Assembly: GCF_001753245.1 (NCBI RefSeq) | Contig: NZ_CP017415.1 | Location: 186,001-250,000, forward strand | Length of the DNA: 64,000 nucleotides | Reading direction: 5' to 3' | From: Acidihalobacter yilgarnensis | Lineage (GTDB): Bacteria > Pseudomonadota > Gammaproteobacteria > DSM-5130 > Acidihalobacteraceae | Part shown: positions 1 through 64,000 of the stretch, piece after piece | How the letters are laid out: the number at the start of each line of letters is the position of its first letter | Numbering within the stretch: position 1 is the first letter of the stretch | Position numbers and translations under genes: made by a program | Notes under the pieces: model-generated | What the model was told of the DNA's origin: nothing | What the model saw: the letters and a program-made list of their open reading frames with translations, nothing else | Databases searched by the model: none

Positions 1-798
1 GGTGTGTGCGCGAGCGCGTGCCCAATTGCGGTTGCCGCGGATGGTGTTGATCTCGCCGTTGTGGGCTAGCAGGCGGAATGGTTGCGCCAGACGCCACTGC
101 GGCAGGGTATTGGTCGAGAACCGTTGATGGAATACGCACAGGGCGGTTTCCAGGCGAGGATCCCGTAGGTCCGGGTAGAAGTGTGTCAGATAGGCGGGCA
201 TGATCAGGCCCTTGTAGCTGATCACGCGCGCGGAGAGGCTGGAGACGTAAAAGACCGCATCATGGTCTGCCAGAGCGTGCTCTGCACGCCGCCGCGCCAC
301 GAACAGGGCGCGCTCGAAGGCCGCGTCGTCCATATCCTCGGGCGCGTTGACGTAGATTTGTTCGATCACCGGCAGCGAGCGTAGCGCCTCGTCGCCGCAG
401 GCGGCTGGATCGGTGGGCACGGTACGCCAGCCAGCGGGAGAGACGCCGGCGGCCTCAAGTGCCTGTTCGAGCGTGCGCCGGGCCACGGCGGCGACATCTG
501 GGTCGGTGTTCAGGAATGTCACGCCGGCGGCAAAACGCTCGCCAAGGCGAATGCCGGCGTCTTCCGCAAGCGCGCGCAGGAATGGAATAGGCATTTTGAG
601 CAGCAGTCCACAACCGTCGCCGGTTTTGCCGTCGGCGGCGACCGCGCCGCGGTGGGTCAGTCGCTCCAAGGCATGTATCGCCGTTTCGAGTACCCAGTGA
701 CTGGCTTGGCCGTCCATATGGGCGATCAGGCCGAAACCGCAGTTGTCACGCTCGAATTCTGGGCGATAGAGACCGCCGATGGTGGATTGGGCCGACAT
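1..798 (-). CDS. gltB: Glutamate synthase large subunit, N-terminal part (cut by window edge)
   Basis: This is the first 266 codons of the NADPH-dependent glutamate synthase alpha subunit, which makes two glutamates from glutamine and 2-oxoglutarate. The visible part is the class II glutaminase domain. The start ATG at 798 has an AGGAG ribosome site nine bases upstream. Residues 1-18 look like the short propeptide of this family, followed by the Cys-Gly-Phe-Gly motif ([10 protein letters not shown]) whose Cys19 would become the N-terminal nucleophile. [17 protein letters not shown] and [11 protein letters not shown], both family hallmarks, follow. Central and FMN domains lie outside the window. 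gltD is not upstream but about 14 kb away at 14982-16385, which is unusual. Family is certain; completeness of the gene cannot be judged. Confidence 0.97.
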
Positions 799-1081
799 GC
801 TACGCGACTCCTGAGGCTGAAGTTTTTTCGATTCGGCCGACCAGTATAGTGCTGGGCTGTCACCCGGTTCAATTCACCCCGTGGACCGCAGTCTGTCGAT
901 CGGTGTTTTCCGGGCCGTTGCGTGCATACCCTGTCAGGCGGGGAAGCCGCCATCTGCAACGGGCGCGAGCTTTGCGTATCCGTAGTGGGAGTATCGCGTG
1001 CGATATCCATCTTCAGCTGTATGACATAGTGCCGGGCGCTGATCGCGAAGAGGTAGGGCGGGTTCAATTGTTTGCCAAGGT
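799..1081. other. Gene-free gap between ATPase gene and gltB
   Basis: The gap holds the gltB promoter at its left end. In many gammaproteobacteria a DamX-type protein encoded here carries a C-terminal SPOR domain. The minus-strand frame just past the ATPase stop reads HYVIQL near 1031-1014, a weak echo of a SPOR start, but the frame does not continue convincingly. Nothing else is recognised. Confidence 0.4.
843..872 (-). promoter_or_regulatory. Probable sigma-70 promoter of gltB
   Basis: Reading the minus strand, TTGAAC (plus positions 867-872) and TATACT (843-848) are separated by 18 bases, and the -10 box ends about 45 bases before the gltB ATG. Both boxes are close to consensus and an AGGAG ribosome site lies between them and the start. 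The call rests on sequence match only. Confidence 0.6.
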
Positions 1082-1945
1082 CTAGGTGGCGTTACCGACC
1101 GCAGCGGGTGTTGGTGGTAAAGGTAAAGGATGTGTGTGCGTATGCTTTGGCGAGGCGGGCAGCAGCAGTGCCGCGGCGATGACGATGAACGCGAATGCAC
1201 CTGCAGCGAAGAGCAATTGCTTGCGGATGGGCGATGTGGTTTGGATCGGTGACTTGTCTTCGGTTGCGATCGCTCGGATCAGCAGACCGGGGAGCCCGCG
1301 GCTCGTCCGATAGAGATGCGCGACATCGTTGGACGTCAGCGTCTGGTCGCGATGACGGACAAAGGTTTCGGTTTCCTGTCGGGTCAATGGGCGGAGTCCT
1401 AGGCTGACTGGGAGTTGCCGATGTCCGAATTCGGGGGTTAGTGCGGCAATGCGCGGTTCCAACACCGATCCGTCGCACAGAATCAGGCCAAAGCGCGCGG
1501 CTGCGTCCTGATCGATGGCGTGTTTGAGACCAAGGATGCCTTTGAGTTCGGCCCTCGAAAGGCGATTGGCATCGTCGATGATGAGTAGCGGCGGGTGGTC
1601 GGGGGGCGCATCACACAGGACGTGGAGCAGATGGCTTGTGCTAGCGGTTTGTGCGTCGCCGGGCAGCCAGTGGCGCAGTATGGCTTCGTGTAACGATGTG
1701 GCGTCGGACGACACACGGGCTGCTCGAAACAGGCAGACGTCGTAGATGTCATCGGAATCGCGTGCGATTCGTTCGAGCAGAGTAGTTTTGCCCGCGCCCG
1801 GCTCGCCCAACACGATGATGGGGGGCGAATGGCCCGCCAGATGTTCTTGGATCACATTGCGCATCATGCGCAGGCTTGGCGTGTCGAAGGACGACTGAGG
1901 TTTGTCAGGCATGGGTAATAGCGTGGATGCGTGCATGTTCGGCAT
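1082..1945 (-). CDS. DamX/ExeA-type AAA ATPase with C-terminal membrane segment, no SPOR domain
   Basis: The 287-residue protein has a Walker A motif GEPGAGKT (residues 47-54) and a Walker B motif LLIIDDA (about 120-126), as in the ExeA/MshM/DamX AAA ATPases. A single hydrophobic segment at about 242-263 is followed by a short His/Pro-rich tail and a stop. DamX homologues at this aroKB-dgt-linked locus usually continue into a SPOR domain that binds septal peptidoglycan; none is present, so the protein may be truncated or a shorter variant. The drawn start overlaps dgt by 41 bases. Met12 (position 1912) would reduce the overlap to 8 bases, and no ribosome site clearly decides between them. A cell-division or envelope role is inferred from context only. 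Confidence 0.75.
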   Translation of the reverse strand: MPNMHASTLLPMPDKPQSSFDTPSLRMMRNVIQEHLAGHSPPIIVLGEPGAGKTTLLERIARDSDDIYDVCLFRAARVSSDATSLHEAILRHWLPGDAQTASTSHLLHVLCDAPPDHPPLLIIDDANRLSRAELKGILGLKHAIDQDAAARFGLILCDGSVLEPRIAALTPEFGHRQLPVSLGLRPLTRQETETFVRHRDQTLTSNDVAHLYRTSRGLPGLLIRAIATEDKSPIQTTSPIRKQLLFAAGAFAFIVIAAALLLPASPKHTHTHPLPLPPTPAAVGNAT

Positions 1946-3059
1946 AGGCGTAGCGGTCGGTCATGCCGGCCACGTAGTCGGCGATGATGCGGGCGTGGGC
2001 TGCTTCGTCGCCAGCTCGTTGTAGTTTGTCGCGGGTATCCGCAGGGAGTAGTGGCACCGGCGAATTTCGGTAGGCCTCGAAAAGTTCGGCGACGATACGC
2101 TTTGCGTCGTCAGTGAGTTGCCGTACGCGTGCATGGCGGTATAGATGTTCATGCAGGAATCGCTTGAGAGAGAGATTGCTGGTACGCATATCCGGGCTGA
2201 AGGCGATCAGTGGCTCGTTCAGGGTGCGTACAGCATTACAGTCTCGTGGGGCTGCGGCCTGAATTCGCGCGCGCGAGGTTTCGACAAGATCGGTGACCAG
2301 GCGTCCGATCATCCGTCGGATAACCTCGTGTACGATCCGGCGCTCGCCCAATGCGGGGTACGAGCGGATGACTTCTTCGTAGGCCTCGCCGAACAATGGC
2401 AGCGTACGTAGTTGTTCGATGTGTATCAGGCCTGCGCGCAGGCCGTCGTCAATATCGTGGTTGTTGTATGCGATTTCGTCGGAAAGGTTGGTTAACTGGG
2501 CCTCCAGATTGGGTTGTCCGCCGTGGATGAATCGATGTCCCAGCTCACCTAGGCGTGCGGCGGCCTCCCGACGACAGTGCTTGAGTATCCCCTCCCGCGT
2601 TTCGAAGCAGAGATTGAGCCCGTTGAATTCGGCATATTTTTCTTCCAGTTCGTCGACTACACGCAACGATTGGAGGTTGTGCTCGAAGCCGCCGTAGGGC
2701 GTCATGACCAGATTGAGCGCGTCCTGTCCTGCATGGCCGAAGGGTGTGTGTCCAAGGTCGTGCGCCAGCGCTATGGCTTCGGTGAGGTCTTCGTTGAGCG
2801 CGAGCGCGCGGGCGACCGTGCGCGCGATTTGCGCGACTTCAAGGGAGTGCGTCAGGCGGGTTCGGTATAGATCGCCTTCGTGGTTGATGAATACTTGCGT
2901 CTTATATTCAAGTCGCCTGAAGGCCGCGCTGTGAATGATACGGTCTCGATCGCGTTGGAACTGCCCGCGCATGCTGGGCGGTGGCTCGGTATGACGGCGG
3001 CCGCGGGAGGTGGATTCGTGGGCGGCGTAGGGGGCGAGCGTTTGCGCCGCCATATTCAT
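1905..3059 (-). CDS. dgt: dGTP triphosphohydrolase-like HD-domain protein
   Basis: The 384-residue protein belongs to the short (type 2) dGTPase family, which hydrolyses dNTPs to deoxynucleosides and triphosphate. HD-domain metal ligands are visible: His71 in [12 protein letters not shown] and His100-Asp101 in [11 protein letters not shown]. The N-terminal [27 protein letters not shown] stretch is a further hallmark of the family. It overlaps aroB upstream by four bases (ATGA) and the ATPase gene downstream, so it is likely translated from the aro transcript. Substrate preference among dNTPs cannot be read from sequence. Confidence 0.93.
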
Positions 3060-4144
3060 GCGGCGGCAGAGTTGGCCAGTATGCGGTCGAGCGCCCTCGG
3101 GTCGAATTCGGCGGTCACCTGCGCTTGGCCGATGCCGTGTAGCAGCACTAGGCGCAGATTGCCGTCGATAACTTTCTTGTCGACGGACATGAGGGCACGG
3201 AAGCGCTCGGGGTCCAGTTCAGTTGGTGGCGTCAGCGGCAATCGGGCGCGGCGTAGGAGCGCATCCACGCGATCGAGCGCATCGCGGTCCAGCCAGCCCA
3301 GTTCCACCGACATTTCGGCAGCCATGCGCATACCGCAGGCGACGGCCTCACCATGCAGCCACTGTCCGTAGCCCATGCCGGTCTCAATGGCGTGGCCGAA
3401 GGTATGTCCCAGATTCAGCAAGGCCCTTGCGCCACCCTCGCGCTCGTCGGCGGCTACGATACGCGCCTTGTTTTCGCAGGAGCGTTGGATGGCGTGGGTC
3501 AGCGCGGCGGGGTCCCTCGCCAGTAGCTCATCGATGTGCCGTTCGAGCCAGTCGAAGAACGGGACATCGTTGATCAGGCCATATTTGATGACCTCTGCGA
3601 GCCCGGCGCTCAGTTCGCGGTCGGGTAGAGTGTCTAGGGTACGTGTGTCGATGATGACGGCGCGGGGTTGGTGGAATGCGCCGATCATGTTTTTGCCCAG
3701 TGCGTGGTTGACGCCCGTCTTCCCGCCCACGGATGAGTCGACCTGTGCGAGTAGCGTGGTCGGTATCTGTATGAAATTCACGCCACGCTGGTAGGTGGCG
3801 GCGGCAAAGCCTGTGATGTCCCCGATGACGCCGCCACCGAGCGCGATCAGGGTGGTGTGGCGATCATAGTGTCTCTTGAGTAATGCACTGTATATCGGGT
3901 CGAGTATATCGATGGTTTTGTAGGCCTCGCCGTCCGGGAGGACGACAGCCTCGTGCCGAAGATCATGCAAGTGGTCGCGCACGCGCTCGAGATAGAGTGG
4001 CGCTACGGTTTCGTTGCTGACGATGATCGCGCTGTTACCGACAATCGCCTGACGTAGCGGGCGAGGGTCATCCAACAGATCGGGGCCGATCAGAATCGGG
4101 TAAGCACGAGAACCCAGGTCGACGGTCAGAGAGATCATGGACAC
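3056..4144 (-). CDS. aroB: 3-dehydroquinate synthase
   Basis: The 362-residue, NAD- and metal-dependent enzyme catalyses step two of the shikimate pathway, converting DAHP to 3-dehydroquinate. The central signature [19 protein letters not shown] and the following [21 protein letters not shown] segment carry the NAD-binding and active-site residues; [12 protein letters not shown] carries metal-binding histidines. Length is normal for the family. It lies 33 bases downstream of aroK and overlaps dgt by four bases, so aroK-aroB-dgt probably form one unit behind pilQ. Confidence 0.97.
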
Positions 4145-4177
4145 ATACTAAATCATCGGTTGCGCGAGTGAATAGAT

Positions 4178-4699
4178 TCAGTCGGTGTTCGAAAGCTGTT
4201 CGATCAGTTCGCGGGCAAGGCGCCGGCTGTCGTTGGCGGCGGTGTCGATTACGATATCCGCGATAGACTGGTAGAGCGGCTCACGTTCACGTTGCAGAGT
4301 TTCGAGGCGTTCGCGCGGGTTGCTCGTCTGTAACAGAGGGCGCTGGTTGTCCCGGCGGGTGCGCCTGAGCTGCAGTTCGAGCGGTACAGTGAGATAGACC
4401 ACTCTACCGCGTGCCTTGAGGAGGTTGCGGTTCTCAACGCTGAGTACCACGCCTCCGCCGGTGGCGATTACGACGCCATCGAGTTGCGTAAGCTCATCGA
4501 GTACACGGCTTTCGCGCTCTCGGAAACCCGATTCGCCCTCTATGTCGAAGATCGTGGCGATATCAACGCCCGTTCTCGAAATGATGAGTTCGTCACTATC
4601 GTAGAAATCGAGGCCGAGCGCCGGGGCAAGCCTGCGCCCTATGGTCGTCTTGCCGGCACCCATCGGGCCTATCAGGAAAACATTGCGTCTTTCGGTCAT
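4178..4699 (-). CDS. aroK: Shikimate kinase
   Basis: The 173-residue kinase phosphorylates shikimate at the 3-hydroxyl using ATP. Its P-loop is GPMGAGKT (residues 11-18). Asp34 and Asp36 in YDSDE bind Mg and shikimate, and ATGGGVVL is the substrate-binding Gly triplet. Size is typical. It sits 52 bases downstream of pilQ and just upstream of aroB, the arrangement common to gammaproteobacteria. Confidence 0.97.
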   Translation of the reverse strand: MTERRNVFLIGPMGAGKTTIGRRLAPALGLDFYDSDELIISRTGVDIATIFDIEGESGFRERESRVLDELTQLDGVVIATGGGVVLSVENRNLLKARGRVVYLTVPLELQLRRTRRDNQRPLLQTSNPRERLETLQREREPLYQSIADIVIDTAANDSRRLARELIEQLSNTD

Positions 4700-4751
4700 A
4701 GGTCTGCAGGCTGTGACGTCCGGCAGGTTTTGCCCGCCGGACGCGGCGGGA

Positions 4752-6959
4752 TCATTGCGACAGACTGAGATTGTTGTCGATGATCTTGGGCGTAATGAAG
4801 ATTAACAGTTCCGTCTTGGTGTTGGAGGTGCTGTTCTGGCGGAACAGGGCTCCAAGGACGGGCAGGTCTCCGAAGAAGGGGACCTTGTTAACGGTCTTGC
4901 TGGTGTCGTGTTGATAGATGCCACCGAGCACCACGGTCTGACCATTATCCACCATGACCTGCGTCTTGACCTCCTGAGTGTTGATGCTGGGCACGCCACT
5001 GTACATTCCGCCGACGCTGTCGTTGCTGATGTCGAGTTCCATCAGTACCCGGTTGTTCGGCGTGATGTGCGGCGTGACCAGTAGTTTCAAGGCGGCGGAC
5101 TTGAAGGACACGTTGGTGGCGCCGCTGGAGGACGCTTGCTGATAGGGGATCTGTACGCCCTGTTGGATCATCGCCTGTGTGTCGTTGGCGGTGATGACGC
5201 GTGGGTTGGATATCTGGCGGACTTGATTTTCCGCTTCGGCCGCAGATAACTGCAGGCTCAGGTTGAAGCTTTGCCCGAGTTTGACGAGGGTCAGTCCGAA
5301 GGTGCTGGTCGGGCTGGCTGCTGGCAGGTTGACGTTGAACTGGTTGCCGTTCGGGTAGCCACCGAGTCCATAGGGTTGCGAACCGATGGTCACGCCGCCA
5401 CCGGGGTTGATGCCGCCCGTGGTGGTGTTGACCGATTGTGGCTGATTGACCGAACCGAAGGTCACGCCGAGGTCGCGGCTGAAGCCTTGCTTGGCGATGA
5501 CCAAGCGCGAGCCGATCAGCACTTGCTTGACGGGTACATCGAGGTGCTGGATCAGCTTGGCGACATTAGCGAGTCCCTGATCCGTGTCGCGCACGATGAG
5601 CGAATTGGTCCGCGGGTCCGCGACCACCGATCCACGAGAGGACAGCCCCGACACGCCGTTGCTGCTCTGTGTGTTGTTGCCGGTGTTGCTGGTGTTCTGC
5701 GTGCTGCGGATAGTCTGCAGCAGGGCGGCCAGGGCGGTGGCCTTGGCATAACGAACCTGGAATATCTCGGTATGCAGCGGTGCCAGCTGTTCCTGGGCGC
5801 GCTGTGCATTGATTTGCTGCTGATCCTGGGCTTCGATCACGCTCGCGGGGGCGATCATGACCACGTTGCCGCTGCGTTTCTCGGCCAGTCCCTTGGCCTG
5901 CAGGATGATGGCCAGCGCCTGATCCCACGGTACGTTCTTGAGCCTGAGGGTGACACTGCCGGTCACGGCATCGCTGACGACGATATTCAGTCCAGTGAAG
6001 TCGGCGAGCAACTGGAGCACGGAACGAACCTGAATGTTCTGGAAGTTGAGCGAGATGCGCTGTCCTTTGTAGACCGGCTGTGTACCGGCGCTGCCTGGGC
6101 TGTTCGTGGCCACTGGCTTGATGTCCACGGTAAATTTATTGTCTGCCTGATAAGCGAGCTGTTCGTAATCGCCGGTGGCGGATATGATCAGCTTGACGTT
6201 TTTGCCATTCTGCAGGCTATCGATGCGCTGCACGGGCGTGCCGAAGTCGGTGACCACCATGCGGCGCCGAAGCGCTTGGGAGATGGTGGCGTTGTGCGCG
6301 TTGATCACGATCTTGCCGGCTTGCTGGGTGAGATCGATGACCTGATTGGGGTTGCTGAGCGTGAGGGTGAGCAAGCCACCGCCATCCTTGCCGCGGTGGA
6401 ACTCAACATCGGTAATTTGGGAGTGTTCGTTGCTGGATGTGTCTTCCTGGTTACCGAAATGCGTGGTCTGTGTCTGTGTCGCCGCCATCATGCCGGCTTG
6501 CGAGCTATGTCCAAGGGTGACGATGACTCGATGCCCCTCGATGCGGGTCGTGTACGGCAGCGGCTGGGTGAGATTGAACACCAAACGCGTGCGGTCGCCT
6601 GCTTCGGCGGCGGCGACGCTGCTGACCGAGCCCGAATTGAGGGTATACATCCGCTTGCTGAGCGCCAAGCGGGTATGGGTGAAATCCAGCGCGATTTTTG
6701 CCGGGTTCTCGATGCTGAAACCGAGGGGCTTGGTGGGCGTTGAGGCGAAGTCCAGGATGACCTGCAGCTGATTGTTCGGTAGCTGGTGGCTTTCTATGGA
6801 CTGTAGGGTATTGGTCGCTGCCATAACGGGCCATGACCAGATCGCCAGTAGTCCCGCTATTATGACGAATAGTCCCCTTGCCCTTCGATTGAATCGAGTC
6901 GTCGAAGTGGCGGGGGAAGCCCCCTTGGCCGTCGCGTGAAACATGGTTGTTGTCCTCAT
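4752..6959 (-). CDS. pilQ: Type IV pilus secretin PilQ
   Basis: This 735-residue outer-membrane secretin forms the channel through which type IV pili leave the cell. A hydrophobic export signal lies at about residues 28-48. Two AMIN-type beta domains that bind peptidoglycan follow, then a secretin N0/N1 region (about 300-420) and a C-terminal secretin domain with the family-typical VVLGGIYQ and VPFFGDLPVLGALFR motifs. A Ser/Asn/Thr/Gly-rich linker (about 435-460) is normal here. The start overlaps the pilP stop by four bases, indicating translational coupling within pilMNOPQ. Confidence 0.97.
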   Translation of the reverse strand: MRTTTMFHATAKGASPATSTTRFNRRARGLFVIIAGLLAIWSWPVMAATNTLQSIESHQLPNNQLQVILDFASTPTKPLGFSIENPAKIALDFTHTRLALSKRMYTLNSGSVSSVAAAEAGDRTRLVFNLTQPLPYTTRIEGHRVIVTLGHSSQAGMMAATQTQTTHFGNQEDTSSNEHSQITDVEFHRGKDGGGLLTLTLSNPNQVIDLTQQAGKIVINAHNATISQALRRRMVVTDFGTPVQRIDSLQNGKNVKLIISATGDYEQLAYQADNKFTVDIKPVATNSPGSAGTQPVYKGQRISLNFQNIQVRSVLQLLADFTGLNIVVSDAVTGSVTLRLKNVPWDQALAIILQAKGLAEKRSGNVVMIAPASVIEAQDQQQINAQRAQEQLAPLHTEIFQVRYAKATALAALLQTIRSTQNTSNTGNNTQSSNGVSGLSSRGSVVADPRTNSLIVRDTDQGLANVAKLIQHLDVPVKQVLIGSRLVIAKQGFSRDLGVTFGSVNQPQSVNTTTGGINPGGGVTIGSQPYGLGGYPNGNQFNVNLPAASPTSTFGLTLVKLGQSFNLSLQLSAAEAENQVRQISNPRVITANDTQAMIQQGVQIPYQQASSSGATNVSFKSAALKLLVTPHITPNNRVLMELDISNDSVGGMYSGVPSINTQEVKTQVMVDNGQTVVLGGIYQHDTSKTVNKVPFFGDLPVLGALFRQNSTSNTKTELLIFITPKIIDNNLSLSQ

Positions 6960-7531
6960 TTGGTCTGGCCCATCGCGATCGAGGCGGGTTGTTCCTTGTA
7001 GCCGCCGAAGCCGTCTGGAACGATTTCCCGCAGTTTGACGCTATCGCTGGAGATGGCGGTGATTTTGCCGTCGTGCTGTCCCATGTAGTTGCCTATCTTG
7101 ACCCGCTCGATGGTGCCGTCGGGTGTCTGGATGAGCGCCCATGTCGTGCCGTGGTCGACCAGTGTGCCGACCATCTTCAGGCTGTCCAGCGGAAACTGCT
7201 CCAGATATTGCCTTGGCCGGTTCGGGTTGAATTTCACATTGGCGCGATGCGCGGCGTTGTATATCTGTAGCAGGATCTTGCTGTCGAAAGGGTCCTTGCT
7301 GTGCCCGGGATAGTTGTAACCTTTATAAGGTGGCACGTCAGGGATGGGTGGGACATGTCCGCCAGGCTGCGCGATTTGTTCTGCGACCCAGTGCTGAAGA
7401 TCGGACATGTTGTGGCCGCAGCCGGCCAAGCCGGCAGCCATCGCCACAGTAACGATCAGCTTTGCAGCGCGTCGTCCCGGCCGGTTTTCGGGGAGGGCGT
7501 GGCCAGGGTTCGTGTCGACGTGGTGGCTCAT
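6956..7531 (-). CDS. pilP: Type IV pilus inner-membrane lipoprotein PilP
   Basis: The 191-residue lipoprotein links the PilN/PilO inner-membrane complex to the PilQ secretin. An export signal (about residues 22-37) ends in a lipobox, LAGC, with Cys38 as the lipidation site. The C-terminal beta domain contains the family-typical PDGTIERVKIGNYMGQHDGKI run. It lies one base after pilO and overlaps pilQ by four bases. Confidence 0.95.
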   Translation of the reverse strand: MSHHVDTNPGHALPENRPGRRAAKLIVTVAMAAGLAGCGHNMSDLQHWVAEQIAQPGGHVPPIPDVPPYKGYNYPGHSKDPFDSKILLQIYNAAHRANVKFNPNRPRQYLEQFPLDSLKMVGTLVDHGTTWALIQTPDGTIERVKIGNYMGQHDGKITAISSDSVKLREIVPDGFGGYKEQPASIAMGQTK

Positions 7532-7532
7532 G

Positions 7533-8150
7533 TCACTGATCCCCGTTGTCGGGCAGATAGCGGTAAGTACGGGCTACTACGCTCATCGTAAGAATAGGGG
7601 AGCCCTTCTTGACCGGGTGCATGTTGATGTTGCCCAGGGTCACGATGCGGGGGAGAGCGGCGATTTCACTCACGAAATGCGCAAACTCCGGGTAGGTACC
7701 TTTGGCTTGGATCTGTATCGGTTTGATCGCGTAGAAGCCCTTTTTCTGTTCGGGTTCAGGGCGAAACAGGTCGATTTCGAGCCCGCTGGACAAGGCCGTC
7801 TGTGAAATGTCGACCAGCAGACCGGGTATCTCCGTTTTGTTGGGTAATTGTTGAAGCATCTTGCCGAATGAACGTTTCATTTCGGCCAGTTGGTGTTCAT
7901 ATATCTTCAGATTGGCCGCTCGCCGTGCTTTGAACACGAGGTCGTTGCGCAGTGTGGTTTCCTGCGCCTGAGCGCGGTGAAGCGCCACGCGCTGATCGCT
8001 GGTATCGAAGTAATAGCCGGCCGCCAGTATTGCCACGAACAGCACAGTCAGCAGCAGGTTCCGGACCCATGTGGGCGCGCTGCCAATATTGTTAAGATCG
8101 ATCTGGCGCAGTTCGTTGAAATCGAGATCGCGCAGGCTGCTGAGGTTCAT
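7533..8150 (-). CDS. pilO: Type IV pilus assembly protein PilO
   Basis: This 205-residue bitopic inner-membrane protein is a partner of PilN. It has one N-terminal membrane segment (about residues 32-49, LLLTVLFVAILAAGYYF), a coiled-coil-prone region and a C-terminal ferredoxin-like domain. The IDLFRPEPEQKKGFYAIKPI run is typical of PilO. It starts three bases after the pilN stop and ends one base before pilP. Confidence 0.95.
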   Translation of the reverse strand: MNLSSLRDLDFNELRQIDLNNIGSAPTWVRNLLLTVLFVAILAAGYYFDTSDQRVALHRAQAQETTLRNDLVFKARRAANLKIYEHQLAEMKRSFGKMLQQLPNKTEIPGLLVDISQTALSSGLEIDLFRPEPEQKKGFYAIKPIQIQAKGTYPEFAHFVSEIAALPRIVTLGNINMHPVKKGSPILTMSVVARTYRYLPDNGDQ

Positions 8151-8152
8151 GA

Positions 8153-8725
8153 TTATTGCCCCTTGTTGTCAGCGGCGCCCTTGGTCGCAGGCATGGTTTG
8201 CTGCACGGTCAGGTTGAAGTCGCTGACCTTCCCGATTTCCGTGTTCTTGGTGACGATGAGGTCTAGCCTAGCGTTTTCGAACCAGGGTGAGGCATCCAGC
8301 GACCGCATGTAGGCCGAAACGCGGGCGTTGGAATCGGCTCGCCCGGCGAGCGCTATGCTGTCGCCGTTCTGCACGAAATTGATCAGGTAGAGTCCGGGGG
8401 GCTCGGTCGTGACGAGCTGGTCGAAGAGATGGACGACCCCTGGTCGGCTGGCTTGAAGCTGCTCGACGATCTTCATGCGGTTGAGCAAGGCTTTCTTGGT
8501 CGCGTCAAGGGTCTTGATTTTGGCGATTTTGTGGTCGAGCAGGGTGATTTCGTTGCGCAAATACTGATTGCGAGCATTCTGGTAGTTGATCCGCCCTTCC
8601 ACGTAGCTGTGGATCAGAAAGATCACGAAGGCCGAAACGATGACGGTGAACACGGCAAGCGCCAGAAATTCTTGCTGTTTCTGCTTGCGTAGCTCGGCGC
8701 GCCAGGGGAGTAAGTTGATGCGGGC
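8153..8725 (-). CDS. pilN: Type IV pilus assembly protein PilN
   Basis: The 190-residue bitopic protein has the classic PilN opening MARINLLPWR, whose Asn-Leu-Leu-Pro-Trp motif inserts into cytoplasmic PilM. That is why the ATG at 8725 is chosen over the in-frame start 36 bases upstream, which would overlap pilM. One membrane segment lies at about residues 22-42, followed by a periplasmic coiled-coil and fimbrial assembly domain. It begins five bases after the pilM stop. Confidence 0.95.
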   Translation of the reverse strand, partial: ARINLLPWRAELRKQKQQEFLALAVFTVIVSAFVIFLIHSYVEGRINYQNARNQYLRNEITLLDHKIAKIKTLDATKKALLNRMKIVEQLQASRPGVVHLFDQLVTTEPPGLYLINFVQNGDSIALAGRADSNARVSAYMRSLDASPWFENARLDLIVTKNTEIGKVSDFNLTVQQTMPATKGAADNKGQ

Positions 8726-8730
8726 CATGG

Positions 8731-9792
8731 TTAGTCGAAGCTCCTCAGGGCCAGTCCACACGCGATCATAAGTGCCGGTGCGTCGCTGCCCAGGCGCTGT
8801 GCATTCACGCCCGAGGCGATCGACATTCGGCTGAACGGGTTGGCGATGGTGGTGGGGGTGCCGAGCTTGGACTCGATGATTTCATCGATTCCGGCGATGG
8901 AAGCGCAGCCGCCAGCCAAGAGAATGTGATCGACCGATTGGTGCTCGCTGGCGGCATAGTAGAATTGAAGGAATCGGTGAACCTGCTGCGCCATGTTGTC
9001 CTTGAAGGGTTCGAGGATCTCGGCCACATAATTGTCGGGCAAGCCACCCTCTTTCTTTGCCAGGCCGGCTTCCTCGTACGACAGGCCATATCGACGCATG
9101 ATGTCTTCGGTCAGCATCTTGCCCCCGAAAGGCTGTTCCCGCGTATACGTAATGACGCCGTCTTCGAGAACCGAGATGCTGGTCATGGTGGCGCCGACAT
9201 CGATGACGGCGACGATCTTTGCGGATTCGTTCTGAGATTCTTGTCCACTGGTCTGCGCGACGGCATGCTCCGTCGCGTAAGATTCGACGTCGAGGATTTT
9301 GGGTTTTAGGCCGGCCAGGTCGGCCGCTCCGACGCGCACATCGACATTTTCGCTGCGCGAGGCGACGAGGAGAACCTCCAGCATATCGGGGTTGCCGGGG
9401 GACGGGCCGAGGACCTCGAAATCCAGATTAATCTCTTCCAGGGAGTAGGGGATGTACTGGTCGGCCTCGATTTCGATCTGACCTTCAAGCTCGGAATCCT
9501 TGAGCGTAGCAGGAAGCGTGATTGTCTTGCTGATGACGGCAGAGGAGGGGACGGCGAGGGCGCAGAACTTGTTGCTGGTGCCGGCCTTCTTGACGGCGCG
9601 TCGCAAGGCATCTCCGACGGCGTCGACGTCCGCCACGTTTTTTTCGGTCACGGCGTTCATCGGCAAAGGTTCCACCGCGTATGACTCGACGCGGTAGTCG
9701 GTACCATGCCGACTCAGTTCAACGAGCTTCACAGCTGTCGAACTGATGTCTATCCCCAGCAATGGCTGTTTCTTGGGTTTAAGGAGCGACAC
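8731..9792 (-). CDS. pilM: Type IV pilus assembly ATPase-fold protein PilM
   Basis: This 353-residue actin-like (FtsA-fold) cytoplasmic protein binds the PilN N-terminus and ATP at the inner face of the pilus machine. The phosphate-1 motif LLGIDISSTAVKLVEL opens the protein, and VIDVGATMTSISVLEDG and LLAGGCASIAGI are the phosphate-2 and adenosine motifs. It starts with GTG at 9792, backed by a GGGGA ribosome site seven bases upstream. It is first in the pilMNOPQ operon and diverges from mrcA. Confidence 0.96.
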   Translation of the reverse strand: MSLLKPKKQPLLGIDISSTAVKLVELSRHGTDYRVESYAVEPLPMNAVTEKNVADVDAVGDALRRAVKKAGTSNKFCALAVPSSAVISKTITLPATLKDSELEGQIEIEADQYIPYSLEEINLDFEVLGPSPGNPDMLEVLLVASRSENVDVRVGAADLAGLKPKILDVESYATEHAVAQTSGQESQNESAKIVAVIDVGATMTSISVLEDGVITYTREQPFGGKMLTEDIMRRYGLSYEEAGLAKKEGGLPDNYVAEILEPFKDNMAQQVHRFLQFYYAASEHQSVDHILLAGGCASIAGIDEIIESKLGTPTTIANPFSRMSIASGVNAQRLGSDAPALMIACGLALRSFD

Positions 9793-9851
9793 GTGGTTCC
9801 CCTTTTTTGCCGTCGGTTATGCTTCTTATGTATAGTTCTCGTGAGGTATTG

Positions 9852-9880
9852 AGTATAAGTCTATAAAAGTTATTGGTAAA
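9852..9880 (-). promoter_or_regulatory. Probable sigma-70 promoter of pilMNOPQ
   Basis: On the minus strand TTTACC (plus 9875-9880), a 17-base spacer and TATACT (plus 9852-9857) lie about 60 bases before the pilM GTG. The region is AT-rich compared with its surroundings. Confidence 0.5.
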
Positions 9881-9893
9881 CATGCAAAGTGTC

Positions 9894-9922
9894 TTGTCTG
9901 GCGGCATTTGCTGTCTGATAGT
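9894..9922 (+). promoter_or_regulatory. Possible sigma-70 promoter of mrcA
   Basis: TTGTCT (9894-9899), a 17-base spacer and GATAGT (9917-9922) precede the mrcA start by 40 bases. The -10 box matches consensus at only four of six positions, so the call is tentative. Confidence 0.35.
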
Positions 9923-9961
9923 ATGCATGCCCTATCGCACTGACCACCGTAGATAGGATAC

Positions 9962-12532
9962 ATGAGAGCCATGAGACTCATCGGCAGGATTCTGCGCTGG
10001 CTGTTGGTATTGGCCGCAAGCGGCGCGACCATCGGGGTACTGGCGGTCGCCTTCGCCTATCTTTACTTCGCGCCGAATCTGCCCGATGTCGCGGCGCTGC
10101 GCGACGTTCAGTACCAAGTGCCGCTGAAGGTATATAGCGTAGATGGCCGGCTCGTGGCTGAATATGGGGAGAAGCGCCGCGATCCCCTGCGTTTCGATCA
10201 GATACCGCCGACACTGGTCCACGCCTTCCTTGCGGCCGAGGATGCCAACTTTTACGAGCATCCAGGCATCAGTATCCGAGGGCTGTTGCGCGCGGCATTC
10301 GAGCTGATCAAGACCGGTCAGAAGCGCCAAGGCGGCAGTACCATCACGATGCAGCTGGCGCGCAACTTCTTCCTGTCCGATCGCAAGACCTACTCGCGCA
10401 AGATTCGCGAACTGTTCTTGGCACTCAAGATCGAAAAGGCCTTGAGCAAAGACCAGATCCTCGAGTTGTACCTGAACAAAATCTATCTTGGTAATCGCGC
10501 TTACGGAGTTGGGGCCGCCGCGCACGTCTACTACGGTGAAAATGTCCAAAAGCTCACTGTGGCGCAGATGGCGATGATCGCTGGATTGCCCAAGGCTCCC
10601 TCGGCCTACAATCCGCTTGCAGATCCCAGCCGAGCATTGGAGCGTCGGGGTTACGTGTTGACCCGGATGCACGATCTTGGGTTCATCACCGCAACCCAGT
10701 TCGAGCAGGCCATGCAAGCCCCGATCACGGCGAGTTTGCATGGCACGGATATCGAGGCGCATGCGCCCTATCTGGCGGAGATGGTGCGTCAGGACATGTA
10801 CAGCCGTTACGGAGACCGCGCCTATACCGATGGCTTCAAGGTCTATACCACTATCAAGGCGCAGGACCAGGCGGACGCGACTAGCGCCCTGCACGAGGAT
10901 CTGATTGCATATACAGAGCGTCATGGCTACCGAGGCCCGGAGGTCAAAACCCGCTTGAGTGGCGACCTCTTGAAGCAGTGGCGCGCGGGTCTGACGCACA
11001 TGCCCGCTGCAGGTGGGTCTGCCGAGGGCGCGGTTATTCCTATGTGGGACCAATTACTGAGCCATTATGGCCCGGTGGGTGGGTTACAGGCCGGCCTGGT
11101 GGCCGCATCCGATGCCAAGATGGCGGAGGTTTACCTGGCGGGTGGGCAGGTGGTCGCGCTGGGGGTGGATGACATGGCATGGGCGGGGCGGTACATAAGT
11201 GTCAACCGCGTCGGGCCGGCCCCGACCAGCGCGGATGCGCTGCTCAAGCCTGGTGACGTGATTCGCGTGCGTGACGTGCGTGGGCATTGGTCGCTTTCTC
11301 AGGTGCCCAAGGTGTCGGGCGCTCTGGTTGCGCTCAATCCGCACAATGGGGCGATCGTTGCACTGGTCGGTGGCTTCGATTATTACGCCAGCAAGTTCAA
11401 TCGGGTTACACAGGCGCTCCGGCAGCCGGGTTCGAGTTTCAAGCCATTTGTTTACTCCGCGGCATTGCATGATGGCTATACGCCAGCCACCTTGGTGAAC
11501 GACGCCCCTGTCGTGGTCAGGGATTCTGCGTTGGAAGGCGTGTGGCGACCAGAGAACTACGAGCGCAATTTCAATGGCCCTACCCGCTTGAGGTTGGGGC
11601 TGGTGCACTCCCTGAATCTTGTTTCGATACGGGTGCTGCAAGCGATCGGCATCGACTACGCGCTCAAATATGCCGCGCGGTTTGGTTTCGATCCTGCGCG
11701 CTTGCCACACAACCTCACGTTGGCATTGGGCAGCGCCAGCGTGACGCCCTTGGAGATGGCAACGGGTTACGCGGTATTTGCGAATGGCGGTTATCGGGTC
11801 GCGCCGTTCTACATAGACCGTATCGTTGGTGGGGATGGCAGCGTTTTGTATCAGGCTCATCCGGCTACGGTTTGTGAGCCCAATTGTCCGGCCGCGCAGG
11901 CAACGGCAACTCCAAGTGTGCCTTCGCAAGTGCTGCCTGAGAACACTACGGGGCCGGCTGTCGCGACACCGCTGGCATCCGCCCGCCCCCTGAGCCTCGA
12001 TACGACGGAGACGGCACCTGCGATCAGGCCGGCGGTTCGGGTGATTGGTGCCGGTAACGCTTATCAAATGACCAGCATGATGAAGGATGTCATTCGGATG
12101 GGAACCGGTCGCGCTGCCCTGCGTCTGCAGCGCACCGATCTGGCGGGTAAAACCGGCACGACGAACGACCAAGTGGACGCCTGGTTCAGTGGCTTCAATT
12201 CAGATCTGGTAACCACCGCCTGGGTGGGGTTCGACGACAATCAGCCATTGGGGCATGCGGAGACTGGTGCACGCGCCGCATTGCCCATGTGGATGGATTT
12301 CATGGGCGCCGCGCTCAAGGGTTTGCCCGAAGCGACTATGCCGCAGCCTCAGGGTATCGTGACGGTTAAAATAGATCCTAAGACCGGCTTGCTGGCCAAT
12401 CCGGGAGAGGCTGATGCGATCTTTGAGACATTCCGTGAAGGGCATCTGCCGAAACCCGATACGTCGGCAGCGGTTTCAGGCTCCGAGGCGACACCCCAGG
12501 GTAGCCGCGGCTTGACCCAGCAACTCTATTGA
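9962..12532 (+). CDS. mrcA: Penicillin-binding protein 1A (bifunctional transglycosylase/transpeptidase)
   Basis: The 856-residue class A PBP polymerises and cross-links peptidoglycan in the periplasm. A membrane anchor lies at about residues 9-32. The GT51 domain shows EDANFYEHPG with its catalytic Glu, then RQGGSTITMQLARN and KIREL.LALKIE. The transpeptidase domain has the SxxK nucleophile in GSSFKPF, SLN in VHSLNLVS, and KTGTT. An OB-like insert (about 330-450) separates the domains as in PBP1A. A second Met four codons in is an equally good start. It is divergent from pilM, the usual arrangement (ponA-pilM). Confidence 0.97.
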   Translation: MRAMRLIGRILRWLLVLAASGATIGVLAVAFAYLYFAPNLPDVAALRDVQYQVPLKVYSVDGRLVAEYGEKRRDPLRFDQIPPTLVHAFLAAEDANFYEHPGISIRGLLRAAFELIKTGQKRQGGSTITMQLARNFFLSDRKTYSRKIRELFLALKIEKALSKDQILELYLNKIYLGNRAYGVGAAAHVYYGENVQKLTVAQMAMIAGLPKAPSAYNPLADPSRALERRGYVLTRMHDLGFITATQFEQAMQAPITASLHGTDIEAHAPYLAEMVRQDMYSRYGDRAYTDGFKVYTTIKAQDQADATSALHEDLIAYTERHGYRGPEVKTRLSGDLLKQWRAGLTHMPAAGGSAEGAVIPMWDQLLSHYGPVGGLQAGLVAASDAKMAEVYLAGGQVVALGVDDMAWAGRYISVNRVGPAPTSADALLKPGDVIRVRDVRGHWSLSQVPKVSGALVALNPHNGAIVALVGGFDYYASKFNRVTQALRQPGSSFKPFVYSAALHDGYTPATLVNDAPVVVRDSALEGVWRPENYERNFNGPTRLRLGLVHSLNLVSIRVLQAIGIDYALKYAARFGFDPARLPHNLTLALGSASVTPLEMATGYAVFANGGYRVAPFYIDRIVGGDGSVLYQAHPATVCEPNCPAAQATATPSVPSQVLPENTTGPAVATPLASARPLSLDTTETAPAIRPAVRVIGAGNAYQMTSMMKDVIRMGTGRAALRLQRTDLAGKTGTTNDQVDAWFSGFNSDLVTTAWVGFDDNQPLGHAETGARAALPMWMDFMGAALKGLPEATMPQPQGIVTVKIDPKTGLLANPGEADAIFETFREGHLPKPDTSAAVSGSEATPQGSRGLTQQLY

Positions 12533-12654
12533 TACCGGTGAAATTGTGCAGCGGATAATCGAGAAGGAGGCCTGAGCGGACAGATTGAGCGATCTTTAGC
12601 ATCACGAGTGTGAACCCAATGTCCTGATTGTCTAACGGAGTGAGGGGGTGGGGA

Positions 12655-13263
12655 ATGTCTGCCAACATCGAGCGCCAAAGAATACTCATGGCTCAGGAAT
12701 GCGCACGGATCATGCTGGAGGAGGGCGTGCATGACTATGCCGCGGCTAAGCACAAAGCAGCGCAACGTTTACGGGTAGCTGGCCGGCGGCATTTGCCGAG
12801 CAATCGGGAAATCGAGATGGCCATGCAGGATCATCAGCGGTTGTTTTTCGACGATGAAGATAGAGCCGCCCTGCGTGACCTGCGCGAATGCGCGCTAAGT
12901 GCGATGCAGCTGCTTGATCGTTTTGAGCCGCGCCTGGTAGGGGCTGCCCTCAACGGCACGGTCGGGCTGGGGTCGCGTGCAGTGGTACACGTCTTTGCGG
13001 AGACGGTGGAAGAGGTGATCTTCGCCCTGATGGAGCGGCGAATCAGCTATCGTGAAACTGAGCGGGTGCTACGCGAGGGCCGCGGCACAAGTGTTCGTCC
13101 AAGTTTTTTGCTCCGGCTGGGCGATGAGGAAATCGAGGTTGTGGTCTTTCCCTCGGATGGGATCCGTCGCCCGCCCTCAAGCCCGGTAGACGGACGCCCG
13201 ATGCGTCGTGCGGATATGGCAGAGCTCAGGCGTCTGTTGGCGGTTGGCGCTGTATCGGCCTAG
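12655..13263 (+). CDS. Conserved hypothetical protein (possible nucleotidyltransferase-like fold)
   Basis: This is a 202-residue soluble protein of unknown function. The ATG at 12655 is chosen because a GAGGGGGTGGGGA purine run precedes it. The N-terminal half ([25 protein letters not shown]) is helical and resembles conserved proteobacterial hypotheticals that recognise no named domain by eye. The middle contains [30 protein letters not shown], whose Gly-x-Gly-Ser run followed by an acidic strand recalls a minimal nucleotidyltransferase fold, but the catalytic DxD pair is not evident. It sits alone between mrcA and convergent hemE, overlapping the hemE stop by four bases. Confidence 0.75.
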
Positions 13264-14330
13264 TTTGGGTTGGCGGTGGGTTTGCCGGCGTGATGCACGG
13301 CGTCGACCAGCGTAGCGACATGATCGGGGTCGATTTGCGGATGAATGCCGTGCCCCAGATTGAAGACGTGTCCGTTGCCGCTGCCATAGGCGCCGATGAT
13401 GCTTGCGGCCTCTTCTCTGATACGTGTGGGGTTGGCATAGAGTACGGCTGGATCCATGTTGCCTTGCAGGGCAACACGATCGCCGACGCGGCGACGCGCG
13501 TCGGCGATATCGACGGTCCAGTCCAAACCCAAGGCATCGCAGCCGGTGTCGGCCATGGCTTCCAGCCACTGTCCGCCACCTTTGGTGAACAGGGTCACCG
13601 GTACGTGCCGCCCTTCGTTTTCCCGCGTGAGACCATCGACAATGCGATGCATGTAATCGAGTGAGAAGGCCCGATAAGCCGTGGGTGTCAGGATGCCGCC
13701 CCAGGTATCGAAGATCATGACCGCCTGTGCGCCGGCTCGGATCTGCGCATTGAGGTAGTCGGTGACGGTGTCGGCAAGCCGGGTCAGCAGTCGGTGCAAT
13801 ACGGTGGGCTGGTCATAGAGTAGGCCCTTGATATGGGCGAACTCGCGGCTGGCGCCGCCCTCAACCATGTAGGTGGCCAGTGTCCAGGGGCTCCCCGAAA
13901 AGCCGATCAGCGGGACGCTGCCGTTCAGTTCACGACGGATTAGGCGGACCGCGTCCATGACATAACGCAGTTCATGCTCTGGATCTGGGCACGCGAGCGC
14001 ATCAATGTCGGCGGCGCTACGCAGCGTTCGTCTGAATCGAGGGCCCTCACCTTCGACAAAATACAAGTCGAGTCCCATGGCGTCAGGTACGGTCAGGATG
14101 TCCGAAAACAGGATCGCGGCATCGAGCGGGAATCTGGCCAGCGGTTGCAGCGTGACTTCGCAGGCGAGCTCGGGGGTGCGGCACAAAGTCATAAAATCCC
14201 CGGCGCGTTCGCGTGTGGCGCGATATTCTGGTAGATATCGTCCTGCTTGGCGCATGATCCAGATCGGCGTCGTGTCGACGGGCTGTCGAAGCAGTGCGCG
14301 TATCAGCCGATCATTTTTAAGTATTTGCAT
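13260..14330 (-). CDS. hemE: Uroporphyrinogen decarboxylase
   Basis: The 356-residue enzyme decarboxylates four acetate groups of uroporphyrinogen III to give coproporphyrinogen III in haem synthesis. The N-terminal signature [16 protein letters not shown] is exact, and the substrate-binding [17 protein letters not shown] run follows. The ATG at 14330 is chosen over the longer in-frame start because it gives the standard length and aligns with the usual N-terminus ([16 protein letters not shown]). It is transcribed alone, convergent with the hypothetical gene at 12655. Confidence 0.97.
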
Positions 14331-14465
14331 ATATTCAGATACACCATTAAAAAAGACGGTCAAAAGGTCGGGCAATTCTAGCGGTTGCTCAAGCTTGATC
14401 CAACCGCATCACGCACGTCTATCGCGTATGTCTGGCCAAAAGGTTTCCCATAAGGAGGCACCAAT

Positions 14466-14960
14466 TTGTTTGGTTTTTTTAAGAAGAAAAAACGAGAGCA
14501 ACCGGTTGAGCCTGAAGATGAAGCAAGTGCCGGCATCCGCTACAACCCTGAACTCGTAGGCCGTTTGAAGTCTGACCATCAGGAGCTACTGGTGATCTAC
14601 CGCGCAATCGAAACGCACTTTGCGCGGGGTGATCTGGCAGGTACTGTGGCTCGGCTCAACGATTTTAGATACCTCCTGCAGGATCATCTGCTCACCGAGA
14701 ACGTGCGCTTTTACCTTTATCTTGGGCAGCAGTTTGCCCACGATCAGACGAATGCCGAACTGATTCGCGGCTTTCGTCAGGAAATGGACGCCATCGGGCG
14801 CGTGGTGCTCAAGTTCCTTGATCGGTATGAAACGATGGTGGATGACCCCAAGATCGCAGCTTCGTTTTTGGAGGATCTTGGCCAGATAGGGGCGGTGCTC
14901 TCCCGCCGGATCAAGAAAGAGGAGCAAACCCTCTATCCGCTGTACATGCCACGGTACTGA
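14466..14960 (+). CDS. Hemerythrin-like HHE-domain protein
   Basis: This 164-residue protein begins with TTG, a start supported by a perfect AAGGAGG ribosome site at 14452-14458. A Lys-rich N-terminus (FGFFKKKKRE) precedes a four-helix bundle with HHE-type positions: His38 in KSDHQELLVIYRAIE, His74 and Glu78 in LQDHLLTENVRFY, and an acidic EEQTLYPLY near the C-terminus. Such domains bind a di-iron centre or act in oxygen or iron sensing. It is divergent from hemE, so a link to haem or iron status is possible but is inference. Fewer His ligands than in true hemerythrins make metal binding uncertain. Confidence 0.7.
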   Translation: MFGFFKKKKREQPVEPEDEASAGIRYNPELVGRLKSDHQELLVIYRAIETHFARGDLAGTVARLNDFRYLLQDHLLTENVRFYLYLGQQFAHDQTNAELIRGFRQEMDAIGRVVLKFLDRYETMVDDPKIAASFLEDLGQIGAVLSRRIKKEEQTLYPLYMPRY

Positions 14961-14981
14961 TCATTAGGAGGTCGATCGCGG

Positions 14982-16394
<1,413 letters not shown>

Positions 16395-16479
16395 CTAAGT
16401 CCGTTGGCTATTGGGAAATGTCCGTCTGTCGCTGCCGAGCTGGGCGCGGAAATCACCACGCCGGTGGCGGGCAGCGCTG

Positions 16480-16938
16480 TCAGCCGGTCAGGCGGGCCTT
16501 GACGCCAACACTGACCGCCGACATATCTGCGCGCCCTTGCAGTTTCGGTCGGAGCTCGTTCATGACCTTGCCCATGTCCTTGAGACCACTCGCCCCGGTC
16601 TGCGATATGGCCTCGTCAATCAGGTTGGCAATGGCCTCGTCGCTCAAGGGCGGGGGCAGGAACTCAGCGATGATTTCGAGTTCCTGACGTTCGCGTGCCT
16701 CGAGATCGGCGCGCCCGGCTGCGCCAAATTGCTCAATGGATTCGCGTCTTTGCTTGCCTAGCTTGTCCAGAATGGCGAGCACTTCGGCATCATGCACCGG
16801 TTTGCGGGTGTCCACCTCGACTTGCTGAATTGCGGCAAGCATGAGCCTGAGCGCGTCCCGGCGTTCCTTATGTCCTTGCCGCTGGGCGGATTTGACCGCC
16901 TCCTCGATCCGCGACTTGATGTCGGCGCCTGTGCTCAT
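16480..16938 (-). CDS. yqeY: GatB/YqeY domain protein
   Basis: The 152-residue protein is a stand-alone YqeY domain, homologous to the tRNA-binding tail of GatB amidotransferase. LRLMLAAIQQVEVD, RRESIEQFGAAGRADLEARE and the C-terminal GRADMSAVSVGVKARL are family hallmarks. Role is not firmly known; tRNA-dependent amidation is suspected from homology. It lies 31 bases after rpsU, as in most gammaproteobacteria, but is followed by gltD rather than dnaG. Confidence 0.93.
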   Translation of the reverse strand: MSTGADIKSRIEEAVKSAQRQGHKERRDALRLMLAAIQQVEVDTRKPVHDAEVLAILDKLGKQRRESIEQFGAAGRADLEARERQELEIIAEFLPPPLSDEAIANLIDEAISQTGASGLKDMGKVMNELRPKLQGRADMSAVSVGVKARLTG

Positions 16939-16969
16939 GGGCAGAACCCGTCCGCGATGTTTGCCGGGA

Positions 16970-17185
16970 TCAGTACAGGCGGGTATGACGCGCAGTCTCG
17001 CGCGAGATGCGCTTGGCTTGGCGCTTAACGGCTGCGGCTGCCTTGCGTTTACGCACGGCGGTGGGCTTTTCGTAAAACTCGCGGCGACGAACCTCGGTCA
17101 GCACACCGGCCTTCTCGCAGGTACGCTTGAACCGGCGCAGTGCAACCTCGAAGGGCTCATTCTCTTTCACGCGGACATTCGGCAT
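16970..17185 (-). CDS. rpsU: 30S ribosomal protein S21
   Basis: The 71-residue basic protein matches S21 throughout, from [21 protein letters not shown] through the Lys/Arg-rich C-terminus. S21 contributes to mRNA start-site selection on the 30S subunit. It is divergent from tsaD, the usual neighbour. The usual downstream partners dnaG and rpoD are not in the window. Confidence 0.98.
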
Positions 17186-17285
17186 ATGAACTCACTAGCT
17201 CCTTGAAATCTGGGATAATGCACGGCTTCGGGCATACACAAATGCCGCGCCCTGACCGCGGAACCCAACATTTTATAGGTTGCAT

Positions 17286-18316
17286 ATGGCAAATGCTAGT
17301 TCGGAGATGATGGCCTGGCGCGTATTGGGTATCGAAACCTCTTGTGACGAAACCGGCGTTGCCCTATATGCGGGTGTCGACGGGATATTGGCTGAGCGTT
17401 TGCACACGCAGGCTGGGGTGCATGCGCTTTATGGGGGGTCGTGCCCGAGTTGGCCTCGCGCGATCATATTCGGCGTCTGGTACCGCTGGTGCGCGAGGTT
17501 TTGGCGGAGGCGGGTGTGGCGCGACCCGACGGCGTGGCGTACACCGCCGGACCTGGGCTGATCGGCGCGCTCCACGTAGGGGCCTCCGTTGGCCGTAGTC
17601 TTGCCCTCGGCTGGGGGGTGCCGGCGATAGGCGTGCACCATTTGGAGGGGCATCTCCTGGCGCCGATGCTGGAGACGGATGCGCCCGCATTTCCTTTTGT
17701 CGCATTGCTGGTCTCGGGTGGGCATACCCTGTTGATCGACGTGATCGCCGTCGGGCGTTATGTGTTACTGGGTGAGAGTCTTGATGATGCGGCGGGGGAG
17801 GCGTTCGACAAGACCGCCAAGCTGTTGGGCCTGCCTTATCCGGGAGGGGCGGCGCTCGCGGCGCTGGCCCTTCGCGGTGATCCTGGGCGATTCCGCTTTC
17901 CGCGTCCGATGACCGATCGGCCGGGGCTCGACTTCAGCTTTAGTGGACTTAAAACCTTTGCCCTGAATACCTTGAGCGGAGTGGGGAGTGACCCGGCCGG
18001 TCAAGCCGACGTGGCTCGGGCCTTTGAGGATGCGGTGGTCGACACGCTGGCGATCAAGTGTCGGCGCGCATTGGCCCAGACTGGCCGCGAGCGACTTGTG
18101 GTGGCTGGCGGTGTGAGCGCCAACCGACGCCTCCGGGAGCGGTTGGCGGCGATGGCGGAAGATCTGTCGGCACGCGTGTATTTCCCGCGGCCAGAATACT
18201 GTACCGACAATGGAGCAATGATCGCGTATGCAGGTTTCCAGCGGCTGGTTGCCGGAGAGGCCGACGACCTCGGTATACGGTCGATGCCGCGCTGGCCGCT
18301 GGCCTCGCTCAGCTAG
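17286..18316 (+). CDS. tsaD: tRNA threonylcarbamoyladenosine synthase subunit TsaD, with one-base frameshift
   Basis: TsaD transfers threonylcarbamoyl to A37 of ANN-decoding tRNAs and is essential in most bacteria. The first part reads [18 protein letters not shown] through HALYGG and then leaves frame at the six-G run 17433-17438. One more G would continue as [18 protein letters not shown], found in the frame from 17441. With that base the protein is about 335 residues, the normal length. The metal-binding histidines in [10 protein letters not shown] and the [17 protein letters not shown] and CTDNGAMIA motifs are intact. The likely start is one of the ATG pair at 17307/17310, giving the classic N-terminus; ATG 17286 is also possible. 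Because the gene is normally essential, a base-calling error is the leading explanation. Confidence 0.9.
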
Positions 18317-18317
18317 T

Positions 18318-18917
18318 TCAGCCGCCCGCTTTGCGGCCGATGCGTGGCTCGGCTCCTATCGTCAGATTGCGGATGTTGCGGCGGTGCCTCCAGAAGATCA
18401 GGGCGCTCATGAGCATCATGGTCAAGCTGATGCTGGCCGAGTGGGTCAGCAGATAGAGATAGGCCGGTGCAAGTAGGAAGGCGGTGAGTGCCGAGAGCGA
18501 CGATATTCGCGAGACCAGCGCCATTCCCAGCCAGGTTGCCGACACGGCGATACCTGCCAATGGATTCAATCCGAAAACCACGCCCAGTGCGGTGGCAACG
18601 CCTTTGCCGCCTTTGAAGCCGAAATACACGGGGTAGAGATGACCCAGAAAGGCTGCAAGGCCGACAAGGCCGGCGGCCGTTTCGCCGCGATGCAACATTA
18701 GGGCTGCGAGTACGGGAAGGGTGCCCTTGAAGAGGTCGCCCGCAAGCGTGATGATGGCCGCCCCCTTTCCGCCTGCCCGGAGCACGTTGGTAGCGCCTGG
18801 ATTGCCAGAGCCAACTCCCCTCGGGTCTGGGAGTCCCATGAGCCGGCAGGTCAGGATGGCGGTGGATAGCGAGCCGAGCAAGTAGCCGGCGATAATCAGC
18901 AGGACGTCGTATGGCAT
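18318..18917 (-). CDS. plsY: Acyl-phosphate:glycerol-3-phosphate acyltransferase PlsY
   Basis: This 199-residue, five-helix inner-membrane enzyme makes lysophosphatidic acid from acyl-phosphate and glycerol-3-phosphate. Motif 1 GYLLGSLSTAIL, motif 2 SGNPGATNVLRAGGKGAA, and the FKGGKGVATALGV glycine motif are all present. Length is standard. It is convergent with tsaD with one base between stops, and divergent from bioH. Confidence 0.96.
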   Translation of the reverse strand: MPYDVLLIIAGYLLGSLSTAILTCRLMGLPDPRGVGSGNPGATNVLRAGGKGAAIITLAGDLFKGTLPVLAALMLHRGETAAGLVGLAAFLGHLYPVYFGFKGGKGVATALGVVFGLNPLAGIAVSATWLGMALVSRISSLSALTAFLLAPAYLYLLTHSASISLTMMLMSALIFWRHRRNIRNLTIGAEPRIGRKAGG

Positions 18918-18993
18918 GTGTAGTCTGGTGTAGTCGGTGGTCGTCTCGGGATACTTCGAGCGCGATCATAACCGATTCGTCGGAGCGGGCCCG

Positions 18994-19767
18994 TTGAACC
19001 TCGCGGTCAGAACGCTGGGTTCGGGCCCGGATCTGGTCATGTTGCATGGTTGGGGTATGCATGCCGGTGCGCTGGAGCCCTTGGCCGCGATGTTATCCGG
19101 AAAATACCGAGTGACCTGCATCGACCTTCCGGGGCATGGTGGTAGTGTCCGGCAGCCATGGCCGGACGATCCAAAGTCGCTGGCGTCATTGTTGTTGGCG
19201 GCGGCGCCGATGCGCGCGACTTGGCTGGGCTGGTCACTAGGCGGTTTGGCCGCAATCCAGGTGGCCCGTGACGCACCGTCACGGGTGGCGCGCCTGATCC
19301 TGCTGGCCGCAACCCCATGCTTTACGCGAAGGCCAGATTGGCCTTGCGCCATGTCCAGATCCGAATTGGAGCGTTTTGCGACACAATTCGCAGCAGCGCC
19401 TGACCGGATGCTGCAGCGCTTCGGCGCATTGCAGTTCAGGGGGGTGCCAGATGCGGTGCAGGGTACGCGTCGTTTGCGCGAGCTGTTGGGTGACTGCGAG
19501 CCTTCGACAGCGGCCCTGGTGACGGGCCTGCGAGTGTTGCTCGATATGGATTTGCGCGAGGCGCTGGCGTCGTGTGGGCTGCCAGCCGGTGTCATATTGG
19601 GTGGTTCTGACCCGTTGATTCCGGTTGACGTGGCGGATGCGTTGATCGAATTTGTGCCGCGCGTCCAGGTGGCGTGTATCGAAGATGCTGGACATGCGCC
19701 ATTTATTACCCACAAGAATGAGGTGGCTGCCGCGGTGGCTGCCATGATGGCGGGACCCTTAGTATGA
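18994..19767 (+). CDS. bioH: Pimeloyl-[acyl-carrier protein] methyl ester esterase BioH
   Basis: This alpha/beta hydrolase removes the methyl group from pimeloyl-ACP methyl ester, ending the BioC-BioH route to the biotin precursor. The nucleophile Ser is in GWSLGG, the acid Asp is probably in GGSDPLIP, and the His is in DAGHAPF. The TTG start at 18994 is chosen because it gives 257 residues, the usual length, places the N-terminus at LNLAVRTLGSGPDLVMLHGW as in homologues, and has GGAG eight bases upstream. The longer GTG start at 18937 would add 19 residues. It overlaps bioC by four bases. Confidence 0.93.
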   Translation: MNLAVRTLGSGPDLVMLHGWGMHAGALEPLAAMLSGKYRVTCIDLPGHGGSVRQPWPDDPKSLASLLLAAAPMRATWLGWSLGGLAAIQVARDAPSRVARLILLAATPCFTRRPDWPCAMSRSELERFATQFAAAPDRMLQRFGALQFRGVPDAVQGTRRLRELLGDCEPSTAALVTGLRVLLDMDLREALASCGLPAGVILGGSDPLIPVDVADALIEFVPRVQVACIEDAGHAPFITHKNEVAAAVAAMMAGPLV

Positions 19768-20654
19768 GTGAACAGACACCGCACTTCGAACTTGACCGCC
19801 ATGCGATCAGGGCGCATTTCGAGCGTGCGGCAGGTACCTATGATGGCGCGGCGGTGCTTCAGGCCGAGGTGGCGCGCCGCCTGCTTGAGCGTCTTGATAT
19901 CGTCAAGCTATCACCGTGCCGGGTGCTCGATCTTGGGGCCGGGACGGGGCTGGCGACCGCCGACTTGCTCGTGCGCTATCCCAAGGCCACCGTGATTGCC
20001 TTGGATCTTGCATTGGGCATGCTGCGGCAGGCGGGGCGACGGGGGCGTTGGCGGCGACGTGCCAGTTTGGTCGCGGCGGATGCCGTCGCCATGCCATTTT
20101 CGAATGCAGCCTTTGATCTGATTTGTTCGAGTCTGATGCTGCAATGGTGTCAGCCGCCGGATGCGGTTTTGCGTGAACTCGCGCGGGTCGTTGCCCCGGA
20201 AGGTCTGGTGATGTTTGCAACCCTGGGGCCGGATACCCTGCGCGAATTGCGTGACAGCTGGGCTCGGGTGGATGACCGCCAGCATGTCGGGATGTTCGTG
20301 GATATGCATGACATCGGCGATGCGATGTTGCGGGCTGGGTTTAAGGACCCGGTTGTGGACGTGGAGACCATCACGTTGACCTATGAATCAGTCCCCGGTT
20401 TGTTGCGAGACCTCAAGGCGTTGGGCGCGACGAATGCTGCATCAGGTCGAGCGTCGGGTCTTGGCGGGCGTGGCGCGCTGGCGGGGATGATACGTGCATA
20501 CGAGACGCATCGGCGGGAAGACGGTCTTTTACCCGCCACCTATGAAGTGATTTACGGGCATGCCTGGGCAGGGGAGGTGCGTTCGTCCCGCGCATCGTTT
20601 CCTGGAGAGACGCATATCCCCGTTTCGCAGTTGCTTGGCCGCAGTCGGCGATGA
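19764..20654 (+). CDS. bioC: Malonyl-[acyl-carrier protein] O-methyltransferase BioC
   Basis: The 296-residue SAM-dependent enzyme methylates malonyl-ACP to start pimelate synthesis. SAM motif I is VLDLGAGTGLATADLL; LVAADAVAMPF and DLICSSLMLQWC are the post-I and substrate-loop motifs typical of BioC. The ATG overlaps the bioH stop (ATGA), so the two are coupled. The other biotin genes bioFADB are not in the window. Confidence 0.95.
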   Translation: MSEQTPHFELDRHAIRAHFERAAGTYDGAAVLQAEVARRLLERLDIVKLSPCRVLDLGAGTGLATADLLVRYPKATVIALDLALGMLRQAGRRGRWRRRASLVAADAVAMPFSNAAFDLICSSLMLQWCQPPDAVLRELARVVAPEGLVMFATLGPDTLRELRDSWARVDDRQHVGMFVDMHDIGDAMLRAGFKDPVVDVETITLTYESVPGLLRDLKALGATNAASGRASGLGGRGALAGMIRAYETHRREDGLLPATYEVIYGHAWAGEVRSSRASFPGETHIPVSQLLGRSRR

Positions 20655-20670
20655 CTGGATGGTGATACGA

Positions 20671-20687
20671 AGGCTCCGACGGAGCCT
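20671..20687 (+). terminator. Small hairpin after bioC
   Basis: AGGCTCC, a three-base loop and GGAGCCT form a seven-pair hairpin 17 bases after the bioC stop. No U-run follows directly, although a TTTTTT run begins at about 20728, so intrinsic termination is uncertain. Confidence 0.35.
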
Positions 20688-20707
20688 CAGACAGCAGTGC
20701 GTCATCA

Positions 20708-20721
20708 TTAGTTCCAATCAA
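20708..20721 (+). promoter_or_regulatory. Possible degenerate FNR/ANR site upstream of ccoN
   Basis: TTAGTTCCAATCAA resembles the FNR box TTGAT-N4-ATCAA. The right half is perfect and the left half matches three of five. It lies 85 bases before the ccoN ATG, a distance that would suit a class II FNR-activated promoter. cbb3 operons are commonly FNR/ANR controlled, but here the site alone is weak evidence. Confidence 0.3.
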
Positions 20722-20805
20722 GATAGATTTTTTGTGTCCTGAGCAGTAAAGTTGTACGACATAAAATCATAAAACTACTGCATAAAGTTGCGAGGGGGAG
20801 GGCTG

Positions 20806-22305
20806 ATGGCAGTCACCAGCGTGGCAGGGGCTGATCCGTCCGTGGTCGTGGCGCGGGGCGCGGCATACGAGCAGTACAACTTCGACATCGTCAAGAAGTT
20901 CTCCATAATGGCCTTGGTCTGGGCGCTGGTCGGGATGAGCGCGGGTGTGTGGATTGCCGGTGAATTGGCCTTTCCGCATCTGAATCTGAGCCTTGCCGAG
21001 ATCACCTTCGGGCGCCTACGCCCCGTGCATACCAGTAGTGTGCTATTCGGTTTCGCCGCCAATGCGCTTTTCGCCACTTCCTATTACGTGGTACAGCGAA
21101 CTTGTCAAACCCGCCTGTATAGCGATGCGTTGGCTAATTTCACCTTTTGGGGCTGGAACATCACCATTGCCCTGGGGGTTATTTCCTATTTGTTCGGCTA
21201 TACGCAGTCACGTGAGTATGCCGAATTCGAATGGCCCTTTGACATTGCAATTGCGGTGGTGTGGGTTGTCTACGGTTGGGTTTTTGTGCAGACCTTGCGT
21301 CGTCGCTCCCAACCGCATATTTACGTGGCTAACTGGTTCTACATGGCCTACATCCTGACCGTTGGCCTGCTGCATATATTCAACAATCTGGCCGTCCCAA
21401 TCTGTCCCACCTGTTTCAAGTCGTATTCCCTGTTTTCAGGGGTACAGGATGCGATGACTCAGTGGTGGTATGGGCACAACATGGTAGGTTTTCTGCTGAC
21501 TGCCGCATTCCTGGGCATGATGTATTACTTTGTGCCCAAGCAGGCGGAGCGGCCGGTTTACTCTTATCGTCTGTCCATCGTGCACTTCTGGGCCTTGATC
21601 TTCCTGTATATGTGGGTGGGCGCTCATCACCTGCATTGGACGGCGTTGCCGGATTGGACCTCGACGCTGGCGGCAACCTTCTCAATCCTCCTGCTGATGC
21701 CCTCCTGGGGTGGCATGATCAACGGCATCATGACGCTGTCGGGTGCCTGGGAAAAACTGCGTACCGATCCGATCATGCTGTTTCTGATCACGGGGCTGTC
21801 TTTCTACGGTATGTCCACGTTCGAAGGGCCGATGATGGCGCTCAAGAGCGTCAATGCACTGTCCCATTACACCGACTGGACCATTGGGCACGTCCACTCT
21901 GGGGCCTTGGGTTGGGTGGCAATGATCACCTTCGGCTCCTTCTACAATATGGTGCCGACGCTCTGGAACACGCGGCTCTACAGCCAGCGTCTGGTGTATA
22001 TCCACTTCTTCCTCGCCACCATTGGCATCGTGTTGTACATCGTGGCGATGTGGGTGGCCGGCATCGGTCAGGGCCTGATGTGGCGCGCATACGATCAGTA
22101 CGGCAACCTTGCGTACACCTTTGTGCAGTCTGTCGAGTTCCTGCACCAACCCTATGTCACCCGCTGGATCGGCGGTGCCTTCTTCCTGAGCGGTACGATC
22201 GTGATGGTATTCAACCTGGGGATGACCATTGCCCAGGCCAGGCGCGAGGCGCGCCGCGGCGGCACGCAGCAGCCGACGGACGAAGCCGGATTGGCCAAGG
22301 CGTGA
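20806..22305 (+). CDS. ccoN: cbb3-type cytochrome c oxidase subunit I
   Basis: The 499-residue, twelve-helix inner-membrane haem-copper subunit reduces oxygen at the high-spin haem b3-CuB centre. Conserved helices contain [32 protein letters not shown] (CuB His region), [15 protein letters not shown] (His pair) and [16 protein letters not shown] (haem ligands). The ATG at 20806 is chosen because a GAGGGGGAGGG run lies just upstream; the TTG 18 bases earlier overlaps that run. It heads ccoNOQP. Confidence 0.97.
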
Positions 22306-22317
22306 GGGAGGATCGAT

Positions 22318-23052
22318 ATGAGACATGAAAGCATCGAAACGAACGCCGGCCTGTTGGTGATTCTCACGCTGGTGGTAGTGGCCATCGGTGGTTTGGTGGA
22401 GATTGTGCCCCTGTTTTATCTCAAGGGGACGGTGGAGCCGGTGCAGGGCGTACATCCCTACACCCCCCTGGAATTGCGTGGGCGCGACATTTATCAGCGC
22501 GAGGGGTGCTTTTACTGCCATTCGCAGATGGTCAGGCCCTTCAGGAACGAAGCGCTCCGCTATGGTCACTACTCGCTCGCTGCCGAGTCCGAATACGACC
22601 ATCCGTTCTTGTGGGGTTCCAAGCGCACCGGGCCGGATCTGGCGCGTGTGGGTGGTAAATACTCCAATGCCTGGATGGTCCAGCATCTCATCGCGCCGCG
22701 CTCAGTGGTGCCTGAATCCATCATGCCGAACTACCCCTGGCTGTTGAGCGATGATCTGGATTACTCGCACATTGCTGCGCGGATGCGTGCCTTAAGGGAT
22801 GCCGGCGTCCCTTATTCGGAAACCAAGGCCGAATACGACGCGAACGTCAAACGTTTTGGCGTGAAGATGGCCGACATGTTGGATATCAATCGTGCGCAGG
22901 CGAATCTGATCCAACAGGCTCAGCAAGGCGACTACGATGGCGTTCCAGCACGTCTTACCGAAATGGATGCCTTGGTTGCATATCTTCAGGTGCTGGGTAC
23001 CGAAGTGAATTTCAACCATTATGGTGAAGGTTACTTCGTCAAATTTCGTTAA
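22318..23052 (+). CDS. ccoO: cbb3-type cytochrome c oxidase subunit II (mono-haem)
   Basis: The 244-residue membrane-anchored c-type cytochrome carries electrons to CcoN. One N-terminal membrane helix (about residues 12-35) is followed by the haem-binding CFYCH in [15 protein letters not shown]. The [30 protein letters not shown] run contains the axial Met and is typical of FixO. It starts 12 bases after ccoN. Confidence 0.97.
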
Positions 23053-23084
23053 TGGCGAGTGGCTGGTGAGCCGGGGAGGCGTGA

Positions 23085-23306
23085 GTGGCAGGATTCTGGC
23101 AATGGCTGGTCGAACTCTCGAGCCACAAGATTACGCTGCTTGCCCTTCTGTTCCCGCTGTTTATCGGCATCGTGATATACGCCTATACCAATAAGCGCCG
23201 ATCCGCGCGCCTGGAATCTTATCGGTACATGCCTTTTGAGGATGACCGGGTTTCAGGGGAAGACGGAGACGACAAGCAGCATGGCAGGGGGGATAAGCAT
23301 GAATGA
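23085..23306 (+). CDS. ccoQ: cbb3-type cytochrome oxidase subunit CcoQ
   Basis: The 73-residue single-helix protein (helix at about residues 16-34) starts at GTG 23085 and lies between ccoO and ccoP, as in other cbb3 operons. The SARLESYRYMPFEDD segment after the helix matches the family. It stabilises the oxidase. The longer, acidic C-terminus overlaps the ccoP start by eight bases. Confidence 0.88.
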   Translation: MAGFWQWLVELSSHKITLLALLFPLFIGIVIYAYTNKRRSARLESYRYMPFEDDRVSGEDGDDKQHGRGDKHE

Positions 23307-24240
23307 TCCTAAGGGCAAGGGCGACGATACCGAGGTCGAGACCACGGGCCATGTTTGGGACGGTGACCTGCAGGAATTGAACAATCCGTTGCCGGGTTGG
23401 TGGGTCTGGGCCTTCTATGGCTCCGTAATATTTGCCGTGGTGTACTGGTTCCTGTACCCGGCGTGGCCGATCGGCAAGACCTTTACCAAGGGCTTCGAGA
23501 CGGTTACCTATACGCAAGCTGACGGCAAGCAGAAAACAGTGCCGTGGAGCACACGCGCTGAATTCGTACACGACATGCAGTCGGGACCGGAGGCTCTCAA
23601 GCAGAAAGCATGGCTGGACAAGGCGTCGCAAGCCTCGATGCGGCAGCTGGAGACGGATCCGCAGCTACTTGATTTCACGATGAAAATTGGCAAGCGACTG
23701 TTCGGCGACAACTGCGCGGCCTGCCACGGCGCCGGTGGCCAGGGCGTGCTTGGACACTACCCCAATCTGACTGACGACGCTTGGTTGTGGGGTGGGAGCT
23801 TGAACACGATACGACAGACCATTGCGCAGGGACGCCATGGCTTTATGCCCGCGTTCAAGGGCAGTTTTTCGCAAACTGAGGTAGTGGACCTGGCCGAATT
23901 CGTTCTGAGTTTGTCTGGGACGCCGGGTGGCAATGCGGCGGCGATTCAGCGAGGCGCGCAGATATTTCGCAGCGATCAAAGCGGCTGTTTCTATTGCCAC
24001 ACCAAGGCGGGGACGGGAAACCGGGTCGTTGGTTCGGCGAACCTTGCCGATAAGGTATGGACGATCGCGAACGTACCTGGGGCAACCACCTATACCGCTA
24101 AGATCGCGGCCGTATCGGCGGTGATCAACAAGGGCGTGCAGCGCCAGATGCCGGCTTGGGATCATCGTTTGAGTCAAACCGAGATCAAACTGTTGGCGGT
24201 CTACGTTCACGCACTGGGGGTGGCAAGTAGCGACGCGTAG
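23299..24240 (+). CDS. ccoP: cbb3-type cytochrome c oxidase subunit III (di-haem)
   Basis: This 313-residue membrane-anchored di-haem cytochrome c accepts electrons from soluble cytochromes. The ATG at 23299 gives the usual N-terminus with HVWDGDLQELNNPLPGWWVW, then one membrane helix. Haem motifs are CAACH in DNCAACHGAGGQG and CFYCH in GCFYCHTKAGTG. An upstream in-frame start at 23236 lies inside ccoQ and is disfavoured. A small hairpin (GGCGTT/AACGCC, 24260-24279) lies 19 bases after the stop, before ccoG. Confidence 0.96.
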   Translation: MNDPKGKGDDTEVETTGHVWDGDLQELNNPLPGWWVWAFYGSVIFAVVYWFLYPAWPIGKTFTKGFETVTYTQADGKQKTVPWSTRAEFVHDMQSGPEALKQKAWLDKASQASMRQLETDPQLLDFTMKIGKRLFGDNCAACHGAGGQGVLGHYPNLTDDAWLWGGSLNTIRQTIAQGRHGFMPAFKGSFSQTEVVDLAEFVLSLSGTPGGNAAAIQRGAQIFRSDQSGCFYCHTKAGTGNRVVGSANLADKVWTIANVPGATTYTAKIAAVSAVINKGVQRQMPAWDHRLSQTEIKLLAVYVHALGVASSDA

Positions 24241-24327
24241 CTGCGCCAAAGGCAAGTATGGCGTTATACGAGCAACGCCTTCGGAGCCGAATTCAAGGTC
24301 TCAGACCAAGGATCAAGTGAGCTGCTT

Positions 24328-25734
24328 ATGAGCGATCACACCGGTCCTGTTTATCAGGCCCGTATCACGATCTACCCGCGTTCGGTAAAGGGGCGGTTTC
24401 GCAATATCAAGTACGCCATCCTCGGGGTGGCATACGGCGTTTTTTTTCTCCTGCCGTGGCTGCGATGGACACGGGCGACTGGGCCGGATCAGGCGGTGAT
24501 GTTTGATCTGCCGGAACGGCATTTTTACCTGTTCGATCTGGTGGTATACCCCCAGAACATTTTCTGGTTGGCTATTTTGCTGGTGATTGCAGCGCTGTTG
24601 CTATTTTTCGTCACGGGTGTGGCCGGACGTGTCTGGTGTGGATATTTCTGTTTTCAGACGCTCTGGACGGATATCTACCTATTGATCGAGCGCCTAGTCC
24701 AGGGGGAGCGGCCAGCGCGCATGCGCCTTCGCGAGCATGGATGGACGGTGGCGCGAGTGCTCAAGTTGGGATCGACGCACGCCTTGTGGCTGGCGATGGC
24801 CTTCTGGACGGGATTGACCTTCACGCTCTATTGGGCCGACGCACCGCATCTGCTGAGCGCCTTTTTCGAGGCAAAAGCGCCATTTGCCGCCTACGTCACT
24901 ACCTTTATGTTGACCGCAACCACATACATCTTCGCCGGCATCGCGCGCGAACAGGTGTGTACCTACATGTGCCCCTATGCGCGATTTCAGAGCGTCATGT
25001 TCGATCGAGACACCTTGATCGTGAGTTACGACCGTCATCGCGGCGAGGGCGAGCGGGGGCGTCACAAGGTGACGCGCGATCTGAAGGGTCAAGAAGCCCG
25101 TCAGCAGGCCGGGCATGGCGACTGCATCGACTGTGGTTACTGCGTCCAGGTATGTCCGACGGGGATCGATATCCGTAATGGGCTTCAAGTGGAGTGTATC
25201 CATTGCGCACTATGCGTGGATGCGTGCAACGGCATCATGCGCAATCTGGGTTGGGCCGAGGGTCTCATCCGGTATACCTCGGAGCGGGCTCTAGCGGGTG
25301 GGCGGACCCGGTTCTTCAAGTTCAAGACGGTCGGTTACGGCATCGCGTTGATGGCAGCGACCTTTCTGCTGGTCAGCAGTGTGGCTACGCGCGCCGCCTT
25401 TGATGCGAGCGTTCAGCAGACGCGTCAACCCCTCACGGTCGTACTGTCAGATGGGCGCATCCAGAACAGCTATGCTATCGTCGTCAACAACACCTCCACG
25501 CACCGTCTGTCTCTGCATGTGGGCGTGCGGGGCCTCAACGGGGCGCATGTAGAAGTACAGCCCAGCGCGGTGATGGATTTGCTGCCAGAGGCCAGTCGGA
25601 CCGTCTACGTCAAACTGCGCTACCCGGCGCGCGCGAATGATCCCAAGCGCATTCCCTTCAGCTTCGAGCTGACACCCGAGGGGCGTCATGCGCCCGCCCC
25701 GCTGATTCTGCCGACGCAGTTCTACACGAGGTAG
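24328..25734 (+). CDS. ccoG: cbb3 oxidase assembly iron-sulphur protein CcoG/FixG/RdxA
   Basis: This 468-residue membrane protein acts in copper delivery for cbb3 maturation (Cu(II) reduction in studied homologues). It has several N-terminal membrane helices with WCGYFCFQTLWTD and CTYMCPYARFQ, two ferredoxin-like Cys clusters (CIDCGYCVQVCPTGID and CIHCALCVDACNG), another helix near residue 340, and a periplasmic Ig-like domain at the C-terminus. It lies six bases before the fixH-like gene. Confidence 0.95.
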   Translation: MSDHTGPVYQARITIYPRSVKGRFRNIKYAILGVAYGVFFLLPWLRWTRATGPDQAVMFDLPERHFYLFDLVVYPQNIFWLAILLVIAALLLFFVTGVAGRVWCGYFCFQTLWTDIYLLIERLVQGERPARMRLREHGWTVARVLKLGSTHALWLAMAFWTGLTFTLYWADAPHLLSAFFEAKAPFAAYVTTFMLTATTYIFAGIAREQVCTYMCPYARFQSVMFDRDTLIVSYDRHRGEGERGRHKVTRDLKGQEARQQAGHGDCIDCGYCVQVCPTGIDIRNGLQVECIHCALCVDACNGIMRNLGWAEGLIRYTSERALAGGRTRFFKFKTVGYGIALMAATFLLVSSVATRAAFDASVQQTRQPLTVVLSDGRIQNSYAIVVNNTSTHRLSLHVGVRGLNGAHVEVQPSAVMDLLPEASRTVYVKLRYPARANDPKRIPFSFELTPEGRHAPAPLILPTQFYTR

Positions 25735-25739
25735 GACGC

Positions 25740-26591
25740 ATGGATGAACAAGTCGTAACGACCGATCTGGTGAGCACTTTGGGTGGCGGTGTAGCGCTGG
25801 CGTTTCTTGCCTATGTTCTGCTTTATCGCCTGACACGATTGCGCGGCAAGCAGGTGGGCTTGCTTGTCGCGGTAATGGTTCTGGTCGTCTACACACCCTT
25901 TGCGATCATGTATTGGCAGGGGTTGGACGTGCTCGCGATCCATCTCGCGCTATATCTGCTGACGCCATACGGCCTGAGTATCATCACCACACATTGGGAA
26001 GGGCACCGCGAACTGCATGTGGGTAAGCGCTGGTTCAATTGGGCGCCGGCGACCATTGTGATTTTTTTGGGAATCGTCGCACTGGTCGATGCCGTCATCA
26101 TCACTTTCGCGGAAAATGGTGTGTCGCCGCGCACGGCAGCGTGGCTGCTGCCGCCGGTCGGCGGTGGGGTTGAGGTCCGCTCGGATTTTCCAGGCATGGT
26201 GCCGCATGACTACCAGGACAAGTCCGAGGATTACGCGAGATACCTCTCTTCTATGGATGCCCAGAAACGTCTTGGCTGGCGTGTGCGCAAGGGTTTTCTG
26301 GAAACACCGCGCGTCGGGAACAAGGCGATTTTTCAGGTCGAGGTGACGGACCGTGAAGGTAAGCCGCTGTCCGCGGCCAGCGTTAGCGGTCGTTTCATGA
26401 GGCCATCGAATGCGGCCGAGGATCAACGTTTCGTGATGCACGAGGTGGGACTAGGATTGTATCAAGTCAGTGTTGCTCTGCCGCATCCCGGTAGTTGGGA
26501 ACTGCTGCTGGATATACGCCACGGGCAGTCGATCTACGAAGCGCATGGTTTGACGGCCGTCGAACCCGCAGCCATCCCGCAAAACGGCTGA
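25740..26591 (+). CDS. ccoH: FixH/CcoH-like cbb3 assembly protein with extra N-terminal membrane domain
   Basis: FixH proteins are usually about 150-170 residues with one membrane helix. Here the FixH-like portion, with its membrane helix and the [26 protein letters not shown] and [25 protein letters not shown] segments, starts near residue 90. It is preceded by some 90 residues holding three hydrophobic segments (about 15-28, 39-55 and 62-80). The fusion places an additional membrane domain ahead of FixH. Position between ccoG and ccoI supports the assembly role. The function of the extra helices is unknown. Confidence 0.82.
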
Positions 26592-26617
26592 CGACGGGCC
26601 CAAGTCATGGTCCATCG

Positions 26618-29109
26618 ATGAGCGCCAAGCTTCACGACAGCGCCTCCCTCACCGCAGCTGCGCCCGCGGCGTCAGCTTGTTATCACTGTGGGTTGCCGAT
26701 TCCACATGGTGCGGATTACACCCTTGCCGTGCTCGGGAGAGGCGTGACATGTGCTGTCCCGGTTGCGCGGCCGTTGCGCGGGCCATCGTGGAGGGCGGTC
26801 TCGAGGATTATTACCGTTACCGTACGGTCACGCCAACGGGGCAGCGCGAACGGGTGCCGGACATCCTGTCGGAGCTGACGCTATACGACCGCGAGGAGGT
26901 GCAGCGCAGCTTCGTGAGCGGTACCGGCGAGCAGCGCGAAGCGGCCTTGATTCTGGAAGGCATTGTCTGTGCTGCCTGTGCCTGGTTGAGCGAACGACAC
27001 GTCAAGGAATTGCCGGGCGTGGTGGATTTCAGTGTCAACTACACCACGCATCGCGCTCGTTTGAGTTGGGATGAAACGCGGATAAAGCTCAGTGATGTCC
27101 TGATGGCAATTTCGGCTATCGGCTATCGCGCGCATCCCTTCGACCCCAGTCGCCAGGAAGGGGTCTATCGGCAAGAACGCGCGCGCATGCTCAAGCAGCT
27201 TGCGGTGGCCGGTCTTGGCATGATGCAGGTCATGATGGTTGCGGTTGGTTTGTATGCTGGGGATTACGGTGGCATGTCACCGGAGACGCGAAGCCTGCTG
27301 CGTTGGATCAGCTTCGCCTTCGCAACGCCGGTGGTGTTTTATGCCGCACGTACGTTTTTCAGTGCTGCTTGGCGCGATCTCAAGCGGCGCGCGCTGGGCA
27401 TGGACGTACCGGTTGCACTGGCGGTGGCCACCGCCTATGGCGCCAGTACCTGGGCGACACTGATCGGCACAGGCGAGGTGTACTTCGATTCGGTCACCAT
27501 GTTTGTGTTCTTTTTATTGGTAGGGCGTTTTCTGGAAATGCTGGCGCGGCATCGTGCCGGTCAGACGGTCGAGGCGCTCGTTCATCTCAAGCCAACCATG
27601 GCACGCAGACTCGACCGCGATGGGGAGACGGCGGTGGTTGCGTCGGAGCTGATCGTAGGCGACAGCGTGCGGGTGCGCCCTGGCGAGGTCATCCCGGCGG
27701 ACGGCCTCGTGACGGAGGGTACCAGCAGCGTCAACGAATCACTGCTGACCGGTGAATACCTACCGTGCCGTCGTGTGGTCGGCGATGTCGTGGTCGGTGG
27801 CTCGATCAATGTGGAAAGTCCGCTCACGGTGCGCGTTGCCGCGGTGGGGGCGGACAGCGTGCTGTCCGCCGTCATTCAGCTGCTCGATCGCGCATTGGCA
27901 GAAAAGCCTCGCCTGGCCATCGTGGCTGATCGGGTTGCCGGTTGGTTCGTGGGTGGTCTGCTGCTGATGGCCATTGGAGTCTATGCCTTCTGGTCGTGGT
28001 ACGACCCCGCGCGCGCCTTCTGGGTGACGCTGTCCGTACTGGTGGTCACCTGCCCATGCGCGCTTTCACTGGCAATGCCGGTTGCGCTGACGGCTGCAAC
28101 CGGCACGTTGAGTCGTCTCGGTTTGCTGGCCACTCGTGGACATGTCCTCGAGGCCTTGTCCCGGACCACTGATATTGTCTTCGACAAGACCGGTACCCTT
28201 ACCTACGGTCGGCCGGAGCTGGTCGGTGTGGCCGTCGCTGAGGGTGAAGATATCGAGCGCTGTCTGTGTTGGGCGGCAGCGCTTGAGCAGGATTCGGAAC
28301 ATCCTGTTGCACAAGCATTTCGGGTTTATATCGATACGCCCCTGCCGGCGACGGCCTTGTTTGCCGAACCTGGCTCGGGTATCACCGGGCAGGTCGAGGG
28401 CCGCCAATTACGTATCGGCCGCCCGGATTGGGTCGCACGCACAGACATGATGGCCGAGCCGCGATCATTCGGTGTGGGTGCGGCTGAAGATGGAGTCGTG
28501 TGGCTGGCCGACGAGACGCGCGTACTAGCAGAATTCCGCTTGCGCGATCGCTTGCGGCCTGGCGTGAGTCAGGCGATTGAAGCGCTGCGCGTGCTGGGTC
28601 TGCGGGTACACATGCTCAGCGGCGATACGCAGGCGGCAGTGACGGATGTGGCACAGCGTGTCGGCGTGAATGAGGCCATCGGTGGTCTGGCGCCTGCCGA
28701 CAAACTCGCCGCCCTACGACATCTGCAAGCCGCCGGCGCGACCGTGGCCATGGTCGGCGATGGCGTCAATGATGCGCCGGTGCTGGCTGGTGCCGATGTT
28801 TCCGTTGCGCTGGCGAGCGGTGCCCAGTTGGCGCATGCCAGCGCGGACATGGTGTTGTTGAGCGATCGCCTGTTGCGTTTACCACAGGCGGTGGTCGTGT
28901 CGCGCCGCTGTCTGCGTATCGTGAAGCAGAATCTGACCTGGGCGGTGGGCTACAATCTAATGGCGGTACCGCTGGCCGCGAGTGGCTGGTTGACGCCATG
29001 GATGGCCGCCATCGGGATGTCGGCGAGTTCGCTGGTGGTGGTGATGAATGCATTGCGCTTGCGGGATCTGCCGGAGACTGATGGCAAGGGGCGGGAGGCT
29101 GCAGTATGA
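26618..29109 (+). CDS. ccoI: Copper-transporting P1B-type ATPase CcoI/FixI, with one-base frameshift
   Basis: CcoI exports copper for cbb3 assembly. From ATG 26618 the frame reads [22 protein letters not shown], then shifts at the GGG at 26735-26737. One extra G would continue into [27 protein letters not shown], which lies in the frame used by the rest of the gene. With that base the protein is 830 residues. The heavy-metal domain has CAACAW, the membrane metal site is CPC in [12 protein letters not shown], the phosphorylation site is DKTGTLT, and TGEY and GDGVNDAP are intact. Translation only from a downstream start would lose the first Cys-rich domain. The shift may be a base-calling error, as in tsaD. 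Confidence 0.9.
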
Positions 29110-29294
29110 CAATACTTTACCTATTGCTTCCGCTCGCGGTATTTCTGGCGATCCTTGCCATTGTGGCCTTTATCTGGACGGTCAAGAGTGGGCAGTACGA
29201 CGATATGGATGGCCCGCCGCAGCGCATGTTGATGGACGATGACGATCCACGGCTGCCGGGCAACGGAGTTCGTCGTGCAAAACGGCGCCCCTAA
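29106..29294 (+). CDS. ccoS: cbb3 oxidase assembly protein CcoS
   Basis: The 62-residue protein has one N-terminal helix (about residues 3-26) followed by the family-typical [23 protein letters not shown]. CcoS is needed for cofactor insertion into the oxidase. Its ATG overlaps the ccoI stop (ATGA). Confidence 0.93.
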
Positions 29295-29338
29295 TTGAGA
29301 TGTGGGTGCTCCGATACAAAAGAATGGATGGGGGGGAT

Positions 29339-29434
29339 ATGAACAGACAGAACATACCGCTGATGATCATCGTAGCGCTGATCGTGCTGAGTTGGGCGAG
29401 CTTTCTTTCCGTGCTGTTCACGCACTGGCTCTAG
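29339..29434 (+). CDS. Small single-helix membrane peptide downstream of ccoS
   Basis: The 31-residue open frame MNRQNIPLMIIVALIVLSWA (then SFLSVLFTHWL) is nearly all membrane helix. A GGGGGGA ribosome site precedes the ATG and the terminator at 29448 follows 13 bases after the stop, so it is the last cistron of the cco transcript. It could be a small oxidase-associated subunit or assembly peptide. No family is recognised. Confidence 0.6.
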   Translation: MNRQNIPLMIIVALIVLSWASFLSVLFTHWL

Positions 29435-29447
29435 ACGATTCGCAGCA

Positions 29448-29490
29448 TCCAAACGAAGACGCCCGCATCATGCGGGCGTCTTCGTTTGGA
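29448..29490. terminator. Perfect bidirectional terminator between cco cluster and rpoH
   Basis: A 20-base arm (29448-29467) and its exact complement (29471-29490) enclose a three-base loop. The arms end in AAACGAAGAC/GTCTTCGTTT, so an A-rich side and a T-rich side exist on both strands. It separates the convergent cco operon and rpoH and probably stops both. Confidence 0.85.
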
Positions 29491-29518
29491 TGGCCGCTGG
29501 CCGCTAAAATTTACCGGC

Positions 29519-30391
29519 TCAGGCGGCCACGGCACCCTTGAGCTTGCGTAGGGCGTTGTTTTCGAGCTGGCGAATTCGCTCGGCGGAAATGTTGTATTGA
29601 TCGGCCAATTCGTGCAGCGTGGCCTTGGGTTCGGTCAGCCAGCGCTTGCGGAGGATATCCAGGCTGCGCGGATCGAGTTCGGCCATCGCGGCTTGCAGGC
29701 GCTCCTGATGGTGTGTCTGCCAGTCTTCCTCTTCAATCTGCATGGCCGGATCTGGCCGGTCGTCGGTGAGATAGGCGGACGGGGAAAAACTCTTGTCCTC
29801 TCCGTCACTCGGTTCGGGGTCGAACGCCGTATCCTGATTCGACAGGCGTGACTCCATTTCGAGCACCTCGCGCGGGCTGACGCCCAAGTCGCGGGCAACG
29901 GTCTCGACCTCTTCCTGGTTGAGCCAACCGAGGCGTTTTTTCGCGCCGCGTAGGTTGAAGAACAGTTTGCGCTGGGCCTTGGTCGTCGCGACCTTGACGA
30001 TGCGCCAGTTGCGCAGGATGAATTCGTGTATTTCGGCGCGAATCCAATGTACCGCGAATGAGACCAGGCGAACGCCCATCTCCGGGTTGAAGCGCTTCAC
30101 CGCCTTCATCAGGCCGATGTTGCCTTCCTGAATCAAATCACCAAGCGGCAGGCCGTAGCCGCGGTAGCCGCGTGCGACCTGTACCACGAAGCGCAGATTG
30201 TGGAGCACCAGTCTGCGGGCGGCTTCGAGGTCATTCTGTTGGTTCAGGCGCCGCGCAAGTGTGCGTTCGTCCTCTGCGGAGAGTACGGGTAGGCGATGTA
30301 CAGCCGCGATATAGCTCTCCAGGCTGCCGGCGTTGAGGCTGGGCAGTGTGCCGTTGATTGTGGCCAAGTGCATGTTCATCGATTCGTTCAT
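29519..30391 (-). CDS. rpoH: Heat-shock sigma factor sigma-32
   Basis: The 290-residue sigma factor has regions 1.2 and 2 ([31 protein letters not shown]), the RpoH box QRKLFFNLR that distinguishes it from other group 3 sigmas, and region 4.2 [18 protein letters not shown]. It directs transcription of heat-shock genes. A second Met (residue 5) is an alternative start. The adjacent ftsX-ftsE-ftsY order is conserved in gammaproteobacteria. Confidence 0.97.
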
Positions 30392-30498
30392 CCTTCGGCG
30401 CTTTGTCCGAATTGGGGTCCCTAACCGGTTCGACAGGGATTAGTGGGGGCGGTTCGACCTTATTTCAAGGCCTGATGCAGCCCCTTTTCCATGTAGGC

Positions 30499-30504
30499 AT
30501 TATA
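30499..30504 (-). promoter_or_regulatory. TATAAT box upstream of rpoH
   Basis: The minus strand carries a perfect TATAAT about 108 bases before the rpoH start. No good -35 box is seen 16-18 bases further upstream, so this may be an activated or alternative promoter. Confidence 0.3.
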
Positions 30505-30553
30505 CATCCGATTCGGAGGTATAGCCGTGATTACGGTCAATCCGGCCCGTGGC

Positions 30554-31570
30554 TCAGCTGGGTTCGATATCGCGCAAGTGCCTGCCGACCGCCAACCAAG
30601 AGCCGCCAAGACCGAAGGCGATGCTCAGTACTAGCAGGCGCAGGGTAGCTCCCAGGCTTAGCCCGGTAAGGACATAGTCACTGCCGTAGAGGCCGGCCAG
30701 GCGGTTGATCGGGCCTGCAAGCAGCCATAGCGAGAGGGCCAGTAGGATCAACGCAAGCAGGCCACCGAGCAGACCCAGCCAGAAGCCTCCGTAGAGAAAC
30801 GGGCGGCGGATGAAGGCATCCGTCGCGCCGATGAGCTTGGCGACTTCGATTTCCTGGCGACGGTTGAGGATGTCGAGCCGGATTGTGTTGCCCACCACCA
30901 GCAGTACCGCGAGTGCCAACATGCCACCCACGACCCAGACGGCACGTTGGGCGATGGTGACGATGGCATACAGCCGCTCCACCCAGGCCAGATTTAATTG
31001 CGCGTCCGCGACCTCTGGGCGTGTCGCCAGATTTTGTCGTAATGCACGGATCTGAGTGGCCTGATGTCCTTGAAGGCGAGGGTAGACGATCACGACTGGT
31101 GGTAGCGGGTTGTTGGGTAGCGCGTCGAGTGCATCGCCGAAGCCGGCGGATTCGGCCAGTTCGGACAGACCCTGTTCGGGTGTGACCGTCTTGACGCGTT
31201 CGATACGCGGATCGTTGCGCAACTGGTTGGCAAGGTCGGTCATCGCTGGGTCGGAGGTGCCGGATTTGAGGTACAGGGTGATCTGTACGCCGCGATCCCA
31301 GCTGCCGGCTACTCGTTCGATATTGGTCAGTACCACGTAGAGTCCGGCAGGCAGTGCCAGTGCGATGCCGATGACGGCAACGGTCATTGCGCTGGCCGTG
31401 GGGGTGCGATACAGCTTGCCGAGGCTGAAAAAAAGTGCGCGCGCATGGTTGAGCAACCAGGCAGTCGGCCGGCGGTGAGAATCGCCGTTCCGGCGGCTGA
31501 TTCGCGCGACTTTCGGTTTTGGGGGCGATGCTGCCTTGCGTGGGCGCTTGCGGGGATTGCGGCCGATCAT
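30554..31570 (-). CDS. ftsX: Cell-division ABC transporter permease-like protein FtsX
   Basis: The 338-residue protein has four membrane helices and a periplasmic loop. It pairs with FtsE at the septum to control peptidoglycan hydrolases. A basic N-terminal tail of about 60 residues precedes the first helix (about 60-80). The periplasmic domain (about 85-210) and the QEIEVAKLIGATDAFIRRPFLYGGFW coupling segment are typical. It overlaps ftsE by four bases. Confidence 0.95.
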   Translation of the reverse strand: MIGRNPRKRPRKAASPPKPKVARISRRNGDSHRRPTAWLLNHARALFFSLGKLYRTPTASAMTVAVIGIALALPAGLYVVLTNIERVAGSWDRGVQITLYLKSGTSDPAMTDLANQLRNDPRIERVKTVTPEQGLSELAESAGFGDALDALPNNPLPPVVIVYPRLQGHQATQIRALRQNLATRPEVADAQLNLAWVERLYAIVTIAQRAVWVVGGMLALAVLLVVGNTIRLDILNRRQEIEVAKLIGATDAFIRRPFLYGGFWLGLLGGLLALILLALSLWLLAGPINRLAGLYGSDYVLTGLSLGATLRLLVLSIAFGLGGSWLAVGRHLRDIEPS

Positions 31571-32247
31571 CGGTGCGGCACCGCGTGGGTGGGGTCGTCG
31601 TCGAGGCGTCCGGCATAAAGGCCGATCACGCGTTTGTCCATGAGTCGGATGAGTTCATGGTCATGACTTGCGACCAACACAGTCACCCCGACCCGGTTGA
31701 ACTCGTCGAACAGGCTCATCACCTCCAGCGACAGCTCAGGGTCGAGATTACCCGTAGGCTCGTCGGCGAGCAGGATGGGTGGCTTATTGACCACCGCACG
31801 GGCGATACCGACGCGCTGCTGCTCGCCGGTGGATAGCGTGATCGGCAGCGCGCGCTCCTTGTGCAGCAGGCCGACCTTGTCGAGCGAAGCGCGCACACGG
31901 CGCAGGATTTCCGCGTGACGCAGGCCGGCGATGACCAGAGGCAGGGCGACGTTGTCGCCCACGCTGCGATCGTGCAGCAGGTGATGGTCCTGAAAGATCA
32001 TGCCGATCTGACGGCGATAATAGGGGATTTGCCGATTGCCGATGGTCTGCAGGTTGCGGCCGTTGATCACGATTTGTCCGCGCGAGGGACGCTCGATCAT
32101 CGCGATCAGCTTGAGCAGCGTGCTCTTGCCGGCGCCGGAGTGCCCGGTGAGGAAGGCCATTTCGCCAGCGTCGAGTTCCAGGTTTACGTCGGCAAGGGCC
32201 TCCTGGCCGGTGGTATAGCGTTTGCCGACGTGCTGCAGGAAGATCAT
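31567..32247 (-). CDS. ftsE: Cell-division ATP-binding protein FtsE
   Basis: The 226-residue ABC ATPase is the cytoplasmic partner of FtsX. Walker A is GHSGAGKST, the signature motif is LSTGEQQRVGIARA, and Walker B is PILLADEPTGNLD. The ATG at 32247 gives the usual N-terminus MIFLQHVGKRY and follows the ftsY stop by four bases; the longer in-frame start would lie inside ftsY. Confidence 0.97.
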   Translation of the reverse strand: MIFLQHVGKRYTTGQEALADVNLELDAGEMAFLTGHSGAGKSTLLKLIAMIERPSRGQIVINGRNLQTIGNRQIPYYRRQIGMIFQDHHLLHDRSVGDNVALPLVIAGLRHAEILRRVRASLDKVGLLHKERALPITLSTGEQQRVGIARAVVNKPPILLADEPTGNLDPELSLEVMSLFDEFNRVGVTVLVASHDHELIRLMDKRVIGLYAGRLDDDPTHAVPHR

Positions 32248-32251
32248 GTGT

Positions 32252-33364
32252 CTAGTCGTCTGTCGCGGCGTGCTCCGCCAATAGGGCCGAGACGAATTCA
32301 TCAGCCGCGAAGGGACGCAGATCGTCGATCGCTTCGCCGACGCCGATGAAGCGGATCGGAATGCCGACTTGCTGTGCGATAGCGAACAGGATGCCGCCCT
32401 TGGCAGTGCCGTCGAGCTTGGTCACCGTGATCCCGGTCAGCCCCAGGGCATTGTGAAACTCGCGGGCCTGCACCAGCGCGTTCTGCCCGATGCCGGCATC
32501 CACCACGAGCATGATCTCGTGGGGGGCGTCCTGATCCAGTTTGGCGATCACGCGCTTGACCTTGCGCAGTTCGTCCATGAGGTTGGTCTGGGTGTGCAGC
32601 CGCCCGGCGGTGTCCGCGATCAGCACATCGACATCGCGCGCACGGGCTGCTTGTAGGCCATCGAAGATGACCGAGGCGCTGTCCGCGCCGCTGCCCTGGG
32701 AGATCACCTGGATCTCGTTGCGCGCGCCCCAGGCTTGCAGTTGCTCCACTGCGGCGGCGCGAAAGGTGTCGCCCGCCGCCAGTATCACCGATTTACCCTC
32801 GGTCTGCAGATGCTTGGCGAGCTTGCCGATGGTGGTCGTTTTGCCGGCGCCGTTGATGCCGACCATGAGGATGACATAGGGCCGTCGAGACGCATCGATG
32901 GTCAGCGGTCGGGCCACGGGCTGCAGGATTGCGGTCATGTTTTCGCGCAGCGCCGCGAACAGGGCCTCGGCATCGCCGAGCTGCTTGCGCCGCACGCGCG
33001 CGGTCAGATCGTCGATGATGCGCGTGGTGGCTTCGATGCCCACGTCCGCCATCAGCAACCGCGTTTCGAGTTCCTCCAGCAGCGCATCGTCGATGGCCTT
33101 GCGACCAAGCAGCAGCGAGGCGACGCCGCCGGTCAGGCCACGCCCTGTCTTGGACAGCCCTTTGCGTAGTCGGGAGAACAACCCACCGCGCGGGGCATCC
33201 GGGGCGGCTACCGACGGTGCCGTCGGTGGCGATGAGGGTGCCGGTGTTTCAGGTGTGGAGGCCGTTTGCGCGGGCGCAATTTCGCCGCCGTCGTTCTCGA
33301 CCGGCTGCGCGTTTTCGGGGGTATCCTGATCCGGTGACTTCTTGCGTCTTATGAAACCGAACAT
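32252..33364 (-). CDS. ftsY: Signal recognition particle receptor FtsY
   Basis: The 370-residue SRP GTPase targets nascent membrane proteins. An acidic/Pro-Ala-rich A domain (about residues 10-60) precedes the NG domain with P-loop GINGAGKTTT, DTAGRLHTQTNLM and TKLDGTAKGG. It is first in ftsYEX and divergent from rsmD. Confidence 0.97.
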   Translation of the reverse strand: MFGFIRRKKSPDQDTPENAQPVENDGGEIAPAQTASTPETPAPSSPPTAPSVAAPDAPRGGLFSRLRKGLSKTGRGLTGGVASLLLGRKAIDDALLEELETRLLMADVGIEATTRIIDDLTARVRRKQLGDAEALFAALRENMTAILQPVARPLTIDASRRPYVILMVGINGAGKTTTIGKLAKHLQTEGKSVILAAGDTFRAAAVEQLQAWGARNEIQVISQGSGADSASVIFDGLQAARARDVDVLIADTAGRLHTQTNLMDELRKVKRVIAKLDQDAPHEIMLVVDAGIGQNALVQAREFHNALGLTGITVTKLDGTAKGGILFAIAQQVGIPIRFIGVGEAIDDLRPFAADEFVSALLAEHAATDD

Positions 33365-33500
33365 AATGGCGGCATTCCCGGCCGGTGTAATCGAAATTGG
33401 AGAGCATGCACATGCTAGCAGGAGCGCGCCGCTCGCGTAATCCGCAGTACGCGGTATTAGGTCGATTTAAGGCCCGTTGCGTCATTATTCGGAGCGCGTA

Positions 33501-34121
33501 ATGGCGGTGACGCGGAAGCGCCGTGGTAATCCGCGCGCAGGGGCGGCCAACCAGCTGCGCATTATCGGTGGCCGCTGGCGGGGGCGGCGCATCGATTTTC
33601 CAGATGCCCCCGGCTTGCGCCCGACCATCGACCGGGTGCGTGAGACGCTGTTCAATTGGTTGCAATGGGCGCTGCCCGGCAGCGTTTGCCTGGATCTGTT
33701 CGCGGGTAGTGGCGCATTGGGTCTAGAGGCTGCGTCGCGCGGGGCGGCCGAGGTTGTGATGATCGAGTCCGCGCCGCAGGTGGCTGCGTGCTTGAGAGAG
33801 AATGCCGCGCGCTTCGGCGCCATCGGAGTGGATGTCGTGAACACGACCGCCCAGGCGTATCTGCAGAACCCGACGCGGACGTTCGACATCGTGTTTCTCG
33901 ATCCGCCGTTCGCGCATGATTTGCTGGCGCCGACGTTGTCGGCGCTGGTGGACGGCGGTTGGCTGCGCCCCGGGGCCTGGGTGTATCTGGAATACCCGGC
34001 GGACGCAGGTATGCCGACATTGCCGCCCGGTCTGACGTTGAGTCGTCAGCAACGTGCCGGGCAGGCGGCCTATGCCCTGGCGCGCTGGCAAACGAAGACA
34101 GATAGCGTCGCCGATTGGTGA
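33501..34121 (+). CDS. rsmD: 16S rRNA (guanine-966-N2)-methyltransferase RsmD
   Basis: The 206-residue SAM-dependent enzyme methylates G966 of 16S rRNA. LRIIGGRWRGRRIDFP and GLRPTIDRVRETLFNWL open the domain, LDLFAGSGALGLEAASRG is the SAM site and DIVFLDPPF is the NPPY-type catalytic motif. The ATG at 33501 is chosen because GGAG lies eight to ten bases upstream. Confidence 0.95.
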   Translation: MAVTRKRRGNPRAGAANQLRIIGGRWRGRRIDFPDAPGLRPTIDRVRETLFNWLQWALPGSVCLDLFAGSGALGLEAASRGAAEVVMIESAPQVAACLRENAARFGAIGVDVVNTTAQAYLQNPTRTFDIVFLDPPFAHDLLAPTLSALVDGGWLRPGAWVYLEYPADAGMPTLPPGLTLSRQQRAGQAAYALARWQTKTDSVADW

Positions 34122-34158
34122 CGGGCTGCATCAAATTAATATTGGTACATACTCGGCA

Positions 34159-34180
34159 GGGGGAGTGATCAATATCCCCC
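34159..34180 (+). repeat. Hairpin upstream of rmuC
   Basis: GGGGGA and TCCCCC flank a ten-base loop just before the rmuC ribosome site. It may act as the rsmD end or in the rmuC leader; no U-run follows. Confidence 0.3.
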
Positions 34181-34201
34181 GTCGTAGTGGAGGTAGTGAT
34201 C

Positions 34202-35728
34202 GTGCTGGAATCTTGGTATTTGGCGGCAGTCATTGCCGCCGGCGTCGCCGCCGGCTGGCTGTTGCGTCATTTGTTTGCCATCGGCGCCAGACGTGTGCTG
34301 CAGTCGCGTCTGGAGGCCACCGAGACGCGTGTGGAAGAATTGCGCCCGGCGTTGGCCGAATCCGAGCGCCTGCGCACTGAGTTACACGAACGCCTGATCG
34401 AGCGCGAGCGCGGCTTTGCCGAACTGGCCGGCCGCAGCGAAGGTGAGCGTCGGCGGGTGACAGAATTGCTGGCAGAGCTGCAGGCAAGGACGGCGGCGCT
34501 GGATTCGGAGCGCGAGCTGACCACCGAACTGCAGCGAGATCTGGCCGAGCTGCGCGAACGTCTGATCCAGGAGCGTCGTGGCTCCACTGAGAAGCTCGCC
34601 TTGTTGGAGGAGGCGCGCACCAATCTGGCGGATGCCTTCAAGGCGCTTTCCTCCGAGGCCCTCAAGCACAACAACGAATCCTTCCTGCGCCTGGCCCAGG
34701 AGAACCTGAGTCGTTTCCAGGAGGGTGCGCAGTCCGATCTGACGAAACGCCAGAAGGCCATCGAGGAATTGACTCGGCCGATTCGCGAATCGCTCAGCAA
34801 GGTCGACGGCACGCTGGGCGAGATGGAAAAGTCACGGGTATCCGCCTATAGCGCGCTAGACCAGCAGCTCCAGTCCTTGCTCAAGCACCACCTGCCGCAA
34901 TTGCATGCCGAGACGGCCAATCTGGTGAAGGCCCTGCGCCAGCCGGCCGCGCGTGGCCGCTGGGGCGAAGTGCAGCTTAAGCGGGTGGTGGAAATGGCTG
35001 GCATGCTTGAGCACTGCGACTTCGACGAACAGGTCAGCCAGAATACCGAGGGTGGCCGGTTGCGTCCGGACATGATCGTCAACCTGCCGGGTGGGCGGCG
35101 TATCGTGGTCGACGCCAAGGCGCCGGTGGATGCCTACCTCACCGCCGTCGAGGCGCCCGACGAGATCACGCGCGAAGCAGCGTTGCTGCGCCACGGTCAG
35201 CAGGTGCGTACGCACATCAGTCAGCTAGGCCGCAAGAGCTACTTCGAGCAGTTCGAGCCTTCGCCGGAGTTTGTCGTCATGTTTGTGCCCGGCGAAGCCT
35301 TCTTTTCCGCCGCATTGGCGCAGGACCCGAACCTCATTGAGTTTGGTGCCGAACAACGTGTGATTCCGGCCAGCCCGACCACACTGATCGCCCTGCTCAA
35401 GGCGGTCGCTTACGGCTGGCGCCAGGAGGCCATGGCGCGCAATGCCGTGGAGGTTGCCGCGCTGGGCAAGGAGCTGTACGACCGCATCGCCACACTGGCC
35501 AAGCACTGGGAGGCGGTCGGTAGCCGACTCGATCAGGCGGTCGATGCCTACAACAAATCGGTGGGTACGCTGGAGCGGCGCGTGCTGCCCAGCGCGCGCA
35601 AGTTCCGCGATCTCAAGACGGTGGCCGCGGATGCCGAGATCGATCCGCTGAGTCCTCTGACGGAAGAGACCCGGCGCCTAACCGCGGCCGAATTCGATGT
35701 TGTGGCATCACCGGATATGACGGACTGA
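34202..35728 (+). CDS. rmuC: DNA recombination protein RmuC
   Basis: The 508-residue protein has an N-terminal membrane segment (about residues 4-20), a long coiled coil (about 30-180) and a C-terminal PD-(D/E)XK-like nuclease domain around RGRWGEVQLKRVVEMAGM and GGRRIVVDAKAPVDAY. RmuC limits inversions at short inverted repeats. The GTG at 34202 is chosen because GGAGG sits eight bases upstream; a GTG at 34187 is also in frame. Confidence 0.95.
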   Translation: MLESWYLAAVIAAGVAAGWLLRHLFAIGARRVLQSRLEATETRVEELRPALAESERLRTELHERLIERERGFAELAGRSEGERRRVTELLAELQARTAALDSERELTTELQRDLAELRERLIQERRGSTEKLALLEEARTNLADAFKALSSEALKHNNESFLRLAQENLSRFQEGAQSDLTKRQKAIEELTRPIRESLSKVDGTLGEMEKSRVSAYSALDQQLQSLLKHHLPQLHAETANLVKALRQPAARGRWGEVQLKRVVEMAGMLEHCDFDEQVSQNTEGGRLRPDMIVNLPGGRRIVVDAKAPVDAYLTAVEAPDEITREAALLRHGQQVRTHISQLGRKSYFEQFEPSPEFVVMFVPGEAFFSAALAQDPNLIEFGAEQRVIPASPTTLIALLKAVAYGWRQEAMARNAVEVAALGKELYDRIATLAKHWEAVGSRLDQAVDAYNKSVGTLERRVLPSARKFRDLKTVAADAEIDPLSPLTEETRRLTAAEFDVVASPDMTD

Positions 35729-35829
35729 GGACGGTCTCACCCGCATTTTTCGTTTGCTCAAAACCTTGTTGGCGTTATTGGGTCATCATCGCGAGCGAGC
35801 GGCAAAGTTCTGGGCTACGTGAACAGGCC

Positions 35830-36903
35830 CTAGTTGCGCAGCCCCACAAGGGGATTGTCAGGATCGATGTCATCCATGAAGGGTTTACGTCGCTCGGTGT
35901 GGGTGAGCTGGTAGACGAGCCCAATCCAGTTGCTGACCACGGCCTCGGCGGTATCGTGCCAGGTGTTGTCCAGCCGCGGCAGCAGCAGATGCTCGGGTAG
36001 CTCGGGCATGGCGTCGCCCTCGTGCCGGGCCTGCTTGACGCGCAGGCGATATTCGCGCAGCACGGCCTGCGACCAACCATCGAAATAGCCCGTTACGAAG
36101 GGCGGATAGTCCTCCAGTTCGCCGGCGAGGTAGCGACGCAGCTCGCGCTTGTACTCCTTGAGCAGCGAAATGGTGTCGTACTCGGGATGTCCTTGACAGA
36201 ACACGAAGCGGAAGCCGTCGGCGCTGGTGGCCAGATGCACGCCGATCTCGTCGCTTTCCGCCAGTACGCGCAGCCCGGCCTGCCGGAACTGGACCCGCGT
36301 GACTGCGTTCCAGCGCGAATGCGGCACGTCGAAGCGCGTGTTGATACCGTCCACCAGGGGGTGTGCCGGGTCGATCACGCGATGCGGATAGACGCCCCAG
36401 ATCTTCGCTGGTCGCGGCTCGCGGCGCTGACCGTAGCGCAGCTCCAGCACCGCGTGCGTGGCGAGGCAGGAGCACAGCGTCGAGGTCACGTTCTCCCAGG
36501 CCCATTCGATGATCTGGCTCAGCGGTTGCCAGAAGGGCTGGGTGGACAGCTCCGGTCCGATCACGTTGGCGCCGGTGATGATGAGCGCGTCCAGCCCTTG
36601 TTCGCGCAGATCCTCGAAGCGCTCGTAATAGCGCTCGACGTGCTCGCGCGCGGCCTCGCCGCGAGGCAGTTCCGGCAGGGTGAAGGGGTGCACGTAGAAC
36701 TGCGCGATCGGGTTGCTCTGCGCCACCAGCCGCAGGAACTGGCGCTCGGTTGCCGCCAGCGCCTTGTCGGGCATCATGTTGAGCAGCCCGATGTGCAGCT
36801 CGCGGATGTCCTGGTTGCGGGCACGGTGCGGCGAGAGTACCCGCAATCCCTCGTCGCGCAGGCGCTCGAAGGTCGGCAGGCTGTTGTGGGCGACGATCGG
36901 CAC
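35830..36903 (-). CDS. metA: Homoserine O-succinyltransferase/acetyltransferase MetA
   Basis: The 357-residue glutamine-amidotransferase-like enzyme acylates homoserine in methionine synthesis. TSTLCSCLATHAVLE holds the catalytic Cys (Cys146 by alignment), and CQGHPEYD holds the His and Glu of the triad. LNMMPDKALAATERQFLRL is the N-terminal signature. Succinyl versus acetyl specificity cannot be decided by eye. The protein is about 45 residues longer than E. coli MetA at the C-terminus. It starts three bases after the P-loop ATPase gene, so the two are probably co-transcribed. Confidence 0.94.
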   Translation of the reverse strand: MPIVAHNSLPTFERLRDEGLRVLSPHRARNQDIRELHIGLLNMMPDKALAATERQFLRLVAQSNPIAQFYVHPFTLPELPRGEAAREHVERYYERFEDLREQGLDALIITGANVIGPELSTQPFWQPLSQIIEWAWENVTSTLCSCLATHAVLELRYGQRREPRPAKIWGVYPHRVIDPAHPLVDGINTRFDVPHSRWNAVTRVQFRQAGLRVLAESDEIGVHLATSADGFRFVFCQGHPEYDTISLLKEYKRELRRYLAGELEDYPPFVTGYFDGWSQAVLREYRLRVKQARHEGDAMPELPEHLLLPRLDNTWHDTAEAVVSNWIGLVYQLTHTERRKPFMDDIDPDNPLVGLRN

Positions 36904-36905
36904 CC

Positions 36906-37748
36906 TCAGTCCCTCGCGATCGCCGCTTCGAGCAGGGCGAGAAAGTCCTGCTCGTCGCGCACCCCCGCTACCTCCTTGGAGGTCACGGTATAACCTTGCC
37001 GCGCCAGCGCCTCGTAGCGTGGCAGGCGCGAGCGGAACAGGCGCGGGAAGATCCAGCGGGTGAAGTCGTCGGGATTCATCTGCGCGGCATATTCGAAGCC
37101 GTTCTCACGCAGGTACACGGCGAGCTGTTCCTCCAGGAACGCGCGCCGGTAGTACAACGGCTTGGGTGCCTTCTGCGCGCGTCGGATGAGGGTGTCTTCC
37201 TCCTCCTGATCGGTGACCTTGATGTAGAGCATCAGCGTGTGTTCGACCAGCAGGTCGATCACGCCGGGCTCGTCCAGCTCGCACAAGGAGCCGCCGACAT
37301 CGTTCACGAAGTGTCCGTAGCCGTAGATCTGTCGCGCCTTTTCGATGAAATCGGGCACGTCGTACATGGCACGGATCTCACCCTCGCGGTAAGCCGCCTG
37401 GCGGCGGTGGAAATCCTCCAGCTCGACGCCACCCAGTTCCGGGTTGCCGAGCTTGCCGACGAAGGACAGCACGGGGCCGGGATCGTTGATCTTGATGTTG
37501 TTGCGGATGTAGATCCAGTCCTTGCGCAGCAGGTCGCGCAGGAAGGGCACCTGCATCGCCTGCGCCTTGATCATGTCGAGGATCGCCTCGTCGAGGTAGC
37601 GCGTGCCGATGCGGTAGTCGCCTGCATAATGGAACCAGTCGTGCTCGCGCAGCAGCGACGACAGATAGGTCTTGCCCACCCCGGACATGCCGATCAGGGT
37701 GACCTTCTTGTGTGGCCACCGGCGGAATTCGTCGACGCTGAATTTCAC
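36906..37748 (-). CDS. P-loop ATPase of unknown function, coupled to metA
   Basis: The 280-residue protein has an N-terminal P-loop GMSGVGKT (residues 20-27) and a nucleotide-kinase-like core. Conserved-looking segments include HYAGDYRIGTRYLDEAILDMI, NDVGGSLCELDEPGVIDLL and MNPDDFTRWIFPRLFRSRLPRYEALA. Similar ATPases occur in other proteobacteria, but I know no assigned function. The stop is two bases before the metA start, which suggests coupled translation. A regulatory or kinase role connected with methionine supply is a guess. Confidence 0.8.
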   Translation of the reverse strand: MKFSVDEFRRWPHKKVTLIGMSGVGKTYLSSLLREHDWFHYAGDYRIGTRYLDEAILDMIKAQAMQVPFLRDLLRKDWIYIRNNIKINDPGPVLSFVGKLGNPELGGVELEDFHRRQAAYREGEIRAMYDVPDFIEKARQIYGYGHFVNDVGGSLCELDEPGVIDLLVEHTLMLYIKVTDQEEEDTLIRRAQKAPKPLYYRRAFLEEQLAVYLRENGFEYAAQMNPDDFTRWIFPRLFRSRLPRYEALARQGYTVTSKEVAGVRDEQDFLALLEAAIARD

Positions 37749-37908
37749 GCTTCGCTCCGTGTCGAAAAGAGGCCATTATCCGGCATCGTCGGCCCTGGCG
37801 GGAAGCGCCCGCTATGGCAGACCCCGAAACGGGCGCAGATTGTCGGCATTGCGGCCGCCCGCTATCGTGGCATGACGACCCTTCACCGACGGAATCCGAA
37901 CGCCCTCC

Positions 37909-39054
37909 ATGCGCCTGCGCAACACCCTCATCGTGCTCTACTGCACCGTCGTTTCGGTGGCCATTCTTTACGAACACCAGGCCTTGCTGCCGCTGTTCGC
38001 GCGCCAATGGGGCGTTAGCCCGGCCGACGTCGCGCTGCTCACCACCGTCACCATGACGCCGCTCGCGATCGCGCCGCTGGTCTACGGTTACGTGCTTGAA
38101 CGTGTATCCGCGCGTCGCCTGCTGGTGATCGGTCTGGCCGTGCTGACCGTGGTACAGCTGGTGTTGGCGCAAGGGCCCGGCTATGGCGCTTTCCTGCTGC
38201 TGCGCGGCCTGGAAGGCCTCATCCTGCCCGCTGTGCTCACTGCGCTGATGACCTACAGCTCCGCCATCGGCGGTCCCGCTGGCGGACGACGCGCCATCAC
38301 GCTCTACATCGCTGCGACCATCGTCGGGGGTTTCAGCGGACGTACCTTCTCCGGCGTGATCGCCAATTACCTGGATTGGCAGGCCGCCTTCTGGATGTGG
38401 TCCGCGTTGGCCGCCTTGGCGCTGCTCTCGACGCGTTGGCTGGACTCCGACCCGCGCGCAAACCTCGGTCGCGTGCGCTGGCCGGAAGTGCGTACGATGA
38501 TCGCGCGGCCGGTCAACCGGCTCGGCTTCGCGGCGGCCTTTCTGCTGTTCTTCGTGTTCGCGGCGATGATGAACTTCCTGCCGTTTCGCATGCATCAGCT
38601 CGACCCCGGCATCACTCAGGGCGCGGTTGCCTGGGTCTACGCCGGCTACCTCGTCGGCGTCGTCGTGCCGTTGTCGTCGCTGTGGTTGATCCGTCGCCTC
38701 GGCGGCGAACGGCGCACCCTGCTCACCGGCTGCGCGGTGTATCTCGCCGGGTTGACGATGCTCGCGCTCGGCGGGCTGCCCTGGATCTATTTCGGCATGT
38801 TCGTCTTCGCCGCCGGTATGTTCACCTTGCACAGCGTGCTCACGGCCTATCTCAACCACCTGGAGCCGCGCCGCAAGGGTCTGGTCAACGGGCTTTACGT
38901 CTCCAGCTACTACAGCGGCGGCGCATTCGGCTCCTATCTGCCCGGCGTGGTCTACGAACAGGCCGGCTGGCTGTCATACAGTCTGCTGCTGCTGGTCTTG
39001 CTGCTGTTGCTCGGCGCCATCCTCTGGCGCATGCCGAGTGCCGTGCCCGCCTAG
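37909..39054 (+). CDS. Major facilitator superfamily transporter
   Basis: The 381-residue protein has about twelve membrane helices, with the MFS motif region LVYGYVLERVSARRLLVIG between helices 2 and 3 and GLVNGLYVSSYYSGGAFGSYLPG in the second half. Substrate is unknown. It is divergent from the ATPase-metA pair and may export a methionine-pathway compound, but nothing in sequence shows this. Confidence 0.88.
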   Translation: MRLRNTLIVLYCTVVSVAILYEHQALLPLFARQWGVSPADVALLTTVTMTPLAIAPLVYGYVLERVSARRLLVIGLAVLTVVQLVLAQGPGYGAFLLLRGLEGLILPAVLTALMTYSSAIGGPAGGRRAITLYIAATIVGGFSGRTFSGVIANYLDWQAAFWMWSALAALALLSTRWLDSDPRANLGRVRWPEVRTMIARPVNRLGFAAAFLLFFVFAAMMNFLPFRMHQLDPGITQGAVAWVYAGYLVGVVVPLSSLWLIRRLGGERRTLLTGCAVYLAGLTMLALGGLPWIYFGMFVFAAGMFTLHSVLTAYLNHLEPRRKGLVNGLYVSSYYSGGAFGSYLPGVVYEQAGWLSYSLLLLVLLLLLGAILWRMPSAVPA

Positions 39055-39278
39055 TCCACGTTATGGAATGTCGCCGGGCCGTCTCTTCGGCCGCGTAGCG
39101 CACCGCGCGTTCGTGTTGCAAGCCTTGAGGGCGCGGGCAGGGCGGGGGTGACGTAGCTCACGCGGTATTTCGAGAAGATCCCGATACCTTCCGGTCGATG
39201 CACCGTGCACGTGCTATATAAGACAGAAGACTTAAGAAGCCGTTATAGCGGCTCGATCATCGACCAAAGGGGAGAATC
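39055..39278. other. Leader region of the ABC transporter operon
   Basis: The 224-base gap contains a small hairpin after the MFS gene (GGCCG/CGGCC), a TATATA at 39215-39220 without a clear -35 box, and a hairpin AGCCG-TTATAG-CGGCT at 39238-39253. The operon promoter probably lies here, but no operator is recognised. Confidence 0.35.
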
Positions 39279-40490
39279 ATGAACATGCGCATCCTGAGGC
39301 TGGCGCTGGCCGCCGTTTTGTTTGTCAGCGGCACGGCCTTCGCCGCCAACGACACCATCGTGCTCGGCGCCGCCGTCTCGCTCACCGGCAAATATTCCAC
39401 GGCCGGCACCCACACCAAGCGCGGCTACGATCTTGCCGTGGCCCTGATCAACCAGCGCGGCGGGGTCAAGGTCGGCGACAAAACCTACAAGATCGCGGTG
39501 CAGTATTACGACGACGAATCCACCCCCGCGCGCGCCGCCGAGCTGGCCGAGCGGCTGATCAAGCGCGACGGCGTACGCTTCATGCTCGGGCCATACAGTT
39601 CCGGGCTGACCAAGGCCATGGCCCCCGTCACCGAGATGTATCAGGTGCCCATGATAGAAGCCAACGGCGCCTCGCGGACGCTGTTCGACAAGGGCTACAA
39701 ATACCTCTTCGCCGTGCTCTCGACCTCTGAGCAATATCTGCAGGAGGCGATCAAACTTGCGGCGGAACAGGCCGTGAAACAGGGTAAAAAGCCCTCCGAC
39801 GTGCGCGTCGCAGTGGCCACAGAGAACGACCCCTTCTCGCAGGATATCCGCGCCGGCGTGCTGGAAAATGCGAAGTCCTACGGCATGAAGATCGTGGTCG
39901 ACGACAAATTTCCCCGCGATCTCAGCGACATGAGTTCCACCCTGGTCAAAGTCCGCGCGCTGCGTCCCGACGTATTCGTCGCCTCGGGTCACTCCAAGGG
40001 CGCCGCGCTGGTGACCCGGCAGATGCCTGAGATGAAGGTCAAGGTGCCGATGGTTGCATTGACGCACTGCGAGTCTGCCCAGCTCACCGACCGAGCGAAG
40101 TTCGGCAATCACGCCGAGGGTACGTTGTGTGCCTCGCAGTGGGCGCCGACCATGACTTATCGAGACGATCTCTTCGGCAGCGCCGCTGACTATACCCAGC
40201 TGTTCGAGAAGACCTACGGCTACGTGCCGCCGTACCAGGCGGCCGAGTCCTCCGCCGCAGTGGAGATTTATGCCGACGCCATCCATCGCGCTGGCTCGCT
40301 GGACCCGCAAAAGGTGCGCGACGCCATCGCCGCGACCGACATGCAGACCTTCTACGGCAACATCCGCTTCGACGCGACCGGCAAGAACGTCGCCAAGCCG
40401 ATGGTGCTGCGCCAGATCCAGAACGGTGCCTATGTCGTGGTCGCGCCGAGTAAATGGGCCACCGGCAAACTGGAGTGGCCGCACCCCTGA
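39279..40490 (+). CDS. Branched-chain amino acid-type ABC transporter substrate-binding protein
   Basis: The 403-residue periplasmic protein has a signal peptide (residues 1-22, ending at SGTAFA-A) and a type I periplasmic-binding fold. NDTIVLGAAVSLTGKYSTAG and LGPYSSGLTKAMAPV are typical of LivJ/K and amide/urea-type binding proteins. A GGGGAGAA ribosome site precedes the ATG. It heads a five-gene operon with two permeases and two ATPases. Substrate is not predictable; short amides, urea or branched-chain amino acids are possible. Confidence 0.9.
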   Translation: MNMRILRLALAAVLFVSGTAFAANDTIVLGAAVSLTGKYSTAGTHTKRGYDLAVALINQRGGVKVGDKTYKIAVQYYDDESTPARAAELAERLIKRDGVRFMLGPYSSGLTKAMAPVTEMYQVPMIEANGASRTLFDKGYKYLFAVLSTSEQYLQEAIKLAAEQAVKQGKKPSDVRVAVATENDPFSQDIRAGVLENAKSYGMKIVVDDKFPRDLSDMSSTLVKVRALRPDVFVASGHSKGAALVTRQMPEMKVKVPMVALTHCESAQLTDRAKFGNHAEGTLCASQWAPTMTYRDDLFGSAADYTQLFEKTYGYVPPYQAAESSAAVEIYADAIHRAGSLDPQKVRDAIAATDMQTFYGNIRFDATGKNVAKPMVLRQIQNGAYVVVAPSKWATGKLEWPHP

Positions 40491-40520
40491 ACGCCTGAAC
40501 GCCAGAACGCCTGACCGCCC

Positions 40521-40544
40521 GCCGGCGCCGCCCGCGGCGCCGGC
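40521..40544 (+). terminator. Strong GC hairpin between binding-protein gene and livH-type permease
   Basis: GCCGGCGCCG (40521-40530) pairs exactly with CGGCGCCGGC (40535-40544) across a four-base loop, 30 bases after the binding-protein stop. No U-run follows. Such hairpins commonly stabilise the upstream message so that binding protein exceeds permease; that role is inferred. Confidence 0.55.
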
Positions 40545-40568
40545 CGTCCAGCCGCCGAGGGAGACTGC

Positions 40569-41471
40569 ATGGACAATCTGCTGTTGCTGTTCCAAGCGCC
40601 GACCATTCTGGTGCAGCTCGTGGTCGACGGGCTGCTGGTCGGCGCCATCTTCGCGTTGGCCGCATACGGTATGGCGTTGGTCTGGGGTGTGATGAACATC
40701 ATCAACATTTCCCAGGGCGAATACGTGATTCTCGGCGGTTATATCAGCTACTTCCTGTACCGCCAGTTCGGCCTGCACCCGCTGCTCAGCCTGCCGATCG
40801 CCGGGCTGGTGCTGTTTCTGCTCGGCGTCCTGCTCTATCGGCTGGTGATCCATCGCATCGTCGGCCGCGACATGTTCATCTCGTTGCTCGCTACCTTCGG
40901 CATCTCCATTCTGTTGCAGCAGCTCATGAACGAGCTGTTCGGGCCGGACGTGGTCAGCGTCGCGGTCGACATGCCCACCTGGTATTTCCTCGACAACACC
41001 GTCACCGTGCCCACCGCCAAGCTGCTCGCTTTTGGTGTGGTGCTGGCGATCGCGGCCTTGCTGGTGGTGGGCCTGCGCTACTCGCGATTGGGGCAGGCGA
41101 TCCGTGCCACCGCGCAGAACGCTCGCGCCGCCCGCGTCCTCGGCGTGAACACCGACCGCGTCTACGCGGCCACCTACGGCCTCAATGCAGCCCTTTGCGG
41201 CATGGCCGGCAGCCTGGTGGTGATGATTTGGGTGATCCACCCCTTCATCGGTCTGACCTATACCGTGCGTTCGTTCATGATCGTCATCGTCGCCGGCCTC
41301 GGGAACCTGCCCGGCGTGTTTGCCACCGGCCTTGGCCTCGGCGCGCTGGAGCAGATCGCCGGCTTCGTGCTCGGCGCCGAATTCCAGTCCGCCTTCGTGT
41401 TCAGCCTGCTCGTGGTCATCCTGATCGTGCGCAACGCTTGGTTGCGCCGCCGCCGGGAGTACTTGTCGTGA
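40569..41471 (+). CDS. livH: Branched-chain amino acid-type ABC permease (LivH family)
   Basis: The 300-residue inner-membrane permease has about eight helices. GMALVWGVMNIINISQGEYVILGGYISY is the LivH N-terminal signature and NARAARVLGVNTDRVYAATYGLNAALCGMAG is the coupling loop. It overlaps livM by four bases (GTGA). Confidence 0.9.
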   Translation: MDNLLLLFQAPTILVQLVVDGLLVGAIFALAAYGMALVWGVMNIINISQGEYVILGGYISYFLYRQFGLHPLLSLPIAGLVLFLLGVLLYRLVIHRIVGRDMFISLLATFGISILLQQLMNELFGPDVVSVAVDMPTWYFLDNTVTVPTAKLLAFGVVLAIAALLVVGLRYSRLGQAIRATAQNARAARVLGVNTDRVYAATYGLNAALCGMAGSLVVMIWVIHPFIGLTYTVRSFMIVIVAGLGNLPGVFATGLGLGALEQIAGFVLGAEFQSAFVFSLLVVILIVRNAWLRRRREYLS

Positions 41472-42502
41472 GCGCCCGCCAGCAACGCCTGTCCGCGCCG
41501 GCCTGGGCGGGATTGATCATCGCCGGCATCGTCGTGCCCCTGCTGTTCCCGCATTACATGACCGTGTTCGCCTTCGCCTGGTGCATGGTCGTGCTGGCCC
41601 TGTCGTGGGACATCTGCGGCGGGCAAATGGGCTACAACTCCTTCGGTAACATCTTCTTCTTCGGTGTCGGCATGTACACCTGCGCCGTGGTTCAGCGCGA
41701 CCTGTGGCACGGCGTCGCCAGTGGGCAGGCGCAACTCGTGCTCACCGCGCCGCAATACCTCATCGGCCTCGGGCTCGGCCTCGTCGCCGGGGTGGTTGCT
41801 GCCGTCGCGCTCGCCTGGCTGCTCGGCTCGCAAATCCTCGGCATGCGCGGCCATTACTTTGCCATCTGCACCCTCGGCCTTGGCATTGCCGCCGGCGAGA
41901 TTGCCACCGGTGTCGACTTCATCGGTGCCGGCTCCGGCATGGTCACGCCGCTCATGCCGGCCGGGCTGCCGGGCAAGGAAGTCTTCTACTACGTCTTCTT
42001 CATGCTGCTCGCGCTGTTCGCCCTGTGGCTGCTGTCACGGTTGTATGCCGGCCGCTTCGGCCTCGCCCTCAACGCCATCCGCGACAATGAGGACAAGGCC
42101 GAGGCCATGGGCCTGCCCACCGTCGCCTACAAGACCACTGCCTGGGCCGTGTCCGCCGCGCTGCTCGCGCTGGCCGGCGGCGGCGTCGGCAACCTGATCG
42201 GCTTCATCGACCCCATCGACGTCGCCTTCGCCGGCGCCAGCTTCGGCGTGTGGATGATTCTCATGGCCATCCTCGGCGGCAAGGGCACGCTGTGGGGGCC
42301 GCTGATCGGCGCCTTCCTGTTCTACGCCGCCAAGGAAATCACCTGGACCTACTTCCTCGGCTGGCAGCGCGTCATGCTCGGCGCGCTCATTGTGGTCATC
42401 GTGGTGTTCTTTCCCGAAGGCATCATGGGTTGGCTGCGCGAGCGCTTCCCCGCGCGCTTCGGCGATACGTCCGAAACCACGACCTCGGAGGACCGTCCAT
42501 GA
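41468..42502 (+). CDS. livM: Branched-chain amino acid-type ABC permease (LivM family)
   Basis: The 344-residue permease starts at GTG 41468, overlapping the livH stop. GYNSFGNIFFFGVGMYTCAV, HYFAICTLGLGIAAGEI and the coupling segment FGLALNAIRDNEDKAEAMGLPTVAYKTTAW are typical. It overlaps the following ATPase gene by four bases. Confidence 0.9.
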   Translation: MSARQQRLSAPAWAGLIIAGIVVPLLFPHYMTVFAFAWCMVVLALSWDICGGQMGYNSFGNIFFFGVGMYTCAVVQRDLWHGVASGQAQLVLTAPQYLIGLGLGLVAGVVAAVALAWLLGSQILGMRGHYFAICTLGLGIAAGEIATGVDFIGAGSGMVTPLMPAGLPGKEVFYYVFFMLLALFALWLLSRLYAGRFGLALNAIRDNEDKAEAMGLPTVAYKTTAWAVSAALLALAGGGVGNLIGFIDPIDVAFAGASFGVWMILMAILGGKGTLWGPLIGAFLFYAAKEITWTYFLGWQRVMLGALIVVIVVFFPEGIMGWLRERFPARFGDTSETTTSEDRP

Positions 42503-43245
42503 GCCGTGTGCTGCTTGACGTCAGCGGTGTCAGCAAGACCTTTGGCGGCGTCGTCGCCAACGACCGCGTCAGCCTGAGCGTGCCCGAGGGTGCGATCTAC
42601 GGCCTCATCGGCCCCAACGGCTCCGGTAAGACCACCCTGTTCAACGCCATTGTCGGCTACCACCCCCTCGACGCCGGCAGCGTGCGCTTCGACGGTGCCG
42701 AGCTATCGCGGCTGCGCGTCGGCGATATCGCCCGGCGCGGCTTGCTGCGCACCTTCCAGCAGACCCGCGTGTACGTCGGCATGGACTGCATGGCCAACAT
42801 GCGCATCTCCGCGCCCGGCGCCCGCGCCGGCCTGCGCGGCCTGTTCCGTGGTTTCGACCCCGAGACCGACGATCAGGCCGGTGAGCTGCTCGAATTCGTC
42901 GGCCTGCAGGACAAGCGCCACGTGCGCGCCGGCGAACTCTCTTTTGGCCAGCAGAAGCTGCTCGAATTTGCCATGGCGCTGATGAACCGCCCACGCATGC
43001 TATTGCTAGACGAGCCCACCGCCGGCATCAATCCCACCCTGATCAACGGCCTCATCGACCGCCTGCGCCGTGCCAACGAAACCTTCGGCATCACCCTGCT
43101 GGTCATCGAGCACAACATGCGCGTGATCATGAACCTCGCCGACCACATCTATTGCCTCGCCCACGGCCGCATGCTCGCCGATGGCCCGCCAGAGGCCATC
43201 CGCGGCGATCAGCGCGTGATCGACGCCTACCTGGGCGCTGCCTGA
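42499..43245 (+). CDS. livG: Branched-chain amino acid-type ABC ATPase (LivG family)
   Basis: The 248-residue ATPase has Walker A GPNGSGKTT, the Q-loop TFQQTRV, a slightly unusual signature LSFGQQKLLEFA (family usually LSYGQQ) and Walker B MLLLDEPTAGINP. EHNMRVIMNLADHIYCLAHG is typical of LivG. It overlaps livM (ATGA) and livF (TGATG). Confidence 0.92.
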   Translation: MSRVLLDVSGVSKTFGGVVANDRVSLSVPEGAIYGLIGPNGSGKTTLFNAIVGYHPLDAGSVRFDGAELSRLRVGDIARRGLLRTFQQTRVYVGMDCMANMRISAPGARAGLRGLFRGFDPETDDQAGELLEFVGLQDKRHVRAGELSFGQQKLLEFAMALMNRPRMLLLDEPTAGINPTLINGLIDRLRRANETFGITLLVIEHNMRVIMNLADHIYCLAHGRMLADGPPEAIRGDQRVIDAYLGAA

Positions 43246-44120
43246 TGCAGCCGCGCTGGAACCCACCCAAGCCGCCCCGCGTCTCCGGCCACGGCGGGGG
43301 CGATGTCGACCTCGTCATGTCCGTCGAGTCGGTCGCGCGCGAGGCCGCCGCGCTCGCCGAGCAACGCCCGGACGACGCCGCCCTGCGGCGTCTGGCGCAC
43401 GATGCCCCGCTGCTCAGCCTGCGGGGTCTCGAAGCCGGCTATGGACGCATGCAGATCCTGCACGGCCTCGACCTGCACGTTGCCACCGGCCAGTCGCTGT
43501 GCCTGATCGGGCCCAACGGCGCTGGCAAATCCACCGTGTTGCACTCGATCTACGGCTTCACCCGCATCACTGGCGGCGCCGTCGAGCTGGAGGGTCGCGC
43601 CATCGGCGGCCTCACCCCCGAGCAGAAGCTACGCGACGCCGGCATCGCCTACGTCATGCAGGACAACTCCGTGTTCCCGCGCATGACGGTCGAGGAAAAT
43701 CTGCTCATGGGTGGCTACCTCATGCCGCGCCGTGAAGCCGCCCGCGCCGCTGCGGCCGATGTTCTCGCCCGTTACCCGCGTCTCGCCCAGCGCCGCCAGG
43801 CCGCCGCCGGCACACTCTCCGGCGGCGAACGCCGCCTGCTCGAAATCGCCCGCGCCCTCATCATGCAGCCCCGCGTGCTGCTCGTGGATGAGCCCTCCAT
43901 CGGCTTGGAGCCGCGCTACATCGATGCCGTCTTCGAAATCCTGCGCGAATTGCAGCACGAACAAGGCAAGACCATCGTTCTCGTCGAACAAAACGCCAAA
44001 AAAGGCCTCGAATTCGCCGATCTCGGCTACGTCCTCGTCTCCGGCCAGCTCGCGATGGCCGGCTCCGGCGACGAACTCCTCGAAAACCCCGACGTCGGCC
44101 GCTTGTTCCTCGGCGGCTGA
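43245..44120 (+). CDS. livF: Branched-chain amino acid-type ABC ATPase (LivF family) with N-terminal extension
   Basis: The 291-residue ATPase carries Walker A GPNGAGKST, signature LSGGERRLLEIARAL and Walker B VLLVDEPSIGLEP. It starts at ATG 43245, overlapping the livG stop by one base. About 50 residues precede the usual LivF start (LLSLRGLEAGYG); they are Arg/Ala/Glu-rich (SVESVAREAAALAEQRPDDA) and match nothing I know. No internal start with a ribosome site is evident, so the extension is probably real. Confidence 0.9.
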   Translation: MQPRWNPPKPPRVSGHGGGDVDLVMSVESVAREAAALAEQRPDDAALRRLAHDAPLLSLRGLEAGYGRMQILHGLDLHVATGQSLCLIGPNGAGKSTVLHSIYGFTRITGGAVELEGRAIGGLTPEQKLRDAGIAYVMQDNSVFPRMTVEENLLMGGYLMPRREAARAAAADVLARYPRLAQRRQAAAGTLSGGERRLLEIARALIMQPRVLLVDEPSIGLEPRYIDAVFEILRELQHEQGKTIVLVEQNAKKGLEFADLGYVLVSGQLAMAGSGDELLENPDVGRLFLGG

Positions 44121-44244
44121 GCCATCGCCCGCCAGCAAAACCGCCTGTTGGTCGCGTCGGAACCCCGCGCCGCCACGTCGTCCGCCCCGCAATCCCCGGC
44201 TATTGTGGTAATTTCCCAGCATTCCCAAGCCCATCAGGCCGCGC

Positions 44245-44364
44245 GTGACGCCTCAACCCGAACAACAAGCCAGGGAAGCGATCGACGAGCTGCTCATGGC
44301 GGCGGGTTGGGCAGTTCAGGATGCCGTTGCCGCGAACACTCATGCCGCGCAAGGCGGCGTCTAA
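44245..44364 (+). pseudogene. Relic N-terminus of a type I restriction R subunit
   Basis: A GTG-started 39-codon frame reads MTPQPEQQARE AIDELLMAAG and on through WAVQDAV.AANTHAAQGGV before a TAA. This matches the opening of EcoEI/EcoR124-type HsdR proteins (PEQQAR.xIDxLLxxAGWxVQD...NxxAAxGV). The rest of that gene is absent; hsdM starts 27 bases later. It is the trace of an earlier type I system replaced at this site. Confidence 0.65.
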
Positions 44365-44391
44365 CCCCAGACGCAAACCCTCGGAAATCCC

Positions 44392-46101
44392 ATGAAACAA
44401 GAAGAACAGCAATTCCTCAGCGACCTCGACAAGCGCCTGTGGACTATGGCCAACAAGCTGTTGCCCATGCTCGACGCCGCCGTTTACAAACACGTCGTGC
44501 TCGGCCTCATTTTCCTCAAATATGTGTCGGATTCTTTCAAGGAGCGCCGCGAAGCGCTAAATGCCGCCTTCCGCGACCCGGAGAACGACTACTACCTCGG
44601 CGATGACGGCGAAGAGCTGATCGAACAGGAGCTCGAAGCCCGCGATTATTTCACCGAGAAGAACGTCTTCTGGGTGCCGGCGCTGGCGCGTTGGGATTTT
44701 CTGCAAGCTAATGCCAAGGTCGCGCTCGGTACCGTGCTGGAAGTGAAGAACGGCAAAATCTACGAATACAAATTCAACGGCATCGGCCGCCTGCTCGACG
44801 ACGCGCTCGAAGCCGTCGAGAAGGAAAACCCCAAACTCAAAGGCGTGCTGGAAAAAGACTACGCCCGCAAGCAGATCGACGCCGCGCTGCCGGGCCTCAT
44901 CGACCTTATCGCCGAAATCCCTTTCAAGCACGGCACGCTTCACGCCAAGGACATCCTCGGCCACGTCTACGAATACTTCCTCGGCGAGTTCGCCATGGCC
45001 GAGGGCAAGAAGGGCGGGCAGTACTACACGCCCAAGAGCATCGTTACCACCATCGTCGAAATGCTGGAGCCTTACCAGGGCCGCGTGTACGACCCCTGCT
45101 GCGGTTCCGGCGGCTTTTTCGTGCAGTCGGAAAAGTTTGTCGAAGAACACGGCGGCCGCATTGGTCAGCTCTCCGTCTACGGGCAGGAATCCAACCCCAC
45201 CACCTGGCGGCTGGCGTGCATGAATCTCGCCATTCGCGGTATGGACTTCGACCTCGGCAAGGAGCCCGCCAGCACCTACACCCGCGACCAACACCCCGAC
45301 CTGCGCGCCGACTTCATCATGGCCAACCCACCCTTCAATATGAAGGAATGGAACGCCGGCGTGAAAGACGACGACCCGCGCTGGCAATACGGCATTCCGC
45401 CTGCGAACAACGCCAACTTCGCCTGGATGCAGCACATGATCCACCATCTGGCGCCGCATGGCAGCATGGCCCTGCTGCTCGCCAACGGCTCCATGAGCAG
45501 CAACACCAACAACGAAGGCGAAATCCGCAAAGCGCTAATCGAAGCCGACCTCGTCGAATGCATGGTCGCGCTGCCCGGCCAGCTCTTCACCAACACCCAG
45601 ATTCCCGCCTGCATCTGGTTCCTTACCAAAACCAAACAGGGTAGCCGCCATTCCGCGCCTTCTTCTCGTCATTCCCGCGAAGGCGGGAATCCAGAATTTA
45701 GAAACCGCAAGGGCGAAACCCTCTTCATCGACGCGCGCAACCTCGGCTACATGAAAGACCGCGTGCTGCGCGACTTCGCCCCCGAAGACATTCGCAAAAT
45801 CGCCGACACCTTCCATGCCTGGAAGTCCGATAGCCGTCATTCCCGCGAAAACGGGAATCCAGTGGCTTATGAAGACATCCCCGGCTTCTGCAAATCGGCA
45901 ACGCTCGAATACATCCAAAAGCACGAGTACGTGCTCACCCCCGGACGCTACGTCGGCGCGGCGGAGCAGGAAGCCGACAGCGAACCGTTCGAGGACAAGA
46001 TGGCGCGGCTCACGGCCCAGTTGAGCGAACAGTTCGGCGAAAGCGCGCGGTTGGAAGCGGTGATACGCGAGAATCTGGCGAGGTTGGGTTATGGCGGGTG
46101 A
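44392..46101 (+). CDS. hsdM: Type I restriction-modification methyltransferase HsdM, with two in-frame repeat insertions
   Basis: The 569-residue N6-adenine methyltransferase has an HsdM_N helical domain (about residues 1-165, LDKRLWTMANKLLPMLDAAVYKHVVLGLIFLKYVSD) and a catalytic domain with SAM motif VYDPCCGSGGFFVQ and NPPF in FIMANPPFNMKEW. After CIWFLTKTK two palindromic repeats interrupt the protein in frame, coding SSRHSREGGNPEF (DNA 45671-45690) and DSRHSRENGNP (DNA 45839-45858). Both leave the frame open and lie near surface-loop positions late in the domain. hsdS overlaps its stop. The gene appears able to make full-length protein. Confidence 0.93.
   Translation: MKQEEQQFLSDLDKRLWTMANKLLPMLDAAVYKHVVLGLIFLKYVSDSFKERREALNAAFRDPENDYYLGDDGEELIEQELEARDYFTEKNVFWVPALARWDFLQANAKVALGTVLEVKNGKIYEYKFNGIGRLLDDALEAVEKENPKLKGVLEKDYARKQIDAALPGLIDLIAEIPFKHGTLHAKDILGHVYEYFLGEFAMAEGKKGGQYYTPKSIVTTIVEMLEPYQGRVYDPCCGSGGFFVQSEKFVEEHGGRIGQLSVYGQESNPTTWRLACMNLAIRGMDFDLGKEPASTYTRDQHPDLRADFIMANPPFNMKEWNAGVKDDDPRWQYGIPPANNANFAWMQHMIHHLAPHGSMALLLANGSMSSNTNNEGEIRKALIEADLVECMVALPGQLFTNTQIPACIWFLTKTKQGSRHSAPSSRHSREGGNPEFRNRKGETLFIDARNLGYMKDRVLRDFAPEDIRKIADTFHAWKSDSRHSRENGNPVAYEDIPGFCKSATLEYIQKHEYVLTPGRYVGAAEQEADSEPFEDKMARLTAQLSEQFGESARLEAVIRENLARLGYGG
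45671..45690 (+). repeat. Palindromic repeat inside hsdM (copy 1)
   Basis: ATTCCCGC-GAAG-GCGGGAAT is flanked by CGTC and CCAGAA. It belongs to the dispersed ATTCCCGC...GCGGGAAT family (dRS3-like) seen in many proteobacteria, and here it is translated as HSREGGNP. Confidence 0.85.
45839..45858 (+). repeat. Palindromic repeat inside hsdM (copy 2)
   Basis: ATTCCCG-CGAAAA-CGGGAAT, flanked by CGTC and CCAG, is a slightly diverged second copy translated as HSRENGNP, 168 bases after the first and in the same frame. Confidence 0.8.
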
Positions 46102-47246
46102 GAGAAACAAAATGACAATTGGCGAGATTGCGGCAAAGACACGCAACGCACTTGTCGGAGGCCCATTTGGTTCAAACCTTGTATCGGCTGATTACACAGC
46201 AAATGGTGTTCCTGTCATTCGAGGCCAGAACATGGGATCTCGTTGGGTGTCAGGTGAGTTCGCATATGTGTCGCCAGAAAAGGCTCAATCACTACAGTCA
46301 AATCTCGCTAGACCTGGTGACATCGTATTTACTCAACGCGGAACATTGGGGCAGGTTGCGTTAGTTCCAGAAGGTGTTTTCGATTCATATGTTGTTTCAC
46401 AAAGTCAGATGAAACTGACGGTCGATCAAACAAAGGCCAATTCGCATTTTCTTTATTATCTTTTTAGTTCGCCCGCACAACAAGAATACATCAGGCAAAA
46501 TGCGATTCAGGTTGGTGTTCCCCACACCAATCTCGGGATTCTCCGCGATACGCCGGTAAGTTTGCCATCAATCGACGAACAACGCGCCATCGCTCACATC
46601 CTCGGCACCCTCGACGACAAGATCGAACTCAACCGCTGCATGAACGAAACGCTGGAGGCCATCGCGCGGGCGATCTTCAAGTCCTGGTTTGTCGACTTCG
46701 ACCCCGTCCGCGCCAAAGCCAGCGGCGAAGCGCCTGAATCCATCTGCCGTCGCCTCGGCCTCACCCCCGACCTCCTCTCCCTCTTCCCCAACCGCTTCGT
46801 CGATTCCGAACTCGGCGAGATTCCGGAGAGGTGGGAGGTGCGAGCCGTGGGTGATGTTATAGAACGGTTGTCGGTCGGTAAGAAATACGAGCAAAAGACA
46901 GTAAAGACCGTGGGCAAGGTTCCAGTGTTGGATCAAGGCAAGTCCGGAATAATCGGATTCCACGATGACGAACCTGGTGTGACCGCATCGACAGACAGCC
47001 CTGTTGCAGTCTTCGCAAACCACACCTGCTATATGCGCCTAATTTATTTTCCGTTCTCAGCTATCCAAAACGTACTTCCATTTGTTGGCAAAGGTGTAGA
47101 TACGATTTGGGCGTTTCAAGCGACATTTGGAAAGCAGGCTTTCATCGAATACAAAGGCCACTGGCCTGACTTTGTGATTCACAAGGTTGTCGTTCCGGAT
47201 CTGGATTTGGCTACCGAGTACTCAAAAGTAGTCCATTCGATGTTAA

Positions 47247-47259
47247 CAGGCTGTTGAAA
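47247..47259 (+). repeat. Left terminal inverted repeat of the IS element
   Basis: CAGGCTGTTGAAA is the exact reverse complement of 48535-48547 at the right end. Confidence 0.9.
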
Positions 47260-47313
47260 AACTCCCCAGATTGTCGAAGATGGGGTCTCGGATAAATAAG
47301 GACGATAGCGAAG

Positions 47314-48399
47314 ATGCGAGGAGCTGATATTCAGCAGGACGGGCTGTTCAGCACGGTGAGTCCGGAGCAACGAGTGCCGAAGGATCACCCACTTCGGCCG
47401 ATCCGGCAGATGGCCGATGAGGCGCTTGCGGCATTGGATGGCGACTTCGATGCGCTTTACGCAGGACTGGGGCGCGACTCGATCCCACCGGAGAAGCTGC
47501 TGCGGGCCCAGCTGCTGATGGTGCTGTACTCGATTCGAAGCGAACGCCAGCTGATGGAGCAGCTCGACTACAACCTGCTATTTCGCTGGTTCGTGGGCTT
47601 TTCGATGGATGACAAGGTCTGGCACCACTCGACGTTCACCAAGAACCGCGATCGGTTGCTTGAGGGCGAAGTGGCGCACCGCTTTTTTGCCCAGGTGCTC
47701 AAGCAGGCCCGGGGTGCGGATCTGCTGTCCAGGGAGCATTTCAGCGTCGACGGCACCCTGATCGAGGCCCTGGCTTCGCTCAAGAGCTATCGGCCGAAGG
47801 ATGAAGACGAACCGCCGACGCAGGGCGGCGGCCGCAACCCCTCGGTGGACTTCCGCGGTGAGCGCCGCACGCGCGACACCCATGCCTCGAAGACCGACCC
47901 GCAGGCCTTTCTCTTTCGCAAGAGCCAAGGCACGACCGCCAAGCTCAGCTACATGGGCCATCTGCTGATGGAGAACCGCCACGGCCTGGTGGTCGATGCG
48001 CGGGTCAGTCAGGCGACGGGCCGGGCCGAACGGGAGGTGGGTGCCGAGATGGTCGAAGCGCTCACAGGCACGCATCGGGTGACCGTGGGCGCGGACAAGA
48101 ACTACGACACACGGGGCTTCGTGCGGCGGCTTCGCGAGGCGAACGCCACGCCACACGTTGCGCAGAACGACACCCGGCGTACGTCGGCGATCGATGGACG
48201 TACCACGGCACATCCTGGCTACCGCAGCAGCCAGACGATCCGCAAGCGGATCGAGGAATGCTTTGGGTGGGCGAAGACGATCGGTGGGCTGCGCAAGAGC
48301 CGGTTTGTAGGTCCCGAGAAGCTCGACTTTCAGTTCGTGCTGACGATGGCCGCCTACAACCTGGTTCGGATGCGCAATCTGGGGGTGGCGGCATGTTGA
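47314..48399 (+). CDS. IS5-family transposase (DUF772 + DDE)
   Basis: The 361-residue transposase has an N-terminal DUF772-type helical domain (about residues 25-115, KLLRAQLLMVLYSIRSERQLMEQLDYN) and a DDE catalytic core: Asp146 in FSVDGT, Asp261 in VGADKNYD, and Glu313/314 in RIEECFGWAKTIGGLRK. The frame is intact, so the element may be active. Confidence 0.95.
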   Translation: MRGADIQQDGLFSTVSPEQRVPKDHPLRPIRQMADEALAALDGDFDALYAGLGRDSIPPEKLLRAQLLMVLYSIRSERQLMEQLDYNLLFRWFVGFSMDDKVWHHSTFTKNRDRLLEGEVAHRFFAQVLKQARGADLLSREHFSVDGTLIEALASLKSYRPKDEDEPPTQGGGRNPSVDFRGERRTRDTHASKTDPQAFLFRKSQGTTAKLSYMGHLLMENRHGLVVDARVSQATGRAEREVGAEMVEALTGTHRVTVGADKNYDTRGFVRRLREANATPHVAQNDTRRTSAIDGRTTAHPGYRSSQTIRKRIEECFGWAKTIGGLRKSRFVGPEKLDFQFVLTMAAYNLVRMRNLGVAAC

Positions 48400-48534
48400 G
48401 GGCTGTCATTCGAGGGATTACTGCGTCCGAAACACCGATTTCCAGAACCATTGACCCAACAATTGGCGTAATTCATCCGTATCGGCATTTGCAGACGATC
48501 TTTCGCGCCCAAAATGCCGAGAAATCGCGGCCAA

Positions 48535-48547
48535 TTTCAACAGCCTG
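48535..48547 (+). repeat. Right terminal inverted repeat of the IS element
   Basis: TTTCAACAGCCTG is the exact reverse complement of the left end. The target duplication TTAA follows directly. Confidence 0.9.
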
Positions 48548-48675
48548 TTAAAGAAAATTTGGGCACAAGAGGATGAATCCAACACTCTCTCCACCTTGCG
48601 GGACACGCTCCTCCCCAAACTCCTCTCCGGCGAACTGCGCGTGCCGGAAGCCGAAACCATTTTGGTTGAGCTGGC

Positions 48676-49683
48676 ATGAGCGCCGGCGGCGGCGAATTGG
48701 TAATTTTTGAGGCGGCGGGGCAGCCGGTTGAGGTGCGCCTGGATGCCCAGGGGGATACGGTCTGGTTGACGCAGCGGCAGATGGGCGCGCTGTTCGACAC
48801 CACGCCGGAAAACGTCTTGATGCACCTGAAGAACATATTCCGTGAGGCGGAACTGGACGAGACGGCAACGACTAAGGATTTCTTAGCAGTTCGAACCGAG
48901 GGCAAGCGTAATGTCCGGCGCAACCTGAGGCATTACAACCTCGACGCCATTATTTCGGTCGGCTACCGCGTCAGCTCAAGGCGCGCCGTGCTGTTCCGCC
49001 AATGGGCAACGGGTGTGCTGCGCGAACATCTGACCCGTGGCTACACCCTCAACCACCAGCGCTTCGAGCAGAATGCCCGCGAGCTGGATGCGGCGCTGGC
49101 GCTGGTGCGCAAGGCGGCGCAAAGCCCGGAATTACGGGGTGACGAGGGGCGCGGCCTGGTGGATGTGGTGACGCGCTATGCGCAGACCTTCCTGCTGCTG
49201 CAACGCTACGACGAGGGTCTGCTGGCCGAGCCGCAGGTGGTGGCTGGCGGCCGGTTGCCCACGCTGGCCGAGGCGCACGCGGCATTGGCCGGGTTGAAGG
49301 CTGAGCTGATCGCGCGCGGTGAGGCAACGCCGTTGTTCGCGCAGGAGCGGGGCGATGCCTTTGCCGCCTTGCTCGGCAATCTTGAGCAGACAGTGTTCGG
49401 CGAACCCGCTTACCCGAGCGTGGAGGCGAAGGCGGCGCACCTGTTGTATTTCGTCATCAAGAACCATCCATTTTCGGACGGCAACAAGCGCAGCGCCGCC
49501 TTTTTGTTCGTGGACTTTCTGAATCGAAACGCCCGCCTGTTGGACGTGGCCGGGCACCCCGTAATTAACGACATCGGCCTGGCTGCCCTGGCTTTGCTGG
49601 TGGCCGAGTCCGACCCGGCGCAGAAGGAAACGATGATCCGGTTGATCATGAACATGTTGGTGGGGGCGGTGCATGATCACTGA
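48676..49683 (+). CDS. RhuM-Fic fusion protein (virulence RhuM domain plus Doc-type Fic domain)
   Basis: The 335-residue protein has a RhuM/Bro-like N-terminal domain (about residues 8-125, [28 protein letters not shown] and [29 protein letters not shown]) fused to a Fic/Doc domain with [13 protein letters not shown] (264-276). The Lys in GNKR resembles Doc kinases rather than the HPFxxGNGR AMPylators. RhuM-family genes are common passengers inside type I systems. The ATG overlaps the hsdS stop (ATGA), so before the IS insertion it was coupled to hsdS. Function in the host is unknown; modification of a host or phage target is a possibility. Confidence 0.88.
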
Positions 49684-49887
49684 AGACCAGCTCGAACAGC
49701 TTGCCCTGACCTGGTTTCAGGACGCCGGCTGGGACTACCGTCACGGCCCGGATATTGCCCCGGACGGTGATGCCCCGAGCGTGCCGACTACCGGCAGGTG
49801 TTGCTGCAAGGGCGCTTGCACGAGGCGGCGATGCTGGATCAGCTGCTGCTGGGTGCGATCAAGGCTGAAGACGAGGATAGGGAATGA
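49673..49887 (+). pseudogene. Duplicated 5' end of hsdR, frameshifted and fused to an unrelated tail
   Basis: The frame reads [17 protein letters not shown] and on to GPDIAPDGDAP, nearly identical to the start of hsdR at 51159. It leaves frame at CCCC (49773-49776), exactly the position where hsdR does. One added C gives ERADYRQVLLQGRLHEA and then MLDQLLLGAIKAEDEDRE with a stop at 49887, 71 residues in all. The tail does not match HsdR. The stop overlaps the next rhuM start (ATGA). It is a remnant of a duplication, or a small gene built from one. Confidence 0.75.
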
Positions 49888-50478
49888 ACGACGGATTGGG
49901 CGAGATTGTCCTGTATGAATCGCCCGATGGCGAGATTCATTTGGAGGTGCGGCTTGAACGGGATACGGTGTGGCTGTCGCAAGAGCAGATGGCGGCCTTG
50001 TTCGACGTGCAAAAAGCGGCGATTTCCAAGCATCTGAAGAATATTTTTGCGAGTAGCGAATTGGAGCGTGCGGCAACTGTTTCCAAAATGGAAACGGTTC
50101 AACAAGAGGGGGCGCGCCGTGTTTCCCGGCAGATCGAGCATTTCAACCTGGACGCGGTGATTTCGGTCGGATACCGGGTCAATTCCGCACGTGCAACCCG
50201 CTTTCGCCAGTGGGCCACCCGAGTGCTGCGCGAGCACTTGACCCAAGGATACACGCTGAACCGCCAGCGCTTCGAGCAGAATGCCCGCGAGCTGGAAGCG
50301 GCGCTGGCGCTGGTGCGCAAGGCGACGCAAAGCCCGGAATTGCGGGGTGACGAGGGGCGCGGCCTGGTGGATGTGGCCGTCCATTCCTGTGCCGTAACTC
50401 CCGGTTGGATGGCACCTCGAAAACCACTGGATTCGTCGCTCCTTGAAAAATCGGGGGTCAGTCAAGACAGGCAACTGG

Positions 50479-50498
50479 ATTCCCGCCTGCGCGGGAAT
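50479..50498 (+). repeat. Palindromic repeat in rhuM tail (copy 3)
   Basis: ATTCCCGC-CTGC-GCGGGAAT, same family as the hsdM repeats. It codes part of the tail of the truncated RhuM protein. Confidence 0.85.
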
Positions 50499-50609
50499 GA
50501 CGCGCTTTTCGAACTGCGAGCTTTTCTTGGGGCTGTCCGATGGTCTTTGGCGAGGGGCTCGGGCGAGCGGGGCGGGTTGGTTGATGTAACCGTCCATTCC
50601 TGTGCCGTC

Positions 50610-50629
50610 ATTCCCGCGCAGGCGGGAAT
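50610..50629 (+). repeat. Palindromic repeat before GIY-YIG gene (copy 4)
   Basis: ATTCCCGC-GCAG-GCGGGAAT, followed by CCAGA as in copy 1. It lies 20 bases before the GIY-YIG start and forms the last codons of the truncated rhuM. Confidence 0.85.
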
Positions 50630-50648
50630 CCAGATGTGAAGTGACGCC

Positions 50649-50943
50649 ATGGGAGACAAGCAGTTTTATGTGTACATCCTTGCGAGCAAAAAAAAAAGGC
50701 ACGCTATACACGGGTGTTACCTCGAATCTCCCTGGAAGGGTTTGGCAGCACAAGGAAAAGGTCGTAGCAGGTTTCACGAAGAAATACGACGTCAGCCTGC
50801 TTGTGTATTTCGAGATGCATCCGGTAGCGGAGTCCGCAATCCTGCGGGAAAAGCAAATCAAGAAATGGAATCGAGCGTGGAAAATTTCACTGATTGAAGA
50901 AAATAACCCGGCATGGCGCGATTTATATGATGAGATTGTTTGA
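50649..50943 (+). CDS. GIY-YIG endonuclease-like protein, out of frame at an A10 tract
   Basis: The N-terminus MGDKQFYVYILASKKK leads to GTLYTGVTSNLPGRVWQHK, the GIY-YIG signature (YVYIL...LYTGVT), but a run of ten A at 50688-50697 puts the second part one base out of frame; nine A would give a 97-residue protein. The remainder (EKQIKKWNRAWKISLIEENNPAWRDLYDEI) is typical of small stand-alone UPF0213-like GIY-YIG proteins. The tract could allow transcriptional slippage or phase variation, or be a base-calling error. It lies between the two copies of the hsdR start, surrounded by repeats. Confidence 0.8.
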
Positions 50944-51158
50944 AAACAGGGATTCCTGCTCCGCGTCTTCGCAGGGACGGGCTCCTACAATCGGGAATGA
51001 CGGTTGGATGGAATCCCGAAAAACACCGGATTCGTCGCGCCCTGAAAAGTCGGGGCAGTAAAACCATGCAAATGGATACCCGCCTTCGCGGGTATGACGG
51101 GGTTTTCGCAGACGCCCGCTCCACGCGGATGACGGAGTAACGATGGCAGCAGATAAGC
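50944..51158. repeat. Repeat-rich spacer before hsdR
   Basis: The 215 bases contain a perfect ATACCCGC-CTTC-GCGGGTAT palindrome at 51076-51095 (copy 5, with A in place of T at the third base) and degenerate relatives near 50990-51040 (CGGGAATGACGGTTGG, GGAATCCCG). No gene is evident. Confidence 0.7.
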
Positions 51159-54100
51159 ATGATTACTGAAGGCGAGCTCGAACAACTTGCGCTGACCTGG
51201 TTTCAGGACACGGGCTGGGACTACCGTCACGGCCCGGATATTGCCCCGGACGGTGATGCCCCGAGCGCGCCGATTACCGACAGGTGTTGTTGACGGGGCA
51301 CTTGCACGATGCGTTGCGCCGGCTGAATCCCGATGTGCCCGAAACGGTGCTGGACGAGGTGATGCATCGGGTCGCCAAACTGCATGAGCCCTCACTGATC
51401 CAGAGCAACCGTGGATTTCACGAGGCGCTGCTGGACGGGCTGGCGGTAATTGTCGAGAAGAACGGAGAGAAGCGCGGCGACCGCGTGCGCCTGATCGACT
51501 TCGAGCTGCCGGAACAAAACCGCTTTCTGGTGGTGAACCAATTCACGGTGCAAGGCACCAAGCAGCCGCGCCGGCCAGATTTGGTGTGTTTCATCAACGG
51601 CATTCCCATCGCGGTGATCGAACTCAAGAACCCGGTCGCCGAGCAGGCGGATATCTGGTCGGCGTTCAATCAGATCGAAACCTACAAAGCCGAAATTTCT
51701 GATCTCTTTGTGTTCAACGAGGCGTTGGTGATTTCCGATGGCTTGCACGCGCGCGTGGGGTCGCTCACCGCCGACCGGGAGCGCTTCATGCCGTGGCGCA
51801 CCCTGCGCAACGAGAACGACCGGCCATTGCTGGAGTTTGAACTGGAGAAGGTGGTGCGCGGCTTCTTCGCACCCGAGCTGCTGTTGGATTATCTGCGCTA
51901 CTTCGTGTTGTTCGAGCAGGGCGACGACGGCATCATCAAGAAAATAGCCGGCTATCACCAGTTCCACGCCGTGCGCGAAGCGGTGCGCGCTACCGTGATT
52001 GCGGCCACGGTGGTTGCGCCTGACAGGGTGGCAGAGGCGCGCGCCGATTACGGCAAGCATGTCGTGCCCGGCTCGCGCAAGGGCGGCATCGTCTGGCATA
52101 CCCAGGGCTCGGGTAAGAGCATTTCCATGGTCTGCTTCGTCGGCAAGTTGATGCAGCAGCCGGAAATGCGTAACCCGACGATTGTCGTGGTCACCGACCG
52201 CAACGATTTGGACGGACAACTGTTCCAGACGTTTGCGGGTGCGCGAACGCTATTGAAGGAAACACCACAGCAAGCAGAAGACCGAGAGCGGTTGCGCACC
52301 CTGCTGAACGGGCGGCCATCCGGCGGCATTATTTTCACGACGGTGCAAAAGTTCTCGCCCGACAAGGACGAGGAGCAGTTCCCGCGTTTGACGGAACGCA
52401 CCAACGTCGTCGTCATCGCCGACGAGGCGCACCGCTCGCAGTATGGTTTTAAGGCGGTGCTGGACAAGAAGACGGGCCAATACAAATACGGCTTTGCCAA
52501 GCATCTGCGCGATGCCTTACCCAACGCGACCTTTGTGGGCTTTACCGGCACGCCGGTGGAGACCAACGATAAGGATACGCGCTCGGTGTTTGGCGACTAT
52601 GTCAGCGTCTACGACATCCAGGATGCAGTGGACGACGGCGCCACGGTGCCGATTTACTACGAAAGCCGCTTGGCAAAGCTGGATATTAATAAGCTGGAGA
52701 TCGAACAACTCAGCGATCAGGTTGAGGAAATCTTCGAGGACGAAGAAAGCCTCGCGATCCGTGAGGCGGGTAAGAGCAAGTGGGCCGCGCTGGAGAAGCT
52801 GGTTGGCGCTGAGCCGCGCATCCAGCAAGTGGCCGCCGACATCGTGCAGCACTTTGAGGCGCGCAATGCGTCAGTCGAAGGCAAGGGCATGATTGTGGGC
52901 ATGAGCCGCGAAATTTGCGCCCACCTCTACAACGCCATCGTGGCGCTGCGGCCGCAATGGCACAGCACCGACCCGGCACAGGGCGCGATCAAGGTCATCA
53001 TGACGGGTTCAGCGGCGGACAAAGAACTGTTGCAGCCCCATATCTACAACGCGACTACCAAGAAGCAACTGGAAAAACGCTTCAAGAACCCGAAGGACTC
53101 GCTGAAGCTGGTGATCGTGCGCGACATGTGGCTCACCGGCTTCGACGTGCCGTGTCTGCACACGATGTACGTGGACAAGCCGATGCGCGACCACAACCTG
53201 ATGCAGGCCATCGCCCGCGTGAACCGCGTGTTCCGCGACAAGGAAGGCGGGCTGGTGGTGGACTACATCGGCATCGCCGCCGAGTTGCGCCGAGCGTTGA
53301 AGATTTACACGGAAAGCCGCGGCAAGGGCCAACCGACACTCGACACGGCGGAAGCGCTGGCCAAGCTCAAGGAATTGATGGGCGTGGCGCGCGGGCTGTT
53401 GCACGGCTTCGACTACGCGGCCTATCGCACCCAGGCCACCGGCTTGCTACTGCCGGCTGCCAACTTTGTATTGGGGTTGGACGACGGCAAGAAACGCTGG
53501 TTCGACGTGGTACTGGCGATCACCAAGGCCTTTTCACTCTGCGGCACGCTGGATGAAGCGATTGAACTGCGCGAGGAAATCGCCTTCTTCCAGGCGATTA
53601 AGAGCGTGATCGCCAAGGCGACGGAGACCGACAAAAAACTCTCCGAGGACAAAAAGAACGCCGTCCTCAAGCAGATTCTCGACAACGCGGTCGTGGCCGA
53701 GGGCGTGGAGGACATCTTCAAGCTGGCGGGGTTGGATCGGCCGGACATTGGCATTTTGTCCGATGGATTCCTGGAAGAGGTGCGCAACCTGCCGCAGCGC
53801 AATTTTGCTGTCGAGCTGCTGCAAAAACTGCTCAATGACGAAATCAAATCGCGCAGCCGCACCAACGTGATTCTGGAGAAGAAATTCAGCGACCGCCTGA
53901 TGGCGGCGCTGAATCGATACCGCAGTCGCGCCATCGAAAGCGCGCAGGTCATCGAAGAGCTGATCCAGATGGCCAAGGATTTCCGCGAGGCCGCCAAGCG
54001 GGGCGAGAACCTGGGCCTCAACGAGTCCGAGCTGGCTTTCTATGACGCGCTGGCCGACAACGAAAGCGCCGTGCGTGAGTTGGGTGATGACATCCTGAAA

Positions 54101-54304
54101 ACGATCGCCCACGAACTCACCAACAAGTTGCGCAACAGCACCACGGTGGACTGGCAAAAACGCGAGAGCGTGCGTGCTCGGCTGCGCAATCTGGTGCGCA
54201 TTACCTTGCGGCGCTACAAATATCCGCCGGACAAGCAAGAAGAGGCGATCAGGTTGGTGCTGGAGCAGGCGGAGCGATTGTCGGACGAATGGTCGCATGG
54301 GTAA
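51159..54304 (+). CDS. hsdR: Type I restriction enzyme R subunit HsdR, with one-base frameshift near the start
   Basis: HsdR supplies ATP-dependent translocation and cleavage. From ATG 51159 it reads MITEGELEQLALTWFQDTGW to DIAPDGDAP and leaves frame at CCCC (51259-51262); one more C continues as ERADYRQVLLTGHLHDALRRLNPDVP in the frame of the remaining 1006 codons, for 1048 residues. The HsdR_N nuclease region contains RPDLVCFINGIPIAVIELKNP (D...ExK). The SF2 helicase has Walker A-like HTQGSGKSISM, DEAH in VVIADEAHRSQYGF and FTGTPVE. The C-terminal helical domain is complete. If the frameshift is real, initiation at 51284 or later would give a shortened protein that retains the nuclease motif. 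Confidence 0.92.
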
Positions 54305-54418
54305 GAGGGAGCAGTTCTGCATAGTAGTCCCGCATGAGGACAGGGTTGCAACCTCCGCTTCCACCGAAAAGTTTTTTTAATTCGCGGTCAGTAGTACTGG
54401 CTGCCATGGAGGTGCTCT

Positions 54419-55414
54419 GTGCATAAGATTGCCCGAATAGCGTACAACTCGAATGAATGGCAAAAGCCTTCGGGAAGCGCCAGAAAGCTTGAAGCGAAGA
54501 ATACTTACTATAGCCAGTACGGCTTTGGGCATGAAGAATGGCTATTCCGGTCGGAGTGGCTGATAGATGGCTGGCGTTACACTTTTGTACAGGGCGTGAA
54601 TAAAAGCCGGCGCAAATTAATTGAAGAAGGGAAACCTTTCGATTTGACGCTTTTTACTATCCAACCGGATAAAAAAAGACGCTATGTCGCCAGTATTCGC
54701 GACGTTGAGTGCGTTGAAGTCCAGCAAGCGGCTGAGGTTGTCGCCAGGTTTAAAAAGCTGGGGTGGTATCAATCAATGCTTGATGAAATTGAAGCGGTGA
54801 ATGGCAACTTTTCCGGGTTGGGTGATGGCGAATATGCAGATAGTATCGTTAATGTTCGATTTCGTCAGGAGAATGTTCGCCGGTTCGGACCAAAGGCCTA
54901 TGCAAAATCTGGTGATCCAATACTCGAGTTAAACCGATATCAGCTTTTTGACATTGACAAAATTGAAAAAGGTGTCGAGAAGTCTGGGCAAAAAGTGGCA
55001 AGAAAAGGCTCGACTGAGCCGCCAACGACAAGGTCGTTCATTCGGCGCGCTACTTCCGCAGTGGAGTGCACGCCTGAACATGCGCTCATACAGAAGCGAC
55101 TTATGAGTGAATTGAAGCTGGAATATCCCGAAGCTTTGGTCGAGAGTGAACGCGATTTTATCGATGTTAGCGTTACAACAAAGAAGGAGTTGATCCTTTT
55201 TGAAATAAAATCGGATCTCGAGCCAAGAACCGTAATTCGACAGGCATTGGGGCAGATTCTTGAATACGCCTACCATCCAAACAGAAAACATTTATTGCCA
55301 CTGCGGCTCGTTATTGTGGGTCGTCGTCCCCTGACATCGCTAGATAAAACCTACCTAGATCATCTGACAACGACTTTTTCCCTTCCGCTTACCTACCGGG
55401 TCGTCCAAGTCTAA
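54419..55414 (+). CDS. Unknown protein with C-terminal PD-(D/E)XK nuclease-like domain
   Basis: The 331-residue protein starts at GTG 54419 with GGAGG six bases upstream. The N-terminal half (YYSQYGFGHEEWLFRSEWLIDGWRYTFVQ) is rich in aromatic residues and resembles PUA/EVE-like modified-base readers in texture, without a confident match. The C-terminal domain has FIDVSVTTKKELILFEIKSD, a PD-(D/E)XK pattern (Asp249, Glu262, Lys264), and QALGQILEYAYHP as the following helix. Base composition is AT-richer than the core genome. It lies between hsdR and the NucS-like gene, so a restriction or defence role is likely but not shown. Confidence 0.7.
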   Translation: MHKIARIAYNSNEWQKPSGSARKLEAKNTYYSQYGFGHEEWLFRSEWLIDGWRYTFVQGVNKSRRKLIEEGKPFDLTLFTIQPDKKRRYVASIRDVECVEVQQAAEVVARFKKLGWYQSMLDEIEAVNGNFSGLGDGEYADSIVNVRFRQENVRRFGPKAYAKSGDPILELNRYQLFDIDKIEKGVEKSGQKVARKGSTEPPTTRSFIRRATSAVECTPEHALIQKRLMSELKLEYPEALVESERDFIDVSVTTKKELILFEIKSDLEPRTVIRQALGQILEYAYHPNRKHLLPLRLVIVGRRPLTSLDKTYLDHLTTTFSLPLTYRVVQV

Positions 55415-55427
55415 AGGGAATAACTCA

Positions 55428-56528
55428 ATGCCCATTCAACACGCCATTTGGAAAGTCGGGGACAAACCCGAGCCACTTTCGGCAAGTAAGCTCGCCAGCG
55501 AGCAGAAATTGGAAGCTATGATTGTGCGCGAACCGCACATCCTTTCCAGCGAATGGATGCTGATCGGGCAGCAGGAGAGTACCAACTATGGGGGGCGCAT
55601 TGATCTCCTAGCCATTGCCCCTGACGGTTCGCTGGTTTTGATCGAACTCAAGCGCGATAAAACGCCGCGTGAGATTGTTGCGCAGGCCCTCGACTATGCC
55701 TCGTGGGTGGAGCAGTTGACTTCCGATAAGATCGCTCAGATTTATCAGCGTTTCACCAACGGTGGCAAGCTGAACGAGGCGTTTAAGCAGCACTTCGGTA
55801 CTGAGCTGGATGAGGGTACGCTGAACCAGAGCCACCAGATCATCATTGTCGCATCGGCGCTAGATGCGACTACCGAGCGAATCATCGGTTATCTCAATGC
55901 CCGCGACATCGCCATTAATGCCGTGTTTTTCCAGGTGTTCCAGCATGGTGATGAGCAACTGCTGAGTCGCGTATGGCTCATCGATCCCGGTGAGACGCAG
56001 GCGAATGTGGCGATTACGACGACAAGCAAGGGCGAAAAAGAACCCTGGAATGGGGAATATTACGTGTCTTTTGGCGATGCAAGCTCGCGGAGTTGGGAAG
56101 ACGCACGCCAGTATGGCTTCATCAGCGCGGGAGGAGGCAGTTGGTATAGTCAGACGCTTAAACTCCTCTCACCAGGTGACAGGGTGTGGGTGAAGATTCC
56201 AAAGACGGGGTATGTCGGTGTCGGCCGAGTTACAGAGACGGTGCGCCCCATCAAAGAATTTACTGTTCAGACACTGACCGGTGAGCGCCCAGCATTGGAG
56301 GTATTGAAGCACGCCGATTCTTACAAGCAGTACGCCGATGATCCTGAGAAGGCGGAGTACTTTGTGCGGGTAGATTGGATTGATTCGGTGCCCGAAGAAA
56401 AAGCCATCAATGAGGTCGGTTTGTTCGGCAATCAGAATACCGTTTGCCAGCCAACCACACCCAAGTGGCGGCATACGGTGGAGCAGCTCAAGACGTACTT
56501 TCAGCACTGGGACAGAAAGCTAGACTGA
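55428..56528 (+). CDS. NucS-like PD-(D/E)XK nuclease with C-terminal unknown (possibly EVE-like) domain
   Basis: The 366-residue protein has an N-terminal DUF91/NucS-type nuclease domain: GGRIDLLAIAPDGSLVLIELKRD with Asp59, Glu73 and Lys75, then REIVAQALDYASWVEQL. The second half (about 200-340) contains NGEYYVSFGDASSRSWEDARQYGFISAGGGSWYSQTLKLLSPGDRVWVKIPKTGYVGVGRV, which reads like an EVE/PUA-type domain that binds modified bases. An AAGGGA ribosome site precedes the ATG, and the gap to the upstream gene is 13 bases, suggesting one operon. Target and activity are unknown. Confidence 0.78.
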   Translation: MPIQHAIWKVGDKPEPLSASKLASEQKLEAMIVREPHILSSEWMLIGQQESTNYGGRIDLLAIAPDGSLVLIELKRDKTPREIVAQALDYASWVEQLTSDKIAQIYQRFTNGGKLNEAFKQHFGTELDEGTLNQSHQIIIVASALDATTERIIGYLNARDIAINAVFFQVFQHGDEQLLSRVWLIDPGETQANVAITTTSKGEKEPWNGEYYVSFGDASSRSWEDARQYGFISAGGGSWYSQTLKLLSPGDRVWVKIPKTGYVGVGRVTETVRPIKEFTVQTLTGERPALEVLKHADSYKQYADDPEKAEYFVRVDWIDSVPEEKAINEVGLFGNQNTVCQPTTPKWRHTVEQLKTYFQHWDRKLD

Positions 56529-56630
56529 ATGACGCAGCAGAATGCAGTTGGGTTGGTTGGGGCAAGCTCGATTAACACCTTGGTGTTGGGTGAGACAGCC
56601 GATTCATAGACACAGTCCGGGACGAAAATA

Positions 56631-57497
56631 ATGGCGCGACGTAAACAGAGTGGCTTTGAAGATCTGATCGAAGTGGCGTCCAGGCTGCCCTGGTGGGCCG
56701 GAGTGGTGTTGGCGGCGATTGCCTATCTTGTGCTGCATCCGGTTGCGATTCGGGAGATTGCGGTGTCAGGTAATCTCAAAACGCTTGGCCCCTCTATGGT
56801 GGCGCAATTGTTCAAGACACTCGCCACATTTGGCCAATATCTATTGCCAGTCGCATTTTTGATTGGTTCGGTGATTTCTGTTTTCAAGCGACGCAAACGC
56901 AACCAGCTGGTCGAGCAGACCCAGGCTCGGGGTAAGCAAAGCGCCTTACTTGATATGAGCTGGCGCGAGTTTGAAATGTTGGTGGGCGAGGCATTCAGGC
57001 GTCGGGGTTTCACGGTTGAGGAAACGGGGGGTAATGGCCCGGACGGTGGGATCGACCTGGTGTTGAGAAAGGGGCGTGAGATTCACCTTGTGCAATGCAA
57101 GCAGTGGAAAGCGCTCAAGGTGGGTGTGGATGTGGTGCGGCAGCTTTATGGTGTGATGGCGGCAAAGGGTGCAACCGGTGGTTTTGTCGTTACATCGGGG
57201 CAGTTTTCAGCAGATGCTAAGGTCTTTGCGGAAGGACAAAACATCGAATTGATCGAAGGTAAGCAGCTGCTTGCCATGATCCAGACGGCGAAAGCTTCGG
57301 GTGTGGCCGCGACCGCCACTATGGTTCAGCCAATGGTGAAAAAGGATATAGAGAAGGTGGATTCTGCGCCTGCCTGCCCCCGTTGCGGCGGATCAATGGT
57401 TCGCCGTGTTGCCAGACAGGGAAGTAATGCGGGCAATGCATTCTGGGGGTGTTCTACCTACCCAAAATGTCGGGGCGTCACGGCAATTGATCAATAA
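56631..57497 (+). CDS. Membrane-anchored Mrr-like restriction endonuclease with C-terminal zinc ribbon
   Basis: The 288-residue protein has two membrane helices (about 21-37 and 66-84), a Mrr_cat domain with PDGGIDLVL (Asp142) and HLVQCKQWK (Gln155, Lys157), then GVMAAKGATGGFVVTSGQFS, and a topoisomerase-type zinc ribbon at the end (CPRCGG...CSTYPKC). Mrr-type enzymes cut methylated DNA; membrane-anchored versions with zinc ribbons are known but poorly studied. It follows the two nuclease genes on the same strand after 102 bases. Confidence 0.88.
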   Translation: MARRKQSGFEDLIEVASRLPWWAGVVLAAIAYLVLHPVAIREIAVSGNLKTLGPSMVAQLFKTLATFGQYLLPVAFLIGSVISVFKRRKRNQLVEQTQARGKQSALLDMSWREFEMLVGEAFRRRGFTVEETGGNGPDGGIDLVLRKGREIHLVQCKQWKALKVGVDVVRQLYGVMAAKGATGGFVVTSGQFSADAKVFAEGQNIELIEGKQLLAMIQTAKASGVAATATMVQPMVKKDIEKVDSAPACPRCGGSMVRRVARQGSNAGNAFWGCSTYPKCRGVTAIDQ

Positions 57498-57563
57498 CCA
57501 AAGGATGGGTCCAGGATGCCGAGACCATTCGAGTTCAATGCGAGGGATTGTGGGCCTAAGGCG

Positions 57564-58019
57564 TCAGATCTGATCGCTGGTGTTTTGGCGCTGATGAACG
57601 GGTTCTACCACAGGCAATGCGTGGACTTCTTTCTCAAAACTCCACGAATGATTCCCCCGCAGTGCCACGCGAATCCCTGCGCTGACATTCCCGCCACCGA
57701 GGTGGGCGGCAATCCGTAACGATTCGGCATCGAGCATGACGTTGACGCGTTTAAGCGCGATCTCGGAGAGGTCGCCATCTGATCCGGACGCGGCCAGAGC
57801 GGCAATGATTTTGTTTTGATCAAGGCTGTGGATTTCTCCCGAATTCACCTGAACATAGGTGCCCGTGGCGTTGATCAGTACAAGTGCGCCGGTATTGCAG
57901 TCGTCTTCGCCCCGGCTGACGGTGCCGATCGGTGTGGATTCGGCCGGAATGGTTGTTGTACAGAGCCGCCATTCTCCGTGTTGATCTGCGGTAAGGCACT
58001 CATGATTGCTGTGCGTCAT
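57564..58019 (-). CDS. Hypothetical protein, possible ribbon-helix-helix-like segment
   Basis: The 151-residue frame on the minus strand is convergent with the Mrr-like gene. The segment ALKRVNVMLDAESLRIAAHLGGGNVSAGIRVALR resembles the strand-helix-helix text of small DNA-binding proteins. The N-terminal part (TIGTVSRGEDDCNTGALVLINATGTYVQVNSGEIHSLD) looks like a beta domain. A plus-strand 67-codon frame at 57516-57719 overlaps it and is less protein-like. Function is not known. Confidence 0.55.
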   Translation of the reverse strand: MTHSNHECLTADQHGEWRLCTTTIPAESTPIGTVSRGEDDCNTGALVLINATGTYVQVNSGEIHSLDQNKIIAALAASGSDGDLSEIALKRVNVMLDAESLRIAAHLGGGNVSAGIRVALRGNHSWSFEKEVHALPVVEPVHQRQNTSDQI

Positions 58020-58433
58020 TGCTCGTTCCTGGTTAGCGCGTCGGCCAAGGGTTGCCCCTGCGAAGCGCTTCGGGCGCGTTCAGGACGGGATGGGGCGTGA
58101 TGCGAATCATTATACCCATAATGAATTATGGTGAATTATCTCATTCGTGAATATTGGCCCGTTGCTCTTGACCGCCCCGTTGGTGCACCCTGCCGCTGAT
58201 TTATTTGGCGTGTAGGGCGCTGTTGATCCCACCGTTCTGGATTCTAGAATTTAGAATAGGGCGGGGTCGTGTGTAGGTTGGGGTAAGCTTGCGCACCCCA
58301 ACATGGATGGGATTTCTGGGTTGTTGGGGTGCCTTCGTTACCCCAACCTACGGGACCGCGCGGGAGCAATTTCGCGATATCGCCTTGGATATCATATCGT
58401 TCTGAATCTTGAAACTTCGGAGGAGAATCTAGC
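58020..58433. other. Non-coding stretch with a large palindromic element
   Basis: The 414 bases upstream of the relic ORF have no convincing gene. They include an AT-rich patch near 58105-58145 (ATTATACCCATAATGAATTATGGTG, a likely promoter region) and the palindromic element described at 58273-58351. Confidence 0.5.
58273..58351. repeat. Compound palindromic (REP-like) element
   Basis: Outer arms GTAGGTTGGGGTAA (58273-58286) and TTACCCCAACCTAC (58338-58351) are exact complements. Inner arms GCACCCCAAC (58293-58302) and GTTGGGGTGC (58323-58332) are also exact. This nested layout fits the GTTGGGGT...ACCCCAAC family of dispersed repeats found between genes in gammaproteobacteria. Confidence 0.8.
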
Positions 58434-58535
58434 ATGAAAGCCACTGCTGAACTGCAAGTCATTCCCATCGGTAACGGTTTGCTGCTCGCTCGTATGCTGT
58501 ATGCATATAGCATACGAATTTTCCTCGGCAGCTAA
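58434..58535 (+). pseudogene. Truncated thiamine-binding (MTH1187/DUF77-like) ORF
   Basis: A 33-codon frame with a strong GGAGGAG ribosome site starts MKATAELQVIPIGNG, like the opening of MTH1187/YkoF-type thiamine-binding proteins (usually about 100 residues). It then runs into a palindromic operator (LLLARMLYAYSIRIFLGS) and stops. It is probably the stump of a gene cut when the AbiE-like module was inserted. Confidence 0.5.
58491..58516. promoter_or_regulatory. Palindromic operator, site 1
   Basis: A 26-base palindrome (half-site CGTATGCTGTATG) with one mismatched pair. It shares its arms with site 2, which begins 55 bases further on at the equivalent base. It is suited to binding by the winged-helix antitoxin encoded downstream. 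Confidence 0.7.
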
Positions 58536-58546
58536 CGCGCCTTGCT

Positions 58547-58570
58547 GTATGCTGTATGCATACAGCATAC
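58547..58570. promoter_or_regulatory. Palindromic operator, site 2
   Basis: A perfect 24-base palindrome (half-site GTATGCTGTATG) ends ten bases before the AbiEi-like ATG at 58581, with a GGAAAGAG ribosome site immediately after. Two spaced copies of the same palindrome before a toxin-antitoxin pair indicate negative autoregulation of the AbiE type. Confidence 0.75.
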
Positions 58571-58580
58571 GGAAAGAGTC

Positions 58581-59138
58581 ATGCCATCTGAATCAGCTGC
58601 GATGAAACGGGCGAGCGGTCGCCAGTGGGTACTCAAACCGCAGGATTTGGCGGTCGCCTTGAAGTTGGTGGTCTTGAAAGACCAGTGGCTGCCCTATGCC
58701 GCCTTGGGCGAGGCGATGTGTATGTCTCGCTTCGAGGCGCATGCAGCTGTCCAGCGTTTGACGGCGGCGCGGCTGGTAGCGGTGATCGACGGCCAGCCCA
58801 GGCCGGTGCTGGCGGCGCTGCGTGGGTTCGTGATTTATGGGGCATCGTATGCCTATCCTGCCGTGCGGGGCGAAATCACGATCGGGTTCCCAACGGCCTA
58901 CGGCGTTTCACCGCTGAAAGAGATCATGGTGGCCTCGAACGAGCCGCCGCCGGTATGGCCGCACCCCAAGGGTATTGCGCGGGGCCCGGGTTTGCTACCT
59001 TTGTACGAAAACCTGCCACTGGCGGCGCAGCAAGACCCTGTGCTCTATGAGTTACTGGCCTTGTTTGACGCGTTGCGCGCCGGGCAGGCAAGGGAACGCG
59101 AATTGGCCCGGAAACACCTAGAGAAACGTCTGAAGTGA
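58581..59138 (+). CDS. AbiEi-like winged-helix antitoxin/regulator
   Basis: The 185-residue protein contains a winged-helix-like N-terminal region (WVLKPQDLAVALKLVVLKDQWLPYAALGEAMCMSRFEAHAAVQRLTAARLV) with a typical recognition-helix pattern, followed by a Pro-rich domain (FPTAYGVSPLKEIMVASNEPPPVWPHPKG). The ATG at 58581 has GGAAAGAG upstream. The overlap (GTGA) with a nucleotidyltransferase toxin-like gene and the two palindromes upstream support an antitoxin that represses its own operon. It is shorter than classic AbiEi, so it may be a distinct subfamily. Confidence 0.65.
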   Translation: MPSESAAMKRASGRQWVLKPQDLAVALKLVVLKDQWLPYAALGEAMCMSRFEAHAAVQRLTAARLVAVIDGQPRPVLAALRGFVIYGASYAYPAVRGEITIGFPTAYGVSPLKEIMVASNEPPPVWPHPKGIARGPGLLPLYENLPLAAQQDPVLYELLALFDALRAGQARERELARKHLEKRLK

Positions 59139-59857
59139 GCGAAAACGTTTTCAGGCGGGATGATCCTAACCTGCCGATTTTGATGCTGATCGCGAAATCG
59201 CTCGGAACCTTATGTGACTCGCTGGTTTTTGTGGGCGGATGTGCGACAGGTCTGCTTCTGACTACGCCACGCGCCCAGGCGATCCGGGCTACGCAGGATG
59301 TGGATGTGGTGGTGCATGCCGTTTCCACTGCCGATTATCACGCGATGGAAAAGGCGGTCGAATCGCGTGGGTTCAAGCATGATCTTTCGCCCGAGGCGCC
59401 GATCTGCCGCTGGGTGTTGCAGGGCGTGGCGCTCGACTTGATGCCGAGCCAGCCCGGTATACTGGGGTTTCATAACCGCTGGTATCCCCTGGCCATTGAA
59501 ACCGCTGTGCAGATCAATCTGCCGAATGGCATGGATATCCGGCTGATTACAGCACCGGTTTTTGTGGCAACCAAGTTCGATGCTTTTCATGGCCGGGGTA
59601 ACAACGACTATCTCGCCAGCCATGACCTCGAAGACATTATTACGGTGGTCGATGGACGCCCTGAGTTGCAGCAGGAGATTGATCAAGCGGATGGTGAGCT
59701 GCGGCGCTATATCGCCGCCGAGTTCAATGTCTTGCTCGAAGACCGCGACTTTCTGATGGCGCTAGCCGGACATCTTCCCGGCGATGCTGCCAGCCAGGCG
59801 CGTCTGCCTGAACTGATCCGGCGCCTGCGCGCAATCGGCAAGATGAGGCAAGAATAA
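59135..59857 (+). CDS. AbiEii/AbiGii-like nucleotidyltransferase toxin
   Basis: The 240-residue protein has a minimal nucleotidyltransferase core: FVGGCATGLLLT (Gly34-Gly35) and ATQDVDVVVH (Asp55, Asp57). AbiEii toxins block phage spread by modifying tRNA or other targets using NTPs. The start is GTG 59135, overlapping the antitoxin stop by four bases. The C-terminal half is helical (ELQQEIDQADGELRRYIAAEFNVLLEDRDFLMALAGHL). It sits directly upstream of the second hsdM, a common location for such modules inside type I loci. Confidence 0.75.
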   Translation: MSENVFRRDDPNLPILMLIAKSLGTLCDSLVFVGGCATGLLLTTPRAQAIRATQDVDVVVHAVSTADYHAMEKAVESRGFKHDLSPEAPICRWVLQGVALDLMPSQPGILGFHNRWYPLAIETAVQINLPNGMDIRLITAPVFVATKFDAFHGRGNNDYLASHDLEDIITVVDGRPELQQEIDQADGELRRYIAAEFNVLLEDRDFLMALAGHLPGDAASQARLPELIRRLRAIGKMRQE

Positions 59858-59868
59858 GGAACCACACA

Positions 59869-61436
59869 GTGAACACCGCCAGCATCGTTCAAAAACTCTG
59901 GAACTACTGCAACGTCCTGCGTGACGACGGCATGAGCTACGGCGACTACGTGGAGCAGCTCACCTATCTGCTGTTCCTGAAAATGGCCGACGAGCGTAGC
60001 CGCTCGCCCTACAACCAGCCCAGCCCGGTGCTCGCCGGCTATGACTGGCCCAGCCTGGTGAAGAAGGACGGCGACGAGCTGTTCGAGCACTACCGCCACA
60101 CGCTGGAGGAGCTGGGCAGGCAGAAAGGCTTACTCGGCCTGATCTTCACCAAGTCGCAGAACAAGTTTGATTCGCGCCGCTTTATGGCGGCGCTCACCCT
60201 GCGGGCGCCTATGGGCGTCCAATCTCCAGTGGAGATTGTCAGGACCCGGCTAAGCTGCGGCGGCTGATCGTGGACCTGATCGACAAGGAAACCTGGGTGT
60301 CGATGAGCGCCGACGTGAAGGGCGACGCCTACGAGGGTCTGCTGGAGAAGAACGCGCAGGACACCAAGTCCGGCGCGGGCCAGTACTTCACGCCGCGCCC
60401 GCTGATCCAGGCGATTGTTGATGCCATGGCACCCACGCCCAAGGAAACCGTCTCCGATCCGGCCTGTGGCACCGGCGGCTTTTTGCTGGCGGCGCACGAC
60501 TATGTGGTGAAGCACTATCCCAACATGACGTCGGCGGAAAAGAAGAAGCTGCGTGGACAGAACTTCAAAGGCTGGGAGTTGGTGCAGGCCACCGCCCGGC
60601 TGTGCGCGATGAACATGCTGCTGCACGGTATCGGCACGCAGGAACACGAGCCGATCGAGGTGGGTGATTCGCTGGCCGCCGACCCCGGCGAGCGCTTCGA
60701 TGTGGTACTGACCAATCCGCCCTTCGGCAAGAAGAGCAGCACGACCATCGTGGGCGAGGGAGGACAGGTCAGCAAGGAACGCGACAGCGTCGAGCGCGAC
60801 GACTTCTGGGCCACCACTTCGAATAAGCAACTCAACTTCGTCCAGCACGTGAAGACGCTGTTGAAGCAGAGCGGCCGTGCCGCCCTGGTGCTGCCCGACA
60901 ACGTACTGTTCGAAGGTGGGGCGGGCGAGACCATCCGTCGCAAACTGCTACACGACTGCGACGTCCACACCCTGCTGCGCCTGCCCACCGGCCTGTTCTA
61001 TGCCCAGGGCGTGAAGGCGAACGTGTTGTTCTTCGACAAGAAGCCCGCCAGTGAGACTCCATGGACTCGCAAGCTGTGGATCTACGACCTGCGCACCAAC
61101 ATGCACTTCACGCTCAAGACAAACACTTTGAAACGGGAAGACCTGGACGAATTCGTGCAGTGCTACCACCCGGAAAACCGGCATGACCGCAAGGCCACCT
61201 GGACCGAAAAGCGCAGCCCGAATGGGCGTTGGCGTGCCTTTGACTACAAGGATCTGATCAACCGAGACAAGGCCAGCCTCGACATCTTCTGGCTCAAGGA
61301 CGAATCTCTGTCTGACTCTGACAACCTGCCCGCACCGGAGGTGATTGCGGCGGAGATTGTGGGGGATTTGGAGGCGGCGTTGGAGCAGTTCCGCGAAATA
61401 CTGGCGGACTTGGGCGAGGCTGGCAGCGTGGCGTGA
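59869..61436 (+). pseudogene. hsdM: Second HsdM methyltransferase, broken by a 74-bp hairpin insert
   Basis: The 5' part from GTG 59869 reads MNTASIVQKLWNYCNVLRDD and on to FTKSQNK, the N-terminus of EcoEI-class HsdM. Bases 60166-60239 then replace the expected single Ile codon, and the other frame resumes at QDPAKLRRLIVDLIDKETW. The remaining catalytic domain (60270-61436) is intact, with SDPACGTGGFLLAA and NPPFGKK. Without the insert the protein would be 498 residues. No hsdS or hsdR partner follows. The N-terminal HsdR relic at 44245 is of the class that fits this HsdM. Confidence 0.88.
60166..60239 (+). mobile_element. 74-bp hairpin-rich insert in the second hsdM
   Basis: The segment holds two perfect small hairpins, GCGCCGC/GCGGCGC (60174-60193, six-base loop) and CAATCTCC/GGAGATTG (60220-60238, three-base loop). 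The coding sequence on each side joins normally when the segment is replaced by one codon. It looks like a non-autonomous palindromic element; no target duplication is clear. Confidence 0.6.
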
Positions 61437-61579
61437 AGGCGCGTTCGGCAGCAGGTGCAGCGCGTGGCTTCGCGTGGGCGGCTGTTCTCTATTCCGGAAA
61501 TAAGAATAAGGCGATGAACACTATGTTGATGGTGGGTGATGAGCGATCAGTCAAAACTTGGGATTGAATGGGTGCTGAT

Positions 61580-61886
61580 ATGAGTGATCTCGTCATCTTC
61601 GAATCCAATGCGCAGCAGGTCGAAGTGCGGCTGGAAGGGGCGACTGTTTGGCTGAGACAGCGGCAGATGGGCGAGCTTTTCGGGGCCATGCCGGAAAACG
61701 TCCTGATGCACCTGAAAAACATTTTTCAGATTTTTGCTGTATTTGCGCTAGGCGGGCATGCGCCTGACGCTGGACGAGAACGGCCTGACGGCACTGGCAT
61801 TGCTGATTGCCGAGCGCGATTCGAAGCGCAAGGATCTGATGGTGCGACGGGTGATGCATCTGCTGGCGCAAGGTGGGGTGGGATGA
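61580..61886 (+). pseudogene. rhuM/fic deletion remnant
   Basis: MSDLVIFESNAQQVEVRLEG to [13 protein letters not shown] is the first 46 or so residues of a RhuM protein. An abrupt junction follows, and the other frame reads GMRLTLDENGLTALALLIAE through DLMVRRVMHLLAQGGVG to TGA 61886, the end of a Fic domain like that at 49683. The middle, including the HPFxDGNKR motif, is deleted. Confidence 0.75.
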
Positions 61887-61928
61887 TGCGCGGGGGTCGG
61901 TAAAACCCTATCTGCCAGTTTTGATGCC

Positions 61929-62435
61929 GTGATCATTCACTGTTCGCAAAAGCTCGCTGGGAGGCTGGGTGACGTGTCTGCCGAAGCGCTGCAGGAAACC
62001 AGCCCGCTCGGCAGTTGGCACGGTCATCTGTTCACGCTGGACCGCCGCCAGTGCGTGATGTTTTGTCACGATACGTCGCGCTATGTGCTGTTCATGGCCG
62101 GGCTACGCAAGGCGCATTTCGCCGAACTGGGCAGCCCCTGGTTCCGTCGGCTATACACCGCCACGCTGGCGATGTCCGGTTGTTCCGATGCGCAGATTCG
62201 CAGGGCGGAGCTGGCGCTTGGGCCGGCGCGTTTCGACACCGCCATCGACCGGTCCGTGCAGGGTTCGCTGCGCATCGCAAGGCAGGATTTGGAAGCCTGG
62301 GTTTATGGCGTGCCGAACGTGATGGATCTGGACCCGGTGGCCCTGTCCTGCCGGCTCAATGAGCGTCCCACAACCATACGCGGTCAGTGGCTGTGGCCAC
62401 GCAAGGTCATGCTGGAGGCGGTGACGGCGCTTTAG
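61929..62435 (+). CDS. DUF6933-type protein, copy 1
   Basis: The 168-residue protein starts at GTG 61929 with MIIHCSQKLAGRLG. ETSPLGSWHGHLFTLDRRQCVMFCHDTSRYVLFMAG matches the DUF6933 pattern (LGxWxxxLxxIDRRxCxxFxxDxTxY). Function is unknown. It is a diverged paralogue of the gene at 62716, sharing LGSWH.HL, MFCHD and AELALGPA.FDT. Tandem position suggests duplication. Confidence 0.75.
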   Translation: MIIHCSQKLAGRLGDVSAEALQETSPLGSWHGHLFTLDRRQCVMFCHDTSRYVLFMAGLRKAHFAELGSPWFRRLYTATLAMSGCSDAQIRRAELALGPARFDTAIDRSVQGSLRIARQDLEAWVYGVPNVMDLDPVALSCRLNERPTTIRGQWLWPRKVMLEAVTAL

Positions 62436-62715
62436 GGAGCGGCGATCGTACGGCCTCGACGATGATGCCAACCGACTCGCCGCTCGGTGCCCCGGATCGG
62501 CATATCTCCGATCATCGAAAAAGGTTATCCGATAACGCGCTATACAATGCGTAAGAAGGCGGAGCAGGGCTATGCATCCGCCAAGGGCGATTGGGGGTAA
62601 CGACGATGGCCGTATATCGGCAGGGGGGCGTTGCGCGCGACTCGGGTTGCGGGCGATGGCTAGGGTATCGGGTGCGCAGGTCGAATTCGCGGCCACGGGC
62701 GGCGTGGGGGTGGCG
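62436..62715. other. Spacer between the DUF6933 paralogues
   Basis: The 280 bases contain a small palindrome TTATC-C-GATAA near 62524 and a TATACA near 62543 that could be a -10 box for the second paralogue. An in-frame extension upstream of 62716 exists but lacks homology to copy 1, so it is treated as non-coding. Confidence 0.4.
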
Positions 62716-63252
62716 ATGCTGATCCACTGCACCCAGAGATTGGCGACAATGCTGCCGGCGGTCAGCCACGAGCCGCAGGCGGAGACGAGTCCGCTAGGCA
62801 GCTGGCATGCCCATCTGTATCGCATCGATCGCCGCCATGTGGTGATGTTCTGTCACGACGAGACGCGTTATACGCTGTATCTGCCCGGCGTCAGAAAGCT
62901 GGAATTCTGCGACTTGGGGCATTGGTTCAAGGATACCTTCCTCTCGTCTCTGGCCTACATGGGCATGCCGGACAACCAAGTGCTGCGCGCCGAGCTGGCG
63001 CTGGGGCCGGCGACCTTTGATACCTGTACGAACCGCTCGGTGCTGGCCAGCCTGAATCGGATGCGCTACCGGCTGGACACGCACGTCCTGGAGGTTGCCG
63101 ATGTGATGTTGCTCAATCCGATGTCGGTAAACCGAGGGCTGTGCCGCTATGCGACAAGCCGGGGCAAAACGCTACGGATGATGGACGAGGTGATGATGGA
63201 ACGTGTCGCCGGTCTGCCGGGCAGCGTAGCGGTGCGAATGCCGTTGCGATGA
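62716..63252 (+). CDS. DUF6933-type protein, copy 2
   Basis: The 178-residue protein starts MLIHCTQRLATMLP at ATG 62716, chosen because it aligns with copy 1. QAETSPLGSWHAHLYRIDRRHVVMFCHDETRYTLYLPGVRK is the conserved core. The C-terminus is about ten residues longer than copy 1. Function is unknown. Confidence 0.78.
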   Translation: MLIHCTQRLATMLPAVSHEPQAETSPLGSWHAHLYRIDRRHVVMFCHDETRYTLYLPGVRKLEFCDLGHWFKDTFLSSLAYMGMPDNQVLRAELALGPATFDTCTNRSVLASLNRMRYRLDTHVLEVADVMLLNPMSVNRGLCRYATSRGKTLRMMDEVMMERVAGLPGSVAVRMPLR

Positions 63253-63282
63253 GGTCGCCTGCCGGGTGCGACCGGCGGCGGT

Positions 63283-63525
63283 CTATTCCAGCGGCCGAGT
63301 ACGCGCGATGAGGGCGTTCCAGGCGGCGACGGCCTCGGCGATAACTTCGGCCTCGTCGCGGTCGCCGAGGGGGACGGCGGGGCCGGTCTGGCCGCAGACG
63401 GGGCAGGCGACGCGGTAGATGACCTCGTCTTGCCCGTCGGCACCGCGGCGGGTTTCGCGGCGCGTGGCGGCCTGTGCGCCGCAGGTGCACAGGCGTAGCT
63501 CGGGCGTTGGCGGGATGGCGTTCAT
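63283..63525 (-). CDS. Lar-like restriction alleviation/zinc-ribbon protein
   Basis: The 80-residue protein has LCTCGAQAATRR and RVACPVCGQTGPAVPLGDRDEAEVIAEAVAAWNALI, the two-knuckle zinc ribbon with a trailing E.VAAWN helix typical of the Lar family. Phage and prophage Lar proteins reduce host type I restriction. The ATG at 63525 gives the compact family length. Proximity to type I genes is suggestive, but Lar-like ribbons also occur with unknown roles. Confidence 0.65.
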   Translation of the reverse strand: MNAIPPTPELRLCTCGAQAATRRETRRGADGQDEVIYRVACPVCGQTGPAVPLGDRDEAEVIAEAVAAWNALIARTRPLE

Positions 63526-63682
63526 GCGCGCCAGTGTACTGCGCCCGGAGGCTGGCGTCAGGCGGGATGCGGCGACGGAGGGTGCGCGTGAGCGGTGTGT
63601 TGCATGCCGCGTATCGGGCAGGGATGATTTGCCGGGCGCGCCGTGCGTGGCGCGCATTCGATCCCAAGACGCCGGAGGTACG

Positions 63683-64000
63683 ATGGATAGCTCAAACCCG
63701 CCCGATCCGAGCCACATTCTGCACACAGCCAATGCCTTCTGGGCATCGAAGACGCTGCTGACGGCGGTGGAGTTCGACTTGTTCTCGTGTCTGGGCGACG
63801 CGGCGATGAGCGGCGAGGCGTTGGCCGAGGTGCTGGGCCTGCACCCTCGGGGCAGGGATGATTTTCTCGATGCGCTGGTGGCGCTGGGTTTTCTGGCGCG
63901 CGACGGCGACGGTGCGGCTGGGCGCTATCGCAACACGCCGGATACGGCGGCGTTTCTCGACCGTCGGAGTCCTCGGTATCTGGGCGGGCTGCTGGGGATG
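63683..64000 (+). CDS. SAM-dependent O-methyltransferase, N-terminal part (cut by window edge)
   Basis: The visible 106 codons start at ATG 63683 with GGAGG five bases upstream. SHILHTANAFWASKTLLTAVEFDLFSCLGDAAMSGEALAEVLGL and RDDFLDALVALGFLARDG form the winged-helix dimerisation domain of plant-type and bacterial small-molecule O-methyltransferases (acetylserotonin/hydroxyneurosporene family). The catalytic domain lies outside the window, so the substrate cannot be guessed. Confidence 0.8.
   Translation, partial: MDSSNPPDPSHILHTANAFWASKTLLTAVEFDLFSCLGDAAMSGEALAEVLGLHPRGRDDFLDALVALGFLARDGDGAAGRYRNTPDTAAFLDRRSPRYLGGLLGM

What the first reader, a model, noticed from the sequence alone, without database searches (positions are those of the whole stretch)
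54419..57497. Three consecutive nuclease-type genes: candidate undescribed defence cluster
A PD-(D/E)XK protein with an aromatic-rich N-terminal domain, a NucS-like nuclease with an EVE/PUA-like C-terminal domain, and a membrane-anchored Mrr with zinc ribbon follow hsdR in one direction, the first two 13 bases apart. Modified-base readers joined to nucleases suggest a type IV-like system sensing altered phage DNA, possibly placed at the membrane where phage DNA enters. I know no named system with this composition.
Basis: inference. Interest (0 to 1): 0.7.

Follow-up and report, generated by a model that had tools for sequence, protein, structure and literature searches.

The report
Spare DNA cutters behind restriction genes
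Three different DNA-cutting enzymes sit directly behind a worn type I restriction locus; they look like separately acquired backup defences rather than one new system, but the first belongs to an unnamed nuclease family with an undescribed sensor-like domain.

Summary
54419-55414 encodes a PD-(D/E)XK nuclease with an unnamed N-terminal domain (g1). 55428-56528 encodes a NucS-like nuclease with a C-terminal EVE/YTH-fold domain (g2). 56631-57497 encodes Mrr_cat plus zinc ribbon behind two hydrophobic segments (g3). They follow hsdR in one direction.

A conserved three-gene system is not supported: 0 of 44 g1 loci hold g2 or g3 homologues in the stretch fetched, and no g2 locus scanned holds g1 or g3. 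g2 is already PADLOC candidate PDC-S11. GC differs (46.6, 53.9, 54.7%; window 60.2%).

What recurs is each gene riding in type I restriction loci. g1 relatives lie between hsdS and hsdM in 7 of 37 genome loci; close g2 relatives lie 10-35 bp behind hsdS in 5 of 7.

Best explanation: independent, predicted modification-dependent (type IV-like) nucleases that back up a type I enzyme. g2's reader fold supports this. For g1 it is inferred: its N-domain occurs with PD-(D/E)XK or HNH nucleases, often behind further unnamed modules.

New here: the g1 family, without a match above cut-off in Pfam, PADLOC, NCBIfam or a credible one in PHROGs. Activity and specificity are untested.

The parts
54419..55414 (+). 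g1: N-terminal unnamed domain (about residues 1-160, invariant N10, W14, P17, E40, W41; usual motif G-[FY]-G-H-E-E-W) plus C-terminal PD-(D/E)XK nuclease (about 190-331; D249, E262-x-K264, Q279)
   Evidence: ORF; model; fold match of 190-331; conservation over 40 rows; no family above cut-off
55428..56528 (+). g2: NucS-like nuclease (residues 24-179; E25, D59, E73-x-K75, Q86) plus C-terminal EVE/YTH-fold domain (about 206-366); PADLOC PDC-S11
   Evidence: PDC-S11 548.5 bits; NucS_C; model; fold matches; conservation over 10 rows
56631..57497 (+). g3: two hydrophobic N-terminal segments, Mrr_cat nuclease (D...QxK site), zinc ribbon of topoisomerase type
   Evidence: Pfam; hydropathy; motif; phrog_33422 222.7 bits
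51284..54304 (+). hsdR, type I restriction subunit; open frame lacks about the first 39 profile positions, frame from upstream ATG 51160 is broken
44392..46101 (+). hsdM1 of the type I locus (PDLC03019, 600.4 bits)
46091..47257 (+). hsdS; best profile matched over positions 1-273 of 446, C-terminal part unmatched; a transposase-like gene (IS5-type, recalled) begins 56 bp further
58542..59857 (+). PDC-M21A/PDC-M21B pair, another PADLOC candidate, between g3 and the second hsdM
   Evidence: 113.6 and 229.5 bits
59869..61436 (+). second hsdM (PDLC03026 family), split by about 74 extra nt around 60193-60272; its larger part is 50-60% identical to the hsdM beside seven g1 relatives

Best explanation
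The three genes are separate, independently acquired nuclease modules parked behind (and, in relatives, inside) a type I restriction locus. g1 and g2 are predicted type IV-like enzymes. A reader domain (C-terminal EVE/YTH fold in g2; N-terminal unnamed domain in g1) binds DNA carrying a modified base, and the attached PD-(D/E)XK domain cuts nearby. g3 is an Mrr-type nuclease, possibly membrane-anchored. In this position they would act as a second line: the type I enzyme cuts unmodified foreign DNA, and the riders cut foreign DNA whose modification blocks the type I enzyme. Shown here: domain make-up, nuclease folds, conserved catalytic residues, EVE/YTH fold of g2, repeated embedding in type I loci, lack of co-inheritance of the three in the loci scanned. 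Inferred: modified-base recognition, cleavage, the backup role, membrane placement.
For: g2 C-terminal model residues match PH1033 (an EVE-type protein, recalled; Z 10.3, rmsd 2.9, 118 aligned), the EVE-HNH restriction enzyme VcaM4I (Z 9.5, rmsd 3.7, 124) and the m6A reader YTHDC1 (Z 9.3, rmsd 3.6, 130); the nuclease part matches 2vld, NucS (Z 11.9, rmsd 2.1, 107); Foldseek finds 2eve at E 5.2e-4. Nuclease residues invariant in 10 of 10 g2 rows; in g1 D249 and K264 in 40 of 40, E262 and Q279 in 39 of 40 rows, the exception being L030, which has HNH instead. The g1 N-domain is joined to PD-(D/E)XK in 39 of 44 loci, to HNH in 2 (L030, L051), and 3 copies (L029, L038, L044) are truncated or broken; a plasmid copy L006 is also HNH. 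The same swap is described for EVE domains (PMC7641849 section 9). Embedding: type I genes near g1 relatives in 8 of 37 genome loci and 1 of 7 viral loci (there on the other strand, 1.5 kb away); in 7 of the 8 g1 lies between hsdS and hsdM. The embedded state needs at least 4 changes on the tree if only these seven are counted as embedded, 5 with the window, 6 with L047. g2: directly behind hsdS in 5 of 7 close relatives (L007, L076-L079) and behind hsdS or hsdM, at most one ORF away, in 6 of 11 viral contigs. Different GC of g1, g2, g3.
Against: No activity is shown by any search. The fold of the g1 N-domain could not be tested alone; profile comparison with EVE gives probability 0.1% and E 0.53, and with the g2 reader 0.4%. 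29 of 37 g1 genome loci show no type I genes by the scan (7 of the 37 are under 7 kb), so embedding is a minority state. g2 is often solitary: in 4 of 7 further plasmid loci (L089, L092, L093, L094 of L089-L095) the scan found no type I gene; L090 has a methyltransferase and an annotated hsdS fragment, L095 a methyltransferase, and in L091 the scan called nothing. The window protein itself has no Pfam EVE match; 1 of 10 g2 rows has one, at E 0.014. The window's hsdR and second hsdM carry frame breaks, so the type I partner may no longer work.
Confidence: 0.58

Rival explanations
1. The three genes form one co-operating defence system: g1 and g2 made from one transcript, g3 at the membrane.
For: Same strand, g1 and g2 13 bp apart, all three nuclease-type genes, next to hsdR.
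Against: 0 of 44 g1 loci contain g2 or g3 homologues in the stretch held, nor do three plasmid loci (L004-L006) or the extra locus L158; none of the g2 loci scanned (L007, L061-L106) contains g1 or g3 (L061-L075 hold only 3-4 kb each); GC contents differ.
Confidence: 0.07
2. Guard model, like PrrC in EcoprrI: the g1 or g2 product is held by the type I enzyme and released when a phage protein inhibits that enzyme, then cuts DNA and kills the cell.
For: Repeated embedding between hsdS and hsdM or behind hsdS; at least 4 changes of the embedded state on the g1 tree. PrrC precedent in PMC3874165 and PMC12707154 (passages).
Against: 29 of 37 g1 genome loci show no type I genes nearby, so the protein does not seem to depend on a neighbouring type I enzyme; g2 carries a reader fold of its own.
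Confidence: 0.12
3. The riders repair or process DNA (mismatch or damaged-base endonucleases) rather than restrict it.
For: g2's nuclease is closest to the mismatch endonuclease NucS/EndoMS.
Against: g2 scores 34.3 bits against a cut-off of 216 for the NucS equivalog, its second domain has the EVE/YTH fold, and the distribution is patchy (22 of 398 genomes) and often tied to type I loci.
Confidence: 0.08
4. The genes are passive cargo at a recombination hotspot; the type I locus is decaying and the riders are no longer under selection here.
For: Frame breaks in hsdR and the second hsdM, a transposase-like gene, duplicated segments. Type I loci as insertion hotspots: DarTG2 between hsdS and hsdR (PMC12255303, passages).
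Against: All three reading frames are open with catalytic residues kept.
Confidence: 0.15

Closest known systems
EVE-PD(D/E)XK and EVE-HNH predicted type IV enzymes (Bell et al. 2020, PMC7641849); VcaM4I (PDB 6yex)
   Same: g2 has a PD-(D/E)XK nuclease and an EVE/YTH-fold domain; g1's N-domain, like EVE, is found with PD-(D/E)XK and with HNH.
   Different: g2's nuclease is NucS-like and N-terminal; g1's N-domain has no detectable sequence similarity to EVE and its fold was not tested alone.
PADLOC PDC-S11
   Same: g2 matches model PDLC04916 over its whole length, 548.5 bits.
   Different: None seen. PDC-S11 is itself only a candidate. In a 100-strain P. aeruginosa panel, 90% of the 10 carriers were classed resistant (PMC10855318, passage), which is a correlation.
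E. coli immigration control region (mcrBC, hsd genes, mrr)
   Same: Type IV-type genes beside a type I locus (PMC3874165, passage).
   Different: Other nuclease families; here the genes follow hsdR, or sit inside the operon in relatives.
EcoprrI with embedded prrC
   Same: A second weapon inside a type I operon (PMC3874165, passage).
   Different: PrrC is an anticodon nuclease; g1 and g2 carry PD-(D/E)XK folds.
Mrr-type restriction endonucleases
   Same: g3 has Mrr_cat, 116.7 bits, with a D...QxK site.
   Different: No winged-helix N-terminal family was reported for g3; it has two hydrophobic segments and a zinc ribbon instead.

Membership tests
Type IV (modification-dependent) restriction enzyme | nuclease domain with intact catalytic residues | tested here: met
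   g1 and g2 folds and conserved residues; g3 Mrr_cat
Type IV (modification-dependent) restriction enzyme | domain with a modified-base reader fold, g2 | tested here: met
   EVE/YTH fold of about residues 206-366, Z 8.5-10.3 in the rows shown; fold only, binding not tested
Type IV (modification-dependent) restriction enzyme | domain with a modified-base reader fold, g1 | tested here: inconclusive
   N-domain not searched alone; the nuclease fills the list; no useful PDB or Pfam sequence match; EVE comparison not significant
Type IV (modification-dependent) restriction enzyme | cuts modified and spares unmodified DNA | not testable with these tools
   needs purified protein or plaque assays
PADLOC PDC-S11 | full-length profile match | tested here: met
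   PDLC04916, residues 1-360 to 1-356 of 358, E 1.6e-165
EVE (Pfam PF01878) | g2 over the Pfam gathering score | tested here: not met
   no match for the window protein at E up to 1; 1 of 10 rows at E 0.014
NucS/EndoMS mismatch endonuclease | equivalog score over curated cut-off | tested here: not met
   34.3 bits against 216 (NF003270), 14.5 against 252 (NF002876)
Shedu (SduA) | SduA_C over gathering score | tested here: not met
   18.6 bits against 27
Mrr restriction endonuclease | Mrr_cat domain over cut-off | tested here: met
   116.7 bits against 21
Mrr restriction endonuclease | N-terminal winged-helix domain as in E. coli Mrr | tested here: not met
   no such family among the nine Pfam matches of g3 at E up to 1; hydrophobic N-terminus instead
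One three-gene defence system | genes recur together elsewhere | tested here: not met
   0 of 44 g1 loci with g2 or g3; no g1 or g3 in the g2 loci scanned

The most novel reading that the evidence does not exclude
The g1 N-terminal domain is a new class of reader for modified or otherwise foreign DNA. It is used as a plug-in by both PD-(D/E)XK and HNH nucleases, stacked with several further unnamed modules, and drafted repeatedly into type I restriction operons between hsdS and hsdM, so that one operon restricts both unmodified and modified phage DNA.
Probability: 0.4. Interest if true: 0.65.

Novelty: new variant of a known kind. Interest (0 to 1): 0.45.

Why it matters
If right, a small, widely scattered nuclease family (record titles name Bacteroidota, Pseudomonadota, Myxococcota, Planctomycetota, one archaeal assembly and others) carries an unrecognised sensor domain. 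It would add to the set of modified-base readers, which are useful as tools for mapping DNA modifications, and would give a directly testable case of type I operons carrying their own backup against phages with modified DNA. The wider idea, defence genes embedded in other defence loci, is already in print.

Tried and rejected
Conserved three-gene system: rejected on co-occurrence.

First thought that hsdS was missing: wrong. Whole-genome family searches placed hsdS and another hsdM at genome 232310-232657 and 230944-231972, which is window 46310-46657 and 44944-45972, and the ORF list then showed both genes.

Tried to identify the g1 N-domain: Pfam on 35 members gave 22 scattered families, the most frequent DUF2540 in 3 of 35 (best E 0.00031; not followed up); hmmsearch against PDB gave one hit at E 3.8; hhalign against the g2 reader 0.4% and against 22 EVE proteins 0.1%, the latter placing one beta hairpin in a plausible register but far from significance. 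In the same test the g2 reader scored only 29% against EVE (E 0.00058), so the test is weak. Foldseek in PDB and BFVD with the g1 model gave no match at E below 0.001, and the rows of the second look span residues 190-331. The order of elements in the N-domain model (strand-helix-strand-helix-strand-strand, helices, strand-strand) resembles the EVE order quoted in PMC7641849; this is a comparison by eye.

Extra N-terminal modules of g1 relatives: none of the 10 scanned has a Pfam match above cut-off.

Neighbours of g1 in loci without type I genes: 53 proteins scanned against PADLOC; 127 families matched at E 1e-8, 25 were shown, none in more than 2 of 53 members; they include IetA/IetS, type II methyltransferases and PDC-S14. 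So some of these loci hold other defence genes, but no constant partner showed.

Phage records: no g1 match; g2 one partial match. A first viral scan with g2 alone found nothing. A last viral scan with the 35-row N-domain alignment gave 6 loci, 5 on contigs already held and one new (L158), which is not in the 44; its g1 gene has the nuclease and no type I, g2 or g3 gene was called there.

The roughly 74 nt extra in the second hsdM: a 91-base query over it has no second match in the genome at E 0.001.

Of 109 plasmid records with g2 matches I opened 8 (H7-H9, H11-H14, H17).

Confidence in the best explanation was lowered slightly, and that of the passive-cargo rival raised, for this reason.

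Papers: searches. Passages seen of PMC7641849 (also section 9 in full), PMC12707154, PMC11514479, PMC3874165, PMC12988326, PMC12255303, PMC10855318, PMC11037411; outline and abstract of PMC12923530. The source of the PDC set (bioRxiv 10.1101/2024.01.29.577857) was seen only as a reference. In these listings and passages I saw no description of the g1 family, but a text search cannot find an unnamed domain, and most subscription papers are not held.
Full report
What is in the window. They follow hsdR (51284-54304; TIGR00348, 614.4 bits). The locus is larger than reported. It begins with hsdM1 (44392-46101) overlapping hsdS (46091-47257), then a transposase-like gene (47314-48399; IS5-type by its sequence, recalled, no call names it), a RhuM-Fic gene (48676-49683), a second RhuM gene and hsdR. 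After g3 come the PADLOC candidate pair PDC-M21A/B and a second hsdM of another family (PDLC03026 rather than PDLC03019), with a RhuM-like fragment behind it. The locus is worn. The frame from the hsdR ATG at 51160 is broken, so the long open frame starts late. A 157-nt copy of that region lies at 49671-49827, 90% identical. The second hsdM carries about 74 extra nucleotides that split its frame. The best hsdS profile is matched only over the first 273 of 446 positions.

g1. No family in PADLOC or NCBIfam matches at E up to 1, the one PHROGs match is at E 0.18, and Pfam gives only sub-threshold hits. A scan of one genome for each of 84,980 species (the tool's figure) with a three-row alignment of the N-domain found 37 loci, and IMG/VR gave 7. 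Both counts are lower bounds, because the scan starts from short patterns; two pairs are near-copies (L046/L047, and L048/L052, identical). A later scan added one more, L158, not counted below. The full domain pair is rare in the window's own phylum: of 398 genomes searched with the 40-row profile, 3 matched, only the window's own over the whole length, the other two over the nuclease part. AlphaFold gives a confident model (pLDDT 91, pTM 0.61). Residues 190-331 are a PD-(D/E)XK fold: Can2 Z 10.0 (rmsd 3.4, 124 aligned), McrC 8.9 (3.3, 107), EndoMS 8.9 (3.4, 105). D249 and K264 are kept in 40 of 40 rows, E262 and Q279 in 39 of 40; the exception, L030, has an HNH domain there, so its K264 is chance.

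The g1 N-domain. About 160 residues, with N10, W14, P17, E40 and W41 invariant in 40 of 40 rows and a motif that usually reads G-[FY]-G-H-E-E-W. It is joined to PD-(D/E)XK in 39 of 44 loci, to HNH in 2, and 3 copies are truncated or broken; a Vibrio gigantis plasmid copy is also HNH. In 15 of 44 loci a further 160-320 residues precede it, not counting L045, whose start is unsure, and L014 with 90. Most of those fall into two sequence classes: one in L012, L026, L032, L035 and L041, also found directly on the same kind of nuclease without the motif domain in L003; another in L015, L018, L027, L028, L031 and L042. None of the 10 scanned has a Pfam match above cut-off. A domain that is swapped between unrelated nuclease folds and stacked with other modules is most simply a target-recognition or sensing domain. 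That is inference; its fold was not tested alone, and no profile comparison links it to EVE.

g2. It matches PADLOC PDC-S11 over its full length (548.5 bits). The model is moderate (pLDDT 75, pTM 0.46), but both halves have clear relatives: NucS/EndoMS for residues 24-179 (2vld Z 11.9, rmsd 2.1, 107 aligned) and EVE/YTH for about 206-366, including the EVE-HNH restriction enzyme VcaM4I (Z 9.5) and YTHDC1 (Z 9.3). It does not pass as a NucS orthologue: 34.3 bits against a cut-off of 216. Pfam's EVE model finds 1 of 10 g2 rows, at E 0.014, and not the window's. EVE-PD(D/E)XK enzymes as predicted type IV restriction enzymes were described in 2020 (PMC7641849, section 9).

g3. Mrr_cat and a topoisomerase-type zinc ribbon behind two hydrophobic segments. 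It is common: 1397 plasmid records match, 54 of them over at least 80% of the query. It is a member of a known kind.

Do they belong together? Loci were scanned with profiles for HsdR, HsdM, HsdS, g1 and g2 (E up to 1e-6) and with phmmer for g3 (1e-10), on a crude ORF call. 0 of 44 g1 loci contain g2 or g3, nor do three plasmid loci; 7 of the 44 are under 7 kb, so absence there is weak, and distant Mrr relatives of g3 could be missed. A tblastn of the window's proteins agrees. No g2 locus scanned contains g1 or g3. GC is 46.6% (g1, in the lowest 1-kb stretch of the window), 53.9% (g2) and 54.7% (g3), against 60.2% for the window. They were probably acquired separately.

What does recur. g1 relatives have type I genes near them in 8 of 37 genome loci. 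In 7 of the 8 the gene lies between hsdS and hsdM (L012, L015, L018, L035, L036, L040, L042; L015, L018 and L036 with other genes between as well), in 5 of the 7 within 11 bp of hsdM. That HsdM is 50-60% identical to the larger part of the window's second, broken hsdM. In the eighth (L038) a truncated copy follows hsdR. 1 of 7 viral loci (L047) has type I genes, on the other strand and 1.5 kb away. On a tree of 39 relatives the embedded state changes at least 4 times if only the seven clear loci count as embedded, 5 with the window, and 6 with L047, so the association arose or was lost repeatedly; counts of changes cannot tell gain from loss, and the label is somewhat clustered (8 of 500 shuffles as low). 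Close g2 relatives lie 10-35 bp behind hsdS in 5 of 7 cases (L076-L079, and pPAG5 L007, where g2 is in two pieces); of the other two, L080 has type I genes on the opposite strand and L081 has none. Among 11 viral contigs with g2, 4 have it directly behind hsdS, 1 directly behind hsdM, 1 one ORF further, and 1 behind a weak hsdS remnant. In 15 more distant relatives from a phylum-wide sample (22 of 398 genomes matched), 3 show hsdS-g2-hsdR and 1 has hsdS upstream, within loci of only 3-4 kb. Of 7 further plasmid loci, 4 have no type I gene by the scan; L090 has a methyltransferase and an annotated hsdS fragment. g3 is beside type I genes in 1 of 6 viral loci.

How it most likely works. The type I enzyme cuts foreign DNA that lacks the host's methyl marks. 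Phages escape by modifying bases. g2, through its EVE/YTH domain, and g1, through its N-domain, would bind such modified DNA and cut it with their PD-(D/E)XK domains; g3 would add an Mrr-type activity, possibly at the membrane. Only the anatomy is shown. Precedents for the arrangement: mcrBC and mrr near hsd genes and prrC inside EcoprrI (PMC3874165, passages), DarTG2 between hsdS and hsdR (PMC12255303, passages), and the 'guilt-by-embedding' search that produced the PDC set (cited in PMC12988326 and PMC10855318, passages; original not read). In a panel of 100 P. aeruginosa strains, 90% of the 10 carrying PDC-S11 were classed phage-resistant (PMC10855318, passage); this is a correlation.

Verdict. 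Observation confirmed; interpretation partly supported. g2 and g3 are known kinds. The g1 family is the new part: an uncatalogued nuclease family with an undescribed, modular sensor-like domain that recurs inside type I operons. I rate it a new variant of a known kind.

Noticed in passing
49671-49827 and 51157-51313: 157-nt direct repeat, 90% identical, covering the 5' end of hsdR; a RhuM gene and GIY-YIG-like fragments (by eye) lie between the copies.
   Followed up: partly
60193-60272: About 74 extra nucleotides inside the second hsdM, containing an 8-bp inverted repeat with a 3-base loop; a 91-base query over it has no second match in the genome.
   Followed up: partly
44392-46101: hsdM1 contains two in-frame stretches reading like RHSREGGNP and RHSRENGNP, as if a short dispersed repeat had inserted without breaking the frame.
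   Followed up: no
48676-49683, 49884-50639, 61568-61903: Three RhuM-type genes or fragments flank the locus, related by direct repeats; PADLOC lists the first two as PDC-S23 and PDC-S05.
   Followed up: no
58542-59857: PDC-M21A/PDC-M21B pair between g3 and the second hsdM; a further embedded candidate in the same locus.
   Followed up: no
L051 2181-4088: Viral-contig protein with an unnamed N-terminal region, the g1 N-domain and a C-terminal HNH.
   Followed up: partly
L006 5992-7020: g1 N-domain fused to HNH_2 on a Vibrio gigantis plasmid, flanked by two recombinase-family genes.
   Followed up: partly
L084 9295-16806: A 2503-residue protein directly behind an hsdR-hsdM-hsdS-g2 run in a viral contig.
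   Followed up: no
L008 4104-5336: The g1-type nuclease on a Pseudoalteromonas plasmid carries a different N-terminal region that looks EVE-like by eye; Pfam names nothing at E 0.01.
   Followed up: no
L032 9319-12981: Genes beside the g1 relative are an AAA ATPase and a subtilase-type peptidase; IetA and IetS are among the PADLOC families matched by the neighbour set.
   Followed up: no
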